In this document: in pieces, positions 1 to 45,758 of the stretch | How positions within the stretch are numbered: position 1 is the stretch's first letter | Layout of the letters: the number at the start of each line of letters is the position of its first letter | NCBI GenBank assembly: GCA_947165785.1 | Contig: CAMVBS010000012.1 | Location: 1 to 45,758 of the forward strand | Origin: an uncultured Clostridia bacterium | Lineage (GTDB): Bacteria > Bacillota > Clostridia > Saccharofermentanales > Saccharofermentanaceae | Reading direction: 5' to 3' | Length of the DNA: 45,758 nucleotides | The notes under the pieces: model-generated | Seen by the model: only the letters and a program-made list of their open reading frames with translations | What the model was told of the DNA's origin: nothing | The model's database searches: none | Made by a program: the position numbers and the translations under genes

Positions 1-456
1 TTGAGAATGATCGAGAAGGCGGTCGGGGAAGGAAGATACAGGTGTGTTGGCGCTTTTGGTGAGGATGAGGAACTCCTGGGCTATGCGTTCTTTGTTTTCG
101 AGAAGGACAGGTGCCTTTTGGATTATTATGCCGTTGTGCCTGAGAAGAGGGGCAAGGGTATTGGGACGAAGTTTCTTAAGATGGCGGCAGCGGATGCTGA
201 TGCGAAGATGCTTCTGATCGAGGTGGAAGACCCGAAGATCCGTGACTATGAGGCAAGGCAGAAGAGGGTGGATTTCTACCTGAATGCGGGGTGTACGGAT
301 ACGGGTGTGAAGGCAGAGTGTTTTGGCGTGAGGTTCCTGATCCTGGAGTATCCGGGGAAGCACTCGGGAGAGGAGATCTCGGAGGCGTATAAAGAGATCT
401 ATCGTTCGATCCTGCCGCCTGATATGTATGATGATAATATCCGGGTGACTATGTGA
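1..456 (+). CDS. GNAT-family N-acetyltransferase, probably cut by the left edge
   Basis: The protein fits the Gcn5-related N-acetyltransferase fold. A beta-strand pair leads into the acetyl-CoA pyrophosphate-binding loop RGKGIG at visible residues 50-55, followed by the helix starting TKFLKMAA. A TTG codon sits at the first base, but no upstream sequence is visible, and 151 residues is slightly short for the family, so the true start probably lies outside the window. The substrate cannot be told from sequence. The gene ends with TGA at 454-456 and no clear terminator follows before the next promoter. One copy of the recurrent TTTTCGAGAAGG motif lies inside the reading frame at 95-106. Confidence 0.8.
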   Translation: MRMIEKAVGEGRYRCVGAFGEDEELLGYAFFVFEKDRCLLDYYAVVPEKRGKGIGTKFLKMAAADADAKMLLIEVEDPKIRDYEARQKRVDFYLNAGCTDTGVKAECFGVRFLILEYPGKHSGEEISEAYKEIYRSILPPDMYDDNIRVTM

Positions 457-528
457 TATACATACGGCTGATATGGTAAATTTCTGTTAACTTTTAATTT
501 CATCAAGACTTGCTTAGGAGTTTTGCTT

Positions 529-534
529 TATAAT
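529..534 (+). promoter_or_regulatory. -10 element for the PBP-GGDEF gene
   Basis: A perfect TATAAT lies 48 bases upstream of the start codon. No good -35 hexamer sits 17 bases before it; AGACTT or TTGCTT at 506-515 are weak candidates. The assignment rests mainly on the -10 match. Confidence 0.45.
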
Positions 535-582
535 GAATAATGCAATGAGATCTGGCGGAAGTTATTTTGATACGGAGGCGAT

Positions 583-2496
583 ATGAAGAAGAAAGTAGCC
601 GTATTTACCAACGGATGGAGCGATGACTACCTCGACTTTGCAGTTGAAGGTATAAGGCGCCGTGCGGCTGAAGATAATATAGATGTCTTCATTTTCCTTG
701 ACTATACCGCCTATGATAAGACCCCTGAGGAGACGAAGGGTGAACTTAATATCCTTGAACTTCCGAGACTTGAGAACTTCGACGGTGTGCTTCTTCTCGG
801 TAATACCCTTAACAATGCAGGTGAGAATAATATCCTTCGTGAGAAACTTCTTAAGACGAAGGTTCCTTCCATCTGCCTGGAGTATGAACTGGACGGCATC
901 AATTGCATAAGGACAGAGAATCTGAACGGCATGAGGGAACTTGTCGAACATATGGTGACGGTCCATGATGTCAAGGATGTTTTCTGGGTCAGCGGTCCTG
1001 CCGATAATGACGAGAGTGCAGCAAGATTCAAGGCTGTAGTGGATACTCTGAACGAGCATGGGATAAGCTTCGATCCGGATAATGTTTTCGAAGGGAGCTG
1101 GAGCTATGCGATCGTGGAGGATAAACTTCCTGAAATTGTCGCGAAGATGGATAAGCTTCCTGATGTGTTTATGTGTGCCAATGATTCGATGGCGCTTGCT
1201 ACCTGTGTTGTCCTCGAGAAGGCAGGATATAAGATCCCGGGCGACGTTAAGGTAACGGGATACGATAACCTCATGAGCGGCAATCACTTCTCACCGATAC
1301 TTACTTCCGTAGACCGCGGCTGGAATGAGAGAAGCTATCAGGCCATGGACAGTCTCATCGAACTTATGAACGGTGCTCCTGACTTTGGGGACAAAGTCTA
1401 TGATTCCAGGTTCGATCTCGGCGAGAGCTGCGGATGCGATATGGGTGATGAAGGAATAAGGATCCAGAGAGAAGCAAGGACGAGGGCGTTCCTGATCCCT
1501 GTTGAGAGGACGATCTTTGACTGGCATCTCATTGATATTGATGAGGCTGTCTCGCATGTGAGATCTCTCAATGATATCCATGATGCATTTAAGGGTATGT
1601 GGGAGAAGAATCACGACTACGAAGGCGATGATTTCTATGTGTGCCTCGATCAAGGTTATGTCGTTTCGGTCGAGAGAGACGAGAAGTGCGGGACTGAAGG
1701 TTACAGTGATACCATTGAAGTTATATACAGCATGAATAAAGGGACTTCTGAAGCAAGACGCACGATCTTAAGAGATGATCTGGTCCCGTATTATGATGCG
1801 GATTCGCCGAAGTCGTCAGTATTTGTTATAGTGCCGCTTCATATAGGCGCGGAGAGCTTCGGATATTTTGTCGTTAAGGATCGGCAGAAGATAATCAAGG
1901 ATTTCTATCTGAATTCCCTTACGAGGCATATTGCTTCGGGGCTTGAGAGAGCAAGGCAGAACATAAGGCTCGAGAATCTTAACAGGATCCTTGCTGATAT
2001 ATCCGTTAGAGATGAACTTACGGGGCTTTATAACAGAATGGGATATGAGAAGATCGTTATCCCGTATCTTGATGAACTTCGAAGTGCCAGGATCAAGTCG
2101 ATCATCATGGTTGCGGATATCAACAAGATGAAGACGATAAATGACCGGTACGGACACCTTCAGGGTGACACGGCTATCAAGATAGTTGCAAAGGTTATAA
2201 ACAGTAATATCCCGTCGAACTGGAAAGCAGTCAGATATGGCGGAGATGAGTACGTCATCATAGGCAGGTATGATAATGACGTTAATGTTGATGACATAAA
2301 GAACGCGATAATAGAGAAGTGCAAGAGGGTATCTCAGGATCTGAGCCTGCCGTTCGTTCTCGGCGTCAGTGTCGGATATGTAGTCATAGACGGTGAGAAT
2401 ACTCTCGGTAATGAGGAATACTTCAGGATGGCAGATGAAGCCATGTATGAGATGAAACAAAGATCACATGAAGATGAACGACAGACATCCTTGTGA
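583..2496 (+). CDS. Diguanylate cyclase with cytoplasmic LacI/periplasmic-binding-type sensor
   Basis: Residues 1-280 resemble the ligand-binding domain of LacI-family regulators (Peripla_BP_3), without a helix-turn-helix and without a signal peptide, so the sensor should be cytoplasmic. Residues about 290-465 look like a GAF-type or linker region. Residues about 475-637 are a GGDEF domain with DELTGLYNR at its start and the active-site loop RYGGDEY at 551-557. The RxxD inhibitory site normally found upstream of that loop is missing (PSNW instead). The protein probably makes cyclic di-GMP in response to an intracellular small molecule, perhaps a sugar; the ligand is unknown. The start is ATG with a GGAGG site nearby (acggaggcgatATG). 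A strong terminator follows directly. Confidence 0.9.
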   Translation: MKKKVAVFTNGWSDDYLDFAVEGIRRRAAEDNIDVFIFLDYTAYDKTPEETKGELNILELPRLENFDGVLLLGNTLNNAGENNILREKLLKTKVPSICLEYELDGINCIRTENLNGMRELVEHMVTVHDVKDVFWVSGPADNDESAARFKAVVDTLNEHGISFDPDNVFEGSWSYAIVEDKLPEIVAKMDKLPDVFMCANDSMALATCVVLEKAGYKIPGDVKVTGYDNLMSGNHFSPILTSVDRGWNERSYQAMDSLIELMNGAPDFGDKVYDSRFDLGESCGCDMGDEGIRIQREARTRAFLIPVERTIFDWHLIDIDEAVSHVRSLNDIHDAFKGMWEKNHDYEGDDFYVCLDQGYVVSVERDEKCGTEGYSDTIEVIYSMNKGTSEARRTILRDDLVPYYDADSPKSSVFVIVPLHIGAESFGYFVVKDRQKIIKDFYLNSLTRHIASGLERARQNIRLENLNRILADISVRDELTGLYNRMGYEKIVIPYLDELRSARIKSIIMVADINKMKTINDRYGHLQGDTAIKIVAKVINSNIPSNWKAVRYGGDEYVIIGRYDNDVNVDDIKNAIIEKCKRVSQDLSLPFVLGVSVGYVVIDGENTLGNEEYFRMADEAMYEMKQRSHEDERQTSL

Positions 2497-2547
2497 TAAG
2501 GATACGGCGGTCACAGGAGTCAGCGCCCTGTGGCCGCTTCTTATCTT
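2495..2547 (+). terminator. Rho-independent terminator after the PBP-GGDEF gene
   Basis: The hairpin core is GCGGTCACAGG paired with CCTGTGGCCGC (one T-G wobble), extended by GATAAG at 2495-2500 pairing with CTTATC near 2540. The stop codon overlaps the stem base. The T run is imperfect (TTCTTATCTT). Confidence 0.7.
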
Positions 2548-2581
2548 ACGAAAATGTTAGTACACCTTATAGTCTGCTGCG

Positions 2582-2587
2582 TATAAA
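2582..2587 (+). promoter_or_regulatory. Putative -10 for the solute-binding lipoprotein gene
   Basis: TATAAA sits about 50 bases upstream of the chosen start, with TTAGTA at 2557-2562 as a possible -35 (19-base spacer). The preceding gene ends in a terminator, so a promoter is needed here. Confidence 0.4.
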
Positions 2588-2638
2588 ATAACATTGAGAA
2601 AACGGAACAGGCTTTTTCAAATATGGGAGGAATATGAA

Positions 2639-4822
2639 ATGAAAAGGTTTTTATCAGGCGCACTGGCGTCTTTTATGTTGTTTGGTGCGCTGATGTGCGG
2701 CTGCGGTTCCAAGAATGTAAGGGAACGTATCACGATCGACAGTACGGATAACTGGTATTCGGGCAAGTTGCTTACGTTATATGACAAATGCAGTGCAGGT
2801 GATTATGACAATTTCTACTTTAACGATCCTTATGTCGTTGACGGCTGTGTGTTGATATCATACAACGCATATAATAACACCGGTGCGCCACATGATCCGA
2901 TCTGTATCTTTGATGAGGACGGTAATCTCATAAGAGAATTCGAACTGAGCGATGAGGTCTCTCTGGCACAGTATATCGGTGTCGGTGAAGATAATGGAGA
3001 TCCTGTGATCTTTTACGCTTCGGAAGGTAAGCTTTGCAAGGCGATACTTGATAAGACTTCAGGTGAGATAACGGGGACAGAGGAGATGGATCTCGGAGGC
3101 GAGAGCAATAAGATAGTCGACTGTGATACATGTAACGGATATATCTTTGCACTTGGAACGAAGCAGGATAAGGATACTTTGTATGTTTATAAAGACGGTT
3201 CGCTCATTGCAAAGAATAAAATGTTCGCACCTTACGACGCGATCAGTCTTGTTAAGCCTGAAGATGACGGATTCATGATCCGTAGCGAGAATCAGATGTA
3301 CTTTTTCGATCCGGATACAGGGAAGCTCGAGAATGGCGGGATCGCGAATATGGAAGACTTTATAAACAGTTTCCTGAATGAAGTGATCGGATCTGACGGA
3401 AGGACATACGTTAAGAAGGAAGACGGAATATATGTTGATGATCAGCCGTATGTAATGTATACCGATACTGACTGCAATATGACCGTTTTTTTGAATGCTG
3501 ACCTTCTTAAGGTAACTGATGAGAAGATCGTCCTAAAGATCGATTCATCCTCCTACAAGTATCAGCGACATGGTGCCGATGACATCATCATACTCGATAA
3601 GCAAAGCGAGAATCCGAATGCGGGCAAGACCGTCATCAGCGCTCTTTCATATGAGAGTAACATCGATCATATGACAGGTGAGGCGATAAGGCGGTTTAAC
3701 AGTGAGAACAAGGATTATTTCATAAGGTATTCCATCAAGACGATCGAAGATGAGAATGAACAAGAAGAATACGAGAAAGAATTCCGTGAGAACCTCATAT
3801 CATCAGATGCGGCAGATATCTACTTCAATGTCAATCATCTCTGGTGGTTCCAGTCAGATGACTACTTCGTGGATCTTGGCAAAGAACTCGATCTGGATGA
3901 GAGTACTTACTACACGAAGATCATCGACAGCGCTTCAAGAGACGGCAAGCTTTTCTATCTGCCTGTATCCTTTACGGCTATGGGACTTATGACATCAGCA
4001 GGAAACGTAAAGGAAGGGGCAAAGGGTTTTACGTATGACGAATATGAGCAGTTTGTCTCGACGGTAGGAAACGGAACTGATGCTGTCTCCGAATTTTTTG
4101 GCAGAGAAGATTATTTCTTCATGTGCTTTTCTCAGATGAGCGATACCTGGTTCAAGGACGGCAAGGTGGATATGGAAAATGAGTCGTTTGAGGCCATGTG
4201 CAACTTTTTCGAGAAGGTACCGGAAGAACCTGTATATAGCGAAGAAGACATAATGTATGGCGGATGGCTTGATACGAATGAGAAATATCAATACGAGCTC
4301 ATAGACCCGCACTTCTATAGCTTTCTATTCGGCAGATATGAGGAGCCGACCTTCCTCGGACTTCCTTCTTATGACGGAAGGGGGCCTGCCGCGCAGATAG
4401 AAACTTCCGTATCCGTAAGCGCGGTGTCAGATCTTAAGGACGGCTGCGTTGATTTCATCAGGTTCCTGATCTCTCAGGATATTCAGGAAGATTCTTACCA
4501 AAATCCGATCAACAGGAAGGCGCTGCCTGCTATTCTCGACAGAGAGACGCAGACCTGTATCATCGAATATGAGGAGGCGGGCTTTACTAATGAGGCTGAG
4601 GCTGCCAAATACGATTATTATCTTCCGACGGATGAGTTGAAGACGGCATATATCGAGAGCATGGATAATGTCGAGGTGGTAATATCTCTGGATCCTTCCA
4701 TCAGGACAGTCGTCTATGAAGAACTGTCCGCCTGCTTCTCGGGCAACAGGGATGTTAAGGAAGTCGAGAAAACCCTGCAGGACAGGCTTACGACCCTGTT
4801 TAACGAGAAAGGATCACGATGA
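2639..4822 (+). CDS. Extracellular solute-binding lipoprotein (family 1-like)
   Basis: The start is ATG at 2639, eight bases after GGGAGG; an in-frame TTG at 2594 lacks such a site. The protein begins with a lysine/arginine and hydrophobic signal and a cysteine-rich lipobox region (ALMCGCG), so it should be lipid-anchored outside the membrane. The first ~320 residues have a repetitive beta-rich pattern that could be a propeller-like fold. From about residue 340 (SYESNIDHMTGEAIRRFN) the sequence follows family 1 solute-binding proteins, including GKLFYLPVSFTAMGL and a C-terminal helix-rich part. At about 727 residues it is much longer than a usual binding protein (about 420-450). No permease or ATPase gene is adjacent, so it may act as a sensor partner or use distant transporters. 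The neighbouring cyclic-di-GMP genes suggest signalling, which is inference. Confidence 0.8.
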   Translation: MKRFLSGALASFMLFGALMCGCGSKNVRERITIDSTDNWYSGKLLTLYDKCSAGDYDNFYFNDPYVVDGCVLISYNAYNNTGAPHDPICIFDEDGNLIREFELSDEVSLAQYIGVGEDNGDPVIFYASEGKLCKAILDKTSGEITGTEEMDLGGESNKIVDCDTCNGYIFALGTKQDKDTLYVYKDGSLIAKNKMFAPYDAISLVKPEDDGFMIRSENQMYFFDPDTGKLENGGIANMEDFINSFLNEVIGSDGRTYVKKEDGIYVDDQPYVMYTDTDCNMTVFLNADLLKVTDEKIVLKIDSSSYKYQRHGADDIIILDKQSENPNAGKTVISALSYESNIDHMTGEAIRRFNSENKDYFIRYSIKTIEDENEQEEYEKEFRENLISSDAADIYFNVNHLWWFQSDDYFVDLGKELDLDESTYYTKIIDSASRDGKLFYLPVSFTAMGLMTSAGNVKEGAKGFTYDEYEQFVSTVGNGTDAVSEFFGREDYFFMCFSQMSDTWFKDGKVDMENESFEAMCNFFEKVPEEPVYSEEDIMYGGWLDTNEKYQYELIDPHFYSFLFGRYEEPTFLGLPSYDGRGPAAQIETSVSVSAVSDLKDGCVDFIRFLISQDIQEDSYQNPINRKALPAILDRETQTCIIEYEEAGFTNEAEAAKYDYYLPTDELKTAYIESMDNVEVVISLDPSIRTVVYEELSACFSGNRDVKEVEKTLQDRLTTLFNEKGSR

Positions 4823-4909
4823 TAAAAGGACCTTCGTGCTAAGAAAGACAACCCATAACAATTTTGTAAACTATATATGACATCTTATGCGATTTTTTAG
4901 CGCGAGTAT

Positions 4910-4915
4910 TATAAT
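4910..4915 (+). promoter_or_regulatory. -10 element for the GGDEF-EAL gene
   Basis: A perfect TATAAT lies 32 bases before the start codon. The best upstream hexamer is TTATGC at 4885-4890 with a 19-base spacer, which is weak. Confidence 0.45.
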
Positions 4916-4947
4916 ATAGAGAAAAGCGACGTTGTGAAGGGCTGGCT

Positions 4948-6930
4948 ATGATCGATCTATTCAATACACAGATGTCATTTCTTTTGTTTGAAGCGGTCTT
5001 CTGCTTTCTTTCCGCGCTCGTTTATCTGGTCGGACGCGATCCGATCCGCATCCGTAAGCACATCGTATTGTCGCTTAATGTTTCTTGCGGTTTCATGCTC
5101 ATCTTCGAGTTCCTGTTCTATGTCTACAAAGGCAGCACGGATCCGATCGACATCGTTATCATGTGCATCGTCAATGCCGCCGTGTACTATCTGGTGCTCC
5201 TGATGATGTTCTTCTACGCGATGCTCGTATCGGTAAGGATATTCGGAAAGTTCAACTTAAAACCTGACATGCCCTGCAGGAAAAGGCTCATCGCCGTAAC
5301 TGCCATAGTATCCGCAGGTCTTGTCCTTATCACGGTATCGCAGTTCACGGGTATCTACTATTATTTCGACGAGAACCACGTTTATCAGCGCGGCCCTCTT
5401 TTCTGGCTCGCTGCTCTTCTACCGACACTGGGCGCTGCGATCGCCGCAACGATGATAGTCCAATACAGACGCAGGCTCAGCATCGCACAGCGCATCGTTA
5501 TTGCTTCCTACCTGGTACTCCCGCTGGTCGGCGAGGTCATCCAGTTCCTGTTCTTCGGCAATTCGCTCCTTAATATATGTCTCGGCCTTGCCGTCCTTCT
5601 TATGTTTTTCGAAAACATGGTGAACAAGGAAAAAGAGATAATAAAGGCCTCCAAGACTGAAGTTCGTACCGGCCTTGCCAACGAGCACGGCTATATCCAG
5701 TGGCTCAATTCCATGAAGGGCAATCCCGATCTCATGGATTATGCGGCAGTCTTTTTTGACCTTCGCAAGTTCTCCGACATCAACCGTAATTACGGCGTTG
5801 AGAACGGCAACAGGATCCTAGCCGCATTCGGTAATCTGCTCTTAAGTAAAGTGGATGAAGATGAGATCCTCGGAAGACAGTTCGGAAATAAGTTCATCGC
5901 CATCATCCGTAAGAAGAATCTCGATAAGCTCGTTAATGTCCTTCAGGGTGTCGAAGTTACATTTGAAGACATAAGGACCGAGACAGAGAGAAAGGTTATC
6001 CTGTCTTCGCACATAGGCGTATACATGATCGATCGTACGGACCTCGACGGTGAAGATATCCTTATCTTTGCCGAGCAGGCATTAAGTGCTGCCAAGGCCA
6101 ACGGAACCGAGGAAGTAGTCATGCTTACTCAGGAACTCATCGATTCCATATCCGACCGCAAAAAGCTCGAGAGTGAGATAAGATACGGCCTTCAGCACGG
6201 CGAGTTCATACCGTTCTATCAGCCTAAGGTCGACATCCGTACCAAGAAGATGTGCGGAGCTGAGGCTCTGTCACGCTGGAACCATGACGGAACGATAGTA
6301 TTCCCGGGCACATACATCTCCATAATGGAAACAGACGGAATGATCTGCGAACTTGACTTCTGCATCCTTACTACCGTTTGCAGGGATATCTCTGAATGGC
6401 TCAAGGACGGGATCGATGTTCCTGTGGTATCAGTTAACTTCTCCAGGCGCAATCTCGGAGATAAGGATCTCGCGAAGCATATCGACGATGTCGTAAGTTC
6501 GTCCGGAATACCGAAGAACCTTATCGAGATAGAGATCACTGAAAGCAGCGATGAGTTCTCTATCGAAGATCTGAACAGTTTTGTCGATTCGCTTCATGCT
6601 CTGGGATACAAAGTCTCCATCGATGACTTCGGAAGTGCAAGTTCATCTCTTACGCTCCTTCGTGAGGTAGCCTTCGATACGTTAAAGATCGATAAGGGCT
6701 TCATCGATCATGATAAGGAAAAAGATCAAAGGATCCTGTCATACATTACAAGGCTTGCCGGGGATATCAACATGAATATCGTAGCTGAGGGTGTTGAACA
6801 GAAGCATCAGGTCGAGAAACTCAATGATCTGGGTGTCAATGTTATCCAGGGCTTCTACTTCGATAAACCTCTTTCCAAGGAGATCATGACTAATAAGCTT
6901 AAGTCTCCGAATTACCCGTTGGAGAAATAA
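4948..6930 (+). CDS. Membrane GGDEF-EAL protein, likely cyclic-di-GMP phosphodiesterase
   Basis: The first ~220 residues contain about seven hydrophobic segments, a membrane sensor module of the histidine-kinase-like 7TM type. Residues about 245-390 are a GGDEF domain whose active-site loop is degenerate (QFGNKF near residue 311 in place of GGDEF), so it should not make cyclic di-GMP. Residues about 405-650 are a complete EAL domain: EAL at 439-441, VNFSRRNL, IEITES, the DDFGSASSS metal-site motif, KIDKGFI, AEGVEQ and QGFYFDKPL. Key metal and catalytic residues look intact, so phosphodiesterase activity is expected, possibly modulated by the dead GGDEF domain as in known tandem proteins. It is convergent with another diguanylate cyclase gene only 34 bases away. 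Confidence 0.92.
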   Translation: MIDLFNTQMSFLLFEAVFCFLSALVYLVGRDPIRIRKHIVLSLNVSCGFMLIFEFLFYVYKGSTDPIDIVIMCIVNAAVYYLVLLMMFFYAMLVSVRIFGKFNLKPDMPCRKRLIAVTAIVSAGLVLITVSQFTGIYYYFDENHVYQRGPLFWLAALLPTLGAAIAATMIVQYRRRLSIAQRIVIASYLVLPLVGEVIQFLFFGNSLLNICLGLAVLLMFFENMVNKEKEIIKASKTEVRTGLANEHGYIQWLNSMKGNPDLMDYAAVFFDLRKFSDINRNYGVENGNRILAAFGNLLLSKVDEDEILGRQFGNKFIAIIRKKNLDKLVNVLQGVEVTFEDIRTETERKVILSSHIGVYMIDRTDLDGEDILIFAEQALSAAKANGTEEVVMLTQELIDSISDRKKLESEIRYGLQHGEFIPFYQPKVDIRTKKMCGAEALSRWNHDGTIVFPGTYISIMETDGMICELDFCILTTVCRDISEWLKDGIDVPVVSVNFSRRNLGDKDLAKHIDDVVSSSGIPKNLIEIEITESSDEFSIEDLNSFVDSLHALGYKVSIDDFGSASSSLTLLREVAFDTLKIDKGFIDHDKEKDQRILSYITRLAGDINMNIVAEGVEQKHQVEKLNDLGVNVIQGFYFDKPLSKEIMTNKLKSPNYPLEK

Positions 6931-6964
6931 ACTTCAGATATAACTATCCTGATCAGGGAAGATA

Positions 6965-8122
6965 TTAACGCTTTAACGGAGCTTTTCTGTTCGCCTTTTC
7001 CTTATAAAGTGCTTCGTCAGCTCTTGTAAGTGCACTCTGGAATTCCATCAGATCTCCGTTATAACTTGAATAACCGATGCTCGCGGTCAGGTCATATTCG
7101 GCACCTGCTTCGGTATTGAGCCTTACGATGGTCTCCTTGATCTTAGTGCAAAGTTCCTTTACCTTATCCTCTTCATCGGTCTTGGCGATAATGATGAATT
7201 CGTCACCGCCGTATCTGGCGATGAATGTCTTCAGTGTCTTGTCGTTGCAGGCTGTCCTTAAAGCGTCAGCAGCTCTTCTCAGGGCTGTATCGCCTTCTAC
7301 ATGTCCGTGCTGATCGTTTATCTGCTTAAACCAGTTAAGGTCGATCATGAGGATATAGTGAGTAGACCTCTCGCTCTGCTTTGCCGATTCGGAGATAACA
7401 TACTTCTTAAGCTGTGTCCTGTTGTTAAGGTGAGTAAGGTCATCCAGTGATACCTGGGAATTAAGTGTAACGATATAGACGTAGAGCATGATGATCGTGC
7501 ATGAGAAACAGAATATCGGAGCGCTGAACCAAAGTGTCTGGATGATACCAAATATCGTAATGATGATCGGATAGACACCGCACACGAGGTACTGTGTCCT
7601 TAATGCGTAGTTTTCCTTCTTAAATGCTCTGCTCAAGGATCTGACAGTTGCGGAGATTATGTAGATGACAGGAAGAGATATGAAGACTATCGAATAAAGA
7701 TCTGTCGTCTCATACTTCTCGTTCAACATGAGATCCGGGAAGAAGATGAAGAGGAAGATCATTACCGCGATACCCGTAAAGCCGGGGAGCTTCGCGATAT
7801 TTCTTCCTTTCTTACTGAACATATATGTAACGCCCTGACTGATCTCTACATAGACGAACCAGAAACAGGTGATGGCACTGAGCAAGATACCGTTGGAGAT
7901 ATTGACGAGAGAAGATGTAAGCCTGGTGCACGGGATATATCCGCCCCCGATAAGAGCCCAGAATATATCACTTGTGAAATACAGGATGTAGCATATGAGA
8001 TTGGCTGAGAATATACGTTGTTTTTCCTGTCTGTCGAATCCCGCACTAATGAGGAGCATCAAAAATAAAATGATGCATATGATGTTTGATTCGACATAGA
8101 AAAACGTAAAATCCATTTTCAT
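6965..8122 (-). CDS. Membrane-bound diguanylate cyclase (GGDEF)
   Basis: About 385 residues. The first ~210 contain six or seven hydrophobic segments and the rest is a GGDEF domain beginning near LDDLTHLNNRTQL. The active-site loop RYGGDEF (about residue 303) is intact, and the RxxD inhibitory site is absent (TLKT at its place). I chose ATG at 8122; another ATG follows two codons later, and a GTG at 8146 would add eight residues. None has a clear ribosome binding site. A TGTTATAAT extended -10 at 8129-8137 is so close that transcription would begin around the ATG. The signal it senses is unknown. Confidence 0.88.
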   Translation of the reverse strand: MKMDFTFFYVESNIICIILFLMLLISAGFDRQEKQRIFSANLICYILYFTSDIFWALIGGGYIPCTRLTSSLVNISNGILLSAITCFWFVYVEISQGVTYMFSKKGRNIAKLPGFTGIAVMIFLFIFFPDLMLNEKYETTDLYSIVFISLPVIYIISATVRSLSRAFKKENYALRTQYLVCGVYPIIITIFGIIQTLWFSAPIFCFSCTIIMLYVYIVTLNSQVSLDDLTHLNNRTQLKKYVISESAKQSERSTHYILMIDLNWFKQINDQHGHVEGDTALRRAADALRTACNDKTLKTFIARYGGDEFIIIAKTDEEDKVKELCTKIKETIVRLNTEAGAEYDLTASIGYSSYNGDLMEFQSALTRADEALYKEKANRKAPLKR

Positions 8123-8128
8123 ATGTGC

Positions 8129-8137
8129 ATTATAACA
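8129..8137 (-). promoter_or_regulatory. Extended -10 promoter immediately before the GGDEF gene
   Basis: Read on the minus strand the sequence is TGTTATAAT. The predicted start of transcription falls at or within a few bases of ATG 8122, implying an almost leaderless mRNA. No strong -35 is visible. Confidence 0.45.
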
Positions 8138-8210
8138 AAATCTCACGTCTTTTTGATGAATAGAAAGTTAACGTTAGAAAAAAATGTGAAGGAGTTTGTC
8201 GTGAGGTGAC

Positions 8211-8239
8211 TTTTTCGAGAAGGAAAGGTCTGATAATAT
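8211..8239 (+). promoter_or_regulatory. TTTTTCGAGAAGG motif with a -10-like hexamer 17 bp downstream
   Basis: The motif spans 8211-8223. TTTTTC (8211-8216) lies 17 bases ahead of TAATAT (8234-8239), the spacing of a bacterial promoter. The same arrangement recurs at 11722 and 17572. This may be the promoter of the metallo-hydrolase gene that starts 29 bases further on. It is not a consensus vegetative -35. Confidence 0.4.
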
Positions 8240-8268
8240 GAAGGAGATCAGATCGGGAGGTGGAAGAT

Positions 8269-8952
8269 ATGGCAGAAGTTATAAGGATAAATGAAGATAC
8301 CTGGCGCATGGAGGACGGTTTTGTCCGCTATTATCTCCTGGCGGGGAAGGAAAGCGCGCTGCTCGTCGATACGGGTGCAAGTTCTCCGGATGCCCGTGAT
8401 ATCGCGCAGGGACTTACGGATCTTCCGCTGATGCTCATAAATACCCACGCGGACAGAGATCATATCGCAGGCAACGGTTCGTTTGGCGAGATCTATATGA
8501 GCCCTAACGAAGAGCCTCATTACAGAAAGTCGGGCGGCACGGGAACCGTCATCCCCGTTAAGGAAGGTGACGTCATCGATCTCGGCGACAGGCCGCTTAA
8601 GATAATAGATATCCCGGGACATACGAAAGGGAGCATCGCGATCCTCGATGTGAATAACAGGGTCCTCATTAGCGGCGATACGATCCAGGACGGTGATATC
8701 TTCATGTTCGGAGAAGAACGTGAGATGGATAAGTATATCGGATCCCTGAAGCACATGAGTGACTATGACGGCATGTTCGACGTTATCTATCCGATGCATG
8801 GATCTTTCCCTGTTTATCCTGATCTTATCCCCAAGCTTCTTGAAGGCGCAGAGCAGATCAGGGCAGGGAAGGCAGAAGGTCAGCATGTCGATTTGTTCGG
8901 CAATGACGTTATACTGTGTAAATTCCCTTATGCGGGATTCTTTGTTCAGTGA
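8269..8952 (+). CDS. MBL-fold metallo-hydrolase
   Basis: The 227-residue protein belongs to the metallo-beta-lactamase fold superfamily. The metal-binding motif is THADRDH with H60, D62, D64 and H65. Later ligands are the His of PGHTKGS and the Asp of SGDTIQDG, and a third His lies in YPMHGS. The family includes glyoxalase II-like thioesterases, lactonases and flavodiiron-type domains, and the substrate cannot be assigned. The start is ATG 8269, eight bases after GGGAGG; a GTG at 8260 overlaps that site and is rejected. The gene ends three bases before the stop of the convergent neighbour, with no terminator between them. Confidence 0.88.
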   Translation: MAEVIRINEDTWRMEDGFVRYYLLAGKESALLVDTGASSPDARDIAQGLTDLPLMLINTHADRDHIAGNGSFGEIYMSPNEEPHYRKSGGTGTVIPVKEGDVIDLGDRPLKIIDIPGHTKGSIAILDVNNRVLISGDTIQDGDIFMFGEEREMDKYIGSLKHMSDYDGMFDVIYPMHGSFPVYPDLIPKLLEGAEQIRAGKAEGQHVDLFGNDVILCKFPYAGFFVQ

Positions 8953-8955
8953 TGA

Positions 8956-10080
8956 TCAGTCGTAAAGATCGTCATCATCGTCATCCTTTTTGCGGGATCT
9001 GATCAGTTCGATGACCCGAGGGATTACGGTAATAAGGAGCATGCCGAACCAGAATATTCCGAATACGATCAGCAGCCAATTGTTGGTGACCTTACCTCTG
9101 TAGACGACATATGCACCGACCATGGCAAACGGGATCGAAGTGATCAGGGTCATCATACTTCTCTTGCCTTTATTCGAAGACTGAACCGACCGGAACTGAT
9201 AGTTGCTCGTCTGTTCTTCATCGCCGCTAAACGGGACTTCTTCGTAATCGAATTCCTTTTCCTGCTTCATCTTCTTGAGGCTCGAGTAAAGAGGTATTCC
9301 GAATATCAGGATCACGATCGCCAGAGGAAACAGTATGCTGGGGTTAATGCTGATCTTGGCGGAGATACGGGATTCGCTGTATTTACGCATTGAATCTACT
9401 GCATTCGCGAAGACCTTGCCGGGCTTTCCGCCCTTTTCAAATGCCGTGTGAACGTTATGGACAAAGCCGTTCTCATCATAAAGAGCGTCGGTGTCGTCAC
9501 CGATCATGCTCTCCCACTCGTAGTCAGGGACCGTGAGAGCTCCTGACTTAAAGTCTTCAGCCTGTGACTTAGGGATCGCATAGACGAACAGATAGTGGCG
9601 CTCGTCGCTATAGAGGCTTACATATTTATCGTATGCGAATCTTTCCAGGGTAGAGTAGCTTCCCTTGTAATCTTCGGTATACATTGTGTAGACGACAGGG
9701 CAGATTCCGGTCGAGTCATTATAAGCTTCGAGAACTTTCTCCAGCTCATCATCATTATCGATGATGTCGATGTTGTCGATTATCCTCGATGACGGTCTCG
9801 TGTAATTCTCGGTAAGCTTCTTCGGCCTTGATGAGAAGATCGATCCGAAGATCACGACCAAAAAGAATACTCCAAAGAACAGGAGCATGATTATTGACGA
9901 GATCGTGGTCTTTACAGGTGTGCCGTTACTGTAGAAATATTCGTCAGGCCTTCCGTCATGATAGTGACGTCTGTATCGTTTTGATCCCGGAAAATAATTA
10001 GATGATGTTCTGTGTGATGAACCTCCGGATCCTCCGTGCGATCCGCCGCCGTGTGATCCTCCGCCTCCGCTGTGTGGCAT
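8956..10080 (-). CDS. Membrane protein with Gly/His/Ser-rich N-terminus and acidic tail
   Basis: The start is ATG 10080, preceded by GGGAGG nine bases upstream; a GTG at 10104 lies upstream of that site and near the predicted transcription start. The 374-residue protein opens with a low-complexity stretch rich in glycine, histidine and serine (about residues 1-25) that could bind metal. A transmembrane segment follows (IIMLLFFGVFFLVVIFGSIF), then an extracytoplasmic region of about 150 residues whose pattern recalls TPM/YgcG-type domains (ELEKVLEAYNDSTGICPVVYT). A second hydrophobic segment, a charged loop, two further membrane segments and a tail with six aspartates complete it. The TPM likeness is tentative. 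Confidence 0.75.
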   Translation of the reverse strand: MPHSGGGGSHGGGSHGGSGGSSHRTSSNYFPGSKRYRRHYHDGRPDEYFYSNGTPVKTTISSIIMLLFFGVFFLVVIFGSIFSSRPKKLTENYTRPSSRIIDNIDIIDNDDELEKVLEAYNDSTGICPVVYTMYTEDYKGSYSTLERFAYDKYVSLYSDERHYLFVYAIPKSQAEDFKSGALTVPDYEWESMIGDDTDALYDENGFVHNVHTAFEKGGKPGKVFANAVDSMRKYSESRISAKISINPSILFPLAIVILIFGIPLYSSLKKMKQEKEFDYEEVPFSGDEEQTSNYQFRSVQSSNKGKRSMMTLITSIPFAMVGAYVVYRGKVTNNWLLIVFGIFWFGMLLITVIPRVIELIRSRKKDDDDDDLYD

Positions 10081-10111
10081 AACTTCATACCTCCCTTGAT
10101 TCACTGGTTAT

Positions 10112-10148
10112 ATTATAACATTTATAAGATCTCGGAAAATGCTATAAT
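10112..10148. promoter_or_regulatory. Back-to-back promoters of the membrane protein and esterase genes
   Basis: On the minus strand TGTTATAAT (10112-10120) is an extended -10 for the membrane protein gene. On the plus strand TATAAT (10143-10148) is a -10 for the esterase gene. The two -10 elements are only about 26 bp apart, so the polymerase footprints overlap and the genes may compete. Neither has a good -35. Confidence 0.5.
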
Positions 10149-10160
10149 ATAAGCGTTTTC

Positions 10161-10186
10161 GAGGAAATAGCATTGCTATTTTCCTC
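10161..10186 (+). promoter_or_regulatory. Hairpin at the 5' end of the esterase transcript
   Basis: GAGGAAATAGCA (10161-10172) pairs with TGCTATTTTCCTC (10174-10186), leaving one bulged base and almost no loop. It lies just after the -10 element, so it would be the first structure in the mRNA, or a DNA operator. It overlaps a TTTTCGAG copy at 10156-10163. It could stabilise the transcript or bind a repressor. Confidence 0.5.
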
Positions 10187-10216
10187 ATATCTCTTGTAAA
10201 GGTTTTGGGAACGACA

Positions 10217-10951
10217 ATGGAAGAATTCTACATAAACAGTGACGGCATCAGACTTCACGCCAAGCTCGACCGCCCGGATGGTGCCGGCAAGTGCCCTCTT
10301 TGCATACTGATACACGGTTTTACGGGTCACATGGAAGAAGACCACATTATCGCGGCTCAGGAGGCCATGAACGAGAAGGGCATCGCAGTGCTTCGCGTCG
10401 AGATGTACGGCCACGGCGGAAGTGACGGCAAGTTCAGGGATCACACTTTGTATAAATGGGTCACGAATGCCATCGATGTCGTTAACTATGCTAAGTCACT
10501 GGATCAATTCACCGACCTTTACCTAAGCGGCCATTCCCAGGGCGGACTTCTCACGATGCTTATCGGAGGCATGTTCCCCGATACCTTCAAAGCGATCCTT
10601 CCGCTGTCTCCTGCATGGATGATCCCGCAGATCGCCCGTGAGGGAAGCCTTCTGGGCGCTTCCTACGATCCGCTCCATATCCCTGAAGTCCTCAAGTCCG
10701 ATTGGTATGAACTGTCCGGCGATTATATCCGCGTCGCCCAGACCATCCACGTCGAAGACGAGATCGCGCGCTTCCAAGGCCCCGTCTACATCGTTCACGG
10801 TGATTCGGACATGACTGTCCCGTTCGAGTACGCCACCAAAGCCGAGGCCCTGTATAAGAACGCGACCGTCGTTCCCGTCAAAGGCGGTGACCACTGCTTT
10901 ATCGGCCGCCTCGAAGAACTTAAGGACGCGATAAGAGCCTTCTTCAGCTGA
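10217..10951 (+). CDS. Alpha/beta hydrolase resembling cinnamoyl/feruloyl esterases
   Basis: The nucleophile elbow is GHSQGG with Ser at about residue 107. The acid is in HGDSDMTVP and the catalytic His in GGDHCF, so the triad is complete. The oxyanion region HGFTGHMEEDH and the phrase VEMYGHGGSDGKFRDHTLYKW resemble, from memory, the rumen feruloyl esterase Est1E of Butyrivibrio proteoclasticus, an intracellular enzyme releasing ferulic acid from plant cell wall fragments. There is no signal peptide, fitting action on imported oligosaccharides. I chose ATG 10217 (GGGA six bases before); an in-frame TTG at 10205 would add four residues. Substrate assignment is inference. Confidence 0.88.
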   Translation: MEEFYINSDGIRLHAKLDRPDGAGKCPLCILIHGFTGHMEEDHIIAAQEAMNEKGIAVLRVEMYGHGGSDGKFRDHTLYKWVTNAIDVVNYAKSLDQFTDLYLSGHSQGGLLTMLIGGMFPDTFKAILPLSPAWMIPQIAREGSLLGASYDPLHIPEVLKSDWYELSGDYIRVAQTIHVEDEIARFQGPVYIVHGDSDMTVPFEYATKAEALYKNATVVPVKGGDHCFIGRLEELKDAIRAFFS

Positions 10952-10962
10952 TATAAAAGTTC

Positions 10963-11013
10963 ATTACTGCATTTTCCCAAGAAAGTACATGGTTTTGCAG
11001 TAATCGGATTTTT
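10963..11013 (+). terminator. Putative terminator or operator after the esterase gene
   Basis: ATTACTGCA (10963-10971) and TGCAGTAAT (10996-11004) are a perfect 9-bp inverted repeat with a 24-base loop, followed by CGGATTTTT. The stem is AT-rich and the loop long, so it is weaker than a standard terminator and may have another role. Confidence 0.4.
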
Positions 11014-11041
11014 GACCAATCCTTGTTTTCTCGAAAAAGTG

Positions 11042-11069
11042 TTGACAATATGATATCCCGTGATAACAT
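11042..11069 (+). promoter_or_regulatory. Promoter of the methyltransferase gene
   Basis: A perfect -35 TTGACA (11042-11047) is followed after 16 bases by TAACAT (11064-11069, four of six matches). A TTTTCTCGAAAAAG motif copy (11026-11039) abuts the -35 upstream. The -10 overlaps the first 16-bp repeat unit. Confidence 0.6.
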
Positions 11070-11112
11070 ATGAACAGATAAACATATGAACGAACAATCA
11101 TATGAAAGGAGA
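11065..11112 (+). repeat. Three tandem 16-bp units with CATATGAA cores
   Basis: CATATG occurs at 11067, 11083 and 11099, exactly 16 bp apart. The units read AACATATGAACAGATA, AACATATGAACGAACA and ATCATATGAAAGGAGA. The first overlaps the -10 and the third contains the ribosome binding site, so the array spans promoter to translation start. This could be a cooperative operator or an RNA-level element. Because the spacing is not a multiple of the ~10.5-bp helical turn, neighbouring sites would lie on different helix faces. Confidence 0.75.
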
Positions 11113-11118
11113 CCGAAA

Positions 11119-11709
11119 ATGTTCTGGAGTAAGATCGCGGGAGTCTATGATCTGGTAGAAAACGCCTATAACGGGAAAGCAAATGCGAGGACAACTGATT
11201 ATGTTGCTTCGCTGATGACAGGGGATGATAAAGTGTTGGAGTGTGCATGCGGAACGGGAATGTTCAGCGTTAAGATAGCTCCCCGCGTAAAAGATCTTAC
11301 TGCAACTGATCTCGCAGAAGGGATGCTCAGGCAGACGGCGAGGAAATGCAAGGCGTTCGGTAACGTCAGAGTAGAGCCTGGCGACATAACGGAACTTCGA
11401 TTTGCTGATGATACTTTCGATAAAGCGGTAGCTGCTAATGTGATCCACCTTGTTGACGATCCGAAGAAGGCGATCGACGAACTTAAAAGGGTAGTAAAGC
11501 CCGGTGGCATGATAATAATCCCGACATACATACATTTTGACAGGAGTATCGCTGCTAATGTCTTTAACAAGGCAGGCGCAGGGTTTAAAAGGCACTTCAC
11601 GGAAGAAAACTATAAGAAGTTTTTCGAAGACCTTGGGATCGATGATGTGAAGTTTAATGTCCTCGACGGAAGGATGCAGTGCGATGTTGCTGTCTTTACC
11701 AACGGGTGA
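11119..11709 (+). CDS. Class I SAM-dependent methyltransferase
   Basis: The 196-residue protein has the SAM-binding motif I VLECACGTGMFS around residues 37-48, the acidic strand-2 region TATDLAEGML and the PGG post-motif near VKPGGMIII. The opening MFWSKIAGVYDLVENAYNGK is typical of small UbiE/Menaquinone-type or generic methyltransferases in Firmicutes. The substrate is unknown. The start is ATG 11119, seven bases after AAAGGAG; an ATG at 11086 lies in the repeat array and lacks a ribosome binding site. Expression should respond to whatever recognises the upstream 16-bp repeats. Confidence 0.87.
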   Translation: MFWSKIAGVYDLVENAYNGKANARTTDYVASLMTGDDKVLECACGTGMFSVKIAPRVKDLTATDLAEGMLRQTARKCKAFGNVRVEPGDITELRFADDTFDKAVAANVIHLVDDPKKAIDELKRVVKPGGMIIIPTYIHFDRSIAANVFNKAGAGFKRHFTEENYKKFFEDLGIDDVKFNVLDGRMQCDVAVFTNG

Positions 11710-11721
11710 ACTTATTTGATG

Positions 11722-11750
11722 TTTTCGAGAATAAGATCCTGGGTTAAAAT
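11722..11750 (+). promoter_or_regulatory. TTTTCGAG motif with a -10-like hexamer 17 bp downstream
   Basis: TTTTCGAGAA starts at 11722. Its first six bases are separated by 17 bases from TAAAAT (11745-11750). The downstream start codon is at 11785. Together with 8211 and 17572 this suggests that the motif can occupy a -35 position. Confidence 0.4.
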
Positions 11751-11784
11751 AATCATGGACTTAAAGCTCGGGAGGAGATAAAAG

Positions 11785-12384
11785 ATGAGTCTGGAATACG
11801 GTAAGGATAAGATAACCATCAAGAATATGCTCAAGAAGACGGAGATCGCTTACAAAGACTTAAGGTCGGTAAGGATCGATAACACGGGCATAACTTTCGT
11901 GGGCCAAGACGGTGAGGAGATCACAGAGAAGGAAAGGCTCATGGATGATAAGACTTATCTTTACGAAGCCATCAGGAAATATAACATCGCATACAGAAAT
12001 GCCAACGAAGGCAATGACAAGACCTATACACTTGAGGAACTGAGCGATAAGTTCAAAAAGATCGAGAATCTGTCCTATAAGATGCTGAGTTCCAAGATCA
12101 AGGAAAAGTACGGCGAAGAGTACGGCGAAGAGTACGACGCGAAGGTTGAGATCTCGGAGGAACTGGATTTTGTATCGCTTGATATGTATCTTACGAAGAA
12201 CGGGCAGGTGCCGTCAGGGATGGGAAGTTTTGACGATATAACCCTGGCTTTCCTTGTGGAGTGGAATCAGGTAAGTAACTGCGGACGATACGGCGTTACG
12301 CTCGAGACGGAAAAGACAATAAGGCTTACCGAAGCGATCGACTATAGTCTGAACGATCTTTTTGATGAATATAAGCCGCAGTAA
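11785..12384 (+). CDS. Hypothetical protein of unknown function (199 aa)
   Basis: I do not recognise this family. The protein is soluble, charged and without a signal peptide or membrane segment. The first ~60 residues look like a small beta-barrel of the PH-like or DUF type (YKDLRSVRIDNTGITFVGQDGEEI). A helical, lysine/glutamate-rich stretch follows, with an exact short duplication YGEEYGEEY encoded by a 12-base tandem repeat near 12113-12136. The C-terminal half alternates strands and helices. The ATG follows GGGAGGAG at a good distance, and a strong terminator lies downstream. Confidence 0.7.
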   Translation: MSLEYGKDKITIKNMLKKTEIAYKDLRSVRIDNTGITFVGQDGEEITEKERLMDDKTYLYEAIRKYNIAYRNANEGNDKTYTLEELSDKFKKIENLSYKMLSSKIKEKYGEEYGEEYDAKVEISEELDFVSLDMYLTKNGQVPSGMGSFDDITLAFLVEWNQVSNCGRYGVTLETEKTIRLTEAIDYSLNDLFDEYKPQ

Positions 12385-12403
12385 CAGAACTTGTTCTTAA
12401 AAC

Positions 12404-12440
12404 AAAAAAGGCGCGACAATTTGTCACGCCTTTGCTTTTA
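12404..12440. terminator. Rho-independent terminator, possibly bidirectional
   Basis: AAAGGCGCGACA and TGTCACGCCTTT form a 12-bp stem with one G-U type mismatch and a three-base loop. An A run lies on the left and TTTGCTTTT on the right, so it can serve the upstream plus-strand gene and possibly the minus strand. Confidence 0.8.
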
Positions 12441-12487
12441 CAACCCTTCACGAGACCTCTTAATCGAGAAGGAAAATTCGGAAACGG

Positions 12488-12506
12488 CAACGTACGTTGT
12501 ACAACG
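12488..12506. repeat. Two interlocked perfect 12-bp palindromes
   Basis: CAACGTACGTTG (12488-12499) and CGTTGTACAACG (12495-12506) share the middle CGTTG. The composite reads CAACG-TA-CGTTG-TA-CAACG, three alternating half-sites at a 7-bp pitch. It lies in the 183-base noncoding stretch between two convergent genes, away from any promoter I can see. The rest of that stretch holds only terminators. Confidence 0.6.
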
Positions 12507-12543
12507 ACTGTTGCGTATTAAGATAATAGAGGACTCCGACCAA

Positions 12544-12569
12544 AAAGTCAATCAGACAGGACTGACTTT
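12544..12569 (-). terminator. Terminator at the end of the TetR gene
   Basis: On the minus strand AAAGTCA and TGACTTT form a 7-bp stem around a 12-base loop, followed by two more T residues. The first arm overlaps the stop codon region. The stem is short and AT-rich. Confidence 0.5.
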
Positions 12570-13218
12570 AAATCTCTTTTATATTTCTTCTCGAAAAAGT
12601 GGTATGAAATGCCTTAGGAAGCATGCTCCTGTCTGATGACAATCCCGGAAAATCCAGATAGAGTCTGCACGACGACAGGGAGATCTCGCTCATCAACTGA
12701 TCGAGCTGCTCATCGGAATACGGACATGAGCCTGACTGTACGAGCATTGCGACCCCAAGCGTGAAGATCCACATATTCCTGAACACGGACTTGGAATCTT
12801 CGCCGGTAAGGCCGTAGTCCTCCTCGATCCTTTCCTTGAACCTATCATAGTTCTTCTCAAAAAACGAGAAGGATCCGATCGTTGATGCATCAGGATTCTC
12901 AGGAGTAGGGAAACACAAAAGCCTGAAAAGGGCAGGTTCCTCCTTAACAAATCTCATGACCTGTCTTCCTGCATGTTGGAATGTGCGCTCGTCATCGTTT
13001 GAAGTGACTGTATATTCCAGATATCTGTTATAAGCAGCCATCCACACATCAGCCTTCAGGTCATTCATGCTCTCATAGTAAGTGAAGACAGGGCGGGACG
13101 AGATGCCGAGACTCTTGCCGACTTCTCTCGCGGTCACCTTATCAAAACCCTGTTTACTCGCGATCTCCAGGGCTGCGTTAATGAGCTGTTCCTTTGTTAC
13201 TTTAGGGCTCGGTGGCAT
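12568..13218 (-). CDS. TetR/AcrR-family transcriptional regulator
   Basis: Residues about 8-55 form the TetR DNA-binding domain (TKEQLINAALEIASKQGFDKVTAREVGKSLGIS and RPVFTYYESMNDLKADV). The remaining ~160 residues are helical ligand-binding sequence with a C-terminal WIFTLGVAMLVQSG region typical of TetR_C domains. At 216 residues its length is normal. The ATG at 13218 follows GAAGGAAG. Its promoter overlaps a small palindrome, which suggests autoregulation. No transporter or enzyme gene is immediately divergent from it, so its target is not obvious. A TTTTTCGAGAAG copy lies in its last codons. Confidence 0.9.
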   Translation of the reverse strand: MPPSPKVTKEQLINAALEIASKQGFDKVTAREVGKSLGISSRPVFTYYESMNDLKADVWMAAYNRYLEYTVTSNDDERTFQHAGRQVMRFVKEEPALFRLLCFPTPENPDASTIGSFSFFEKNYDRFKERIEEDYGLTGEDSKSVFRNMWIFTLGVAMLVQSGSCPYSDEQLDQLMSEISLSSCRLYLDFPGLSSDRSMLPKAFHTTFSRRNIKEI

Positions 13219-13270
13219 TTTATCTTCCTTCAGATCTGATGCTTTCGCGCGTTTTCAAAAATCTAAAAGA

Positions 13271-13299
13271 AATATAACAAATCGATCATGACTGGTCAA
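13271..13299 (-). promoter_or_regulatory. Promoter of the TetR gene with overlapping palindrome
   Basis: On the minus strand TTGACC (13294-13299) and TATATT (13271-13276) are separated by exactly 17 bases. The palindrome TGACCAGTCA overlaps the -35 and is a candidate autoregulatory operator. Confidence 0.65.
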
Positions 13300-13329
13300 C
13301 AAGCCCATGTGGCAGACCCGTGGCACAAT

Positions 13330-15900
13330 TTAGTAAGGAAGTATCCTTGCTTCGATGCACTTATCGATGAACTCCTGACTCCTCGTGAATCCGAGAACGA
13401 CATTTCTTCTCGACTCTCCGGAGTTGAGCCTTCCGACCCAGTAGTTAAATCCTTCCGGCTCAGGATCACGGTTCATGAATGTCTTATAAAGTCTAGTTAC
13501 ATAATCTTCGTTTGACAGCTTAAGACCGTTCATCTCATCGCTCAGGAAGAAGAATACTCCGACCTCTTCACCCGTCATGTCGAAGTTCGCAAGTTTACCT
13601 GCCCAGTGTGCCCTGCCGTCACTGTCATAAGTCCTTCCGAGTGCCGTTGTGTACATGCGCTCAACGAACGAATAGGTGAGGGAAGTAGGCGCGATGGCCT
13701 TCGATGCCTTGATCTGTCCGCCTGAGCGGATGCCGTACTCCGCACAAGTGTCTGCCCACTCCTGTGAATAGACAAACCCGGTAGCTACCTGAAGACGGGT
13801 CATGCTTCCTGATGCAAGCTGACCTACCCAGTAGTTAAATCCGTCCGGCTCCGGATCACGTCCGAAGAAAGCCTTGTAAAGGATGGTTACGAACTGATCG
13901 TTACTTGTGTTCCTGTCCTTGAATTCCTTGCTGTCGATAAATCCGAGAGGCACCTGTGAGCCTGTCTGGCGGAACGAATAGAGTTCTTCCGTCCACCACT
14001 CGAGACCGTCGCTTTCTGCATCACGTCCGAGGATGTATGAATAGTTGCGCTTAACAAATTCCCTGATCTGAGCCTTCGGATCTGCTGCAGTTGCCCCTGC
14101 TCCCGGAGCAGGAGTCGTGGTCGAAGTTGAAGAAGGAGTTACAGGCGTTGTTGTAACAGGTTTTCCGGTCGGCGCCTTTGTCGGTTCTTCAGGCATCTGC
14201 CCGTTTACGGTATGAGTTCCGACGCCTTCGAATGCCATATTCTCGACCTTGCAGGATTCAGGCATCGCGATATTCCTTAATGAACTGCAGTTGCGGAATG
14301 CATTTCCGCAGATCAAACTGACGCTGTCTTCGAGTATTATCGACTCGCACGCGAAGCAGTCCTTGAATGCTCCGGCACCGACTGTCGTTACGCCCTGTTT
14401 GACTATGATCTTTTCCACATAGTCAGCCATGTCGTACCAGGCAGGCGGGTTCCAGCTGACCTGTTCGTTATAACTGTAGTTCCACATCGGGCCCTGACCG
14501 GTTACAGTGAGTACGCCGTCGTAATCGAGAGTGAACGAAGCGTTGTCTCCGCACTGTCCCGACATCCTGATGCCGTCCTGCGGATCGCCGTAGTAGGAAC
14601 TGTCGATCATGACCGTGCTTCCCGTGTAATTAACGAACCTGATCTGCGTTATGTCTTTGGGATCCGTCACGTCAAGGCACACTGCGTAACCGACGTCGGC
14701 GTTGATGACCTTCTTAAGATCTGCGGGAAGGTCAGTGAAAGCTTTGAACGTCCTGTCCTTGAGTGTCTTTTTGGTAGGACCTGCAGGGATGTCGAAGCTG
14801 AAGTCTCCCTTGTCAGTGACGATAAGGAGTTTTCGATCGAACGGGGTATCGTTTGTGACACTGAAGGAGGTCTTGCCGCCTTCCTTGCTTACCGTGCCGA
14901 TATAAAGCGAATCTGTAGATGTTATATTTTCAAATTGAGCATTCGGATCGATGATCGGATAGATGGCATTAAAAGCATGCGCCGAGCCGATCTTCAGATC
15001 CTTGAATGACACGTCTGTCATGGAGAAATCGTCGTCTGTTACGGCATAGATAGTAGAGCCTCCGCCGTTCAGGATACAATCCTCAAAGTGAATGTCGCTG
15101 CCGTTCGAGTACTCGATCTGGAGCATGATGCAGGCGTTGACATAAGCGGTGCTGCCCTCGAACTCGATGCTCGGCACCTCGAACCTGCAGTTCCTGAAAT
15201 GGATATGCCCGATATCCATGCCTTTCTGACCGAAGATCTGGACCGCATCGATATGCGTTCCGTTAGTCGAACCGAAATTGATATCCGAGAAATAGGTATC
15301 TTCTACCGTCACATTCCTGAAGATATGCATCGGATCGTTGATGCTTCCGCCCAGGGCGCATCTTTTAAATGCTGCATTGCTGCCCTCAAACCTTATGAGA
15401 TTGCAGTTCTCAAACTTGAAAGTGACCTTGCTGTCTTCGAAAGCCTTGACTACATTGGCGAACCTGCAGTTCCTGAAAACGATGGTAAGGTCATTCTGGT
15501 GCGCGCTGTCAGACTTGGCATCGATCTTGAATCCGGAGAAGTCGATATTCTCGAGGACGACCTCTCCCTCGAGTGCCTTAAGTTCGGCTAACGACTTGAA
15601 GTTCATGTTGAACGAGACTTCGCCCGTTTTCTTGTCGACGCTTTCCTTGAGTGCAAGATTAACATCAGCGCCGTTTTTCTTGCCGACAATGATCGCCTTG
15701 CCCCATTGATCGGTATCTCCGTTGAAGACCTTAAGATCTCCTGATGCGCCGGTGTTATATTTGTCCGGGATAACGTTGATATCTTCGTCCTGCTGACTTA
15801 CCGCGACCTTGTCATCTGCCTTGACCCTGACTCCCGGCAGGAAAACAGTTACGGCCATTGTTACTGCCAATAGCAGGCTAAGTGCTCTTACTCTTCTCAT
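13330..15900 (-). CDS. Secreted beta-helix / DUF4214 surface protein
   Basis: The start is ATG 15900, eight bases after GAGAGG. A signal peptide (RRVRALSLLLAVTMAVTVFLPG) begins the 856-residue protein. Residues about 70-330 show irregular strand repeats with FRNCRF and FENC phrases, like a right-handed parallel beta-helix. Around residues 490-560 there is a short BspA-type leucine-rich stretch (VTTVGAGAFKDC, LICGNAFRNCSSLRNIAMP). A Thr/Pro linker follows at about 570-605. The C-terminal ~245 residues are two DUF4214 pairs with motifs such as LGRDAESDGLEWW, FGRDPEPDGFNYWVG and MNRDPEPEGFNYWVG. DUF4214 occurs in exoproteins of gut and rumen Clostridia, and its role is not established. The protein may bind or process polysaccharide at the surface. 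No clear terminator follows. Confidence 0.85.
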   Translation of the reverse strand: MRRVRALSLLLAVTMAVTVFLPGVRVKADDKVAVSQQDEDINVIPDKYNTGASGDLKVFNGDTDQWGKAIIVGKKNGADVNLALKESVDKKTGEVSFNMNFKSLAELKALEGEVVLENIDFSGFKIDAKSDSAHQNDLTIVFRNCRFANVVKAFEDSKVTFKFENCNLIRFEGSNAAFKRCALGGSINDPMHIFRNVTVEDTYFSDINFGSTNGTHIDAVQIFGQKGMDIGHIHFRNCRFEVPSIEFEGSTAYVNACIMLQIEYSNGSDIHFEDCILNGGGSTIYAVTDDDFSMTDVSFKDLKIGSAHAFNAIYPIIDPNAQFENITSTDSLYIGTVSKEGGKTSFSVTNDTPFDRKLLIVTDKGDFSFDIPAGPTKKTLKDRTFKAFTDLPADLKKVINADVGYAVCLDVTDPKDITQIRFVNYTGSTVMIDSSYYGDPQDGIRMSGQCGDNASFTLDYDGVLTVTGQGPMWNYSYNEQVSWNPPAWYDMADYVEKIIVKQGVTTVGAGAFKDCFACESIILEDSVSLICGNAFRNCSSLRNIAMPESCKVENMAFEGVGTHTVNGQMPEEPTKAPTGKPVTTTPVTPSSTSTTTPAPGAGATAADPKAQIREFVKRNYSYILGRDAESDGLEWWTEELYSFRQTGSQVPLGFIDSKEFKDRNTSNDQFVTILYKAFFGRDPEPDGFNYWVGQLASGSMTRLQVATGFVYSQEWADTCAEYGIRSGGQIKASKAIAPTSLTYSFVERMYTTALGRTYDSDGRAHWAGKLANFDMTGEEVGVFFFLSDEMNGLKLSNEDYVTRLYKTFMNRDPEPEGFNYWVGRLNSGESRRNVVLGFTRSQEFIDKCIEARILPY

Positions 15901-16095
15901 AAACACAACCTCTCATACTATAAGTTATTAGATTCTAACATCCGCGCACTACATATACATACCGACAAACTGCATCATATGGGGTGAGTTTTTTTGAGAA
16001 GGTACGTCATTATATCTGTCTGGTTTTTTCGATAAGCTGCGATTTCGAAAAAGTTATTTCAGTGATGAAGGGGGAAAAAACGTTTTGCAGTTTGG

Positions 16096-16101
16096 TATAA
16101 T
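16096..16101 (+). promoter_or_regulatory. Extended -10 promoter of the zinc-ribbon gene
   Basis: TTTGGTATAAT contains a perfect TATAAT with a TGG extension 46 bases before the start codon. No -35 is convincing. Upstream, 15991-16000 and 16024-16055 carry degenerate versions of the TTTTCGAGAA motif (TTTTTGAGAAGG, TTTTTCGATAAG, TTTCGAAAAAG). Confidence 0.5.
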
Positions 16102-16146
16102 CAAATCATCTAAGGAGTTTAAACTTATCGGGGGAGGGTTTGAATC

Positions 16147-17007
16147 ATGAAGTTAGTTAATCTTACATGCCCTAATTGCGGCGCACCTTTGGAGAAGATA
16201 GGAGACAACCTTTGCTGTAATGCATGCGGCGGCGCTTTCGCGATCGACTATGACGATGCAGATGTCGAGCACGAGAAGCTCCTGACTGAAGACGAGCGTG
16301 CAGCACGTGAGTTCGAGCATGAGAAGGAACTCATGCAGATCAAGCATCAGCAGGAGGAAGAGGCAAAGATCGCAGCCGAGAAGCGCGAGCACAGCAGACA
16401 GTTCAAGCAGAAAGTCGGCAGGACCGTATCAAACAAGATCAAAGGCCTCATAACACTTGCGATCATCGTATTGTTTTTCTTCGGCTGTTATAAGCTCGGC
16501 GTTCACATGGGTGTTACACCTAAGGTAAGCGACATCATCGAATCCGCTACGGCAACACAGAAAGATCCGTACAGTGTTGAAGTCGGAGATATCTCGTCTG
16601 AGCTGATCGAGGAGATGGTTTCTTCAGCTGAGACCACGATGAAGAGCAAGAAGGACATGGTAACAGACCTCGTCGATTATGAGTGGGTCGACTACAAGAT
16701 CGGTTCGATCGAATTTGACAGCATCTATTTCATCAAGAATCCTGAGGATTCCAAGAACAATGTAGTCGTTATCTTCAAGCTTACATATAATTCCGACATC
16801 GGTGACAAAGTAACATACGATGCAGTCTGCTTCAGTGATCTTAAGTACGACAGCGAGGATAAGGTCATCTGTGATTTTGACGGTGACCTGATGTACAAGG
16901 GATCATCCGCATGGCACGGCGACTCCTACGAGGACAGAGATCAGTGCTACCGTGAGAGCGTAAGTGGAAAGGGCGGATCCGCAACAGAACTTAAAAGAGA
17001 AGCATAA
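16147..17007 (+). CDS. Membrane-anchored zinc-ribbon protein
   Basis: The N-terminus carries a zinc ribbon with CPNC at residues 8-11 and CNAC at 24-27. A charged, glutamate-rich coiled segment (about 40-90) follows. A single transmembrane helix lies near residues 98-118 (GLITLAIIVLFFFGCYKLGVHMG). The remaining ~165 residues should be outside the membrane. The cytoplasmic ribbon plus an external domain suggests a sensor or assembly factor, but I do not recognise the external domain. The gene ends just before a strong hairpin terminator. Confidence 0.75.
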   Translation: MKLVNLTCPNCGAPLEKIGDNLCCNACGGAFAIDYDDADVEHEKLLTEDERAAREFEHEKELMQIKHQQEEEAKIAAEKREHSRQFKQKVGRTVSNKIKGLITLAIIVLFFFGCYKLGVHMGVTPKVSDIIESATATQKDPYSVEVGDISSELIEEMVSSAETTMKSKKDMVTDLVDYEWVDYKIGSIEFDSIYFIKNPEDSKNNVVVIFKLTYNSDIGDKVTYDAVCFSDLKYDSEDKVICDFDGDLMYKGSSAWHGDSYEDRDQCYRESVSGKGGSATELKREA

Positions 17008-17022
17008 GCAAGCTTTTGATAT

Positions 17023-17056
17023 AATGGCCGTGACAGATCACGGCCGTTATTATTTT
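17023..17056 (+). terminator. Strong Rho-independent terminator
   Basis: GGCCGTGA (17026-17033) pairs with TCACGGCC (17038-17045) around a CAGA tetraloop. The stem extends through AAT/GTT and is followed by TATTATTTT. Confidence 0.8.
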
Positions 17057-17077
17057 GTCGTGCTCCAGGAGGAACTA

Positions 17078-17503
17078 ATGAAGGTACTTAATTTTTTATT
17101 TACGATAATTATCTCGCTTGTAGGATTATTCAGCGGTTTTTATGTATTTGTATATACTTTTTTCAAATGCCTGGTCTCAGACTATGATGATTATGCTCTG
17201 AGCATATTTTTGTGCTCGACCATGGTGCTCCTTTGTACCCTAGCAACTATGGTGTTGGGAATAGTGGCTTTTGCGATCAGAAAGCGGAATAAGCCGAAGT
17301 ATTCGATCCTGATGTTCATAACCACGGGCCTCGCGTTCGTAACGAACATGTTTATTCTTCCGTGCGCGATCTGGTCAGACACTTTTGTCTTTGAACGTCT
17401 GTGTTTCATCTTCTGTCCGATAGTCTGTTTTCCGCTCACTATCGTTATGCTCGTCCTGACGATCCTGTGCAGACGTAAGGATTGCCCCAGGATTCACTAT
17501 TAA
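17078..17503 (+). CDS. Small four-helix membrane protein
   Basis: The start is ATG 17078 after CCAGGAGG; upstream in-frame codons run through the terminator and are not used. The 141-residue protein has four hydrophobic segments: FLFTIIISLVGLFSGFYVFVY, FLCSTMVLLCTLATMVLGIVAF, ILMFITTGLAFVTNMFILP and IVCFPLTIVMLVLTIL. The family is not recognised. It lies between the zinc-ribbon gene and the NlpC/P60 gene, in the same direction but beyond a terminator, so it may depend on read-through or its own weak promoter. Confidence 0.7.
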   Translation: MKVLNFLFTIIISLVGLFSGFYVFVYTFFKCLVSDYDDYALSIFLCSTMVLLCTLATMVLGIVAFAIRKRNKPKYSILMFITTGLAFVTNMFILPCAIWSDTFVFERLCFIFCPIVCFPLTIVMLVLTILCRRKDCPRIHY

Positions 17504-17542
17504 TTTCCTCGTAATTCCTTCAAATTCGCCTTTTTATCTTGC

Positions 17543-17600
17543 TATACTCTCGAAAACAAAAGTGGGAAATGTTTTCGAGAAGCCCGACTAACCGTAATAT
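17543..17600 (+). promoter_or_regulatory. Promoter region of the NlpC/P60 gene with paired TTTTCGAG copies
   Basis: TGCTATACT (17540-17548) is an extended -10 with TTCAAA at 17519-17524 as a possible -35. TCTCGAAAACA (17548-17558) and TGTTTTCGAGA (17570-17580) form a perfect 11-bp inverted repeat right after it. TTTTCG (17572-17577) is itself 17 bases ahead of TAATAT (17595-17600). A second candidate -10, TGCTAGAAT, lies at 17627-17635. The hairpin could attenuate transcription or be a dimer operator. Confidence 0.5.
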
Positions 17601-17653
17601 ATCTGAAATCTTCTGATTATATTCGCGTGCTAGAATCGGTAATAGGTGAAACT

Positions 17654-18967
17654 ATGAAGAGAACTAATAACTACATAAAAAGCTTGATAACCATACTCAT
17701 TGCGGCGGTTACTACGCCGTCCTTGGTGTGCCTGCCTTTGGGCCTCGGCACAGGACATACTCCTCAGTTCACGGTCCGTAAGGCTTATGCCGCAACGTTC
17801 CCTGAAGATCTCGAAGTGGAAGAGAACGAGGAAGAAGAGGACAGGACGGAGGAAGTCGACGAATACTTCTTAAACGGCGGTACGCTCACGGCTACATATA
17901 ATGAAGGCTACGCGCCTCCGGATTCCCAGGACAAGGAATATCAGGACGTTCCGACATTCCTTGTATATCAGCAGTTCGACGAGGCAGGTCTTCCGATCGA
18001 GCAGCTCGATCCGATGTACTTTACGCCTGACGGCGAGAACGGAACAACATATTACATCCAGGCCAAGGACTCCATCCTCAAGGAGACGCCTGACATGAAT
18101 TCAATAACGCTCCAGCCGCTTTACATAACTCAGGCTGTTACGCGTATTTCCTACGGTGACACCTGGTCATATGTAAGGACCGAAGACGGAACCGAGGGAT
18201 TTGTCCTTACCGACAACCTCTCATACCAGATGGTCTTCGAACCTATAGACAGGATAGTCTGGGTAGACACCGGAAGCCTGACGCTTCGTAAGGATCCTTC
18301 CGTTGACGGTGAGTTCCTCGGAAGCCTTACCGACGAGACGAAGCTCCGTTGTACGGCAGTATCCGCCAAGTGGTACGAAGTTACAGTCGCAAGCGGCCCT
18401 CTCCAGGGAACATCAGGTTACGTCTACATCTCGTATACAACGACACAGGCTCCGCCTACACCAACACCAACACCTACTCCTACAACACGTCCCGCTAATA
18501 ACGGAAACGGCGGCGGTGGCGGCGGAGGAGGCTCCTCATCGAGCAGCTCATCCTCCATCGACTACAGCAAGGTCGTTGACCCGTCGACTATCATCACGGG
18601 AAGTAACCCTGAGTCTGTTGCCAAACTTGCGGAAGCAATGATCGGTGTTCCGTACGTCTGGGGTGCTGCATCAGCAAGCGCAGTTGACTGCTCGGGTCTC
18701 GTCTGCTACTGCTACAGCGAAGTCGCGGACATATCACTGCCGCACTATTCGGTATCCCTCTGCAGCGTCGGTGTCGGCGTCTCACGTGACGAAGTCCAGC
18801 CGGGTGACATCATCTGCTGGGATAACAACGGTAACGGCGTCTGCGGTCACGTAGGTATCTATGTTGGCGGCGGACAGTGCGTCGAAGCACGAGGCAAGCA
18901 ATGGGGTGTTGTATACTGCAGCATCGACCGCTCGCCGATCATCACGATCCGAAGGATCTATAACTAA
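17654..18967 (+). CDS. Secreted NlpC/P60 peptidoglycan endopeptidase with SH3-like domains
   Basis: A signal sequence begins at ATG 17654 (AGGTG upstream) and probably ends near VRKAYAA. A Glu-rich stretch follows. SH3b-like segments lie about residues 120-265 (WSYVRTEDGTEGFVLTDNLSY and LTLRKDPSVDGEFLGSL...SGYVYISY), expected to bind the cell wall. A linker of Thr-Pro repeats, glycine and serine runs spans about 270-305. The C-terminal NlpC/P60 domain has Cys 346 in DCSGLVCY and His in GHVGIYVGGG; the usual third polar residue is less clear around QCVEARG. Family members cut gamma-D-Glu-meso-diaminopimelate bonds in peptidoglycan. The gene has its own promoter and terminator. The 437-residue length is normal for modular autolysins. 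Confidence 0.92.
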   Translation: MKRTNNYIKSLITILIAAVTTPSLVCLPLGLGTGHTPQFTVRKAYAATFPEDLEVEENEEEEDRTEEVDEYFLNGGTLTATYNEGYAPPDSQDKEYQDVPTFLVYQQFDEAGLPIEQLDPMYFTPDGENGTTYYIQAKDSILKETPDMNSITLQPLYITQAVTRISYGDTWSYVRTEDGTEGFVLTDNLSYQMVFEPIDRIVWVDTGSLTLRKDPSVDGEFLGSLTDETKLRCTAVSAKWYEVTVASGPLQGTSGYVYISYTTTQAPPTPTPTPTPTTRPANNGNGGGGGGGGSSSSSSSSIDYSKVVDPSTIITGSNPESVAKLAEAMIGVPYVWGAASASAVDCSGLVCYCYSEVADISLPHYSVSLCSVGVGVSRDEVQPGDIICWDNNGNGVCGHVGIYVGGGQCVEARGKQWGVVYCSIDRSPIITIRRIYN

Positions 18968-18975
18968 AGCACTTC

Positions 18976-19004
18976 AAAGGACTGCCTGCCGGCGGTCCTT
19001 TTTT
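18976..19004 (+). terminator. Rho-independent terminator after the NlpC/P60 gene
   Basis: AAAGGACTGCC and GGCGGTCCTTT pair with one wobble around a TGCC loop, followed by further T residues. The stop of the convergent MocR-type gene lies seven bases beyond it. Confidence 0.85.
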
Positions 19005-19010
19005 GATCGT

Positions 19011-20066
19011 TCAATTGGAGCGCAGCTTTCTTCGCACACGGTTTATGTGGCGCTCAAAAGATCCGCTATCCAGGAGTTCCGCGATCACCAGCTGCTCGAA
19101 TGTCGGGACCGTACATGAGTAGAAGCCGAGCTTGCGGTCGAAGTCAGAAGCGAGCTTTGAAGGCAGGACCATGTAGCCGACACGAAGGGCGGGGGATATG
19201 GTCTTGGAGAAGGTGTTGAGGTATATGACATTGTCTTTTGTCGCCATCGAAAAAAGCGTCTCAACGGGTTTTCCGAGAACGGAGAATTCAGATTCATAAT
19301 CATCCTCAACGATCATCCTCCGGCCTTTGTCCGCCCACCTTATATATTCGTGACGCTTTGATGCGGATGCGGATATTCCCGTCGGGAAACTTCGAAAAGG
19401 TGAGATATGAAGAACCGTTGCAGATGTCCTTCGAAGCGCTGAACTCTCGATGCCGTCATTTCCCAGCGGCAGCAGCTCATATCTGATGTTGGAGTTATCG
19501 TAGACGCGTCTGATCTTCTCATAACACGGATCTTCCAGCGCGAAAAGGTTATCACTTCCCAGAAGTCCCGCGATCATATTGTAAAGATATTCCGCACCTG
19601 AACCGATGACTATGCGTGAAGGATCAACGCGGATATCCTTATTGCGCGCCAGATACCGAGATATCGCGTCACGGAATTCCGGCAGGCCGCTGTTGGGAGA
19701 CTTCCGGAGAATGTCTTCCTGGCGGGAGGAGAGGATGTAGCGCATTGTTTTCGAGAGGACGGAGTACGGAAAGCTGCTCTCGGCGGAGCCCATGACTGCA
19801 GAAGAAGGTGCAGGTTCAGAAGGAAATGACGAGAAGCCGTCGCCCGCCCTGAAGTCTACGAAGTAGCCGCTCTTCTCGACACTCCGGATATAGCCTTCGT
19901 CACATAGAAGATCATAGGCGTGCTGGACCGTTATTACGCTCACGCCGAACGAGGAGGCAGAGGTCCTTTTGGACGGGATCTTGGTGCCGTATGGATATAC
20001 ACCGTCCACTATATCTCTTTTTATATGCTTGTAGATCTGCATGTATGCCGATTCATTCGTGTTCAT
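19011..20066 (-). CDS. GntR/MocR-type PLP-binding regulator, C-terminally shortened
   Basis: Residues about 8-75 are a GntR winged helix (YMQIYKHIKRDIVDGVYPYGTKIPSKR, FGVSVITVQHAYDLLCDEGYI). From about residue 95 the protein follows fold-type I aminotransferases, with SGLPEFRDAISRYLA, VIGSGAEYLYNMIAGLL, EDDYESEF and the PLP-lysine motif NTFSKTISPALRVGYMVLP near residue 297. MocR proteins usually reach 440-490 residues, with about 150 after the lysine. Here only about 54 remain, ending at RRKLRSN. The small C-terminal subdomain, which normally supplies the carboxylate-binding arginine, is missing. I see no remainder in other frames, since the terminator and NlpC gene come next. It may be a decayed gene, or still able to bind DNA. 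Confidence 0.85.
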   Translation of the reverse strand: MNTNESAYMQIYKHIKRDIVDGVYPYGTKIPSKRTSASSFGVSVITVQHAYDLLCDEGYIRSVEKSGYFVDFRAGDGFSSFPSEPAPSSAVMGSAESSFPYSVLSKTMRYILSSRQEDILRKSPNSGLPEFRDAISRYLARNKDIRVDPSRIVIGSGAEYLYNMIAGLLGSDNLFALEDPCYEKIRRVYDNSNIRYELLPLGNDGIESSALRRTSATVLHISPFRSFPTGISASASKRHEYIRWADKGRRMIVEDDYESEFSVLGKPVETLFSMATKDNVIYLNTFSKTISPALRVGYMVLPSKLASDFDRKLGFYSCTVPTFEQLVIAELLDSGSFERHINRVRRKLRSN

Positions 20067-20098
20067 CTGGTTATATTAAAAACTCCAAATCTGGTTAT
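20065..20098. promoter_or_regulatory. Direct repeats ATCTGGTTAT, candidate MocR-type operator
   Basis: ATCTGGTTAT occurs at 20065-20074 and 20089-20098, 24 bp apart in the same orientation. The first overlaps the start of the regulator gene and the second touches the candidate -35 of the transporter gene. MocR regulators such as GabR and PdxR are known to bind direct repeats, so this arrangement fits control of the divergent gene and autoregulation. Confidence 0.55.
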
Positions 20099-20099
20099 T

Positions 20100-20128
20100 T
20101 TGTATATTCAGATAAGTTGTACCATAGT
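20100..20128 (+). promoter_or_regulatory. Putative promoter of the ECF S-component gene
   Basis: TTGTAT (20100-20105) and CATAGT (20123-20128) are 17 bases apart, each matching four of six consensus bases. GGAGGAG then precedes the ATG at 20162. Confidence 0.45.
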
Positions 20129-20161
20129 TACTGTTGAAACACAACGGAGGAGAAACAAAAG

Positions 20162-20674
20162 ATGAGTCACGATGAAAACAGGATAAAGATCAGAAAACTT
20201 GCATACATGGGCGTACTTGCCGCACTTATATTCGTGGGCACGATGATCCACGTTCCGACAGCGATAGGACACGTTAATCTCGGTGATATGGTGATCCTTG
20301 TAAGTTCATATCTGCTAGGTCCCATTGCCTCGATACCTGCAGCAATCGGATCTGCAGCCGCTGACATCATTGCGGGTTATGTGCCATATGCACTTCCGAC
20401 TTTCCTCATTAAGGGAGTTATGGGCCTGGTGGCAGGACTTATCATGAAACGTAACAGTGAGAACAAAGTCCGTCTTCCGCGCAGGATCATCGCGGGTATT
20501 GTTGCTGAGATCATAATGGTAGCGGGATATTTCGCTTTTGAGTCCCTGCCGTTCATGTACGGTGTTGCGGCTGCGATCGGATCTGTCATCCCGAACCTCA
20601 TCCAGGCAGGTGCAGCGCTGATCCTTGCGATCCCGCTTACCTATGTTAAGGTCTTCGATCGCGTTCATGTCTGA
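20162..20674 (+). CDS. ECF transporter S component, possibly for vitamin B6
   Basis: The 170-residue protein is very hydrophobic with five or six membrane helices. It carries the S-component hallmark near the N-terminus (KLAYMGVLAALIFVGTMIHVP followed by GHVNLGDMVIL), typical of substrate-binding subunits of energy-coupling factor vitamin transporters. The shared ATPases and T subunit are not in the window, as expected for group II ECF systems. The divergent PLP-dependent MocR-type gene and the direct repeats between them suggest a pyridoxine or pyridoxal substrate (PdxU-like). That assignment is inference from context. The ATG follows GGAGGAG at nine bases. Confidence 0.8.
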   Translation: MSHDENRIKIRKLAYMGVLAALIFVGTMIHVPTAIGHVNLGDMVILVSSYLLGPIASIPAAIGSAAADIIAGYVPYALPTFLIKGVMGLVAGLIMKRNSENKVRLPRRIIAGIVAEIIMVAGYFAFESLPFMYGVAAAIGSVIPNLIQAGAALILAIPLTYVKVFDRVHV

Positions 20675-20732
20675 TCCCGTGTAATAAGATAACTCAGACA
20701 AAGATCTTAGGTATATACGTTTTAAGCAGCGA

Positions 20733-20768
20733 AAAGGACCTCGGCCATAGAAGACCGGGGTCCTTTCC
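20733..20768. terminator. Bidirectional terminator between convergent genes
   Basis: AAAGGACCTCGG and CCGGGGTCCTTT pair over 12 positions with one wobble. An A/T run on each side serves both the ECF gene and the convergent lipoprotein gene. Confidence 0.75.
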
Positions 20769-20799
20769 AATGCAATGCCTTAAAGAGAAACTTATGGCC

Positions 20800-22029
20800 T
20801 TATTTTGCAAGAGCAACAGGTGATCCGCCCCACTCAACTACCGTGAAGCCGTCACGTGTAACGCCTGAAGGCATGACGAGCTGGTTCTCTGAAGCGATCT
20901 CAACTTCGTGATCTAATCCTGCAAATACCATGTAGACACGGATCACCGTATCAGGTGCAGGGGAGACGTTGAGCTTGGCGATATTCTCGTATTCCTCAGT
21001 AGGGAATGAGATAAGATTGTACTCGTTCTTCTCCATCATCGGGAGCCAGAAAGAGATGAAATCATCGATCTCGCTGCTGTTAAGTCCTGCTGCTTCGAGG
21101 TACTCCTCGAGGAAGTCTTCAGTGTCGCAGCCGCGTACGCAGATCGCATTGTTAAATGACTTCAGATCGCTGTTGTATGTGGTTCCCTCCCAGAAGAGGT
21201 AATCGTAATCTCTGCCGTCGTTTGTGTTATGGATACGGCCGTCAGGATCTGCAACCACGTGCCAGCCGTTTTCCGGATCATACTTAGGATATGTGCATTC
21301 GAGTTGACCTTCGAAGTCGATCTTGACGTCTACATCCGTTGTTTCCTCAGGGTAGAGGTAGATGACCGGCTTATCAACAGGCATTGCCTCTGCTTCGTCG
21401 AAATCAGCTGCGACATCAAAGTCATACATGCACTCGACCGTGCCGTCAGGACGGGTTACCACGAGGGTATATACTCCTGTTTCCATGTCGGCAGGGAGAT
21501 AGCCGGTGCCGTAATATTGATCGGCATTTACCGTTCGGCAGAAGGTTGCCTCGAATGAAGTATAGGCGTCCTTCGTATTCCATGCATAATCATCATTATG
21601 ATCGAAAACATACAATTTGATCGTATCACCGTATCCTTCCGGATTTACTTCAAATTCAGCCGTCAGCTCAGAACCTGCAACTATCGGACTTGTCATGTTC
21701 CAGTCATAAAGCCCGTAGAATGCCATGAGTGAATCTATCCAGGATGACTCGACATCCTTTGATCTGTAGAACCAGTCGCTCACCGGATTATCAAGATCAG
21801 GATTTCCGAAAAGATTAGGCTCATGAAGTTCTTTCACGCCTGTAGTCGTTGTCTCTGATGTGGTCTCTCCTGTGGTCGCTGCTGTTGTTTCTTCTGTTGT
21901 TGTAGTCTCTTCGGAAGATATCGTCGTCTCAGTCGGTTCAGTTGAAGGCCCAGGCTTTGATGTCTGAGTGCAAGCTCCGAGCATGAGAGTAACAGCCAAT
22001 ACGGCTGCAAGTGCAGTTGTTTTTTTCAT
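20800..22029 (-). CDS. Lipoprotein of the KPVIYLYP family, function unknown
   Basis: The start is ATG 22029 after AAGGAG. Reading further upstream in frame has no ribosome site and gives an Arg/Lys-rich non-signal sequence. The lipobox is LMLGAC, followed by a Thr/Glu/Ser-rich linker of about 45 residues. A beta-rich domain with similarity to extracellular sugar-binding or Ig-like folds occupies the middle. The C-terminal half has the recognisable block DKPVIYLYPEETTDVDVKI, TYPKYDPENGWHVVADPDGRI and YDYLFWEG, which I recall from conserved surface proteins of unknown role in Clostridia. The 409-residue protein should be anchored outside the membrane. It probably sits alone in its operon. Confidence 0.75.
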   Translation of the reverse strand: MKKTTALAAVLAVTLMLGACTQTSKPGPSTEPTETTISSEETTTTEETTAATTGETTSETTTTGVKELHEPNLFGNPDLDNPVSDWFYRSKDVESSWIDSLMAFYGLYDWNMTSPIVAGSELTAEFEVNPEGYGDTIKLYVFDHNDDYAWNTKDAYTSFEATFCRTVNADQYYGTGYLPADMETGVYTLVVTRPDGTVECMYDFDVAADFDEAEAMPVDKPVIYLYPEETTDVDVKIDFEGQLECTYPKYDPENGWHVVADPDGRIHNTNDGRDYDYLFWEGTTYNSDLKSFNNAICVRGCDTEDFLEEYLEAAGLNSSEIDDFISFWLPMMEKNEYNLISFPTEEYENIAKLNVSPAPDTVIRVYMVFAGLDHEVEIASENQLVMPSGVTRDGFTVVEWGGSPVALAK

Positions 22030-22135
22030 GATATTTCTCCTTATTCCATTTGTTTTTTGTAAAGCTTTTCTATCCCTTTTTGAATCGCTCATGTCTATAG
22101 GACGAAGCTTTTTCAGTCTGCGTTGCATTTTTCTC

Positions 22136-22169
22136 GAAAAAAATACCTGCTTCGTTATGAAGCAGGTAT
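22136..22169 (-). terminator. Strong terminator after the anchored-protein gene
   Basis: ATACCTGCTTC and GAAGCAGGTAT form a perfect 11-bp stem with a five-base loop. On the minus strand it is followed by seven T residues that run into a TTTTCGAG motif copy. Confidence 0.85.
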
Positions 22170-22185
22170 CTTACTGTTCAAATGA

Positions 22186-22677
22186 TCACTGAAGATTGTA
22201 AAGCTTTGGCGCCGGTGCAGGCACTTTTTCGAGCTGGATACGAGGACTGAACTTTACGATCGTCTTCATCGTAGAGAGCTTGCTCGAGAGGTCATCTTCA
22301 AGACCTGATGCCTTAAGGTTATATGTGTGCTCGTCCGATGTTACGACAGTAAGAGAATTGCCTGTAGCAGCTGCAGCTGCATCTTCTGTCTTGCCAAGTG
22401 TATTGATGAGCTCGATGTTGGTAGTCTTTGACATGAAACCGATGATCGTGTAAGCAGTTCCCGAGAAGAGACACTTCTTTTCTGCGTTCAATGCGGGATT
22501 GCTCGTGTCGTTGGTATACATATAAGTAAGACAGTTCTTACGCTCGAAGTAATACGAATCTCCGGCAGTTACCTTCAAAGCCTTGTAAGGTGCAAGAAAA
22601 CCGATGCCGAAATCGATAGCGACCAGGATGATCGCAACGATCAGAATATTTCTGATCACTTTCAAAACTTTTCTCAT
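22186..22677 (-). CDS. Membrane-anchored protein with one N-terminal helix (DUF4230-like)
   Basis: The start is ATG 22677 with a G-rich CAGGGGGG site upstream. The 163-residue protein has a single N-terminal membrane helix (ILIVAIILVAIDFGIGFLAPY) and an external domain. The pattern of a short anchor and a beta-rich domain that ends in a proline/alanine tail is loosely like DUF4230-type or other small exported proteins, but I cannot assign it. It lies between a lipoprotein gene and an SPFH gene on the same strand, separated from both by terminators, so it is probably transcribed alone. Confidence 0.6.
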   Translation of the reverse strand: MRKVLKVIRNILIVAIILVAIDFGIGFLAPYKALKVTAGDSYYFERKNCLTYMYTNDTSNPALNAEKKCLFSGTAYTIIGFMSKTTNIELINTLGKTEDAAAAATGNSLTVVTSDEHTYNLKASGLEDDLSSKLSTMKTIVKFSPRIQLEKVPAPAPKLYNLQ

Positions 22678-22750
22678 AAAACAGTTACCCCCCTGGTAAT
22701 ATACCCTATAATAATATACTAACTTCTCCAAAAAGGAATACAGTAATCAA

Positions 22751-22785
22751 AAAAATAGGAGCACCTCCCCTGAAGGAGATGCTCC
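22751..22785 (-). terminator. Terminator after the SPFH gene
   Basis: On the minus strand GGAGCATCTCC pairs with GGAGGTGCTCC (one wobble) and is followed by TATTTTTTTG. Confidence 0.85.
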
Positions 22786-22809
22786 CATAGTTTATTATCC
22801 TGTTTCAGA

Positions 22810-23802
22810 TCACTCTTCGGAAACTGCAGTAGTCTCTGCAGGAGCAGTATCAGAAGAAGTTGTTCCGCCGATCAGGATCGATGCTGCGGCATCAGAACCT
22901 ACTATGGTCGTAGGAAGCTTACCGTCCCATGTCTCATAGTACTTATTCTGAAGAACGTTCGAATCGATGGAATCACTGATCGTCTTGTTTGCGTCAGCCT
23001 CAGCCTCTGCAGTGATAACGAGTGCGTCAGCCTTTGCCTGTGCATTTGTCTTTGCAACGGTTGCATCAGCTTCAGCTTTCTCGATGTTCTTCTTGTTCTC
23101 GATCTGCTGAGTCTCATAATCGATCTGAGCCTGCTGCTTCTTGGCGATCTTCTCATCATACTCTGCATCGAATGTTGCATCGTTTACGACTACCTTATTT
23201 ACATAAACGACATCCGGACCGTACTTCTCATCAAGAGAGATCTGGATATTCTCCTTAGCCTTAGGCTCGAGGATGCTTCTGTTCGTACAGTCGATAGGTG
23301 ACAACGTCTTGGATGTTGTCTTGATAGCTGATGCAACGAGCGGCTCACTTACGAGTCCGTCCTGATAGTTCGTGACATTGGCATAGATCCAAGCTGACTT
23401 CTCGGGATTGATCTGATATGTGACCGTGATCCCCTTGAAGTTTACCGTGTTACGCTCGCTGGTCTCAGAAGAGATAGCGTTCTCGTTGAACTTGATATCC
23501 TGCTGCTTGTTATTTACAAGTACGATCTCCTGTGCGAACGGGATATGAAGATTGAAGCCGTTGCCGAGTGTCCTTGAGTCAACCTGACCGAATGTAACCC
23601 TTACGCCTGTATATCCTGTCGGAATGATCGTAAAGGACATCGAAAAAACGATGCTTGCGACACCGAGTGCCAACAGGGTTGCGCCGTATTTCTTATTGTT
23701 TCCCTTTTTATCGCTTTCCTTCTTGATAGAGGACTTGATAAAAAAGTAGATACCCAGGCCCACAAAGATAAGGCCCAATACAACAAATAAAACATTTAAC
23801 AT
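22810..23802 (-). CDS. SPFH/prohibitin-domain membrane protein
   Basis: The 330-residue protein has two N-terminal hydrophobic segments (LNVLFVVLGLIFVGLGIYFFI and ATLLALGVASIVFSMSFTIIP). An SPFH domain starts at PTGYTGVRVTFGQVDSRTLGNGFNLHIPFAQEIVLV. A charged Ala/Lys/Glu coiled coil spans about residues 205-275, and the tail is Thr/Ala-rich. SPFH proteins form membrane scaffolds and cages that regulate proteases or lipid organisation. This one is closest to generic prohibitin-like proteins of Clostridia. The ATG follows AAGGAGG. No partner protease gene is adjacent. Confidence 0.9.
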   Translation of the reverse strand: MLNVLFVVLGLIFVGLGIYFFIKSSIKKESDKKGNNKKYGATLLALGVASIVFSMSFTIIPTGYTGVRVTFGQVDSRTLGNGFNLHIPFAQEIVLVNNKQQDIKFNENAISSETSERNTVNFKGITVTYQINPEKSAWIYANVTNYQDGLVSEPLVASAIKTTSKTLSPIDCTNRSILEPKAKENIQISLDEKYGPDVVYVNKVVVNDATFDAEYDEKIAKKQQAQIDYETQQIENKKNIEKAEADATVAKTNAQAKADALVITAEAEADANKTISDSIDSNVLQNKYYETWDGKLPTTIVGSDAAASILIGGTTSSDTAPAETTAVSEE

Positions 23803-23953
23803 AATTTTGTCCTCCTTAAATGCCTGGATTATTATAGCAATCGGTCCTTCTGTTTAAAATAGCGATATATTGCAATCCGGATACTCTATAAAGCAGCCCG
23901 CCTGCAATTGTAATTCTTATTTGCATGAGCGGAGAAAATTAAGTTTCAAATGA

Positions 23954-23959
23954 TATAAT
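23954..23959 (+). promoter_or_regulatory. -10 element upstream of the DUF4299-like gene
   Basis: TGATATAAT contains a perfect TATAAT 34 bases before the start codon. No good -35 is seen. The rest of the 190-base stretch 23803-23992 holds nothing else I can identify. Confidence 0.45.
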
Positions 23960-23992
23960 CTTATACATATTTTGAATAACGGAGGATACGAC

Positions 23993-24841
23993 ATGGCCGT
24001 AGAAGTTGAGATCAGAAAAGAAGGTAAGGGAGACGAGCTGCTCCTTAAGTCATTTATCGGGGAGAAGCTTGCCATAGGCGCTTACGACGATTCGTGGAGA
24101 TTTCAGGTGGGAAAGACCGGCGAGAATATGGTCGTCATCGATCCTGAAAGACCCGGAAGAGGAATCATGATCCATCTCGATCCTAATGACAGGAGTTCGG
24201 TCAAGCTTAAGCTCCCTATCCCTGCAGCACCTCACGATGTTGAAGTCTTTGTCGATGTGGTAACGAGAGTCGCAAAGGAATGGGACGCCGCGATCTGGAC
24301 AGAAGCCGGCGACAGTATGCCGGCAGGCGTTTTCGCGACGAATGAGAATAATATCAAGGACTTTAACGATAAGGCCTTCAAGGAAGTTACAAAGAATCTT
24401 ATAGACGGCAAGGCTCCGAGTTTTTGCATCTTTGCAGCCAACTGGCCATTGTACCTGAGCGTTGAAGATGCAAAGAAGCTTAAGGGTGATACAGAAGCTT
24501 TCGGCAAGTGGCTTTCCGATAAACAGAGCATCGATGCATATTATGCTTCTCCAAGGTTCTACATGAAGGACGGCAAGGTGATCGGAAGATACATCATCAT
24601 GTCCGACTGCAGAGCGATCTTTCCTAAGACTCCGAGCGTTCCGTACGGAATGACCCATGAGGGCAGACCTCTGGAGTGTGATGACTATAAGGTCGTTATC
24701 GGTACCGAGGAGGAAATGATAGGAGAGATAGGCTTTGAAGAGTTCAAGTCCAAGCTCCCGTCTGCCAAGGTGTCCGGATATGACGAGAACGATATCCTCA
24801 TCGAAGAACTTTCCGAAGATGAATTAAGATCCATGGTCTGA
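23993..24841 (+). CDS. DUF4299-like cytoplasmic protein
   Basis: The start is ATG 23993, seven bases after GGAGG; an in-frame TTG at 23972 lies upstream of that site. The 282-residue protein is soluble with no signal. Its opening MAVEVEIRKEGKG, the strand pattern VVIDPERPGRGIMIHLDP and the block PSFCIFAANWPLYLSVEDAKKL recall the DUF4299 family of Clostridia. Function is unknown. A short hairpin AGTCCC/GGGACT follows at 24848-24865, and the DUF2130 gene starts 73 bases downstream. Confidence 0.65.
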   Translation: MAVEVEIRKEGKGDELLLKSFIGEKLAIGAYDDSWRFQVGKTGENMVVIDPERPGRGIMIHLDPNDRSSVKLKLPIPAAPHDVEVFVDVVTRVAKEWDAAIWTEAGDSMPAGVFATNENNIKDFNDKAFKEVTKNLIDGKAPSFCIFAANWPLYLSVEDAKKLKGDTEAFGKWLSDKQSIDAYYASPRFYMKDGKVIGRYIIMSDCRAIFPKTPSVPYGMTHEGRPLECDDYKVVIGTEEEMIGEIGFEEFKSKLPSAKVSGYDENDILIEELSEDELRSMV

Positions 24842-24914
24842 GCTTGAAGTCCCATTATCGGGACTATGCCTGTAGTAAAATCCGATCATAAAGAAATAAC
24901 GGAGGTGTTTCCTA

Positions 24915-26201
24915 ATGAACGAGATCAAGTGTCCAAAATGCGGTGAAGTATTTCAGGTTGACGAATCAGGTTATGCTGCGATCATTAAGCAGGTCAGAGA
25001 TAAGGAATTCTCCAAGGAGATAGAGCAGAATACTCAAAGGCTCAAGGAGGAGAAGGACGGTGCGGTCAAATTAGCCGTTGCCAAGGTCGAAGCCGACAAG
25101 GATAAACTCATTGCAGAACTTCAGCAGAAGCTCGCCATTGCGGGTATGGAGAAGGAAGCGGCCGTTAATGATGCAGATGCCGCAGGCAAGAAACTCCTTG
25201 CTGAGAAGGAAAGCGAGATCTTAAGGCTTAAGTCCCAGATTGAGATCGATAAGGCTAATGCGGGATCGGCCCTTAAGGAAGCAACTGCTCAGAAGGAGCA
25301 GCAGATCCTTGAACTTACCAATGAGCTCTCTCTCGAGAAGAGCCGTCACGAACTTGAGCAGAAGAGTATGATCGAGGCTCATCGCGAGGAACTTAAGCAG
25401 AAGGATGACGCCATCAATTATTATAAGGACCTCAAGACCAAGATGAGCACGAAGATGGTCGGTGAATCACTCGAGCAGTACTGTCTCGATGAATTCAACA
25501 AGATAAGGCTCGCTGCTTTCCCTAAGGCAGAGTTCGGTAAGGACAACGAAGTTTCCGAATCCGGTTCCAAGGGTGACTTTATCTACCGTGAATTTGATGA
25601 GACGGGCGAGGAACTCATCTCCATTATGTTCGAGATGAAGAATGAGATGGAGACAACGGAGAAGAAGCATCTTAACCGTGATTTCTTCAAGGAACTCGAT
25701 AAGGACAGACGTGAGAAGAACTGTGAATATGCTATTCTCGTTTCTCTCCTGGAAGCTGAGAGTACCGTTTATCAGGGCATAACAGACGTATCTTACGAAT
25801 ATGACAAGATGTATGTAGTAAGGCCTCAGTGCTTTATCTCGATCATAACGATACTTCGTAATGCTGCACTTAAGTCTCAGGAGACCAGGCGTGAACTCGC
25901 TCTTATCAAGAATCAGAATATAGATGTTACGAACTTCGAACGTGAGATGAACGACTTTAAGGACAGGTTCGGTAAGAATTACAGGCTTGCCAGTGAGAAG
26001 TTCGTTAAGGCCGTTGAGGAGATCGACAAGACTATCGCTCTTCTCGAGAAGACCAAGAAGGACCTTCTTTCTTCCGAGAACAACTTGAGACTAGCCAATG
26101 ACAAGGCTCAGGATCTGTCGATCAAGAAACTTACCAAGAATAATCCGACTATGAGAGCCAAGTTCGAAGAACTCAGGGCACAGGATCCTCAGGACGTCTG
26201 A
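24915..26201 (+). CDS. DUF2130 protein with zinc-ribbon start and coiled coil
   Basis: Residues 1-20 contain CPKCG and a short zinc-ribbon-like half ([16 protein letters not shown]). A long charged coiled coil covers about residues 25-170. The DUF2130 core follows ([44 protein letters not shown]). This acidic/lysine pattern resembles restriction-endonuclease-like PD-(D/E)XK folds, and the protein is related in layout to RmuC, also found in this window. A second coiled coil lies near the C-terminus. A role in DNA metabolism is inference. The ATG follows GGAGGTG. Confidence 0.85.
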
Positions 26202-26238
26202 CAGTTGCTATAACAGCCTTTGCGGGAATCTCGGCTTT

Positions 26239-26266
26239 TTGTTAAAATCGTAACGGATGTTATGAT
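26239..26266 (+). promoter_or_regulatory. Promoter of the flavodoxin-HAD gene pair
   Basis: TTGTTA (26239-26244) and TATGAT (26261-26266) are separated by 16 bases. Just upstream, AGCC and GGCT with TTTTT form a weak terminator-like element for the DUF2130 gene. Confidence 0.5.
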
Positions 26267-26322
26267 CTTAACGATAAAGGTCGTATATCATCCTGTGAGA
26301 AAAGGTATATATGGAGTATTTG

Positions 26323-26823
26323 ATGTCCAGAGCAGTTGTCTACTATTCTTTTGAAGGAAATACCAGAGAAGCGGCACGGAAGATCGCTTCTTTGACAGGT
26401 GCTGACCTTATCGAGATCAAACCGGTCAAGGAAATATCGGAATTCGGGCCAAGGAAGATGATGGAGGGCGGCGGCAAGGCCATCTTCGGATTCGGTTCTG
26501 CGATACTGCCTTTGGACAAAGATCTTTCTTCATATGACGAGATAATGATCGGGACTCCGATATGGGCGGGCAGATGTGCGCCTTATATCAAAACGCTTCT
26601 TAAGGATGAATCCATCAGATCCAAGGTGACCGGTGTATTCACTTTGAGCGGCAGCGGAAATAACAGACAGTGCATAAAGTACTTCCGTAAGAAACTTCCT
26701 AATCTTAAGTATGACGTATCACTTCATGACAGAGTAGGGAAGAAGGCGGGAGCCAATGACGAGGCTATCGGAACATTTGTCAGCGGCTATATTGTGCCTG
26801 GAGAAAAGGAACTTAAGAACTGA
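26323..26823 (+). CDS. Flavodoxin-family protein
   Basis: The phosphate-binding loop of flavodoxins is visible at the start (VVYYSFEGNTREAARKIA), followed by a GTPIWAGRCAPYIKTLL segment typical of the flavin-binding 50s loop and GVFTLSGSGNN for the 90s loop. The protein of about 166 residues should bind FMN and carry electrons or act as a quinone-type reductase partner. I chose ATG 26323, six bases after GGAG; ATG 26311 after AAAGG would add four residues and is nearly as good. The stop overlaps the start of the next gene by one base, indicating translational coupling with the HAD phosphatase. Confidence 0.85.
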   Translation: MSRAVVYYSFEGNTREAARKIASLTGADLIEIKPVKEISEFGPRKMMEGGGKAIFGFGSAILPLDKDLSSYDEIMIGTPIWAGRCAPYIKTLLKDESIRSKVTGVFTLSGSGNNRQCIKYFRKKLPNLKYDVSLHDRVGKKAGANDEAIGTFVSGYIVPGEKELKN

Positions 26824-27623
26824 TGAATGACAAAATAGACCTTGTAGCAACGGATCTGGACGGAACACTCCTTGATCCTTTGAAGAATGTGCCTTCGGAT
26901 TTCGAAGACTTCGTACTCTCGCATAAGGATATAAACTTTGTTATCGCGAGCGGAAGGCAGTATTACAACATCCTCGATCTTTTCCCGAAGTGCAGGGATG
27001 AACTTATTTTCATAGCCGAGAACGGCGGACTTGTCTACAGGAACGGTCAGGTGCTCCACAAAGATACCATGAGCCGTGAAGATGTTGACGAATGCCTGAA
27101 GATCTTCTCGGATCCTGAGATCTGTTCACTCATCCTGTGCGGAGTCAAGTCGGCGTATATGCTTAAGTCAGCTTCAAAGGACTGCTATGACAATTCCTAC
27201 CTGTATTATAAAAGGCTTGATCTTGTGGACAGCTTTGAAGATATCGACGATGACATCCTGAAGATCGCCATATTCGTTGAAGGCTACAGAGCCAATGAAT
27301 ACTATCATGAGATAACCGCCCCGAATGACAGGCTCGAGTGCCTTTTGTCGGGCAACTGCTGGATCGACGTCTCCAATAAGACCGTAAGTAAAGGTGCTGC
27401 GATGAGGAGGATCATGGAGATCACAGGTTCTTCATTTGAGACTTCAATGGCTTTTGGCGACTATCTTAATGATGAATCACTGATCAGGTCATGCAAGTTC
27501 AGTTATGCAATGGCAAATGCTCATCCTGACCTTAAGAAGCTGGCTTTAAGAGAGGCTCCGTCCAATGAGGATAACGGTGTAATGAGAGTTCTTTATGATG
27601 TTTTCGATAAGGAACCTGAGTAA
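26823..27623 (+). CDS. Cof-type HAD-superfamily hydrolase
   Basis: The nucleophile motif is DLDGTLLD with D11 and D13. Motif II is the SGRQ segment, the Lys is in NKTVSKGAAM and the metal motif is GDYLNDESLI. The large cap between them and the 266-residue length match class IIB Cof/YidA-like phosphatases, which act on sugar phosphates and related metabolites. The start codon overlaps the stop of the flavodoxin gene. A TTTTCGATAAGG motif variant lies in the last codons. Confidence 0.9.
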   Translation: MNDKIDLVATDLDGTLLDPLKNVPSDFEDFVLSHKDINFVIASGRQYYNILDLFPKCRDELIFIAENGGLVYRNGQVLHKDTMSREDVDECLKIFSDPEICSLILCGVKSAYMLKSASKDCYDNSYLYYKRLDLVDSFEDIDDDILKIAIFVEGYRANEYYHEITAPNDRLECLLSGNCWIDVSNKTVSKGAAMRRIMEITGSSFETSMAFGDYLNDESLIRSCKFSYAMANAHPDLKKLALREAPSNEDNGVMRVLYDVFDKEPE

Positions 27624-27668
27624 ATTGGTCAGAAAACAATAAATTTCTGTTTTTAGAATGAAATAACA

Positions 27669-27715
27669 AAAATGCACTTCCTACAGTATATTATTGGCGG
27701 ACGGAGGTGCATTTT
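27669..27715 (+). promoter_or_regulatory. Inverted repeat covering the glmS ribosome binding site
   Basis: AAAATGCACTTCC (27669-27681) pairs with GGAGGTGCATTTT (27703-27715) over 13 positions (12 Watson-Crick and one G-U), with a 21-base loop. The right arm contains the GGAGG site and ends at the base before the ATG. If transcribed from upstream, it would hide the translation start. The loop also contains TATATT and TATTAT, so the repeat could instead be an operator around a promoter. The 92-base gap is too short for a glmS ribozyme. Confidence 0.7.
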
Positions 27716-29575
27716 ATGTGCGGCATAGTCGGTTATATCGGTGCCAGAAATACGCTGGCAGTACTTATAAAAGGACTTGAAAGTCTTGAATACCGCGGAT
27801 ACGATTCGGCGGGTGTGTCTTTTATACAAAACGGAAATCTCAATGTCATCAAGAAAAAAGGTAAGGTCAAGGAACTTTACAAGGCTATAGATGAGCAGGG
27901 ATACGATCTGTCCTTGAAGGGCAAGAACAGTATCTCAGCAGGTATCGGTCACACAAGGTGGGCAACTCACGGAGCTCCGAGTGACGAGAACTCCCATCCG
28001 CATCTGTCAATGGGCGGCAAGATCTGCGTAGTACATAACGGAATCATCGAGAACTACGTTGAACTTCGTAAGTTCCTCAAAAAGAAGGGCTACGAGTTCT
28101 CATCCGACACGGATACGGAAGTAGCAGCTCAGCTCATCGAATACTATTACAAGAAATTTGACTGCAAGGATTTCGAAGGCGCTGTTCAAAGAGCGTTGCA
28201 GGATATCGTAGGTTCCTATGCTCTTTGCATCCTTTGCGTTGACTATCCTGACAAGATCATATGTGCCAAGAAGGATAATCCGATCGTTATCGGACTTGGT
28301 CAGAACGAGAATTTCATCGCTTCTGATATCCCGGCACTTATCGAATACACGAGAGATGTTGTTTTCATGGAAGACAACTGCATCCTCATCATGACCAAGG
28401 ATTCCATCGAGATCAAGGATGTTCACGGTGAAGTCGTTGATTACGAAGTTTCACATGTTGACTGGGATACGGATGCTGCTCAGAAGGGCGGCTACGCTCA
28501 CTTCATGATGAAGGAGATGTTCGAAGAGCCTAAGGCTTTTGAAGCAACGGTTGCTCCGAGGATCAAGGATGATGTTATCTGGCTCGAGCATTTCCCATGC
28601 GGAAGGGACTATCTTTCAGGTATCGACAAGATCAATATAGTTGCATGCGGAACGGCTTATCATGCAGGATGCGTCGGTAAGTATCTTATTGAGAAGCTTT
28701 GCAGGATACCTGTCACATGTACTGTTGCAAGTGAATTCATATATTCCGATCCGATCATCGACGAGAGGACTTTGACGATAGTCATCTCCCAGTCAGGTGA
28801 GACGCTCGATACGCGTAACGCGATGCGTGAAGCTCAGAACAGGGGCAGCAGGACACTTGCTATCGTAAACGTTATAGGAAGTACGATCGCCCGTGAGGCC
28901 GATTATGTTCTTTATACTGCTGCAGGACCTGAGATCTCCGTTGCTTCCACGAAGGCTTATACTACACAGCTTGCCTGTGTATACCTTTTGGCGATCAAGT
29001 TCTCCTATGAACTCGGAAAGATCGATGACGACAGATATAAGCAGCTTCAGTCAGAACTTCTGCAGATGCCTGAGAAGCTCACGAAGATCCTGTCAGAACA
29101 GAACAAGATCCAGAGATTTGCATCTTCCCAGTTCAATGCCGAGAGCATCTTCTTTATCGGAAGAGGACTTGATTATTATCTGTCCATGGAGGCTTCCCTC
29201 AAGCTCAAGGAGATCTCCTATATCCACTCGGAGGCCTATGCCGGCGGTGAGCTCAAGCACGGAACCATCGCTCTCATAGAGGACGGAACGCTTGTTGTAA
29301 GTCCTATTACTCAGGATGAGCTTTGCGGCAAGATGGAATCGAACATCAAAGAAGTAAAGACCCGTGGCGCAACGGTCCTCGCTATCATTCCCGAGAGGTT
29401 CGCCGACAAGGGCTTTTCATGCGACGAGAAGTTTGTGATACCTGACTGTGACGAACTTTTGACACCTATCCTTACGGCTTTGCCTGCTCAGTTGTTCGCT
29501 TATTACATGGCGGTCAATAAGGGCTGCGATATCGATAAGCCGAGGAACCTTGCCAAGTCGGTAACGGTCGAATAA
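27716..29575 (+). CDS. glmS: Glutamine-fructose-6-phosphate aminotransferase (isomerizing)
   Basis: It makes glucosamine-6-phosphate from fructose-6-phosphate and glutamine, the first step towards UDP-GlcNAc for peptidoglycan. The N-terminal Ntn glutaminase domain starts with Cys2 (MCGIVGYIG), which must be the second residue, so the start is ATG 27716. LEYRGYDSAG and GHTRWATHG motifs follow. Two SIS domains (CGTAYHAG, SQSGETLDT, SEAYAGGELKHG) and the C-terminal KPRNLAKSVTVE complete the 619-residue protein. No glmS ribozyme precedes it. purF follows after 21 bases in the same direction, so the two glutamine amidotransferases are probably co-transcribed. Confidence 0.97.
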   Translation: MCGIVGYIGARNTLAVLIKGLESLEYRGYDSAGVSFIQNGNLNVIKKKGKVKELYKAIDEQGYDLSLKGKNSISAGIGHTRWATHGAPSDENSHPHLSMGGKICVVHNGIIENYVELRKFLKKKGYEFSSDTDTEVAAQLIEYYYKKFDCKDFEGAVQRALQDIVGSYALCILCVDYPDKIICAKKDNPIVIGLGQNENFIASDIPALIEYTRDVVFMEDNCILIMTKDSIEIKDVHGEVVDYEVSHVDWDTDAAQKGGYAHFMMKEMFEEPKAFEATVAPRIKDDVIWLEHFPCGRDYLSGIDKINIVACGTAYHAGCVGKYLIEKLCRIPVTCTVASEFIYSDPIIDERTLTIVISQSGETLDTRNAMREAQNRGSRTLAIVNVIGSTIAREADYVLYTAAGPEISVASTKAYTTQLACVYLLAIKFSYELGKIDDDRYKQLQSELLQMPEKLTKILSEQNKIQRFASSQFNAESIFFIGRGLDYYLSMEASLKLKEISYIHSEAYAGGELKHGTIALIEDGTLVVSPITQDELCGKMESNIKEVKTRGATVLAIIPERFADKGFSCDEKFVIPDCDELLTPILTALPAQLFAYYMAVNKGCDIDKPRNLAKSVTVE

Positions 29576-29596
29576 ATAACAAAGGGGACTACGAAA

Positions 29597-31024
29597 TTGA
29601 AAGATCTACATGAAGAATGCGGCGTTTTCGGACTTTATGCTCCGGAAGTGTGCGACCTCGCGAATATGGTCTATTACGGACTTTATGCTCTCCAGCACAG
29701 AGGCCAGGAAAGTTGCGGTATCGTTGTAAACGACGACGGTGTATTCAGTTCCCTGAAGGATCTGGGTCTCGTCAATGAAGTCTTTAACAAGGATAACCTT
29801 CGTAAGTTCCCTAAGGGCAGGATCGCGGTAGGCCACGCAAGATACGGAACCACAGGCGGCACGAACAGGGCCAACTGTCAGCCAATCGAGGTCAATCACC
29901 AGAAGGGCAAGATGGCTCTGGCTCACAACGGCAACCTCAGTAATGCTTATGAGCTAAGGCTCGACCTCGAGCTTAAGGGTGCTATCTTTCATACGACCAG
30001 CGATACTGAGACCATCGCATATATAATCACCCAGGAAAGACTTAAGACCCCTTCCATCGAAGAGGCAGTATCGAAAACGATGGACATTCTGGACGGAGCA
30101 TATTCTCTCGTTCTCATGTCCGCCACAAAACTCATCGCAGCACGTGATCCCCGCGGTTTCAGGCCTCTTTGCTACGGCCAGACCAAGGACGGCACATACG
30201 TAGTTGCTTCCGAGAGCTGCGCTCTTAACTCGGTAGGCGCCAAGTTCATCCGTGACGTTGAGCCGGGAGAGATCCTTGTTTTCGATGATACGGGAGTTAA
30301 ATCCGACAGAAGTCACTGCGGTACTAAGGATAAGCACGTATGTATCTTTGAATATATCTACTTTGCAAGACCTGATTCCGTTATCGACGGTATATCTGTT
30401 CACGCAGCACGTAAAAAGGCCGGCGCGATCCTTGCAAAGACTCATCCTGTCGATGCCGACGTTGTCATCGGCGTTCCTGATTCGGGACTTGATGCCGCCC
30501 TCGGTTACTCTGAAGAGTCAGGTATCCCTTACGGCATCGGCTTTATCAAGAACAAGTACATCGGAAGGACATTTATCTCTCCGGGCCAGGATGCTAGGCT
30601 TGATGCCGTTAAGATCAAGCTCAATCCTATCTCCGACGCCGTTAAGGGCAAGAGGATCGTCCTCATCGATGACTCCATCGTCCGCGGAACCACCAGCGGC
30701 CAGATCGTTAACCTCCTTCGTGAGGCTGGCGCCAAGGAAGTCCATATGAGGATCTCTTCTCCGCCGTTTACGAACCCTTGCTATTATGGCACGGATATCG
30801 ATTCCAAGGAGAACCTCATCGCCTGCAAGTACGACGTTGAAGGCATTGCCAGGTACATCGGTGCAGACAGTCTCGGCTACCTTCCTGAGTCTGAGCTCAA
30901 GAACCTGATCGGCGGCTCCTGCGAATACTGCGGTGCATGCTTTACGGGCAGCTATCCAACGGATATCCCTACCGAGACCTGCAAGAACAGATTTGAGAAG
31001 AAGCTTTCCGAGAAAGGATCCTGA
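29597..31024 (+). CDS. purF: Amidophosphoribosyltransferase
   Basis: It catalyses the first committed step of purine synthesis, phosphoribosylamine formation from PRPP and glutamine. A seven-residue propeptide (MKDLHEE) precedes the nucleophile Cys8 (CGVFGLY), as in the Bacillus-type enzyme. The PRPP loop is VLIDDSIVRGTTSG. Cysteines in KHVCIFEYIYFARPDS, FTNPC and GGSCEYCGACFTG provide an iron-sulfur cluster. The start is TTG after AAGGGG; no ATG is available before the essential cysteine. Other purine genes are not adjacent. A strong terminator follows. Confidence 0.97.
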   Translation: MKDLHEECGVFGLYAPEVCDLANMVYYGLYALQHRGQESCGIVVNDDGVFSSLKDLGLVNEVFNKDNLRKFPKGRIAVGHARYGTTGGTNRANCQPIEVNHQKGKMALAHNGNLSNAYELRLDLELKGAIFHTTSDTETIAYIITQERLKTPSIEEAVSKTMDILDGAYSLVLMSATKLIAARDPRGFRPLCYGQTKDGTYVVASESCALNSVGAKFIRDVEPGEILVFDDTGVKSDRSHCGTKDKHVCIFEYIYFARPDSVIDGISVHAARKKAGAILAKTHPVDADVVIGVPDSGLDAALGYSEESGIPYGIGFIKNKYIGRTFISPGQDARLDAVKIKLNPISDAVKGKRIVLIDDSIVRGTTSGQIVNLLREAGAKEVHMRISSPPFTNPCYYGTDIDSKENLIACKYDVEGIARYIGADSLGYLPESELKNLIGGSCEYCGACFTGSYPTDIPTETCKNRFEKKLSEKGS

Positions 31025-31056
31025 TCTTTTTCTCGAAAAAGTCATCTGAGTTTAAC

Positions 31057-31114
31057 GCGATACAGATCGTTTTTGCCTGAATTGGCAATTTTGGGTCTGT
31101 ATCGCTTAATTTTT
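31057..31114 (+). terminator. Branched terminator after purF
   Basis: GCGATACAGA (31057-31066) pairs with TCTGTATCGC (31096-31105), enclosing a smaller TTGCC/GGCAA hairpin, and is followed by TTAATTTTT. Just upstream, CTTTTTCTCGAAAAAG (31026-31041) is a perfect palindrome built on the recurrent motif. Confidence 0.75.
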
Positions 31115-31344
31115 GATTGCTTTTTCGAGAGAAGATATGATAACTTATGCTTGTTTGGAAGATATATTGATGAGATCAGACCCGGTTCCGGATATGTGCG
31201 GATGTTATGCCGGGTGGATTTTCTCAGACAATATGATTTTATATCGCGCAGTTGCCACACGAATAGAATACTGTTTTTTAAGGAGGAAATATGGTATGAT
31301 AGTCGGGTTGACTGATATATTTTTATGAATAAGGGAGACAAATT
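31115..31344 (+). other. Leader region of the MoxR operon with a possible 10-codon ORF
   Basis: This 230-base stretch has no conserved gene that I can recognise. It contains a TTTTCGAG copy (31122-31129) and an ACCCGG/CCGGGT inverted repeat (31180-31215). A perfect AAGGAGG (31280-31286) is followed by ATG-GTA-TGA at 31291 and by a 10-codon reading frame from 31296 to 31328 (MIVGLTDIFL). TGGTATGAT (31292-31300) also resembles an extended -10, so this ribosome-site-like sequence may be chance. The MoxR gene then has its own GGGAG. Confidence 0.4.
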
Positions 31345-32322
31345 ATGGAAATTTCAAATGAAGATTTACAGAAGGCCGTCGAGATAATCAACCGTCTCGG
31401 AGGATATTACGAAGGTAAGGTCGTAGGCCAGAAGTTCCTCGGATTTGCGCTTATCGTAGCAATGATCACGAACGGACACATCCTTTTGGAGTCTGTTCCG
31501 GGTCTTGCTAAGACAACAGCTGCTAAGGTCATGACTGAGGCAGTTAACGGTAAGTTCTCGAGAATCCAGTGTACGCCTGACCTCATCCCTAGTGATATCA
31601 TCGGTACACAGATCTACAACATGAAGGAGAACACATTCGAAGACAAGATCGGTCCTGTCGATGCGAACTTCGTACTCCTCGATGAGATCAACCGTTCCAG
31701 TGCAAAGACTCAGAGTGCCATGCTCGAAGTCATGCAGGAGAAGACAGTAAGTATCGGCGGACATAAGTACCTGCTTCCTGACGTTTTCGTAGTAATCGCT
31801 ACGCAGAACCCTATCGAGCAGGAAGGTACTTACGTTCTTTCAGAGGCTCAGCAGGACAGATTCCTTCTTAAGGTCACACTCGATTATCCTGATTCGGATG
31901 CCGAGATCGAGATCCTCAACAGGATCGAGAAGGATGTATTCTCCGATGTAAGATCTGTTGCTACAGTAGAAGACATCGTATTCCTTCAGAACCTTTGTAA
32001 GGAAGTTTACATCGATAATTCGATCAAGAAGTACATCGTAGATGTAGTACGAGCTACACGTGAGACAGATAAGGTCCTTCCACCTGATCTTGCTCAGTAT
32101 GTTGCAATGGGTGCAAGTACTCGTGCTGCCATCGCGTTCATGGAAGCTGCCAAGGCAGTTGCGCTCATCAACGGAAGAGGTCACGTAATTCCTGATGACG
32201 TTAAAGTAATGAGATATCCGATCCTCCGTCACAGGATCATGCTCAACTTCTCTGCTATTGCCGACGGCATCAAGGAAGAGAAGATCATCGACGCAATTCT
32301 TGGAACAGTACCTACACCATGA
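31345..32322 (+). CDS. MoxR-family AAA+ ATPase
   Basis: It is expected to act as a chaperone-like ATPase for von Willebrand A partners. Walker A is VPGLAKTT around residues 51-58, Walker B is VLLDEINR around 111-118 and sensor 1 is ATQNPIEQEGTY, all characteristic of MoxR proteins. A C-terminal lid domain follows (STRAAIAFMEAAKAVALINGRGHVIPDDVK). The 325-residue length is normal. It heads a six-gene operon, and its stop overlaps the next start by four bases (ATGA). Confidence 0.95.
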   Translation: MEISNEDLQKAVEIINRLGGYYEGKVVGQKFLGFALIVAMITNGHILLESVPGLAKTTAAKVMTEAVNGKFSRIQCTPDLIPSDIIGTQIYNMKENTFEDKIGPVDANFVLLDEINRSSAKTQSAMLEVMQEKTVSIGGHKYLLPDVFVVIATQNPIEQEGTYVLSEAQQDRFLLKVTLDYPDSDAEIEILNRIEKDVFSDVRSVATVEDIVFLQNLCKEVYIDNSIKKYIVDVVRATRETDKVLPPDLAQYVAMGASTRAAIAFMEAAKAVALINGRGHVIPDDVKVMRYPILRHRIMLNFSAIADGIKEEKIIDAILGTVPTP

Positions 32323-33203
32323 GACTGAATTATATTTCGCAGATCAAGTCCAACCTCAAAAAGTCGGCTACGATCAGCACCAGGAGACCGTCCTCCAATA
32401 TTCTTGACGGTTCCTATGTGTCAGTCTTCAAAGGAAGAAGCCTTAACTTCGATGATTTGAGGGAATATGTCCCGGGCGATGACGTTAAAGATATCGACTG
32501 GAAAGCAACGGCAAGAAGCCAACAGCCTCTTGTTCGTGAGTATATTGCCGAGAAAAAGCACAATATCATGTTCGTTCTCGACACTAATAAGAGAATGCTC
32601 GCTCATACCAAGGATCTTAACGATAAGAAGGACGTAGCTTTGTATGCTGCCGGTACTCTTGCTTATCTTGTAAGCAGGAACGGTGACTATATCAGTGCGG
32701 TCTTCTCATCTGAAAAGGGTATGAGACGTTTTCCTTTCAAGACAGGTCTTATGAATGTCGAGAACATCCTGCAGACATATGACAAGGATATTAATCGTAA
32801 GAATGAATCGAGCGTCGTAAAGGCACTCGAATACATCATGCGTAATATCAGAAGGAGGATGATCATAATCATCGTAACGGATATGGAAGGTAAGAGAGCC
32901 ATTTCCGAACAGCTCCTTAAGAGACTCGTGACCATGCATGATGTCCTTTTCCTTAATATCAGTGATACGGATGCATTCGGTGACAACATCTATGATGTTG
33001 AGTCATTTAAGATGCTTCCGGATTTCTTTACTAAGGATAAGAAACTTCTAAAGCGTGAGATGAAGCGCAAGGAAGAGATAGAGAAAGAATCAGCCGAGAA
33101 GCTCAAGAAGACGGGTATCGTTACTACGACACTCGACAACACAGATGATATTTCCATCAGGCTTACCGAGCTTTTGGCCAGACATAAACTGGAGAAACGA
33201 TAA
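32319..33203 (+). CDS. DUF58 domain protein
   Basis: The hallmark DUF58 block GRSLNFDDLREYVPGDDVKDIDWKATARS is present, followed by REYIAEKKHNIMFVLDTNKRM, the start of a VWA-like fold whose MIDAS is degenerate (DTNKR instead of DxSxS). DUF58 proteins accompany MoxR ATPases and VWA proteins in nearly all Bat-like operons, where their biochemical role is unresolved. There is no membrane segment in this copy. The start overlaps the MoxR stop and the stop overlaps the next start. Confidence 0.93.
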   Translation: MRLNYISQIKSNLKKSATISTRRPSSNILDGSYVSVFKGRSLNFDDLREYVPGDDVKDIDWKATARSQQPLVREYIAEKKHNIMFVLDTNKRMLAHTKDLNDKKDVALYAAGTLAYLVSRNGDYISAVFSSEKGMRRFPFKTGLMNVENILQTYDKDINRKNESSVVKALEYIMRNIRRRMIIIIVTDMEGKRAISEQLLKRLVTMHDVLFLNISDTDAFGDNIYDVESFKMLPDFFTKDKKLLKREMKRKEEIEKESAEKLKKTGIVTTTLDNTDDISIRLTELLARHKLEKR

Positions 33204-33679
33204 TGAGAACAAATGTAGGTGTACAAAATCCGACATCCTATGCTATTTGGCCTATGATCCTCATGGGTGTCATTATCGTAGGAATTATTCTCGGACTTAT
33301 CATTAATTATCTTGTTAAGAAATTCAAGAAGCCTAAGAAACCGAAGCCGGTCGTTGTTAAGCCGCCGGTCGTTAATGTTACTTCTCTTAAGAGCAAGTAT
33401 ATCAAGATGCTCGACGATCTCAGCAATGATTTCGTTCAGGAGAAGGTTACGCTTCGTGTCGGTTTCCAGCGCATGAGTTCCATAATAAGAAACTTTGTTT
33501 TCGAGGCTACGGGCATCAAGGTTCAGAACTATACCCTTGATGAGATCAGGTCCATCGGACTTCCGAAGCTCGATGAACTCGTTACGGAGTACTATAACCC
33601 TGAATTCGCCAAGATGAGTGAGGGTGACTTCGTTGAGTCAATGCTTAAGACTAAGAAGGTGATAGAGCAATGGAAATAA
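33203..33679 (+). CDS. Single-helix membrane protein of the MoxR/Bat operon
   Basis: The 158-residue protein has one N-terminal membrane helix (IWPMILMGVIIVGIILGLIINYLV) followed by a Lys/Pro-rich juxtamembrane stretch and a helical cytoplasmic domain (SLKSKYIKMLDDLSNDFVQEKVTLRVGFQRMSSIIRNFVFEATG). Its place between DUF58 and VWA genes and its layout recall DUF4381 proteins of other Bat-type operons. Its reading frame overlaps the following VWA gene by ten bases and the preceding gene by one. Confidence 0.8.
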   Translation: MRTNVGVQNPTSYAIWPMILMGVIIVGIILGLIINYLVKKFKKPKKPKPVVVKPPVVNVTSLKSKYIKMLDDLSNDFVQEKVTLRVGFQRMSSIIRNFVFEATGIKVQNYTLDEIRSIGLPKLDELVTEYYNPEFAKMSEGDFVESMLKTKKVIEQWK

Positions 33680-34677
33680 GATATAAGATAATGCTTTACA
33701 TTTCCATAGCATTGTTTGCGGTACTCTTTATCCTTATGTTCGTTCCTTTCATAAAGGCAAAGGGAAAATACAAGAAGGGCAAGAAAGTTGCCAATGCTTT
33801 CTACATCAAGGAAGATACTTACTTCAAGAGAAAGATGGCAACATATAAGGTCGTTACTTTTATGCTCATCCTGACTTGCTGTCTGAGCATATTGTTATCT
33901 TCCTTCATGCTCTGCCGACCATATAGGACAGAGACCGTCATAGAGGAAAAGTACACGAGAGATATCTTCCTTTGTATCGATATCTCCTCATCAGTTGACT
34001 CCCTTAACGCACACCTTATCGATGAGCTCAAGGGTATCGTTGATGAGATGCAGGGTGAGAGATTCGGACTTGTTATCTTTAATACTTCACCTGTACTTTT
34101 GGTACCTCTTACGGATGACTATGAGTACATTATCGAACAGCTCGATGCTATCGAGACTCAGCTCGAGAGACGTTGGAAAGATCCTTACTATGAGGATCCG
34201 TATATTACATCCGGTACATTGATCGGAAGCGAGATGCGAGGCAGTTCCCTTATCGGTGACGGTCTTGCTGCTACAGTATTCGATTTCCCGGACCTCGAGG
34301 AAGATGCCGAAAGAACAAGACTTGTTATCTTCTCAACGGATAACGAGCTTAACGGTACGCCTTTTATTACTCTTGAAGAGGCTTCCAACCTTTGCATAAA
34401 GCACAATGTTCAGGTATACGGCATCGGCGTCAAGGACATGAACAAAAAAAGAAGGCAGGAGATGAAGAATGCGGCTGAAAATACCGGCGGTAAGTTCTAC
34501 GAGTACGGTATTTCAGGTGATTGCTCATCCATCGTTGCCGATATCCAGCGTGAGACGAAGAGCTTCATTAATCAGGAGCCTGTCGTTAAAGAAACAGAAG
34601 TGGTTGAAGCTCCGTTTGTCATCCTGTTTGCCTGCGTGGCATGCATGATGGTATTTACGAAGATAGCCAAGTATTAA
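33670..34677 (+). CDS. Membrane-anchored VWA protein (BatA-like)
   Basis: Hydrophobic segments lie near residues 8-24 and 55-80, and another lies at the C-terminus (FVILFACVACMMVF). Between them is a von Willebrand A domain with an intact metal-ion-dependent adhesion site, D104-x-S106-x-S108 (FLCIDISSSVD). Later elements are GLVIFNTSPVLLVPLTDDY and VIFSTDNELNG. This is the BatA layout: a VWA domain held at the membrane between helices. Overlap with the upstream gene indicates coupled translation. Confidence 0.92.
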   Translation: MEIRYKIMLYISIALFAVLFILMFVPFIKAKGKYKKGKKVANAFYIKEDTYFKRKMATYKVVTFMLILTCCLSILLSSFMLCRPYRTETVIEEKYTRDIFLCIDISSSVDSLNAHLIDELKGIVDEMQGERFGLVIFNTSPVLLVPLTDDYEYIIEQLDAIETQLERRWKDPYYEDPYITSGTLIGSEMRGSSLIGDGLAATVFDFPDLEEDAERTRLVIFSTDNELNGTPFITLEEASNLCIKHNVQVYGIGVKDMNKKRRQEMKNAAENTGGKFYEYGISGDCSSIVADIQRETKSFINQEPVVKETEVVEAPFVILFACVACMMVFTKIAKY

Positions 34678-34691
34678 GGAAAGGAGAGCAT

Positions 34692-35633
34692 ATGAAAGTA
34701 GATCCTATCTTACCAATATGGCTAATGGCGATCCTCTGCGTTGGTCTTCTTGTCCTTAAGCGTAAGGGCATTGTTCCTTTTATCAGACAGATCGTCATCG
34801 TTCTTCTCCTTTTTGCGATCAATCTGAGGATAATGATCCCGGATCAGAACCATGTCATTAAGGAACCTAAGATCGATGCTTATGTACTTTTTGTTCTTGA
34901 CGATACATTGAGTATGCTTGCCGATGATATGCCTGATGACAAGACCAGACTTGAATGTGCAGTTGAGGATTGCAATTACATAGTCGAGAAACTAGGCGGA
35001 TCTAGCTTCGGTATTATCTCTTTTAACAACCAGGCTCAGATCCTTACACCTTATACGAACGACCCGTCTCACATTAAGAGCATGCTCAAGACGGTAACTC
35101 CTCTTGAAGAGCACTACGCTCAGGGAAGTTCGTTCAACCTTACTCAGGATCTTATCGTTGAGCAGGTCGATGTTGTAAGGGAAAAAGAAGATACAAACGT
35201 ATATGTATTCTTTATCTCAGACGGTGAGAATAACAAAGACGAGAAGATCCATTCCTTTGCGGAAGTAGGCGAACATATTGACGGCGGTGCCGTATTGGGT
35301 TATGGTACGACTAAGGGTGGCAATATGACCATCAAGACTAAGACAGCCAGCGGTATCAGAGAAGATATCGTTCTTGACAGTAACGGAAAGAAGGCTGTTT
35401 CTAAGCTTGACGCGGACAATCTCAAGGATATTGCCGATCAGATGCAGGTAGAATACGTCAACATGAAGGAAAGCTCCGATGTTGACAATGTAATTAATGG
35501 AATATTGGATAACGTAAAAGTGACGCAGCAGGAAAGAACGGAAGTAGCTTACCTTGAGACCTACTATTACTTCCTCCCGCCACTTATAGTTCTTCTTTTG
35601 TGGGACTTTGTCCACTATAAGAGAAAGGTGTGA
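34692..35633 (+). CDS. Second membrane-anchored VWA protein (BatB-like)
   Basis: The start is ATG 34692 after AAAGGAGAG. Two N-terminal hydrophobic segments (PIWLMAILCVGLLVL and FIRQIVIVLLLFAINLRIMI) precede a VWA domain with a variant MIDAS, D70-x-T72-x-S74 (VLDDTLSM). GIISFNNQAQILTPY and FFISDGENN follow, and the C-terminus has another helix (YYYFLPPLIVLLLWDFVHY). A pair of VWA membrane proteins is typical of Bat operons. The two differ enough in sequence that they are not a recent duplication. Confidence 0.92.
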   Translation: MKVDPILPIWLMAILCVGLLVLKRKGIVPFIRQIVIVLLLFAINLRIMIPDQNHVIKEPKIDAYVLFVLDDTLSMLADDMPDDKTRLECAVEDCNYIVEKLGGSSFGIISFNNQAQILTPYTNDPSHIKSMLKTVTPLEEHYAQGSSFNLTQDLIVEQVDVVREKEDTNVYVFFISDGENNKDEKIHSFAEVGEHIDGGAVLGYGTTKGGNMTIKTKTASGIREDIVLDSNGKKAVSKLDADNLKDIADQMQVEYVNMKESSDVDNVINGILDNVKVTQQERTEVAYLETYYYFLPPLIVLLLWDFVHYKRKV

Positions 35634-35638
35634 TACAT

Positions 35639-37333
35639 ATGAGAAAGATTTTGTATGGACTCGGCGTAATGTGTTCATTGGCTCTTATGCTCTATGGTCT
35701 GAACTTTTTCAGTAACGAGATCGTAAATGAGAAGATGAGAGACAATGTCTTTGACAGAAACGACTTCGCATGGCTCGGATTCATGGAACCTTGGAAGGAA
35801 CCGTATAATCTCGGCACGAACTACTTGAAGCAACGTAAATATGACGAGGCTGTTGAGCAGTTCGATAAGGCTCTGGGCTACAATATGTCAGATGACAACG
35901 AAGTTGATATCAGGGTTAACAAGGCTCTTGCATTGACACTTCCAATTAAGGAAGAAGAGGTAAACGACAGAAACCTTGACGAAGTTATAACTAAGCTCGA
36001 AGGTGCTGAACAGGTCTTGCTCGAGAAGGATTTCGCCAAAGAAGACGGTGACGGAGAATATGAGATCTCCCAGGAACTCTACGATGATATCGTTGAATAT
36101 AAGCTCCACCTTCTTGAGGTAGTTTCAACGAGATTTGCTGTCAGCAAGGTAGATTCGGAAAGCGGTGATATGCTCTCCGGTGCCCAGATCCAGATCACCG
36201 GTGTTGATAAGGACGGAAAAGATATCAAGTTCCTTGCTGAAGATATCGAACTCGGACAGGGCGCTTCTATCTATGAAGGCTATGAAGGCAACGGAATCGT
36301 TATTATTTCAGGCAGCTCGCCTACGACAATTAACAAGATATTTGACGGTACATACACGATCCACGAGATCGAGGCTCCTAAGGGATACGATGTAGCTCCG
36401 GATATCGAGTTTACCGTAAAGCATTGTAAGGTGCTTAAGGGTGATAACGAATTCATTACTGAAGCAACAGATTATGAGCCTGCTTACATCACTTTGAATG
36501 ATGAACTCTTTAAGACTGATGTCGAGATCAAAAAGATCGACGATTCCCAGCAATTGCTTCCGGGCGCTATCCTTACGCTTACCGGTGTGGATTTTAACGG
36601 TAATCCTGTCGTTATCCCTGAGGAATCAGTTGTCCTCGGAGAAGACGCTTACTTTAATGAAGCAAGCAGCGGCGAAGGCGTAAGTTTCGTAACCGGTAAG
36701 ACAGATACAGTCATTAAAGGTCTTGTAGACGGTACATATACACTCCACGAGGACAAAGCTCCTAAGGGATTTATGGAGGCCCAGGATATAGAGTTTACTA
36801 TCGAGGGCGGCATTGTTAAGGGTGAACAGGATGTTGTTTACCCTGCTGTCGGAGATCAGATCGCAATCGTTCAGATGGTCGACACCGATGATCCTCAAGG
36901 CGGCGGAGATGGCGACGGTAATAGCGGCGGAGGCGGCGAAGGCGAAGGCGGTGAAGGCGGCTCCGGCGAAGGCCAAGAAGGCGAAGGCGGAGGTTCTGAT
37001 ACCGAAGACGGTCAAACCGGCGGCGGTGGAGAAGACGAATCAGAGGGCGGCGGAAGCAATGGTCCTCAGGATCAGGGTGATTCCGGCGATCAGCAGAATG
37101 ATGGTGACCAGTCCAATCAGGGCGGTAACGGCGAAGATGAGGAAACCGACAATAAGGGCGGTAACCAGGACGGCGATACCAAGGCTGACGGAAGCGGTAA
37201 ATCAGCTGAAGATGCCGAACAGGAACTCAAGGGCAACCTCGAGGATCTTCAGGATCAGGCTAACTCAGATCGCTCCAATGACGTAGCAGGTGATGTGCCT
37301 TATGACTATGATTATGATGGTGATAAGTGGTAA
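35639..37333 (+). CDS. TPR-like, double SpaA/Cna-B-like, Gly/Glu-rich protein ending the MoxR/Bat operon
   Basis: The start is ATG 35639 after AAAGGTG, which overlaps the preceding gene's end. One N-terminal membrane helix (ILYGLGVMCSLALMLYGLNFF) is followed by a TPR-like segment (EPYNLGTNYLKQRKYDEAVEQFDKAL), as expected for BatC-type partners. Residues about 165-285 and 290-405 are two SpaA/Cna-B-like domains. Both have the K-(V/I)-D start (AVSKVDSESGDMLSGAQI; VEIKKIDDSQQLLPGAIL) and an E-x-x-APKG block (IHEIEAPKGYD; LHEDKAPKGFM), the positions where isopeptide-forming Lys and Glu normally lie. Residues about 415-520 are Gly/Glu/Asp/Gln-rich. The tail ends in a short Tyr/Asp stretch. Cna-B domains usually occur in pilins and adhesins, so this fusion is unusual. 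The function is unknown. Confidence 0.85.
   Translation: MRKILYGLGVMCSLALMLYGLNFFSNEIVNEKMRDNVFDRNDFAWLGFMEPWKEPYNLGTNYLKQRKYDEAVEQFDKALGYNMSDDNEVDIRVNKALALTLPIKEEEVNDRNLDEVITKLEGAEQVLLEKDFAKEDGDGEYEISQELYDDIVEYKLHLLEVVSTRFAVSKVDSESGDMLSGAQIQITGVDKDGKDIKFLAEDIELGQGASIYEGYEGNGIVIISGSSPTTINKIFDGTYTIHEIEAPKGYDVAPDIEFTVKHCKVLKGDNEFITEATDYEPAYITLNDELFKTDVEIKKIDDSQQLLPGAILTLTGVDFNGNPVVIPEESVVLGEDAYFNEASSGEGVSFVTGKTDTVIKGLVDGTYTLHEDKAPKGFMEAQDIEFTIEGGIVKGEQDVVYPAVGDQIAIVQMVDTDDPQGGGDGDGNSGGGGEGEGGEGGSGEGQEGEGGGSDTEDGQTGGGGEDESEGGGSNGPQDQGDSGDQQNDGDQSNQGGNGEDEETDNKGGNQDGDTKADGSGKSAEDAEQELKGNLEDLQDQANSDRSNDVAGDVPYDYDYDGDKW
36895..37200 (+). repeat. Low-complexity GGC/GAA-rich coding repeat
   Basis: This stretch is made of GGCGGA, GGCGAAGGC and GGAGGC-type triplets encoding glycine, glutamate, aspartate and glutamine. 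It is more GC-rich than its surroundings and may vary in length between strains through slippage. It is in frame throughout. Confidence 0.8.
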
Positions 37334-38212
37334 TCAGTAAATAATCATCTTATCGATATTCTCGTCGGAGTATTCGATCTCCGATGAGAACATCCTAAGA
37401 ACATCTAAGAGATCTTCGGATCTCTTTTTTGTTCCCTGAAATACGGAAATTATGATCCTTACCGCTCTGAAAGCAAAGGCGGTAAAAAGGGAAAGGTCCT
37501 CCTCGTCCACGCTTTGAGTAAGGTAGCGGTGGAGAAAATAGAAAGCTACGTTAGAGAAGATCTTTTCTTCAGAAGGCGTGAGCTTTTGCGGCTCAGTCAT
37601 TCCGGCCAGATATGATTCCCAGGCCGGGTCAAGCCGTTCAAGCCCCATGAGAAATCCGTAAAGCTCATCTCTTTTGAATTCTTCGAGCTTCGCGCCGGCA
37701 ATATCGAGGCACTTTTGTGCCTTCTTCTCAAGCGGTTCTGCAGAATTCAGGATATCGAACATCTTTTTTCTTTCCTTCTCGAAAAAGAATTCCTCGTATT
37801 CCCCGTCGTCTTCGATACCGGAATCAACTATGCTGATCGGACCTTTTTCTTCCATGATCAGCCTTGCAGCTTCTTCGCAGCAAAGCCCCATGCCTATCTC
37901 ACCGGGATTTCTGTATCTGGGATGATCAGTACAGATATCGCACAGGCGATCTTCTCCGAGATTAAGGATAAGATCACAAAGACCGCTGCTGTTAAGAAAC
38001 GGGCAGCGATCATTCTCGTCGATCACGAAATGAGGGCAGGGATCTGCGCTTATGGAAGAACGGAGCCTGTCACCGAATTCGGAAGGCTCGGCCATATAGC
38101 TTTTGTAGGTTTCTTCGTCGATGTCGATCTCCCAGCCGATACAGCAGGAATGACGGCAATCTCCGGCCTTGCATTTAAAATCTCTGAATGTGCTTAAAGT
38201 TGTAATTCTCAT
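37334..38212 (-). CDS. FliB-like flagellin lysine N-methylase family protein
   Basis: The 292-residue protein opens with a cysteine cluster (FKCKAGDCRHSCCIGW) and continues with DPCPHF, NDRCPFLNSSGLCDL, DRLCDICTDHPRYR and GLCCEEA, the conserved Cys pattern of FliB and related YkgJ-type proteins, which probably hold an iron-sulfur or zinc centre. Salmonella FliB methylates flagellin lysines. No flagellar gene is in this window, so the target may be elsewhere or different. The gene abuts the convergent MoxR operon with no base between the two stop codons and no terminator. Confidence 0.85.
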   Translation of the reverse strand: MRITTLSTFRDFKCKAGDCRHSCCIGWEIDIDEETYKSYMAEPSEFGDRLRSSISADPCPHFVIDENDRCPFLNSSGLCDLILNLGEDRLCDICTDHPRYRNPGEIGMGLCCEEAARLIMEEKGPISIVDSGIEDDGEYEEFFFEKERKKMFDILNSAEPLEKKAQKCLDIAGAKLEEFKRDELYGFLMGLERLDPAWESYLAGMTEPQKLTPSEEKIFSNVAFYFLHRYLTQSVDEEDLSLFTAFAFRAVRIIISVFQGTKKRSEDLLDVLRMFSSEIEYSDENIDKMIIY

Positions 38213-38308
38213 AAAACGATTATATCAGTAGCCGGGAAATTAAGAACACGTTTTCGAGAGGAAAAAGAGACAGGGGAAATAATGGTGGCGAATATAGCGT
38301 TAGTGTAA

Positions 38309-38314
38309 TACAAT
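38309..38314 (+). promoter_or_regulatory. Putative -10 for the lipoprotein gene
   Basis: TACAAT (five of six matches) lies 56 bases before the start codon. A TTTTCGAGAGG motif copy lies further upstream at 38251. No good -35 is seen. Confidence 0.35.
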
Positions 38315-38369
38315 AATATAGGCGGGGAATGCCTGTTGGGTTAAAGGGTAGGATTAGAAAGGAAACGGT

Positions 38370-39788
38370 ATGAAAAGGTTAGATAAGTCGGTTTCTGTTA
38401 TCTTGGCAGTAACCATGCTTGTTTCTCTTGTCGGCTGTGATTCTTTCAGGAACAACAACGATAACGGAGACAACGATAAAGAAGAAGAACTAATAACTCA
38501 GGAGGCAGCGGTTGCTGTTGCCGAGGAGTATTCAAAGGCCCTTATCGCTCTTGACAGCGCTAAGGTCATCGAACTGTCCTCCAAGATCTCTGATTCCAAT
38601 TCGGAGATGATCTCGAACTATGAGTTTTACGAGGAGTCGAAGAATGTCTATGAGCACTGGCTCACGACTTTCGAATATACGATCGTTGAAACTGAGATCG
38701 ATATCGATGAGGATGAGGGAACTGTTCCGGTGACCATCAGTTATGTTGATCTTAATTCCGTTGCCACGGATTCCAATCTTGAGTCCGAGTGGCTTGCCGG
38801 CATCGATGAGTGCGAAGAGAAGAAGGAGATGTCCTTTGATATCAAGCTTAAGTACGATGATGACGATGGTAAGATCTATGTTTCCAACAGCGATGATATC
38901 GTTGAGGTCTTCTACTCCGATATCCTTAACACGTATATCTATGTAAACACTTTTGTTTACTATGATAATGCAGTTACGGGAAGCTGGTCTGAGGATTCAT
39001 ATAAGACGACCGAGAATCTTAAGTTCGACATTACATTCTCCGATATCCCGGCACTTGACGGAACGGATGTCCTGGTTTCTATCGAGGACCCTGATTATGA
39101 TGAAGTGTATACTGAGACGATCACTTTTGAAGCAGGAAAGACGGTTACTTTTACTTGTAAGCCGAGTGATGCCGGTGTGGTAGAGTTCGAGAAGGGTTAC
39201 TATAGCATTAACATCACCAACGAGAACAGTAATTTCAGTTTCGTTGCCAGTGTAAAGGTTGAGAGGCCTGAACTCGAGCCGAATGACGCGGATGGATCCA
39301 TGATAATTGCTCCTAATGAGCAGGTACTGGGTTCTTTTGATTTCGAGACCGGTTTTTATACGAATGAATTCTTTGGTTTCAGATATGAGGTCGTTGATGA
39401 TCTTATACCTGTAGAAGCTGAACAGTTTCAGGGCATGATGGATAACGAGAAACAGTTGAAGTATATGGTTATCGATAACTTTGCCGGTTCGCCTGAAGGT
39501 GATGTTACGATATTAAACCTTGTTGGCAAATTCAATACGAGTTATGTCAATAAAGACGATCCGATGTCCACATTCCTCGGTATTTTGGAAAACCAGGGAG
39601 TCGAATATGAGAAGATCAAGGTAGGCGATATTGATTTTTATAAATACAACAATATGGGCACCGATTATTTCATGACGGAGAAAGACGGTTATCTCTTTAT
39701 CTTCTGCATGTTTTCGAGAACAGATGCTTCAATAGATGATTTTATCGCAACATTTGAGCAGATCGAAGCTAAGGAGGGGAATATATGA
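38370..39788 (+). CDS. Lipoprotein of unknown function (472 aa)
   Basis: The signal ends in the lipobox LVGC (VTMLVSLVGCDSF), so the protein is lipid-anchored outside the cell. A short Asn/Asp/Glu-rich spacer follows. Residues about 45-170 resemble a helical plus beta domain like NTF2/DUF4878-type lipoprotein domains (AVAVAEEYSKALIALDSAKVIEL). The middle is beta-rich and Ig-like (LDGTDVLVSIEDPDYDEVYTETITFEAG). The C-terminal ~150 residues (FDFETGFYTNEFFGFRYEVVDDLIPVEAEQF) resemble domains found beside small membrane proteins in Clostridia. AAAGG precedes the ATG by seven bases. The stop overlaps the start of the next gene (ATGA). Confidence 0.8.
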   Translation: MKRLDKSVSVILAVTMLVSLVGCDSFRNNNDNGDNDKEEELITQEAAVAVAEEYSKALIALDSAKVIELSSKISDSNSEMISNYEFYEESKNVYEHWLTTFEYTIVETEIDIDEDEGTVPVTISYVDLNSVATDSNLESEWLAGIDECEEKKEMSFDIKLKYDDDDGKIYVSNSDDIVEVFYSDILNTYIYVNTFVYYDNAVTGSWSEDSYKTTENLKFDITFSDIPALDGTDVLVSIEDPDYDEVYTETITFEAGKTVTFTCKPSDAGVVEFEKGYYSINITNENSNFSFVASVKVERPELEPNDADGSMIIAPNEQVLGSFDFETGFYTNEFFGFRYEVVDDLIPVEAEQFQGMMDNEKQLKYMVIDNFAGSPEGDVTILNLVGKFNTSYVNKDDPMSTFLGILENQGVEYEKIKVGDIDFYKYNNMGTDYFMTEKDGYLFIFCMFSRTDASIDDFIATFEQIEAKEGNI

Positions 39789-40033
39789 GTCAGCCGATCG
39801 ATCCTAGATATAAGCCGCTTACAGCCTGGAACTATTTCTGGCTTCAGGTACTTTTTGCAGTTCCTGTAGTGGGTTTTGTATTTCTTATCGTTTTTTCGAT
39901 AAGTCCAAGTAACATTAACAGAAGAAGTTTTGCCAGATCCTACTTCTGTTGCTATATAGTAATGGCGATCATTATTACGATCCTGGTTGCAACCGGATTA
40001 TTCGGTACGATCATGGACAATCTGTCGCAATGA
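39785..40033 (+). CDS. Small two-helix membrane protein coupled to the lipoprotein
   Basis: The 82-residue protein has two hydrophobic segments (YFWLQVLFAVPVVGFVFLIVFSI and FCCYIVMAIIITILVATGLFG) and an N-terminal PRYKPLTAWNYF stretch. It is translated with a four-base overlap from the lipoprotein gene, so the two products are probably made in fixed ratio and may form a complex. I recall similar short proteins next to lipoproteins in gut Clostridia, but no function is known. Confidence 0.8.
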   Translation: MSQPIDPRYKPLTAWNYFWLQVLFAVPVVGFVFLIVFSISPSNINRRSFARSYFCCYIVMAIIITILVATGLFGTIMDNLSQ

Positions 40034-40061
40034 TGATCGACAATTAAATAGGTTTATGCTT

Positions 40062-40098
40062 AACCCTGTCATGCGTAGACCGTGGCAGGGTTTTACTT
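40062..40098 (+). terminator. Terminator between the small membrane protein and MATE genes
   Basis: AACCCTGTCA (40062-40071) pairs with TGGCAGGGTT (40083-40092) with one wobble, followed by TTACTTTT. The MATE ribosome site begins three bases later, so this may act as an attenuator. Confidence 0.6.
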
Positions 40099-40109
40099 TT
40101 GGAGGAATT

Positions 40110-41510
40110 ATGACTTTAAGTTTAAAAAAATATATAGGTGACAGAGCATTTTACAAAATGCTCTTCTTGATATCGATCCCGATAATGCTGCAAAACGCGT
40201 TGACCAGTATTGTCGGGCTTCTCGATAACGTTATGGTCGGACAATTGGGAACTAATGACATGACCGGCGTGTCTGTCGCAAATAACCTCTTGTTCGTATA
40301 TCTGATCGTCTGCTTCGGATCGGTATCCGGTGCGGGGATCTTCAGCGCCCAGTATTTCGGCAAGAAAGATTTCAAGGGAATGGCAAGCGCATTCAGAATG
40401 AAGATATACATCTTCCTGGTCGTTACCATCCTGTCGATCGGGATCTTCCTTCTTTTCGGAAAAGATCTGATCTCTCTTTATATGCATGATACGGGTGACG
40501 GAATAGGCGATGTCGCATTAGCTTCCAAAGCCGCTTGGGATTACCTGTTCGTGATGCTGTTCGGTCTTCCGTTCCTCGGACTGTCGATGTGTTATTCCTC
40601 GACTATGAGGGAGAGCGGAAGCACGTTCCCGCCGATGATCATGGGAATCATATCTGTTCTTACAGACCTGGTATTCAACTACCTTCTCATATTCGGTAAC
40701 TGGGGATTTCCAAAGCTCGGAGTTACGGGTGCAGCGGTCGCGACCGTTCTTGCACGAGTGGTCGAATGCGTTTTGAATATGATATATACTCACATTAATG
40801 CCAGGAGGTTCGAGTACATAAAGTACGCGTTTAAGACATTGAAGATCCCGAGAGAACTTCTTGGAGGTATTCTTGTCAAAGGCCTTCCGCTTGTTGTCAA
40901 TGAGGCTTTGTGGGTAATCTCGATCGCACTGGGAACTCAGTGCTTCTCGACAAGAGGCCTTGTGGCGATAGCGGCGATCAACATCAATTCGTCGATCGCG
41001 AATGTATTTAACGTCTTTTTCCTGGCAATGGGATCAGCAGTATCGATCATCATCGGACCGCTCCTTGGAGCCAACAAGATCGAGGAGGCGAAGGATAAAA
41101 CGGGTAAGCTCGTCTTCAGCACATTCTTCATCAGTCTTTTCTCGGCCTGCCTGATGGCCATGTGTTCGAGTGCATTCCCGAACATCTACGAGACTGAACC
41201 GGAAGTAAAAGCACTTGCCGTCAAGATCATCCTCATCGCTGCGTGCATCATGCCGTTCCAGGGCGTTTGTCATTCAGGCTACTTCGCACTCAGATCGGGA
41301 GGAAAGACCTGGCTCACGTTCCTGTTTGACAGCGGACTTCAGTGGGCTTGCTATCTTCCGCTCGCTTTTTTCCTATCGCACTACACTGATCTTAGTATCC
41401 TCAAGATCTTTGCAATCGCCAGTATGTCGGATGTACTGAAATGTTTCATCTCGATCTTGTTCCTGAAAAAAGTGAATTGGGCGCAAAATATCGTCGAAGA
41501 GAAAAAATGA
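40110..41510 (+). CDS. MATE-family multidrug/sodium antiporter
   Basis: The 467-residue protein has about twelve membrane helices and the family signature near the start (LFLISIPIMLQNALTSIVGLLDNVMVGQLGTNDMTGVSVANNLLFV). A repeated half has GLPLVVNEALWVISIALGTQCFSTRGLVAIAAININSS. Members export drugs or metabolites in exchange for Na+ or H+. The start is ATG 40110 after GGAGG; upstream in-frame codons overlap the terminator. The reading frame ends before a gap of about 80 bases to the glycosyltransferase gene. Confidence 0.93.
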   Translation: MTLSLKKYIGDRAFYKMLFLISIPIMLQNALTSIVGLLDNVMVGQLGTNDMTGVSVANNLLFVYLIVCFGSVSGAGIFSAQYFGKKDFKGMASAFRMKIYIFLVVTILSIGIFLLFGKDLISLYMHDTGDGIGDVALASKAAWDYLFVMLFGLPFLGLSMCYSSTMRESGSTFPPMIMGIISVLTDLVFNYLLIFGNWGFPKLGVTGAAVATVLARVVECVLNMIYTHINARRFEYIKYAFKTLKIPRELLGGILVKGLPLVVNEALWVISIALGTQCFSTRGLVAIAAININSSIANVFNVFFLAMGSAVSIIIGPLLGANKIEEAKDKTGKLVFSTFFISLFSACLMAMCSSAFPNIYETEPEVKALAVKIILIAACIMPFQGVCHSGYFALRSGGKTWLTFLFDSGLQWACYLPLAFFLSHYTDLSILKIFAIASMSDVLKCFISILFLKKVNWAQNIVEEKK

Positions 41511-41593
41511 TCGTAATATTCGGCAAACTCTATCTACCGAAAAACGCTCAGTAGTGTTAAACTTAATTGATTAAATTTAAGGAAGGCACTACA

Positions 41594-42322
41594 TTGCGAC
41601 TCAGTATCATCGTTCCTGCATATAACGAAGGAAAGAACATCTTCAACAATCTGAAGGTGATAGTTACTGCGTTGAGCGAGTTTTCCGCTGATTTCGAGGT
41701 AGTGGCAGTCAACGACGGAAGTAAGGATAACACCGCTTCCGAGATCATTCGCGCAAGTGAGGAAGACAAAAGGATCGTTCCTTGTATCTATGAAGTAAAT
41801 CGCGGTAAGGGCGGAGCCATTGTAGAGGGTGTAAGTCATGCAACCGGCGATGTTATCGGATTTCTAGATGCTGATCTTGACCTTCCGCCTACGATGCTCA
41901 AGGGATTCTGCGAGAAGATGAAGGAGACAGGCTGTGATGTTGTCATCGGCTCAAAGATGCACAAGGACTCCAAGGTCGATTATCCTTTTGCTCGAAAAGT
42001 TTTCTCACTTTGCTACTATATAATGCTCAAGGTACTCTTCGGCCTTAAGTGCAAGGACACTCAGACAGGAATCAAGATCTACAAAGCCGAGATAATCAAG
42101 AAAGTAGCAAGTCTTCAGAAAGTAAAGGGCTTTGCATTCGATATCGAGCAGCTTGCCATGGCAAATAAGCTCGGTGCCAAGATCGAAGAAATGCCGATAA
42201 CTCTTAATTACACCAGAGCAGCATCTTTCGGAAGGATAAAGTTCAAGGATGTCTTCAAGATGTTCACCGATACGATGAAGATCTGGTGGGAACTTCGAGT
42301 AACAAAGAAATACAAGCTTTAA
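41594..42322 (+). CDS. Family 2 glycosyltransferase, dolichyl-phosphate-mannose-synthase-like
   Basis: The domain begins LSIIVPAYNEGKNI, followed by VVAVNDGSKDNT, NRGKGGAIVEG and the metal-binding DxD in GFLDADLDLPP. The acceptor region has DTQTGIKIYKAEI and GFAFDIEQL. These are features of GT2 enzymes that transfer a sugar from a nucleotide sugar to a polyprenyl phosphate. There is no C-terminal membrane helix, so it resembles the soluble DPM1 type. The start is TTG 41594, seven bases after AAGGAAGG; a TTG at 41567 has no such site. The stop overlaps that of the convergent MATE gene by four bases. Confidence 0.88.
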   Translation: MRLSIIVPAYNEGKNIFNNLKVIVTALSEFSADFEVVAVNDGSKDNTASEIIRASEEDKRIVPCIYEVNRGKGGAIVEGVSHATGDVIGFLDADLDLPPTMLKGFCEKMKETGCDVVIGSKMHKDSKVDYPFARKVFSLCYYIMLKVLFGLKCKDTQTGIKIYKAEIIKKVASLQKVKGFAFDIEQLAMANKLGAKIEEMPITLNYTRAASFGRIKFKDVFKMFTDTMKIWWELRVTKKYKL

Positions 42323-43707
42323 GCGCTTTTAAGATCCTTACGGTTCTTGAAAGCGTTTTTCATGTAACGATTAGTTGCGAATACGATGGATATGAATATC
42401 GCACACACTATCCAGGTCAATGGTTCGCATATTATTATTCCGTTGTAACCATAGATATCTACCAGGAACTCAGCCATGATCACCTTCATTATCATCTCGA
42501 GAAAACTGCAGATCAAAGGTGCGATCTTCGAACCTACGCCCTGAAGAGTTGTCCTTGCAAGGCAAAGTACTGAAAGAACAAAGAAGAACGGCAGGTTCCA
42601 CTTCAGGTATTTGTGTGAAAGATCGATGATCTCTTCGTTTTTCGAGCCGGATATGAGAAATGACAATTTATCACCGACAAGGAATATCATGGCGATAAGG
42701 ATGACGATGATCACACATGAAGCGAGAAATACTTTCTTTATACCGGCGAAGATCCTGTCGTGCCTTCCTGCTCCGTGGTTCTGACCGGAAAACGTAGCCA
42801 TCGCAGTTGCTATCGTGGAGATAGGCATCATGCAGAAACTGTCGATCTTTCTGGCTGTCTGGTGAGCCGCGATGGTGGATTCTCCCAGATTATTGATCGA
42901 GCCTTGAAGGAAAAGAGTTCCGATATTAACGATAGTGAACATCATCGCAAATGATAGTCCGCTTGCAAAGAGATTTCCGATAAGTCTTCCTTCAGGAACC
43001 AGATCCTTGATCGAGATATGAAGGAGAGGGACAGCTTTCTTTATGTATATGAAGCAGGCTATAGATGCGACCAGTTGAGAAACAGCCGTAGCAATTGCCG
43101 CACCCTTAAGACCGGTTCCTAATCCGATAACAAAAAGAAGATCCAGTGCTACGTTCATAAAAGCGGAACAGATAAGCACGACCAATGGTGCGATGCTGTT
43201 TCCTATCGCTCTTAAGAATGAAGAACAGATATTGTATGCAAGTGTTAACGGAAGAGCTAGTATGATAACGAATATGTATGATCTTGCTTCTTCATATAAT
43301 GAATCGGGAACGTTTTGCATATGCATGACGGGATCCAGTGTAAGGATGCCGAAAATAACAATTGCCAAAGTACATGCGACTCCTAAAAAGATGCTGTTAC
43401 CTGCAGCTTTTTTCAGTTTTGATTCATCCCTGCTTCCGAAACAGTTTGAGATTATGACCGAAAAACCATTAGTCAGTCCGAATATGAGAGTTGTATAAAT
43501 ACTGAACAGTGTGGACACACAGCCGATTGCCGAGAGTGCCGAGTCGCCAAGGGCATGGCCAATGATTGCAGTATCCGTAAGATTGTAGAACTGCTGAAAA
43601 AGATTGCTGAGAAATAAGGGCAGGGCAAAAAGGATGATGACCTTTAACGGCTCACCCTTAGTAAGATCCATGCTGTGTCCCTTTTTTACATTGGCCTTGT
43701 CTGACAC
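42319..43707 (-). CDS. MATE-family efflux transporter, second copy
   Basis: The 462-residue protein has twelve expected helices with the typical N-terminal block (LFALPLFLSNLFQQFYNLTDTAIIGHALGDSALSAIG) and second-half block (IVNIGTLFLQGSINNLGESTIAAHQTARKIDSF). It is not closely similar to the other MATE protein nearby, so it is not a tandem duplication. The start is GTG with GGGAGGT six bases before. The gene overlaps the convergent glycosyltransferase by four bases with no terminator. Confidence 0.93.
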   Translation of the reverse strand: MSDKANVKKGHSMDLTKGEPLKVIILFALPLFLSNLFQQFYNLTDTAIIGHALGDSALSAIGCVSTLFSIYTTLIFGLTNGFSVIISNCFGSRDESKLKKAAGNSIFLGVACTLAIVIFGILTLDPVMHMQNVPDSLYEEARSYIFVIILALPLTLAYNICSSFLRAIGNSIAPLVVLICSAFMNVALDLLFVIGLGTGLKGAAIATAVSQLVASIACFIYIKKAVPLLHISIKDLVPEGRLIGNLFASGLSFAMMFTIVNIGTLFLQGSINNLGESTIAAHQTARKIDSFCMMPISTIATAMATFSGQNHGAGRHDRIFAGIKKVFLASCVIIVILIAMIFLVGDKLSFLISGSKNEEIIDLSHKYLKWNLPFFFVLSVLCLARTTLQGVGSKIAPLICSFLEMIMKVIMAEFLVDIYGYNGIIICEPLTWIVCAIFISIVFATNRYMKNAFKNRKDLKSA

Positions 43708-43778
43708 GATAATACCTCCCGAAAAGATATCAACTATCTTAACACTGAAGATATTATTGTCTATCAGATACGTATCAT

Positions 43779-45101
43779 TTATTCAGTTAACTGGAGTGGA
43801 TCCGAGTCTGATTCGGTGATATTTCTAAGGGCTCTGTTTATGACATTGACTCTGGTAGTCTGGAGCTTATCAAGATTCCTGGATGCAGTCTCGAGGTTGC
43901 CCTTTACTGTGCCGAGCATTTCATCGAATTTACCGAAAGCACTCTTAACGCCTGCCAAGGTCTTCTCGATCTCTGCCGACTTCTTCTCAATAGCAAGTGA
44001 CTGGAAGTAGTTGGTAACTGTACTTAAGATCGCAGTCAGGGTATACGGACCTGCAACGGTTATGTGCATCTTATTAAGTTCGTCTATCAGATTCAGGTTG
44101 ACGATCTCAGAGTACATTCCCTCGAATGGAACGAACAAGATCGCGTATGAAGTTGTGTAAGGCGGTTCCACATACTTGGTATAGATATCCTTGGCATCAG
44201 ATCTGATAGCGCTCTCCAATTGCTTTTTGGCTGCATTGATCCTGTCAGGATCACAGCTTTCATACGCATCAAGCAACTGTTCATATCTGTCGAGATGACA
44301 CTTTGAATCGATAGGAAGGTAGATATGACGATCGCTGTCCTTCTCCGGGAGTTTGATCGCGATCTCGACATGCTCTGAAGATCCGGGTCTAGTCGGACAT
44401 TCAACATCGTACAGCGATGGAGACAAAACATCCTGAATGATCTGTTTTAACTGAACCTCGCCCATTATTCCTCTGGTCTTTACTCCGCTTAATGTCTTCT
44501 CGAGACTTCCAACCTGGGTCGATATGCCTTTAAGCTCGCCCATGGACTTCTGGAGATCTCCCATTTGAGTAATGACACCACGGAAACTTTTCTCAAACTG
44601 TTCATTCAAGGTCTTATCAAGTCGCTCGCTCATCGTAAGCCTGATCGCTTCGATCTGAGCATTGTTCTCTTCTCTCATCTTAGCGAAGTTCTTGTTGATC
44701 GAATCGGTAAGTATGGTAAGTCTTGTCTCTGTAGACTTGAGCATGAGTTCGATGCCGTTCTTAATGGTTGTTGCATTGCCTTCAAGAAACTCTTTATTGG
44801 ATTCTTTATTGACAGCGAGCATCTTCGTGAAAGATGAATTCATATTGTCCAGTTTCTCTGAGATAAGCCTATTGGTCAGTGAATTCAGTTCTTCTGCATG
44901 TCTTCTGGAGATCTCCTGCTCATTATGCTCGACATTGGCAAGACTTTGCTCCATCTCTCTGATCGCTTCTTTAACCTCGCGACTGAGTTCGTCATCCAGA
45001 GAATTATTCATAAGATCATTATTTGTCTTTCTGGCAGTGAGATAAGACAGGAAAGCAACCAAAAAAGTAAACACGCTTATTATTAATATAATATATTCCA
45101 T
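43779..45101 (-). CDS. rmuC: RmuC-family DNA recombination protein
   Basis: An N-terminal membrane helix (YIILIISVFTFLVAFLSYL) is followed by a long coiled coil (about residues 40-190). The RmuC nuclease-like core begins with GSLEKTLSGVKTRGIMGEVQLKQIIQDVLSPS and includes PIDSKCHLDRYEQLL and SYAILFVPFEGMYSEI. In Escherichia coli RmuC limits inversion at inverted repeats. The fold is PD-(D/E)XK-like. The 440-residue length is normal. The ATG follows ACGGAGGT. It is divergent from the NUDIX gene, another genome-maintenance function. Confidence 0.95.
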   Translation of the reverse strand: MEYIILIISVFTFLVAFLSYLTARKTNNDLMNNSLDDELSREVKEAIREMEQSLANVEHNEQEISRRHAEELNSLTNRLISEKLDNMNSSFTKMLAVNKESNKEFLEGNATTIKNGIELMLKSTETRLTILTDSINKNFAKMREENNAQIEAIRLTMSERLDKTLNEQFEKSFRGVITQMGDLQKSMGELKGISTQVGSLEKTLSGVKTRGIMGEVQLKQIIQDVLSPSLYDVECPTRPGSSEHVEIAIKLPEKDSDRHIYLPIDSKCHLDRYEQLLDAYESCDPDRINAAKKQLESAIRSDAKDIYTKYVEPPYTTSYAILFVPFEGMYSEIVNLNLIDELNKMHITVAGPYTLTAILSTVTNYFQSLAIEKKSAEIEKTLAGVKSAFGKFDEMLGTVKGNLETASRNLDKLQTTRVNVINRALRNITESDSDPLQLTE

Positions 45102-45128
45102 AATAAACCTCCGTATAACCGTTTGGGG

Positions 45129-45134
45129 TATAAT
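45129..45134 (+). promoter_or_regulatory. -10 element for the NUDIX gene
   Basis: TATAAT preceded by GGG lies 47 bases before the ATG. No convincing -35 is seen. Confidence 0.4.
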
Positions 45135-45180
45135 ATCAAATACTGCTATTCATAAATCGGACAATAGGACTAATAACAAG

Positions 45181-45654
45181 ATGAAATTTCAAAGAACAAC
45201 ACTTTGCTATATATCAAAAGGAGAGGATTGGCTCTTTATACATAAGTCTCGCAAGAACGATCAGAACGTTGGAAAGTATCTCGGCATCGGCGGTCATATC
45301 GAAAAGGATGAGACACCGGATGAATGTATCGTAAGGGAGATCTTCGAAGAGACCGGATTAACAGGTGAAGATCTAAGCGGTCTTAAGAAGTATGGTGACA
45401 TCTTATTCGTAAGTGACATATACGGTGAAGAAGAGATGCATGTGTATCTTGCAGATTATGCGGCACCTGAAGACAAGAAGCTGCAAAGCTGCGAAGAGGG
45501 AGAACTGATCTGGATCAACAAAGACAAAGCAGATGAACTTCCTGTATGGGAAGGTGACCTTATAATGTTCGATCTTCTAAGGCGTAAAGAGCAGTTCAAA
45601 CTCAGGCTGGAATACGAAGGCGACAAGCTCAAAAAAGTCGACTTTTTAAACTGA
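45181..45654 (+). CDS. NUDIX hydrolase, MutT-type (8-oxo-dGTP-like)
   Basis: The NUDIX box runs from G38 to L60 with the pattern G-x5-E-x7-REUXEEXGU (key residues E44, R52, E53, E56, E57). It fits MutT/8-oxo-dGTP diphosphatases and related nucleotide-cleaning enzymes: the opening QRTTLCYISKGEDWLFIHK and the 157-residue length match YtkD/MutT-type proteins of Firmicutes. Substrate is inferred. The ribosome binding site is weak (AGGACTAATAAC before the ATG). Confidence 0.9.
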   Translation: MKFQRTTLCYISKGEDWLFIHKSRKNDQNVGKYLGIGGHIEKDETPDECIVREIFEETGLTGEDLSGLKKYGDILFVSDIYGEEEMHVYLADYAAPEDKKLQSCEEGELIWINKDKADELPVWEGDLIMFDLLRRKEQFKLRLEYEGDKLKKVDFLN

Positions 45655-45686
45655 GAAAATATTTTGAAAAATATAGAAAAAACCCC

Positions 45687-45715
45687 TTGCCAAATATCGG
45701 TATAGGTGCTAATAT
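45687..45715 (+). promoter_or_regulatory. Promoter facing the right edge
   Basis: TTGCCA (45687-45692) is 17 bases ahead of TAATAT (45710-45715), which overlaps a perfect TATAAT at 45713-45718. A GAGGAG site at 45733-45738 and a possible TTG start at 45741 follow, so the next gene probably begins at the edge. Too little is visible to identify it. Confidence 0.5.
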
Positions 45716-45758
45716 AATCGAGCCTTCTGAAAGAGGAGATTTGAAAGAAAAAAGTTTC

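Follow-up and report, generated by a model that had tools for sequence, protein, structure and literature searches.

The window, a stretch of 45,758 nucleotides, comes from a rumen Clostridia bacterium and carries six plus-strand genes between positions 31345 and 37333, which overlap or nearly touch. In order, they encode a MoxR-type ATPase, a DUF58 protein, a small protein with one transmembrane (TM) helix, here called p158, two membrane proteins with a VWA domain (VWA1 and VWA2), and a last protein in which a TPR-like region is followed by two SpaA domains and an acidic tail. An earlier note on this DNA had described the six-gene set accurately, every reading frame being found in its place, and the naming of a MoxR/Bat-type set agreed with the Pfam matches for MoxR, DUF58, and both VWA domains. 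The features are as follows.

31345..32322, plus strand: MoxR-type AAA+ ATPase, 325 aa (Pfam AAA_3, 9e-56; AAA_lid_2)
32319..33203, plus strand: DUF58 protein, 294 aa (Pfam DUF58, 8.2e-32)
33203..33679, plus strand: p158, 158 aa, with one N-terminal TM helix, a Lys-rich linker, and a helical domain (hydropathy, model)
33670..34677, plus strand: VWA protein 1, with two N-terminal TM segments, a VWA domain, and a C-terminal TM segment (Pfam VWA, 4.5e-9)
34692..35633, plus strand: VWA protein 2 (Pfam VWA_2, 4.6e-11)
35639..37333, plus strand: TPR-SpaA-SpaA-acidic tail protein, 564 aa (Pfam, relatives)
35648..35704, plus strand: N-terminal TM anchor of the last protein, residues 4-22 (hydropathy 1.66, N-terminal positive charge)
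35801..36121, plus strand: TPR-like helical region, residues 55-161 (TPR_2, 1.1e-4; model helices)
36125..36505, plus strand: SpaA/CnaB domain 1, residues 163-289, with Lys170, Glu243, and Asp288 (Pfam, 3.7e-10)
36509..36886, plus strand: SpaA/CnaB domain 2, residues 291-416, with Lys299, Glu371, and Asp415 (Pfam, 2.6e-9)
36899..37243, plus strand: Gly/Asp/Glu-rich spacer, presumably disordered (composition, model confidence)
37244..37330, plus strand: conserved C-terminal motif of a short helix-like stretch, an Arg in most copies, and a terminal Trp (orthologue comparison)

The VWA2 reading frame is open from the ATG at 34641, and the proteins of three relatives (313 aa) match a start at 34692, which is the more likely true start. 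With that start the VWA1 and VWA2 genes do not overlap. The length of 564 residues given for the last protein was borne out by relatives that share its start residue (ATG at 35639). The Walker-type motifs of MoxR (GLAKTT and LLDEIN) were kept in every copy covering them. The first Asp and the Ser of the VWA1 MIDAS were invariant in 46 of 46 sequences, as was the D-x-[TS]-x-S pattern of VWA2 (46/46). No TM segment was predicted by hydropathy for the DUF58 protein.

In p158, the TM helix (residues 15-33) is followed by seven Lys or Arg within 15 residues, and the model contains helices at 10-41, 59-78, 84-103, and 140-155; the helical domain probably lies in the cytoplasm. No convincing Pfam match was obtained for p158, and a Pfam scan of 12 members listed no DUF4381. 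In proteobacterial MoxR-DUF58-DUF4381-VWA-VWA/TPR sets, the gene that separates DUF58 from the first VWA gene encodes a small protein with one TM helix. The operon described here shares this small protein, but in searches of four genomes with E up to 10 the DUF4381 model (PF14316) did not hit p158. The identification of p158 as DUF4381 was thus rejected, and p158 is its positional counterpart.

On the 3' side, a gene for a FliB-like lysine-N-methylase (37334-38212, minus strand; NCBIfam, 4.5e-47) is convergent with the operon and ends beside the stop of its last gene; no counterpart was found at the loci of three close relatives. Further downstream (38370-39788, plus strand) lies a gene for a probable lipoprotein with an LVGC lipobox. 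It occupies the same place 3' of the operon at three related loci (L056, L057, and L058), where it is only 33-35% identical, far below the identity of its neighbours.

The Bat operon of Bacteroides and spirochaetes consists of MoxR, DUF58, BatA, BatB, BatC/TPR, and BatD (PMC5700661, PMC3557215). Common to both systems are MoxR, DUF58, and membrane VWA proteins with a MIDAS, next to a TPR partner that is putative in the operon of the window (PMC5700661, PMC3557215). The operon of the window differs in its additional p158 gene and in the absence of BatD, and its TPR protein is separate, anchored N-terminally, and carries a spacer as well as a terminal Trp. No match to BatD was found in the operon or in the genomes G000, G108, G001, and G271, while the control Bacteroides genome was positive. 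Models of Leptospira BatA and BatB matched the VWA proteins weakly, far below the cut-off. As BatD is missing and p158 is present, we filed the set as Bat-like and not as a Bat operon. The MoxR-vWA ternary conflict systems (PMC7159879) likewise combine MoxR, VWA, and a further protein, but their third components were not seen by Pfam among the six genes, and the present operon is membrane-bound and conserved as one set.

The six genes occurred in constant order in the first 23 genomes examined from the genus, where one contig begins inside MoxR, and at further loci the same order held up to the contig ends. By sequence search, the TPR gene was found in about 65 of 85 genus genomes and p158 in about the same number (65 of 85), the two sets being nearly identical. 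As both genes are present or absent in nearly the same genomes, the system is kept or missing as a unit. The operon was also found in another genus of the family and, with unchanged gene order, in a distant family of the class (seven genomes); strong p158 matches were confined to these two families in a sample of 391 class genomes. The refuting condition set in the earlier note had a mixed outcome: the last gene of homologous operons encodes an orthologous TPR protein rather than an unrelated one, but its SpaA domains are almost always absent.

The last protein matched Pfam SpaA in two stretches (1.6e-18). Scored singly, the domains reached 40.3 and 37.5 bits, both above the cut-off of 23.1, in line with what the earlier note had proposed for them. 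The TPR_2 match stayed below its cut-off (22 bits vs 27), and the helical model of this region (helices 55-65, 69-79, 85-100, 113-131, and 142-161) is of middling confidence and of low confidence up to residue 67. In an AlphaFold2 model built from a four-sequence alignment, pLDDT was mostly 84-93 over residues 171-420, with a dip to 70 near 261-280, and below 50 for residues 1-67. Both SpaA domains were modelled as CnaB-like folds with good confidence. Confidence falls from residue 422, and the modelled stretch ends at 430. The Gly/Glu/Asp-rich character of the tail was evident from its last 144 residues, which include 43 Gly, 25 Asp, and 17 Glu. The protein ends in DYDGDKW and has neither an LPXTG motif nor a C-terminal hydrophobic anchor.

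Domain 2 superimposed on FbaB CnaB2 (2x5p), the source of SpyCatcher/SpyTag, with Z 12.5 and 2.1 A over 96 residues. Cpa (4bug, 2xid) scored about 13 across both domains with a poor overall rmsd, as expected from a different mutual angle of the two domains. From the end points of the FbaB CnaB2 alignment (290-22 and 416-118), Lys299 falls on Lys31 and Asp415 on Asp117. In FbaB CnaB2, the Lys31-Asp117 bond is promoted by Glu77 (PMC7844731), and a survey of isopeptide families includes SpaA (Lys/Glu/Asp) and DUF5979 (Lys/Glu/Asn), found mostly in adhesin stalks (PMC12617251). The domains of the window thus share the fold and the Lys/Glu/Asp register of FbaB CnaB2 and Cpa; they differ in setting, as those belong to Gram-positive surface proteins and these to an N-terminally anchored TPR protein of a MoxR operon. 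In four species, Lys170/Glu243/Asp288 and Lys299/Glu371/Asp415 never vary, though the same is true of many other residues. The isopeptide capability that had been suggested for the domains is accordingly predicted for each of them, and internal Lys-Asp bonds probably form in both. Between L057 and L058, dN/dS was about 0.05 for SpaA domain 1 and 0.23 for domain 2, and both domains look to be under purifying selection in this comparison.

Chance and an assembly chimera were both rejected as the origin of the fusion, since L056, L057, and L058, from independent MAGs of other projects, carry the same fusion at 67-68% identity. In these three, the fusion gene sits in a whole operon with the same flanking genes as in the window. 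The relatives of the window include a MAG from yak omasum. One of the genomes with the SpaA version, G076, is listed as 7% contaminated. Identical TPR proteins were observed in two genera (L077, G076:C189; L125, G167:C24), and given that listing the second operon in G076 is probably contamination.

The N-terminal TM segment and the TPR region are present throughout the relatives, and it is the part behind them that varies. Spacers after the TPR region are PTPTP-rich, Ser/Asp-rich, Gln-rich, made of DGQ repeats, or acidic; in nearly all relatives the spacer is disordered and without SpaA. The SpaA pair exists in four species and is kept in all four of its clade. At the same junction, five species (G001, G017, G090, G097, and G079) carry a DUF5979-like domain. 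It exceeds the Pfam cut-off in G001 (3.4e-7) and gives only weak matches to related families in G097, while in G017, G090, and G079 it was assigned by eye from similarity to these two. Within the TPR region, two Cys and one His (residues 89, 132, and 140) are near-invariant in orthologues and partly or wholly lost in the SpaA clade, which perhaps reflects a lost disulphide or metal site.

In a tree built from the other five proteins of the operon, the SpaA group and the DUF5979-like group are each monophyletic with support of 1.0 and lie far apart. L059, the closest sister of the SpaA clade, has a low-complexity spacer and neither inserted domain. Given two separate supported clades and a sister without either domain, the data are most simply explained by two insertions at one junction, the SpaA pair having arisen once. 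Since the pair is absent from nearly all homologous operons, it is an addition confined to one clade, and the function of the machine cannot be defined by it. On this comparison of sequences, the operon is real and well conserved, the SpaA fusion is a clade-specific elaboration of it, and the SpaA domains are not its conserved working part.

Outside the TPR part, no feature is conserved as strongly as the terminal Trp, which the earlier note does not mention. Trp was the last residue in 60 of 60 distinct complete orthologues, compared with 1.6% Trp in the 59 preceding residues (first 46 proteins), and most orthologues have an Arg about 20-27 residues from the C-terminal end. In the open-access literature, no paper was found that links MoxR operons to SpaA domains or to a terminal Trp.

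Hydropathy and charge suggest that the VWA domains and the TPR protein lie outside the cell and the helical domain of p158 inside; for VWA1, the positive-inside rule suggests an outward-facing domain. MoxR, DUF58, and the helical part of p158 would thus reside in the cell, and the VWA domains and the TPR protein would be held outside by their TM helices. We consider it somewhat more probable than otherwise that the last protein is the outward arm of a Bat-like MoxR/VWA machine, its spacer reinforced by isopeptide domains and its Trp tip probably docking. Such an arm would comprise a membrane anchor, the TPR module, a variable spacer, and the conserved tip. The partner on which this tip probably docks would be the MIDAS site in one of the VWA domains or a target in the envelope. 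VWA MIDAS sites are described as binding extended or unstructured peptides, with MoxR driving release (PMC7159879); this and the conserved MIDAS motifs led us to propose a tethered arm with a docking tip, in a machine that would use the ATPase activity of MoxR. In the SpaA clade, the two domains with their probable Lys-Asp bonds would form a stiff, protease-resistant stalk, and a DUF5979-type domain would provide the same reinforcement in the second clade. Weighing against this reading, a long low-complexity tail follows the SpaA pair, so that the arm as a whole stays flexible, and the spacers of most relatives lack such a domain. A role in the envelope in general and remodelling by MoxR, both raised in the earlier note, are plausible.

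The SpaA domains might instead be neutral passengers, copied by recombination from surface proteins of the genus into a fast-changing low-complexity linker that tolerates them. Spacers vary freely, an inserted domain was found in only nine species of the genus, and SpaA repeats are plentiful in its large surface proteins. At L055 (G001:C6:129000-148900), for example, adjoining genes encode two surface proteins of ~2,900 aa with many SpaA-type repeats. As to a donor in the genome of the window itself, only one other SpaA match was found (a frame of 863 aa), and it was absent among the matches to the window protein, so that no local donor emerged. We nevertheless judge neutral insertion unlikely, as both inserted domain types are stalk domains of the isopeptide kind and retain their key residues, the SpaA pair was retained by all four species of its clade, and the comparison of L057 with L058 points to purifying selection.

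A surface adhesin or pilus-like component, as the earlier note had hinted, is quite improbable. Pilins and adhesins are where SpaA/CnaB domains typically occur, pilus proteins were the best structural matches, and the genome has two sortase matches; on the other hand, the protein is anchored at its N-terminus, shows a conserved Trp-ending motif in place of an LPXTG sorting signal or hydrophobic C-terminal anchor, and has no adhesive domain among its Pfam matches, and orthologues without SpaA keep every other part. We give still less credence to the domains being bait, in which case the machine would act on SpaA-rich surface proteins and its last protein would imitate or pair with these clients. 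SpaA proteins and the operon co-occur in most genomes checked, and a large protein in G028 contains repeats with 41-46% identity to the window domains, but G028 itself gave no match for the TPR and p158 genes, and most operons are without a SpaA domain.

Returning to the outward arm, isopeptide domains were inserted twice, and separately, at the same junction, which suggests that selection favoured a robust spacer and places these domains outside the adhesin, stalk, and sorting settings usually reported (PMC12617251). For further work, the Trp end is a more useful lead than the SpaA fusion: MoxR/VWA operons are widespread, their envelope function is poorly understood, and an arm that varies but invariably ends in Trp gives mutation and binding tests a small and precise target. 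It is a speculative and rather doubtful extension that the Trp tail acts as a built-in ligand, bound by the VWA domains of the same operon or by a fixed target in the envelope, with the spacer setting its reach. If true, the operon would represent a distinct class of MoxR/VWA machine in which ATP-driven changes catch and release a tethered C-terminal peptide, and the isopeptide domains would serve as a molecular ruler.
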